In this document: positions 1 through 13,312 of the stretch, piece by piece
How the letters are laid out: each line of letters starts with the position of its first letter
Position numbering within the stretch: position 1 is the first letter of the stretch
Assembly: GCA_017652345.1 (NCBI GenBank)
Contig: JAGCBE010000467.1
Location: 1 to 13,312 of the forward strand
Direction: 5' to 3'
DNA length: 13,312 bases
From: Methanobrevibacter sp.
Lineage (GTDB): Archaea > Methanobacteriota > Methanobacteria > Methanobacteriales > Methanobacteriaceae
The notes under the pieces: generated by a model
Told to the model about the DNA's origin: nothing
The model's input: only the letters and a program-made list of their open reading frames with translations
Database searches by the model: none
Translations under genes and position numbers: made by a program

Positions 1-438
1 ACATGACTAAAGCTTGTATTAACAGCTTTCTTAGATGGTAAGAAGATACCTTTGTATGACTCTTCTTTGTATAGTAGTGAAGAAGATGTAACAAACCCTA
101 AATGGCACGAGAAACCATACTGAATACTCAGAGATGGTAGCATTTTCTTAATACCAATTCCTAAAAAGGATGGAGCATTATATATGGAGTGAAAATATAT
201 TCCTTTAGACTTAGAGCTGACAACTACAAGTGATGAAATAAAACTGCCTCATGAATATCACAATATCATGATTAAAGGTCTGAATTCTCTTGTATTTTGA
301 GCTAAACAAGTCTATGACAAACAACAACTATGGGAGTGATATTACCAACAATGAATACAGCAGATACAAACAGAATGATGCTTTGAGAATGAGAGTGCAT
401 ATCATGTAGAAGATGCTTATTTATGATTCTTAGAATAA
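1..438 (+). CDS. Head-tail adaptor-like phage protein, C-terminal part
   Basis: Open from the left window edge in frame 1 to a TAA at 436-438; 145 residues are visible and the start lies outside. Eight TGA codons are read as Gly. The segment LPHEYHNIMIKGLNSLVFGA, followed by a helical stretch with KQVYDKQQLWEGYY and QQGIQQI, has the character of phage head-tail adaptor/connector proteins, in which an Leu-Pro-x-Glu-x-His start leads into long helices. This is pattern recognition, not a search result. Its place directly before a large beta-rich tail protein fits the usual order of adaptor then tail hub in short-tailed phages. The gap to the next gene is only 6 bp, so the two are probably co-transcribed. 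Arg is encoded by AGA rather than the AGG that dominates downstream of position 3061. Confidence 0.6.
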
Positions 439-444
439 TATACA

Positions 445-2535
445 ATGGTAGATATTAAAAGAGAAGACATAACATTACAAGATTGGACAAAAGGTATCTC
501 AGCAGATGAATTTGCATGAGGTAGCTATTTTTATGCTGAGTGAATTCAGACTTGATATAACACTAAATGATTTAAGCTATGACACAGATTAGATTCAGAA
601 GTTCTAAACTATAGAGAAGAATGATACCCTGTAGCAATATCTCCTGCATGAGATTATGGAATGACTATATTTACATTCGATAGAAGATTAGAGACATCGG
701 AAAATTATAATGGCTCTTTAGATGGTGGTGGAGACCAACAATGAGGATGAGCATTATATGCTCAAGCTCCCAACTTAACTTCAACATGGCTAAATGGAGT
801 AACTTATGGGACTAAGGCTATTGCTATTAGAGGAAGTTATGTGGATGTAATAGACCGAAATGGCTTATTCGATCCCTGACTCGAGTTATTAACTCAGCCA
901 AAGTTTCAGAATTCTGCAAGTGATCGGACTATAGGAACATGATGGACATTAACAGATAATTGAATGGAGCATACCCCCTGAAATACAGGGACTCTATCTA
1001 TTAGCTTTACATGAGATGGTAATAGGGTTAGAATAGCTGCAAAAATTACATGAATGACAGCAGGAAGCTTAGATATAAATGGGTGATGATTAACTGATAC
1101 AGCTTATGAGAATTGATGGTTTACGATGATAAACTGAGGATCGACTTCTCTAAGAACACTAACCATTACTCCTTCATCAGATTTTGATGGAACTATAGTA
1201 ATGGTAAATGTTCATAATTATGATGACAGCAAAATATCTATAGGGGCTTCAAATATAACTACTGCAGATAGCCATCCTTGTGTAATATGGTGATGAGATT
1301 TATATATAGGTAGCTGAAGTAAGATAGACATAGTAAATCTTAATGATCGAGGAGTTATAACAAAGAGTTTAGTAGATGAAAATGAAACGATAGTAGACAT
1401 AGTTCAACAAGCCTGAAATTTAATAATTCGGACTACTGATGGGTATAATTCAAGACAGTATTATTGGAACTGAGTAGATTCAGTAGCAACTGAAGCTATC
1501 GAGCGGAAATGACTCATAGTAAAGGCAGTAACTAACACAGAAACAGTTTGCTATGTATTAACTACTTCATGAGCTACTACAGGAAGTGTATACTGATATC
1601 AGTATAGACTCTATGCAGTAAGCTGATACCAAAGAAGTCTGATAGCTTGTAAGACATACTACCCCAACTCCAATTCTGATATAAACCAAGAGCCTTATAA
1701 CATAAAGAAAAAGTTTGACTTTAATGATGTATCATCAAGTAAGTCAATGAGTATGTTTTTGGATGGTTTATTTATTCCTTGATGTGATGGAATTTATAAA
1801 TATTGAAACGAGATACCATGAATGAGAACTGTATGGAGTAGACCTATCAGATACCCTTATGGTGCAGATAAGATAATTCTATGACAGAATGGGGTATATT
1901 TCTGTATCTGCTATACTTTAAATGGAGTTAACTATTTCTGAGAGATAAACGAGCAGAGATATACAAGTAACTGATATATAGTAAGTGAAAGTATCTATTG
2001 GGACAAACTCTCTACAAGAAAAGCATTAGAGAAATTAAAAATCTGATATAAAAATGTAGCTTCAGAAGATGGTAATATAAAAATCTATGCTATGGTGGAT
2101 GATGACTACTTTTGGAGATTCTTTGTAAGCTGAATAGCAACTCGACCTAAAGTTTGAGATACATATACAGTAGCTAATCAGACTACTGCTGAAATTATCG
2201 ATATAGATAAAACTAACAACATAATAACATTCAGAACAGTAAATAACTTAGGTAGTTATAATACTGCTAATTCTTCTCTAACTAAAGTGAGTGGAGATGG
2301 GGATGCAACTATAACTACTACATGATACGATAATATGATATTAGTTAAAACGATAGAAACAGAGCAACAATGATATGGAGCAGATTTAATCTTTTGAAAG
2401 AACTTTGTAAGCAACTACATACCATATTGGCATAAGATACAGTTTGTAGTAGAGCTTAACAGTATAGATAACAAACTAACTCCTGAGATATATGAGATAA
2501 GCATGGTATCAGATATTACTGATGTAGTTTTATAA
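445..2535 (+). CDS. Large beta-rich tail/hub protein with inserted jelly-roll domain
   Basis: 696 residues with about 40 TGA codons read as Gly; ATG at 445, TAA at 2533. Residues about 150-258 form a module starting GTGWTLTDNGMEHT and ending in FDGTIVMVNVHNY, the typical look of a carbohydrate-binding-like jelly-roll found in phage tail proteins. Around it are strand-rich segments such as HPCVIWGGDLYIGSGSKIDI and NLIIRTTDGYNSRQYYWNG, which repeat like propeller blades. The C-terminus (WHKIQFVVELNS, LTPEIYEISMV) resembles the end of phage hub proteins. The size and the position after an adaptor-like gene suggest the nozzle/hub of a short tail (compare the beta-propeller hubs of T7 gp12 and P22 gp10), but that assignment is inference. 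Arg is almost all AGA (about 18 AGA to 1 AGG by eye). No Shine-Dalgarno sequence precedes the start. Confidence 0.65.
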
Positions 2536-2546
2536 TATAAGAAACG

Positions 2547-3041
2547 ATGGCACAAGAAGTTCAAACAACATTAGATTATAGAGCAGAACTCAATGAAATT
2601 GAGGGTATTTGATACCAACAAAGAAAAGTTAGTGATAAAATGCAGGTAAGAGATAAGAAAACTAATGAAGTATTAGCACTTGCTGATTCTACTCCTATTA
2701 GGCTTTCTTCATGAGAGGTAGAGATTTCATGATGGACATTAACGAGTAAATGAGGGGTGGAATATACATCAGATGGAGCAGCTATAATAATTCCTGAGGC
2801 ATGACCTTATTTAATAGAGTATCAAACATCTGATAACTATACACAAACTAACTACTTTTATACAGCAAGGGTAAAGGTAGATGGAGTAACGATGTATTCA
2901 ATAAGACTTGCTTTAGGAGACCGATGAATAAAGACAGGGACACTAAACTTAGGTAAAAAGAATAAAGTAACAGTTACTCTTGAGGCGGAGTTCTCATCTC
3001 TCTCAAATATTTATCCAACTCTTAAGATAATTAAACTTTAA
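2547..3041 (+). CDS. Small virion protein sharing a WTL jelly-roll start
   Basis: 164 residues; ATG at 2547, TAA at 3039, 11 bp after the preceding gene. The N-terminal 45 or so residues are charged and helical (LDYRAELNEIEG, VRDKKTNEVLALAD). From about residue 59 the protein becomes beta-rich, beginning EISGWTLTSKGGVEYTSDG, which closely matches the start of the jelly-roll inside the 696-aa protein upstream. The DNA under this motif shares 16 identical bases with that gene. I do not recognise a named family. A decoration, fibre-cap or tail accessory protein is plausible from context. The length, clean reading frame and tight spacing make it a real gene. Confidence 0.7.
2728..2743 (+). repeat. 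16-bp direct repeat of positions 938-953
   Basis: CATGATGGACATTAAC occurs identically at 938-953 and 2728-2743, in each case encoding the GWTLT start of a jelly-roll-like module. The match ends abruptly on the 3' side although the proteins remain loosely alike, which suggests an old module duplication with a conserved or recombined core. Confidence 0.6.
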
Positions 3042-3060
3042 TTCATAAACTTTATAAAAC

Positions 3061-5982
3061 ATGGTAACAGTAGATGATGCAACTTATGTAAAGATGAAAG
3101 ACACCCTTTACTGAGGGGATGCATGAAAGGCAAGTAGAGCAAAAGCTCAAATAGAAGCCAATTATGATGATGCAAAGTATAGTAGCTTTTTATCAAGTTT
3201 AGATAAATTAGGTAATACTTCTACACCTGCTACTTCTACATCTTCTAATAACTCTTGACCTGCTGATTGATATGCAACAGCAACAGATAGGAACATGGCT
3301 ACAGCTGCAAGTGAGTTTGGCACAAGGGAAACACCAGCTACACCTGCGACACCTAGTGCAAATGAGGATGTGGTTAAAACTGAAACTGAAGTAAAGCAAG
3401 AGTGAGCCTTAAAGCCATTATCACAGGAGTATTATAACCAGACTTCACAAGCTGCACAAGATACTATAGTTAAAAACCTAAACAACTATAAGCAGACTAA
3501 CCCTGAATATTTTACAGATTATGAAAGTTTTAAAAGAAACTTCTCTTATGATAGCAGGGATGATGTGCAAAAAAATACACTTGACACATGGTTTAACTGA
3601 TACCAGCAAAACTTACAGTTGGCCACAACACCAACTAGCGAGTTATATACACAATATCAGGACTGAAATTTATCAGCAGCACAAATTGAGTGACTAAGGG
3701 TCAGCGATCCAACAAAATATGTGGAGTTACAAAACATGATAAACAAAGGTAACATTATTGCTGCATACGATGATGATAAGGGTGCTGATGGCTTTGGTAA
3801 CAGCATACAGGAAATGGCCTACAACATGTTGCAACAAACATTTATGCAGTTTATGAGTTGAGATAGCGATAGCGGTGCAAGTAACATATTTAGGGAGTAT
3901 GAAAACAAAATGGAGTCGCCTGATATGTTAGGCTTAGCTGACCAATGCACAGAGGTGCAAGAGGAAATAGAAAATGTGCAGTCCGACCTAGATGCAATTA
4001 AAAAAAGTGTTGAGGCAGAATATGCAGGAACTGGTGCAAGTAGGGCTAAAATAAATGCCATAATATCTGACAGGAGTTACGATCTACAGCTACAGTTAAG
4101 GACACTTAACTCAGAATATAACAAGTATGCTACACAATATAACAATAGAATGCAGCAATACCAAAACGAGTTTAGCATGCAGTTGCAAGAATACCAAATA
4201 AACCAGCAACAAAGACAGCAACAAATGCAGGAGCTTTGATTTGCTTTAGATTTAATGAGCTTTGAAACACCACAGCAAAAGCAAGATAGGGAGCGAGATT
4301 ACTGGGTTAAGCAGCAGGAGTATGCTAACGGTAATATTAACAGTAAAGACCATGATACTAGGTATAAGGCAGCCTTAAATAGTGTCCAAAATTTGCTTAG
4401 CCAATATGAGTGAATTCCTATGGTTAGAAGTGCAGAGCAAATGGCTGATGACATTTTAAAGGCTATTGATAACTGAAGTAGCTTGGGTGCTGAGTTAAGT
4501 AAGATTAACCAGCAGATACAACAAAAGCCTGAATACAAATACATGTATAACCAAACATACGGTGGTGGTAGCACATCATGAATAGGTAAAACATTTAAGT
4601 TATGAGATACTGAATACATAGAGTATAACGGTGGTATTTATACATCAGACCAGTTTAATAAATTATTTGGTGGGGCTGGTTGATTTATAGGTGCTACAGG
4701 TAATGCAAAGGCCTATGATGTAGTTGATGAAAAAGTATTCTCGCAAGCTCCTGTAGATTATGGTTATTGAACATTATGAACATTCTTAACAGATACAAGA
4801 AACCAGCAATGAAAGAAATGATGACAATGTGGTAAATATGTTAATGACTACCTACAGCATATTGGTATGACATGAGCTGCAAATAGATATTATGATGATG
4901 AGTTATCTACAAAGCTTAACAGTATAAACACAGAGGCTGCAAAGGAGTGAGTAATAGCAGTATTTGACTACAACCATATAAGTAAGTCTACATGAAAAAA
5001 CCATTGACATGTGGGTATTGTTACTAAGGTAACAAATGATGGTATATGGGTAAGGGACAGTAACCATAACTTAAATAACCCTGAAATTATTGAGGACAGG
5101 TTTATTGCAAGGTGAAGTGAGGAGTGGAACAATAACTTAAAAGGTTTCTTTGATCCTAGTCAGCCACCTATTGATAGGACAAGTGGTTCTTCGACTACTG
5201 GAGCATGAACAGCAGTAGATAGGCTAACTCTAACGGCTCTTAAAAACTGACAGATAGTTAACTCACAAGTGCCAGATACTATAAAAAAGTTAGTAGAGGC
5301 TGGGTTTTCTGAGGATGAAATAAACACAGCACTTAACCAAAACATGCAGTATTACTTGCCTGATGACCAAAGGTCAGAGAAAAATAGGATACTTGCAGAC
5401 TTTAACAAGCTAGACACTGTAAAGAATTTCCAGGAGTCAGCTACTCAGTTATTGGCCTTATCTTCTACAATATCTAATGCAAGTGGTGCAGCAGATGTTG
5501 CTACTGTATTCCAGTTTATGAAAACTATGGATCCAAATTCAGTAGTTAGGGAGTGAGAGTTTAAACAAGCCGCTGAAACTGCAGGTTTGTGGGGTGAAAT
5601 TCAGAGCTCACTTAAAAAACTGGAAAATGGTGAAATGTTAACACCTACACAAAGGGAAAACTTCTTCAAAGTAGCATCTGACATATTAAATTCTAAAAAG
5701 CAGACTTATAAAATAGCTTATGATGAGGCAATTAGGCAGATGAAGGCAGCAAGTATACCTGATGTATATTACCCTACTGATTGGGTAGCCGAAATAGACA
5801 GCATCTTAGCTAAAATACAGCCAGGAATGTCCACTCAGACAGTTAGTAGCAGCCAAAACTCTAGCATGTGGCAACCAAGCTGGCTAACTGATATGCCAAC
5901 GACATATACTTCTACAGTAAGTGGCACAACAAAAAATATCGGTTGACACGATCTACCAGCAAATTTTTATCAAGATAACTAA
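3061..5982 (+). CDS. Virion-associated peptidoglycan hydrolase (CHAP domain), 973 aa
   Basis: 973 residues, about 29 TGA codons read as Gly; ATG 3061, TAA 5980. Domain order: helical N-terminus; Thr/Pro/Ser-rich linker (about 53-118, including TPATPATPS); long Gln-rich coiled coil (about 290-395, with MQLQEYQINQQQRQQQ); CHAP-type amidase/endopeptidase domain (about 575-700); helical C-terminus. In the CHAP domain the catalytic Cys is Cys590 (GGQCGKYVNDYL), preceded by several Gly encoded by TGA. His650 lies in GHVGIVTKV after GVIAVFDYN, and the third residue is probably Asp666 or Asn668 in WVRDSNHN. CHAP enzymes cut peptidoglycan stem peptides or the Mur-Ala amide. Here the domain is buried in a very large structural protein, so it likely opens the wall locally during DNA entry, like the hydrolase in T7 internal virion protein gp16. 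Arg is mainly AGG (about 20 to 7), unlike the genes before it. Under the standard code only fragments would be called. Confidence 0.85.
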
Positions 5983-5988
5983 ATACTA

Positions 5989-8571
5989 ATGGCATTTTGA
6001 CAGATTAACACAGGGTTTAAGGCCTGAATTGGCAACTCTCCGTTTGGCACAGGGTTTGGTGGTGGTTTTTCTACATGATCCAATGCACCAACTAGCACAA
6101 ACACAGCCAAAACAAAGCAGGAAAACACATATAACCCTAGATATCCTGGCTTTGATGAGGAAGATTACAAAAGATTAGTGCAAATTGTGCAGTCACAGGG
6201 TGTAACAGGTAGTAAATTTGACCAACTGATGGATGAGGCATACCAATATTACTACCCTCAGGTGCTAAATAAGCATAAATTGGCTGACAGGGGTGAGCAG
6301 ATTAACCAGGCAGTGTATGAAAATGGAGATGCACTGCTAAATGGTGAATGAGATGCTAACGAAAAGTTTAAATTAACAAGCCTAGCACAAAAAGCTAAGG
6401 AAAAATATGGCATCCCTTATGATTACCCTGATGACCAACTAATTAAATCTATAGTAGAGGGGACAGAAAACGGTAACGAGCTGCTATATAACTACATAAA
6501 CAATGGAGATGATGAGCTACTTTATAAAGCAGGTATTTATGACCAAAAGCAAGGTGGTATAAAATCACTTGTTAACCCTGCTAGTGAATGATGAATACTT
6601 GCAGAATGATGATGGAATGCAGCTAACCCTATTTGATGGTGAACTGAAACCATAGATAATGGTGCAAATAAATTTGCAGAGGCAATAATGATTAAATGAA
6701 CTAAGTCAGCTGAAAACCTAAAGCAAAAGCTAGAAAACATGTCACCTGAGGAAATAGAGGCATATAGGAAAGAGTTTAGGAAAGCCGTTGGTGAAAAAAG
6801 AATAGGGACAGCATATACATATTGAGATACTGTAGTTGAAAGGCTTTGGAATGGTATAAAAGGGGAAAAATATTACCCTGAGGATGATGAGGCCTTTTAC
6901 AAGTGGCTTATTGATAAAAAGATGAACTTAGGGCAAAGCTTAATAGGAGCAGATGATATACTAAAGGGAGAGCACAACCCTAATGTTATTAGGTTTTTCG
7001 GTAATATACCAGGTAGTGCAGTTAAAACCTTTACTGCTACAGTTAGAGGTATGACAAACCCTGTAGACACTTTAAAAGGTTTATACAAACTAGCCGCTAC
7101 TGAGGAATGACACCAGGCTTTATTGCAAAGGTATGGTAGCTGGGATGCATTGGCTGAGGCAATGAACAGCGATCCAGTAGGGGTTGCAGATGATGTGCTG
7201 GCAGTTGCTGAGTTGTGAACCAACATAATATGAGGTTGACTAAAAATGACAGGTAAAGTAACAGGAAATGCAAATTTAGTAAACATGGGTGGTAATTTAC
7301 AGTGAAGTATAGGAAGTGCAAATGATGCTTTAGCTCAAAAGACAGTAGGTGGAGCTTATTGATTACTAGATGAGGGTGCAAAATGGGTAGATGGCAAGTC
7401 TTCTACACTGGGGACAGTAGCACAATGAGTAAATAGGTATGCACAGGACACAAGTAGTTTATCTAAATTACTCCAAAATGGTGCGGAAGATTTAAAAGCC
7501 ATTGAGGAGTCAAGCTTTGGTCAGTCTTTAAAAGATGCATATAATGAGGGTGTTAATAAACTGGTATGAATTGATGAGGAAGATAGGCAATTTATAAGGG
7601 AAAATAAAGATTTGGTAAACGAAACCTTAAGTAAGAAAAAGAATGTAGAAACTATTTATGATGATGTTAAAAATAAGTTTGATGAAAAGATCGTGGAAAA
7701 AATTGAAACTGGGGAAGAGTATGAACAACTATACAAAAGCAAAAAAAAGGTAGTAAATACAGAGTGAATAACAAGCGACAAGACCCTACTAAAAAAGCTT
7801 AAGGCCGCATGAGTAACAGTTGATGCTGACTGAAACCTAGTCTTTGATAAAATAAATGACTTTGATGCTACACAACAAAAGGCATTGCAGGATGCATGGG
7901 AAACTTTAAAAACTGTTGAGTGAGAAAAAAAGTTAAATTCAAGGCAGACTTTATGACAAAGGAGAAAAATAGATAATAAGATAAACTGGGAGTGAAAGCC
8001 TGACAAAATGACAACCACAGATTTAGAGGTAGAGCAGCTTATTAAAGATATGAGAAAACCATTAGATGCAAGGGCTAAGGAATATATACCTTGATTAAAG
8101 GAGCTGGATGCTAAATACCAGCCAATGATAGAACAAGTAAGGGAGATTAAGAAAGATTGGTTTAATTCTGATGGAACTATTAAAGACAATGTAAGGAGTA
8201 AGTTAAGAAACTTAACTAAGGCATGAAATGAGGAAAGGCTTGCAAGATTAGAGCAACTTATGCCTTGAATAACAAAAGATTTAAAGGCTTTAGATGTGGC
8301 TCTAACTGTAGAAAAGGCAAGTAAACAGGGTGTTTGACAATATTCAAAAGGTATTATGTGATGAAGTATTCCAGCTGCTTTTGTTAACCCTGCAGCATGA
8401 GTTGCAGGAGCGGTGCTATGGGTGTTGTCTTCTCCTAAGGTTTATGTAAGGTTAATAGAAGCCTATCCTGACATAGCACAAAAGCTAAGTGCTGGTCAAG
8501 AGTTATTGCCAACTGATATGAATAAACTTACAAGTTGGGCATCTAGAATACAAGATGGTATGGAGGAATAG
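5989..8571 (+). CDS. Large internal virion/ejection-type protein, 860 aa
   Basis: 860 residues, about 33 TGA codons read as Gly; ATG 5989, TAG 8569, 6 bp after the CHAP gene. The N-terminus is Gly-rich (FGTGFGGGFSTG), followed by Lys/Glu/Asp-rich helical regions. A middle segment has PGSAVKTFTATVRGMTNP, LYKLAATEEGHQALLQRYG and DPVGVADDVLAVAELG. A hydrophobic Gly/Ala stretch at about 788-814 (around FVNPAAGVAGAVLWVLSS) could insert in a membrane, and it is followed by VRLIEAYPDIAQKL. I saw no cysteine. The size, helical content and membrane-prone end, next to a giant hydrolase, suggest an ejection or internal core protein. A tape-measure role is the alternative, but no tail tube genes are present. 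Function is inferred from context only. It shares the AGG-rich Arg usage of the CHAP gene, so the pair probably has one origin. Confidence 0.65.
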
Positions 8572-8594
8572 TTGCAAATAATTGGCAAAAAAAT

Positions 8595-8627
8595 AAAAGA
8601 GTAGTGATTTAGTTTACTACTCTTTTT
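8595..8627 (+). terminator. Intrinsic terminator, probably bidirectional
   Basis: Perfect 11-bp stem AAAAGAGTAGT (8595-8605) / ACTACTCTTTT (8616-8626) with a 10-nt loop and a T run reaching 8627. It lies 24 bp after the TAG of the 860-aa gene and would end the structural operon. Read on the minus strand the stem is followed by TTTTATTTTTTT, so it could also stop the opposing cluster. It ends only 3 bp before the ATG of the next + gene. Confidence 0.8.
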
Positions 8628-8630
8628 GTT

Positions 8631-8819
8631 ATGAAACCTGAAACCTTTAATGCATTTATGATTTGATTTGCTGTCTGATATTGCATAAGGCATTTTGTTA
8701 CACCAAGGCAGCCACAAGCATGGGAATGGTGGGTTGCATGAATAATTGTTTTTTTTGCTATATGTGTTTGGCTGGCTGCCAACACTAAAAAACCAAAAAG
8801 CAAGGACAAGGCTAATTAA
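8631..8819 (+). CDS. Small membrane protein, holin-like candidate
   Basis: 62 residues with three TGA codons read as Gly; ATG 8631, TAA 8817. There is a weak first hydrophobic segment (about 6-23, FNAFMIGFAVGYCIRHFV), a polar turn with TPRQPQA, a clear second membrane helix (about 33-50, WWVAGIIVFFAICVWLAA), and a Lys-rich tail (KKPKSKDK). Small size, two hydrophobic segments and a strongly basic C-terminus are the usual holin layout, and the gene directly follows the virion genes. Holins have little sequence conservation, so this is a topology call. The start sits right after a terminator hairpin, so expression needs read-through or a signal I cannot see. It overlaps the opposing 33-aa gene by 8 bp at the 3' end. 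Confidence 0.6.
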
Positions 8820-8913
8820 GCAACATGTGGCTTACTCGACCAGCATAAAATCAAATGCCTAAAAATATGCAGCAAATAACAACTGTTGCCAATGTGATTT
8901 GTCGTTTTTTCAT
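8812..8913 (-). CDS. 33-aa single-span membrane peptide
   Basis: ATG at 8913, TAG at 8812-8814 (complement). The peptide starts MKKRQ and then has one hydrophobic segment (about 6-25, ITLATVVICCIFLGIGFYAG) and a short polar tail RVSHMLLN. One Gly in the helix is encoded by TGA. The positive N-terminus followed by a Gly-rich helix is a convincing inner-membrane peptide pattern, but at this length chance cannot be excluded. It is the last gene of the minus cluster, 133 bp after the peptidase gene, and converges on the holin-like gene of the other strand. A TTGCTA-18-TATTAT pair upstream on the minus strand could be a promoter, but AT richness makes this weak. Confidence 0.45.
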
Positions 8914-9046
8914 GTCGATCAATAACAAATAAATTAACTATAATATAATGTAAAGTTTTGCCATAGCAAGAGTATTTACTATTTACCAGCCAGCATGTTT
9001 TGCATCGCTATAATAATTTTTGCCAACGATACTACCTAGTATTTCT

Positions 9047-9928
9047 CTACAAATATTTCTTTAATTGTTCTTCTACATCAGCTAACTTTTTCCTGTTTTT
9101 TTCATTCATGTAGTGTAAAATACCCTTGTAATTGGTGTCATTAGTTTGATGCCACATGGCAGAGTTTAATTCTATTGCATTTAGCAGGTTTGTTCTAAAT
9201 TCATTTAGTCTTTTAACTTCTTCTAATGCATCTTCTGCAACTTTGGTATATATATAACCATTAGTTCCAAATACTGATATCTCTCTTGGGTAATGTAGAA
9301 GGGAATATATGTTGCAATCTAACTTTCAGTTGTTAGTTGTTCTTCCTTTATAGTTATCTTTTACACATACCACTCCATCTATCTTTTTTAAGTTAATAGT
9401 TACAAGGTTTAAGGCATGACCATAAGTTGATGCTCAGAATTCTGTCTCATCTACTATGGCATCTTTAAGGTAATCTAACTGAAACTTAGTATTTCAGTTT
9501 ATATTTGTCATGATATTGTAACCTTTATCAAGAATTTTATCTACTAAACCATTATTTGTGGTGTCTATCTTGTAATAAGCCACCTTTCATAAGTCTGCAT
9601 GGTGTTCATTCCACCAGTCAGCTACTAACTTAACTGCTGCCTGCACTCGCCATCATGAATTTGGGAATCTTCACAGGGAATAGCTCTTTTCATCTATCTC
9701 TTTTATCTCACTTAATGGGAATTCATAGTTAAACAAGTCTGATATAGCTCATATTGCAGAAAATACTGTGCAACTTTTCTTACTCCACTCTTGTTTTTGT
9801 TGGTTATACTCAAATATGATACTATCTTGTTGGTAAAGCTGTGGCAAAGCATCCTCAAAGCCATCACATATAAGATAGTCGGTTTGTTGTCACCCTATTC
9901 ATAGGCAACCGTTCTCTAAATCTGTCAT
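9047..9928 (-). CDS. Papain-like cysteine peptidase
   Basis: 293 residues; ATG 9928, TAG 9047-9049. An in-frame TAA lies just upstream, so the start is fixed. Cys53 sits in KKSCTVFSAIGAISDLF, a helix start like that of papain-type enzymes, with Gln residues six to nine positions before it. His171 is in TYGHALNLVTIN, and Asn192 in VCVKDNYKG stands where papain-like enzymes carry the Asn of their NSWG motif. This Cys-His-Asn order and spacing support a papain-fold peptidase; the Asn context is degenerate, so it could be a related transferase or inactive. The C-terminus (about 225-293) is a charged helical region ending EEQLKKYL. There is no signal peptide. Its ATG overlaps the stop of the NrdD-like gene by one base (TAATG), implying coupled translation. 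Possible roles are capsid or host protein processing. Arg is mostly AGA, unlike the phosphoesterase gene upstream. Confidence 0.6.
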
Positions 9929-10113
9929 TATTTTTGGTTAGGTGGTAAAAACTTTGCAATAAAGTCTGAATTATCTACTTTTTTTTCATCAAAGTATTTT
10001 CTACTATAAAACTCAGACTTTTTTCACATGTTGTAGGCACTTACAGGCCTAAGGTATCACATTACCCTAGTGTAAACTTCACAGGGTGTCCTTTTTGTTT
10101 GATCTGTTGTCAT
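9928..10113 (-). CDS. Stand-alone NrdD-type glycyl radical domain
   Basis: 61 residues; ATG 10113, TAA 9928-9930. The core RTPCEVYTRVMGYLRPVSAY followed by NMGKKSEFYSRKYF matches the C-terminal glycyl radical region of anaerobic ribonucleoside-triphosphate reductase (NrdD), where the Gly of RV-x-GYLRP carries the radical used to make deoxynucleotides without oxygen. That residue, Gly19, is encoded by TGA, as is the Gly of NMGKK. Full NrdD is 600-700 residues, so this is only the radical domain. Short free-standing proteins of this type are annotated in many anaerobes. It might complete or repair a host reductase, as the spare radical domain YfiD does for pyruvate formate-lyase; that role is inference. 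It overlaps the Cys-rich gene upstream by 47 bp in another frame and the peptidase by 1 bp. Confidence 0.85.
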
Positions 10114-10231
10114 GTTTTTTATAATAAGGATTAAATTTACATAGCACCTCAAATATGCAGCTGCGACAAGACTTAATTCGTGCTATTCACTTATCGCATT
10201 TGTCCTTTTCAGTTGACTGTTCGTATTCCAT
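10067..10231 (-). CDS. Small Cys-rich protein, 54 aa
   Basis: ATG 10231, TAG 10067-10069. The start is 5 bp after the stop of the phosphoesterase gene, so translation may be coupled. The protein is basic, with Cys at 12, 22, 25 and 31 (KCDKG, KSCRSCIFEVLCKFNP), a spacing that could bind one zinc or a cluster. I do not recognise the family. The last 47 bp overlap the NrdD-like gene in another frame, which lowers certainty about the C-terminus. Without it there would be an otherwise empty 120-bp gap in a gene-dense cluster, which supports it being real. Confidence 0.5.
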
Positions 10232-10235
10232 TTTG

Positions 10236-11261
10236 TTATAGCTTAATAAATTCCATGTTAATCCTGTTTTGGCCTTGTTCGTTTTTATCTATCTCAATTA
10301 CTCGGCCACCAATTACATTACCTAAGTTAAACCTTTTTGCTAGCAGGTTTTCTTTTAAGAATGCACCAGGCAAAAAGCCATGTATTCACCTGTGTAAATC
10401 ATATAGTGCAGTATGGTAATGGCCTAATGCAAATATGTCAGGCTGGTTTTCTACTGGTAAACCATCTAAATACTTTTTCATCTTGTAGTCTTTTGCATAG
10501 CTTAGCGATCCACCACCATGATGTAGGTTTATATCTATGCCATTTAGTTTGAGCCTGGCATCATAAAACCCTAAATTGATTAAGTCTTGCCTAACTGTTT
10601 CTATGGCCTTGCAAATGTTTACTCAGTTGGCTTTTAAAAAGTTTTCATCATGGTTACCACCAATAAAGTAAGTTGGCAGTCAGACATTTGGGTAGTTATC
10701 TTTAATGTCCTGCAGTTGTGCCTCAAACCCTACACCATCCTGCTCAAACTGCTGGCCATGATAAACACCGCATCAGTCCACAATATCACCAGCATGCACA
10801 AAGCATTCTACACCCTTGTCCTTAGCTATCTCATAAAACTCGTTTAGCTCATCCTTAGCACATTGCTTAGCACCAAAGTGGGTGTCTGATACTAGGCCAA
10901 ATTTCAGGTGGCCAGGCTCTCAAATTACTTTATCTATTTCCCTTTTGTTTGTTTGAGCTATATAGTTAAGCATGTCTTTGATGTCTTTTTCACTGTAATG
11001 CTGTAATAGCTCTAGCTTTTTTTTCTCTGCCTTAGAGAGTTTAGTTGTGGGTTGTTTACCCTCTTTTTTTTGTTTAAGCCGCATTGCCTCCTCCTGTCAA
11101 GATAAAAGGTTGGTTGCCTGTTGCTGAGTGGCCTGTGCTACTTGCCTATATTTAGCAACAGTTTTGCGGTTTATTCACATCTCTTTAGCTATCTCGTTGT
11201 TGCTAAAATCTTTGTGATAGGTTTGAATTCTGTCAATTTGTCCTGCATTTAGTTTTCACAT
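10236..11261 (-). CDS. HTH plus calcineurin-like metallophosphoesterase fusion
   Basis: 341 residues; ATG 11261 (second codon TGA = Gly), TAA 10236-10238; an in-frame TAG upstream fixes the start region. Residues 6-43 are a helix-turn-helix (SNNEIAKEMGINRKTVAKYR), then a Lys/Gln-rich linker (about 44-117). The phosphoesterase core has all expected metal-binding motifs: VSDTHFGA (Asp126, His128), AGDIVDG (Asp159, its last Gly encoded by TGA), GGNHDEN (Asn203, His204, Asp205), LHHGGG (His247/248) and GHYHTA (His281, His283). This fold binds two metal ions and hydrolyses phosphomono- or diesters. The fused DNA-binding module suggests a nuclease or phosphatase directed to DNA, but the substrate cannot be read from sequence. 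The gene lies 35 bp after the HNH-type gene. Arg is mainly AGG (about 7), as in the large virion genes. Confidence 0.9.
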
Positions 11262-11296
11262 AAGCCATATCAGTAAAAGCTAAAAGTGTTTTTTGT

Positions 11297-11584
11297 TTAT
11301 TTATGTGTTTGTGGTTTATACCAAAAGTCTAAATCGTATGGATCATTTGCAGTTAGAGTTTCCAGCAGCCGCTCTTTTACTTCAGGCCTTAGTGCCTTAC
11401 TGGAAAGGTTAACTGTAGTAATTAACTGCTCAGCTATAAGCTTGTTTGTAAATAGTGTATGTAATGCCTGATGGGTAGTAGTTCTTAACTCTATTAGGTT
11501 GTGTTTGTCACTTGTTCCGTATTGGCTGCGAGGCACAATATGGTGGGTGGAATAACTAATTTCCTTTTCCTTGTTTTTTCACAT
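11297..11584 (-). CDS. Small HNH endonuclease-like protein
   Basis: 95 residues; ATG 11584 followed by TGA = Gly, TAA 11297-11299. Under the standard code the gene would appear to start at an internal GTG (11536), cutting off the catalytic His pair. The motif STHHIVPRSQYG (His14, His15), Asn29 in DKHNLIEL, and His38 and His42 in THQALHTLF form the His-Asn-His pattern of HNH nucleases, with the usual HHIVPRS entry. The C-terminal helices (residues 43-85) are charged and lack the Cys zinc knuckles of larger members. Stand-alone small HNH proteins in phages act in packaging, homing or host DNA breakdown; no specific role is shown here. It overlaps the preceding 42-aa gene by 29 bp. Confidence 0.75.
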
Positions 11585-11684
11585 CCCTATATTTGTCCCT
11601 ATAAGTTAAAAGTTTCCATCTAAATTTGGCATTCCTCCACAATTTTATTACATCCTGACACCTATAATATAACCAATCTATCAT
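11556..11684 (-). CDS. 42-aa basic protein of unknown function
   Basis: ATG 11684 lies inside the stop region of the membrane peptide upstream (ATGATAG overlap), and the gene ends with TAG at 11556-11558, inside the HNH gene. The peptide is rich in Lys, Arg and aromatic residues (MIDWLYYRC, LWRNAKFRWKLLTYRDKYR). I do not recognise it. The start-stop overlap typical of coupled genes is the main support. The small size leaves chance possible. Confidence 0.4.
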   Translation of the reverse strand: MIDWLYYRCQDVIKLWRNAKFRWKLLTYRDKYRDVKKQGKGN

Positions 11685-11758
11685 GCATAAAGCTTAAATA
11701 AAAAGCTGACTAAAATTGCCAACATTAGCAGTGCAATTCTAATCAGTATTTTTACCAT
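11678..11758 (-). CDS. 26-aa single-span membrane peptide
   Basis: ATG 11758, TAG 11678-11680. Almost the whole peptide is one hydrophobic helix (MVKILIRIALLMLAILVSFL) ending in FKLYAG, the last Gly being TGA just before the TAG. It overlaps the 69-aa gene upstream by 20 bp and the 42-aa gene downstream by 7 bp. The chained overlaps and clear membrane character suggest a real micropeptide, perhaps an accessory of lysis or a membrane effector; length limits confidence. Confidence 0.4.
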
Positions 11759-11948
11759 CTTTTATTTTTACTAATCATAAAATATCTGCTGCATCTTCTT
11801 TACGATAGAATGTTTTTGCATACTCTTTCCTTAGTGTCCATGCTCCTTTTCAGTCTAAAAATCGCATTTGCCTTATTCAGCTCTCCTCTATTTTCCTTTT
11901 GTAAATATTCCAACCTAAGTCAGATTTTGCTATTCTATACTCCCGCAT
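11739..11948 (-). CDS. 69-aa protein of unknown function
   Basis: ATG 11948, TAG 11739-11741, three TGA codons read as Gly. AGGA about 6 bp before the ATG is the best Shine-Dalgarno-like match I saw in the window. The protein is basic, with an aromatic pattern (LGWNIYKRKIEE, GAWTLRKEYAKTFY) and an RKEDAADILGLVKIK end. A tryptophan strand followed by a helix with a final EDAADIL is a pattern I associate with small phage proteins of unknown role, but I cannot name it. It lies 22 bp after the coiled-coil membrane protein. Confidence 0.55.
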
Positions 11949-11970
11949 TTATTCCTAGTTAGGAAATAAA

Positions 11971-12192
11971 TTACTTATTTATTTTTTGTAACTCTGCTTT
12001 GATCCATTGCAGGTCGGTTTTTATCTCGGCTAGCTTTGTTTCCAGGTCGGCCTCCTCTATTTTTTCTAGCCTTTTTTCACAATCCTTTAGCCTACCATTT
12101 AAGGAGCTCCAGGTTGCACCTAGTCCAAATACAAATACAACAAAGCTAATAATTGTGCTAGGGTCTGTTACATAACTATAAAGGCTCTCCAT
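11971..12192 (-). CDS. Membrane-anchored coiled-coil protein
   Basis: 73 residues from ATG 12192 to TAA 11971-11973. An alternative TTG start at 12210, directly after an in-frame TAA, would add six residues (MTITKK). I prefer the ATG because it gives a smaller overlap (17 bp) with the upstream gene. One hydrophobic helix (about 11-30, STIISFVVFVFGLGATWSSL) is followed by a long charged heptad-like helix (about 34-73, EKRLEKIEEADLETKL then AEIKTDLQWIKAELQKINK). This layout of short N-terminus, one span and a coiled coil is common among phage accessory lysis or membrane proteins. With the holin-like gene just upstream a lysis role is plausible but unproven. Confidence 0.7.
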   Translation of the reverse strand: MESLYSYVTDPSTIISFVVFVFGLGATWSSLNGRLKDCEKRLEKIEEADLETKLAEIKTDLQWIKAELQKINK

Positions 12193-12400
12193 TTTCTTTG
12201 TTATTGTCAATTAAAGGGTCAGCCTTAGCCTCTCATACCTTTTGTCCAAAGTAAAAGCTTATAACCATAAGCATAGCATTATTAAATAGGCTTGTTTCTA
12301 TTCACTGTAGTGTAAGGTAAATTGTCTGAAAGCTTAAAACCACTGTCAATATTAAAAATACCAGCTTAGTAACAGACATTTTTTCTCGAAAGGTTTTCAT
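12176..12400 (-). CDS. Two-span holin-like membrane protein
   Basis: 74 residues; ATG 12400, TAG 12176-12178, two TGA codons read as Gly. An internal ATG at 12379 (MSVTKL) is in frame; the two starts KTFREKM / SVTKL would resemble the dual-start arrangement of some holins, but that is only an observation. Two hydrophobic spans (about 10-30, SVTKLVFLILTVVLSFQTIY; about 39-52, FNNAMLMVISFYFG) are joined by a short loop, with a polar tail KADPLIDNNKENGEPL. The FYFG-x-K motif at the end of span 2 recurs in small phage membrane proteins. It is the first gene of the minus cluster, downstream of the divergent intergenic region, so it would be expressed first. Confidence 0.65.
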
Positions 12401-12446
12401 AAGGCTGCAGTTAGCATGTAAAATTATCTACTTGTAGTTTAGTCAA

Positions 12447-12490
12447 AAATTTTCAGTTGCAACTTTATTTTTTGTTGCTTTTGAAAATTT
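12447..12490. promoter_or_regulatory. Long imperfect inverted repeat in the divergent intergenic region
   Basis: Arms AAATTTTCA (12447-12455) and TGAAAATTT (12482-12490) pair over 9 bp. Inside them, after a symmetric 3 x 3 bulge, GCAAC (12459-12463) pairs with GTTGC (12474-12478), leaving a T-rich 10-nt loop. It lies in the only divergent intergenic region of the window, just upstream of the + strand TATAAT boxes and of the minus cluster's first gene. The position suits an operator controlling both directions. A terminator or origin element is also possible. Confidence 0.5.
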
Positions 12491-12520
12491 GCGGCTATAA
12501 TACCAACTGATTTATATAAT
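12472..12520 (+). promoter_or_regulatory. Candidate promoter(s) for the fibre-region genes
   Basis: Two perfect TATAAT boxes lie at 12496-12501 and 12515-12520. The first has TTGTTG (12472-12477) at an 18-bp spacing. The second has no good -35, and would start RNA about 4-5 bases before the ATG at 12532, giving a nearly leaderless message. AT richness makes such boxes common, but this is the expected place for a promoter. Confidence 0.45.
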
Positions 12521-12531
12521 ACTAACTTTAC

Positions 12532-12756
12532 ATGGCTACAACATGGAGTGAAAGAACAAGACCAACTACCAGTTGGGGCATAAGGCAAAAACCTGATACA
12601 GAGCGAGATGGTAGAGTTAGGCCAATAACATACATGACACCATTGCAGGATGCATACACAGAGGTGGCTGATGAAAACGACCAAGTGATATACATATTAG
12701 CCAACAGCGGTAAGCTTATTCCTGCAACATTTTGGAAAAAAAGACCAGTTATTTAA
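12532..12756 (+). CDS. 74-aa phage protein, W-x-x-R-x-x-P-T type
   Basis: ATG 12532, TAA 12754. The N-terminus has tandem Trp-Ser/Gly-x-Arg units (TTWSERTRPTTSWGIRQKP), a style seen in small phage tail proteins. It continues with VRPITYMTPLQDAYTEVADE and a beta-strand segment DQVIYILANSGKLIPATFW. No TGA codons occur in it. It is 18 bp before the collagen-like fibre gene and has the same start context (ACTAA then TTTACATGGC). A small tail or fibre-associated protein is likely; no enzymatic motif is visible. Confidence 0.75.
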   Translation: MATTWSERTRPTTSWGIRQKPDTERDGRVRPITYMTPLQDAYTEVADENDQVIYILANSGKLIPATFWKKRPVI

Positions 12757-12774
12757 TTACTTACTAATATTTAC

Positions 12775-13312
12775 ATGGCACAAATATTTCCAATAGACTT
12801 CGAGGAAAAAAACACCATTGCACAAGGTGATTTTATTCTTTTTAGTGATAGCGAGGACTGAGATAAAATTAAAAAGGCTCAATACTCTAACTTAAAAGGT
12901 GAAAAGTGAGATACATGAACTGCAGCAACAGTAAGTGTTTGAGGGACAACTACTTGAGCTGCTTGAACATCTGCTTGTGTAACTAACTGCTGAACTACGA
13001 GTGCTGCTGTATTGTGTTTTACTATTCCTAAAGGAGATAAATGAGACACATGACAAACTTGACCTGCAATAGTAAGTGCAGATTGGAATGGAGATGACAT
13101 AGACTTTACAGAAGAAGATGGGAATGTAGTAACTTTAAGCTGTGCAAAGGTTTGTTTGAAATGAGATAAAGGAGATACAGGTTGCACATGACCTACATGA
13201 CCAAGTATTTGTGCTGCTGCCTTTAATTGAAACAATATAGACTTTACTGAAACTAATTGATGTGTAGTTACACTTACTGATGCTAAGACTTGCTTAAAAT
13301 GAGATACATGAG
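12775..13312 (+). CDS. Collagen-like tail fibre / receptor-binding protein, N-terminal part
   Basis: ATG 12775; 179 complete codons are visible and the gene continues past the window. The N-terminal region (1-41, FPIDFEEKNTIAQGDFILFS) probably attaches to the tail. Residues 42-47 begin collagen triplets (GEKGDTG), then comes a motif frequent in phage tail fibres (compare TGAAGTSA, GTTSAAVL, FTIPKGDKGDTG). From residue 86 two units of about 43-46 residues follow, each made of KGDKGDTG triplets and an NG-x-x-IDFTE...VVTL strand segment. Seventeen of the visible Gly are TGA, and they fall on Gly positions of Gly-X-Y, the clearest proof of the code in this window. Nine Cys occur where such fibres normally have Ser or Asn. 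It likely forms a trimeric fibre that binds the host surface. Confidence 0.85.
13030..13296 (+). repeat. Tandem fibre repeat units (2 complete, a third beginning)
   Basis: Unit 1 (13030-13158) and unit 2 (13159-13296) each encode KGDKGDTG followed by a strand module with NG(D/N)(D/N)IDFTE and VVTL...AK.CL. A third unit starts at 13297. Unit 2 has one extra Gly-X-Y triplet. The repeats allow fibre length to change by recombination. Confidence 0.75.

What the first reader, a model, noticed from the sequence alone, without database searches (positions are those of the whole stretch)
9928..10113. Catalytic radical glycine of a free-standing NrdD domain is encoded by the reassigned UGA
The 61-aa protein is only the C-terminal glycyl radical region of anaerobic ribonucleotide reductase. 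The radical-carrying Gly19 is a TGA codon, so any cell reading UGA as stop would make an inactive 18-residue stub. A spare radical domain on a phage could repair or boost an oxygen-damaged host NrdD, as YfiD does for pyruvate formate-lyase; I know of no established case for phage NrdD of this kind, but cannot check.
Basis: partly seen in the sequence, partly recalled or inferred. Interest (0 to 1): 0.75.

Follow-up and report, generated by a model that had tools for sequence, protein, structure and literature searches.

The report
Phage-borne radical subunit of split reductase
A virus of bacteria that read UGA as glycine carries only the small radical-bearing piece of the oxygen-sensitive enzyme that makes DNA building blocks, and bacteria of the likely host group make that enzyme in two separate pieces, so the viral gene looks like a swap-in copy of the host's small piece.

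Summary
On the minus strand, 9928-10113 encodes a 61-aa protein that matches only the last 31 positions of the anaerobic ribonucleotide reductase (NrdD) profile. Gly19 aligns with the radical glycine and is TGA, but that is ordinary: TGA is 163 of 360 glycine codons in the window and is used at this site in 9 of 36 viral relatives. The gene is under purifying selection and stands without a core in 34 of 35 related viral records. The phage protein is a homologue of that small subunit. Best reading: a phage-supplied replacement for the host's exchangeable radical subunit, charged by host NrdG2 and docked on the host core; activity is untested. The nearest phage copies lack the C-terminal cysteine pair of the 15 nearest host copies. 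My paper searches found no class III enzyme described as split this way.

The parts
9928..10113 (-). 61-aa stand-alone glycyl radical subunit homologous to the C-terminus of NrdD
10057..10059 (-). TGA codon of Gly19, the position that aligns with the NrdD radical glycine
10024..10026 (-). TGA codon of Gly30 (NxGK motif)
10067..10231 (-). 54-aa cysteine-containing ORF upstream, its 3' end overlapping the radical subunit gene by 47 bases; no family match
   Evidence: similar ORF found in L001, L002, L005, L008, L009, L011
10236..11261 (-). 341-aa calcineurin-like phosphoesterase, upstream neighbour
9047..9928 (-). 293-aa downstream neighbour, no family match; its ATG overlaps the stop codon of the radical subunit gene by one base

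Best explanation
The 61-aa protein is a phage-encoded copy of the small, radical-carrying subunit of a naturally split class III ribonucleotide reductase. SHOWN by sequence: bacteria of the likely host group encode NrdD as two genes, a core that stops after the zinc ribbon and a separate small glycyl-radical protein; the phage encodes a homologue of the latter only, as far as the fragments show; the copy and its radical glycine are conserved. INFERRED: during infection the host activase NrdG2 puts the radical on Gly19 of the phage subunit, which docks into the host NrdD core in place of the host's own small subunit, makes the thiyl radical on the finger-loop cysteine (SMCCR) and so drives dNTP synthesis for the phage. 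Because the radical part is a separate, exchangeable protein in these bacteria, a 186-base gene is enough to resupply or take over the part of the enzyme that oxygen destroys.
For: Complementary coverage of one profile: host cores match NRDD about 2-530 of 562 and separate small ORFs about 531-562, both seen in 44 of 48 genomes. In 77 of 77 bacterial loci holding both, core and small ORF are not one open segment; 51 of 77 pairs of segments do not overlap at all; the nearest start codon of the small ORF lies 4 to 319 bases after the core's stop. Class-wide sample: 41 cores without C-terminus, 39 with a separate small match and 2 more with a small ORF. Split also in 30 of 30 further Patescibacteria regions. 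NrdG2 over its cut-off in 15 of 15 host-type genomes, on the same contig within about 3 kb of nrdD in 11, and absent from 21 viral records searched. SMCCR finger loop in 74 of 77 cores, the other three being cut by contig ends. Purifying selection; conserved gene neighbourhood; a viral contig, L024, with both pieces as overlapping ORFs.
Against: No activity, binding or expression data. The host is inferred from the genetic code and sequence similarity only. Viral records may be fragments, so a core elsewhere on the phage is not excluded. The tree is poorly resolved (56 of 95 inner branches open). 3 of 16 genomes with in-frame TGA in the class sample have a one-piece NrdD, of other kinds, and one-piece NrdD with a similar C-terminus occurs in other Patescibacteria (L193). 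The structure model of the 61-aa protein is weak (pLDDT 69.7, pTM 0.34) and matched nothing at E<=0.001.
Confidence: 0.7

Rival explanations
1. Spare part: the protein repairs NrdD that oxygen has cleaved at its radical glycine, as GrcA/YfiD and phage T4 Y06I do for pyruvate formate-lyase. In a split-enzyme host this would mean replacing cleaved small subunits.
For: Precedent in E. coli and T4, and the statement that spare parts for other glycyl radical enzymes are possible (PMC8683613, passages; PMC12338860, passages). The radical glycine is conserved.
Against: The host enzyme is already split, so no damage is needed to create a place for the domain. Nothing ties the gene to oxygen.
Confidence: 0.13
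2. The phage (or a co-infecting element) encodes its own NrdD core outside the sequenced fragments, and this is simply the small half of a phage enzyme.
For: L024/G023 encodes both halves side by side. Completeness of the records is unknown.
Against: Core found in 1 of 35 viral records, none of the 13 nearest (G001-G013, up to 66 kb); not in the window; no NrdG in 35 viral records.
Confidence: 0.09
3. Decoy or inhibitor: the protein occupies the host core or NrdG2 and shuts down host dNTP synthesis.
For: A free small domain could compete with the host subunit; phage copies differ from host copies in the tail.
Against: A pure decoy need not keep the radical glycine, which is kept in 36 of 36 viral loci.
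Confidence: 0.05
4. A decaying gene fragment with no function.
For: Small size only.
Against: dN/dS about 0.1, conserved length and place in related phages, own ATG.
Confidence: 0.03

Closest known systems
Class III ribonucleotide reductase NrdD, double-cysteine finger-loop lineage
   Same: Same glycyl radical segment (PF13597 positions 532-562); host cores carry SMCCR, the MCCR type described in PMC9669993 section 9 (read).
   Different: Known NrdD, as described in the papers seen, is one polypeptide; here catalytic core and radical segment are separate genes, and the phage has only the latter.
Autonomous glycyl radical cofactors GrcA/YfiD and phage T4 Y06I
   Same: Small stand-alone glycyl radical protein, one of them phage-borne (PMC8683613, passages).
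   Different: They serve pyruvate formate-lyase, a one-piece enzyme, as a repair part; the protein here matches NrdD and its likely host enzyme is natively split.
Split RNRs: class II NrdJa/NrdJb, T4-like Aeh1 NrdA, intron- or intein-split phage nrdD
   Same: RNR chains divided over two genes (PMC9669993 passages; PMC3653736 passages; PMC4520616 listing only).
   Different: Other classes or other split points, or splits by introns, inteins or endonuclease genes; none of the passages I read describes a separate glycyl radical subunit.
ANMV-1 virus AJP62049, 144 aa, annotated anaerobic ribonucleoside triphosphate reductase
   Same: Deposited viral protein holding only the NrdD C-terminus, profile 519-562.
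   Different: Longer N-terminal part; virus of an uncultured archaeon; not discussed as a separate subunit in the record.

Membership tests
Complete class III RNR (NrdD) | Catalytic barrel with finger-loop cysteine | tested here: not met
   Protein covers profile 532-562 only; no core in window
Complete class III RNR (NrdD) | Glycyl radical motif | tested here: met
Separate radical subunit of a split class III RNR | Stand-alone ORF complementary to a core that lacks this segment in the same kind of cell | tested here: met
   the host of this very phage is not known
Separate radical subunit of a split class III RNR | Close homology of phage and host small proteins | tested here: met
   up to 76% identity over residues 5-55 to host L041; tree
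Separate radical subunit of a split class III RNR | Activation by NrdG-type activase and function with the core | not testable with these tools
   NrdG2 present in 15 of 15 host-type genomes
Autonomous glycyl radical cofactor GrcA/YfiD | Similarity to the pyruvate formate-lyase C-terminus | tested here: not met
   NRDD is the only Pfam family at E<=1
Autonomous glycyl radical cofactor GrcA/YfiD | Rescues an oxygen-cleaved enzyme | not testable with these tools
   needs biochemistry

The most novel reading that the evidence does not exclude
Class III ribonucleotide reductase exists in several bacterial groups as a true two-subunit enzyme with an exchangeable radical subunit, sometimes fused to a glutaredoxin and sometimes unlinked from the core gene; phages of such bacteria, including those with UGA as glycine, repeatedly capture only that subunit and take over the host enzyme with a gene of under 200 bases, using a version without the host's C-terminal cysteine pair that may escape host redox or regulatory control.
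Probability: 0.35. Interest if true: 0.85.

Novelty: new variant of a known kind. Interest (0 to 1): 0.66.

Why it matters
If true, the host enzyme is modular and the phage takes only the module that carries the radical and that oxygen destroys. That makes two questions testable: whether the glycyl radical of a ribonucleotide reductase can work in trans from a separate small protein, and whether exchangeable radical parts exist for glycyl radical enzymes other than pyruvate formate-lyase, which PMC8683613 leaves as speculation (passages). It would also give a function to many very small proteins whose only match is the end of NrdD.

Tried and rejected
UGA at the radical codon as a special switch: rejected, ordinary codon use. 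Host core and small ORF joined by frameshift or splicing: unlikely, since 51 of 77 segment pairs do not overlap and relative frames vary (36, 24 and 17 of 77), and since core and small gene lie far apart or on different contigs in some genomes with another NrdD kind (G240, G192, G449, G461, G440, G430). Same-frame pairs first looked fused because that tool reads through stops; the six such pairs all have a stop between them. Structure: model too weak for a fold match. Isolated phages: P0001 matched 2 of 50,697 records; a Negativicutes-type small protein matched 14, mostly unannotated faecal records, and 29 plasmids, of which the one I opened holds a full-length nrdD gene. A zinc-ribbon role for the 54-aa neighbour: considered, no evidence. 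Literature: searches for split, truncated or separate glycyl radical parts of NrdD, and for ribonucleotide reductase with Absconditabacteria, Patescibacteria or CPR gave no description of a split class III enzyme of this kind; [quoted passage not shown] Papers were seen as passages (PMC9531940, PMC3322345, PMC3653736, PMC3019208, PMC10746230, PMC12338860, PMC8683613, PMC12386605; PMC11452946 had no matching passage) except section 9 of PMC9669993, read in full.

Full report
What is in the window. The feature lies on the minus strand, 10113 down to 9928. Read with UGA as glycine (code 25) it is a 61-aa protein with its own ATG and a TAA stop; Gly19 and Gly30 are both TGA. Against Pfam it matches only NRDD, residues 9-41 to profile positions 532-562 of 562, E 5.8e-8, over the cut-off. 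NCBIfam NrdD models match at the same end, and two solved NrdD chains align their RIVGYL loop with RVMGYL here, weakly (E about 0.04). PHROGs gives only weak matches, to an NrdD family and to phrog_4132 of unknown function. That this glycine carries the radical rests on the alignment and on established knowledge of NrdD, not on an assay. There is no NrdD core in the window (best tblastn E 0.67). No whole genome is held for the window.

TGA at the radical glycine. In the ORFs counted, 163 of 360 glycine codons are TGA, and the 15 ORFs that end inside the window stop at TAA or TAG. At Gly19, 36 of 36 viral loci and 80 of 80 bacterial loci encode glycine; the viral ones use TGA in 9 and GGN in 27. 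A cell reading UGA as stop would indeed end the protein there, but 14 of the 16 ORFs counted contain at least one in-frame TGA, so the position is not singled out.

A conserved stand-alone phage gene. A length-restricted search gave 472 proteins and the viral collection 36 loci in 35 records. The profile found the radical domain in 34 of the 35 records and a core in one, G023; the copy in G032 is known from tblastn only. G023 (L024) has a 575-aa core and a 77-aa radical protein in overlapping frames. Among the window and 14 viral relatives dN<dS in 103 of 105 pairs, median dN/dS 0.098 over the 54 pairs with finite dS. In L001-L011 the phosphoesterase is found just upstream in 10 of 11 (L010 starts too close to tell) and the 293-aa protein downstream in 9 of 11. 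No NrdG in 35 viral records, no NrdG2 in 21, no class I/II RNR in 13.

The host enzyme is split. The same query in GTDB genomes found 127 relatives, of which the best 80 loci were kept: candidate division SR1/Absconditabacteria (including the complete genome RAAC1_SR1_1), Gracilibacteria, Peregrinibacteria, Alphaproteobacteria and a few others. In 48 genomes searched with the profile, 44 show both a core match ending at about 530 and a separate small match at about 531-562; the other four gave one match each, and their loci L058, L063, L064 and L089 show both ORFs. In the 77 of 80 loci that hold core and small ORF, none has them in one open segment; 51 of 77 segment pairs do not overlap; the nearest start codon is ATG in 65 of 77; the median gap is 44 bases. 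L087, L106 and L112 have no core nearby and were left out. To test whether this depends on how the loci were found, I searched 286 Patescibacteria genomes: 76 match, some in one piece and many in two. Of 40 regions chosen from these, 30 are split, with the break between the zinc ribbon (CPxCD) and the radical loop in all 30; five regions hold one-piece genes, two hold cores whose small gene is elsewhere, and three hold such distant small genes. A sample of 117 genomes from the class of RAAC1_SR1_1 gave 45 over the cut-off: 41 cores without C-terminus (three of them contig-end pieces), 39 with a separate small match and two with a small ORF that the profile had missed. I checked the reading frames of 18 of these 41, including all six whose two matches share a frame. 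The four contiguous ones have C-termini that by eye belong to other NrdD kinds. Sixteen of the 45 have in-frame TGA, and 13 of these are split.

Partners. NrdG2 is over its cut-off in 15 of 15 SR1/Gracilibacteria-type genomes and lies within about 3 kb of the split nrdD in 11; NrdG proper stays below its cut-off. In a Peregrinibacteria locus (L084) the order is core (605 aa), small subunit with C-terminal glutaredoxin domain (155 aa), radical SAM protein (238 aa); L100 has the same fusion. The cores carry SMCCR in 74 of 77 loci, the other three being cut short. For the MCCR type the authors of PMC9669993 infer that formate or thioredoxin could be the reductant (section 9). Class I/II RNR was found in 7 of 15 of these genomes, so class III is the only RNR seen in the other eight, which are mostly incomplete assemblies by their titles.

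Relation of phage and host copies. On a tree of 117 rows and 54 columns the window lies with L002, L006 and L001; a larger, weakly supported group adds host copies L041, L043 and L045. Other viral copies fall near Alphaproteobacteria (L016), Gracilibacteria (L019) or Peregrinibacteria (L015). The phage label needs at least 11 changes, but well supported branches force only 2, and 56 of 95 inner branches are unresolved. This suggests repeated capture but does not prove number or direction. One clear difference: the 15 nearest host copies (L037-L051) all end in a tail with a C-x-C type pair, while the window and the 14 nearest phage copies have no cysteine there. Over all 80 bacterial loci 44 have two or more tail cysteines, and 6 of 36 viral ones, so the contrast holds for this clade only.

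How general. In the class of a Selenomonadaceae genome (100 genomes, match list cut), I opened five: four have a core of another NrdD kind without C-terminus and a radical protein (open segments of 100-137 aa) on a different contig, and G078 has two such small proteins and one of the present kind. In two Patescibacteria genomes (G240, G192) the small gene is about 31 kb away on the other strand or on another contig. A radical subunit that acts in trans is hard to avoid there, though no function was tested.

Mechanism. Best supported: host NrdG2 charges the phage subunit, which docks on the host core and feeds its thiyl radical. Repair after oxygen damage would be a special case of the same exchange. 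An inhibitor role fits poorly with a fully conserved radical loop. Precedents: T4 Y06I and GrcA for pyruvate formate-lyase (PMC8683613, PMC12338860, passages), split class II RNR (PMC9669993, passages) and phage nrdD interrupted by introns or inteins (PMC3653736, passages). Code-25 phages of Absconditabacteria and Gracilibacteria are described in PMC10746230, whose main text has no ribonucleotide reductase term. I found no paper describing a class III RNR with a separate radical subunit or a phage with that piece alone, within an open-access library.

Verdict. Observation confirmed, interpretation partly supported. New variant of a known kind, interest 0.66.

Noticed in passing
window 10067-10231, minus strand: 54-aa cysteine-containing ORF overlapping the start of the radical subunit gene; a similar ORF sits at the same place in six related phage loci; no family match.
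   Followed up: partly
L084:9959-10426, L100:9998-10447: Peregrinibacteria small radical subunits fused to a C-terminal glutaredoxin domain.
   Followed up: partly
small ORFs of L037-L051 against L001-L014 and the window: Host copies end in a C-x-C type tail (15 of 15); the nearest phage copies have no cysteine there (0 of 14 and window).
   Followed up: partly
L197, L199, L201, L203, L205, L206: A second kind of stand-alone NrdD radical protein (TGYLVGT motif) on contigs other than the core in genomes of the class of a Selenomonadaceae genome.
   Followed up: partly
L209 (Eggerthella phage EL753P1, record 3741-7169): Annotated nrdD ends before the radical loop; the loop lies about 500 bases downstream and its motif is broken between two reading frames.
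   Followed up: no
G005: L009 and L005: One 59 kb viral record holds two different copies of the radical domain about 43 kb apart.
   Followed up: no
L087/L207 in a Selenomonadaceae genome: A lone radical domain of the present kind whose tail resembles those of viral loci L017 and L018; perhaps a phage contig binned with the genome.
   Followed up: no
L106 and L112: Second, core-less copies of the small domain on other contigs of the Patescibacteria genomes that also gave L061 and L107; possibly prophages.
   Followed up: no
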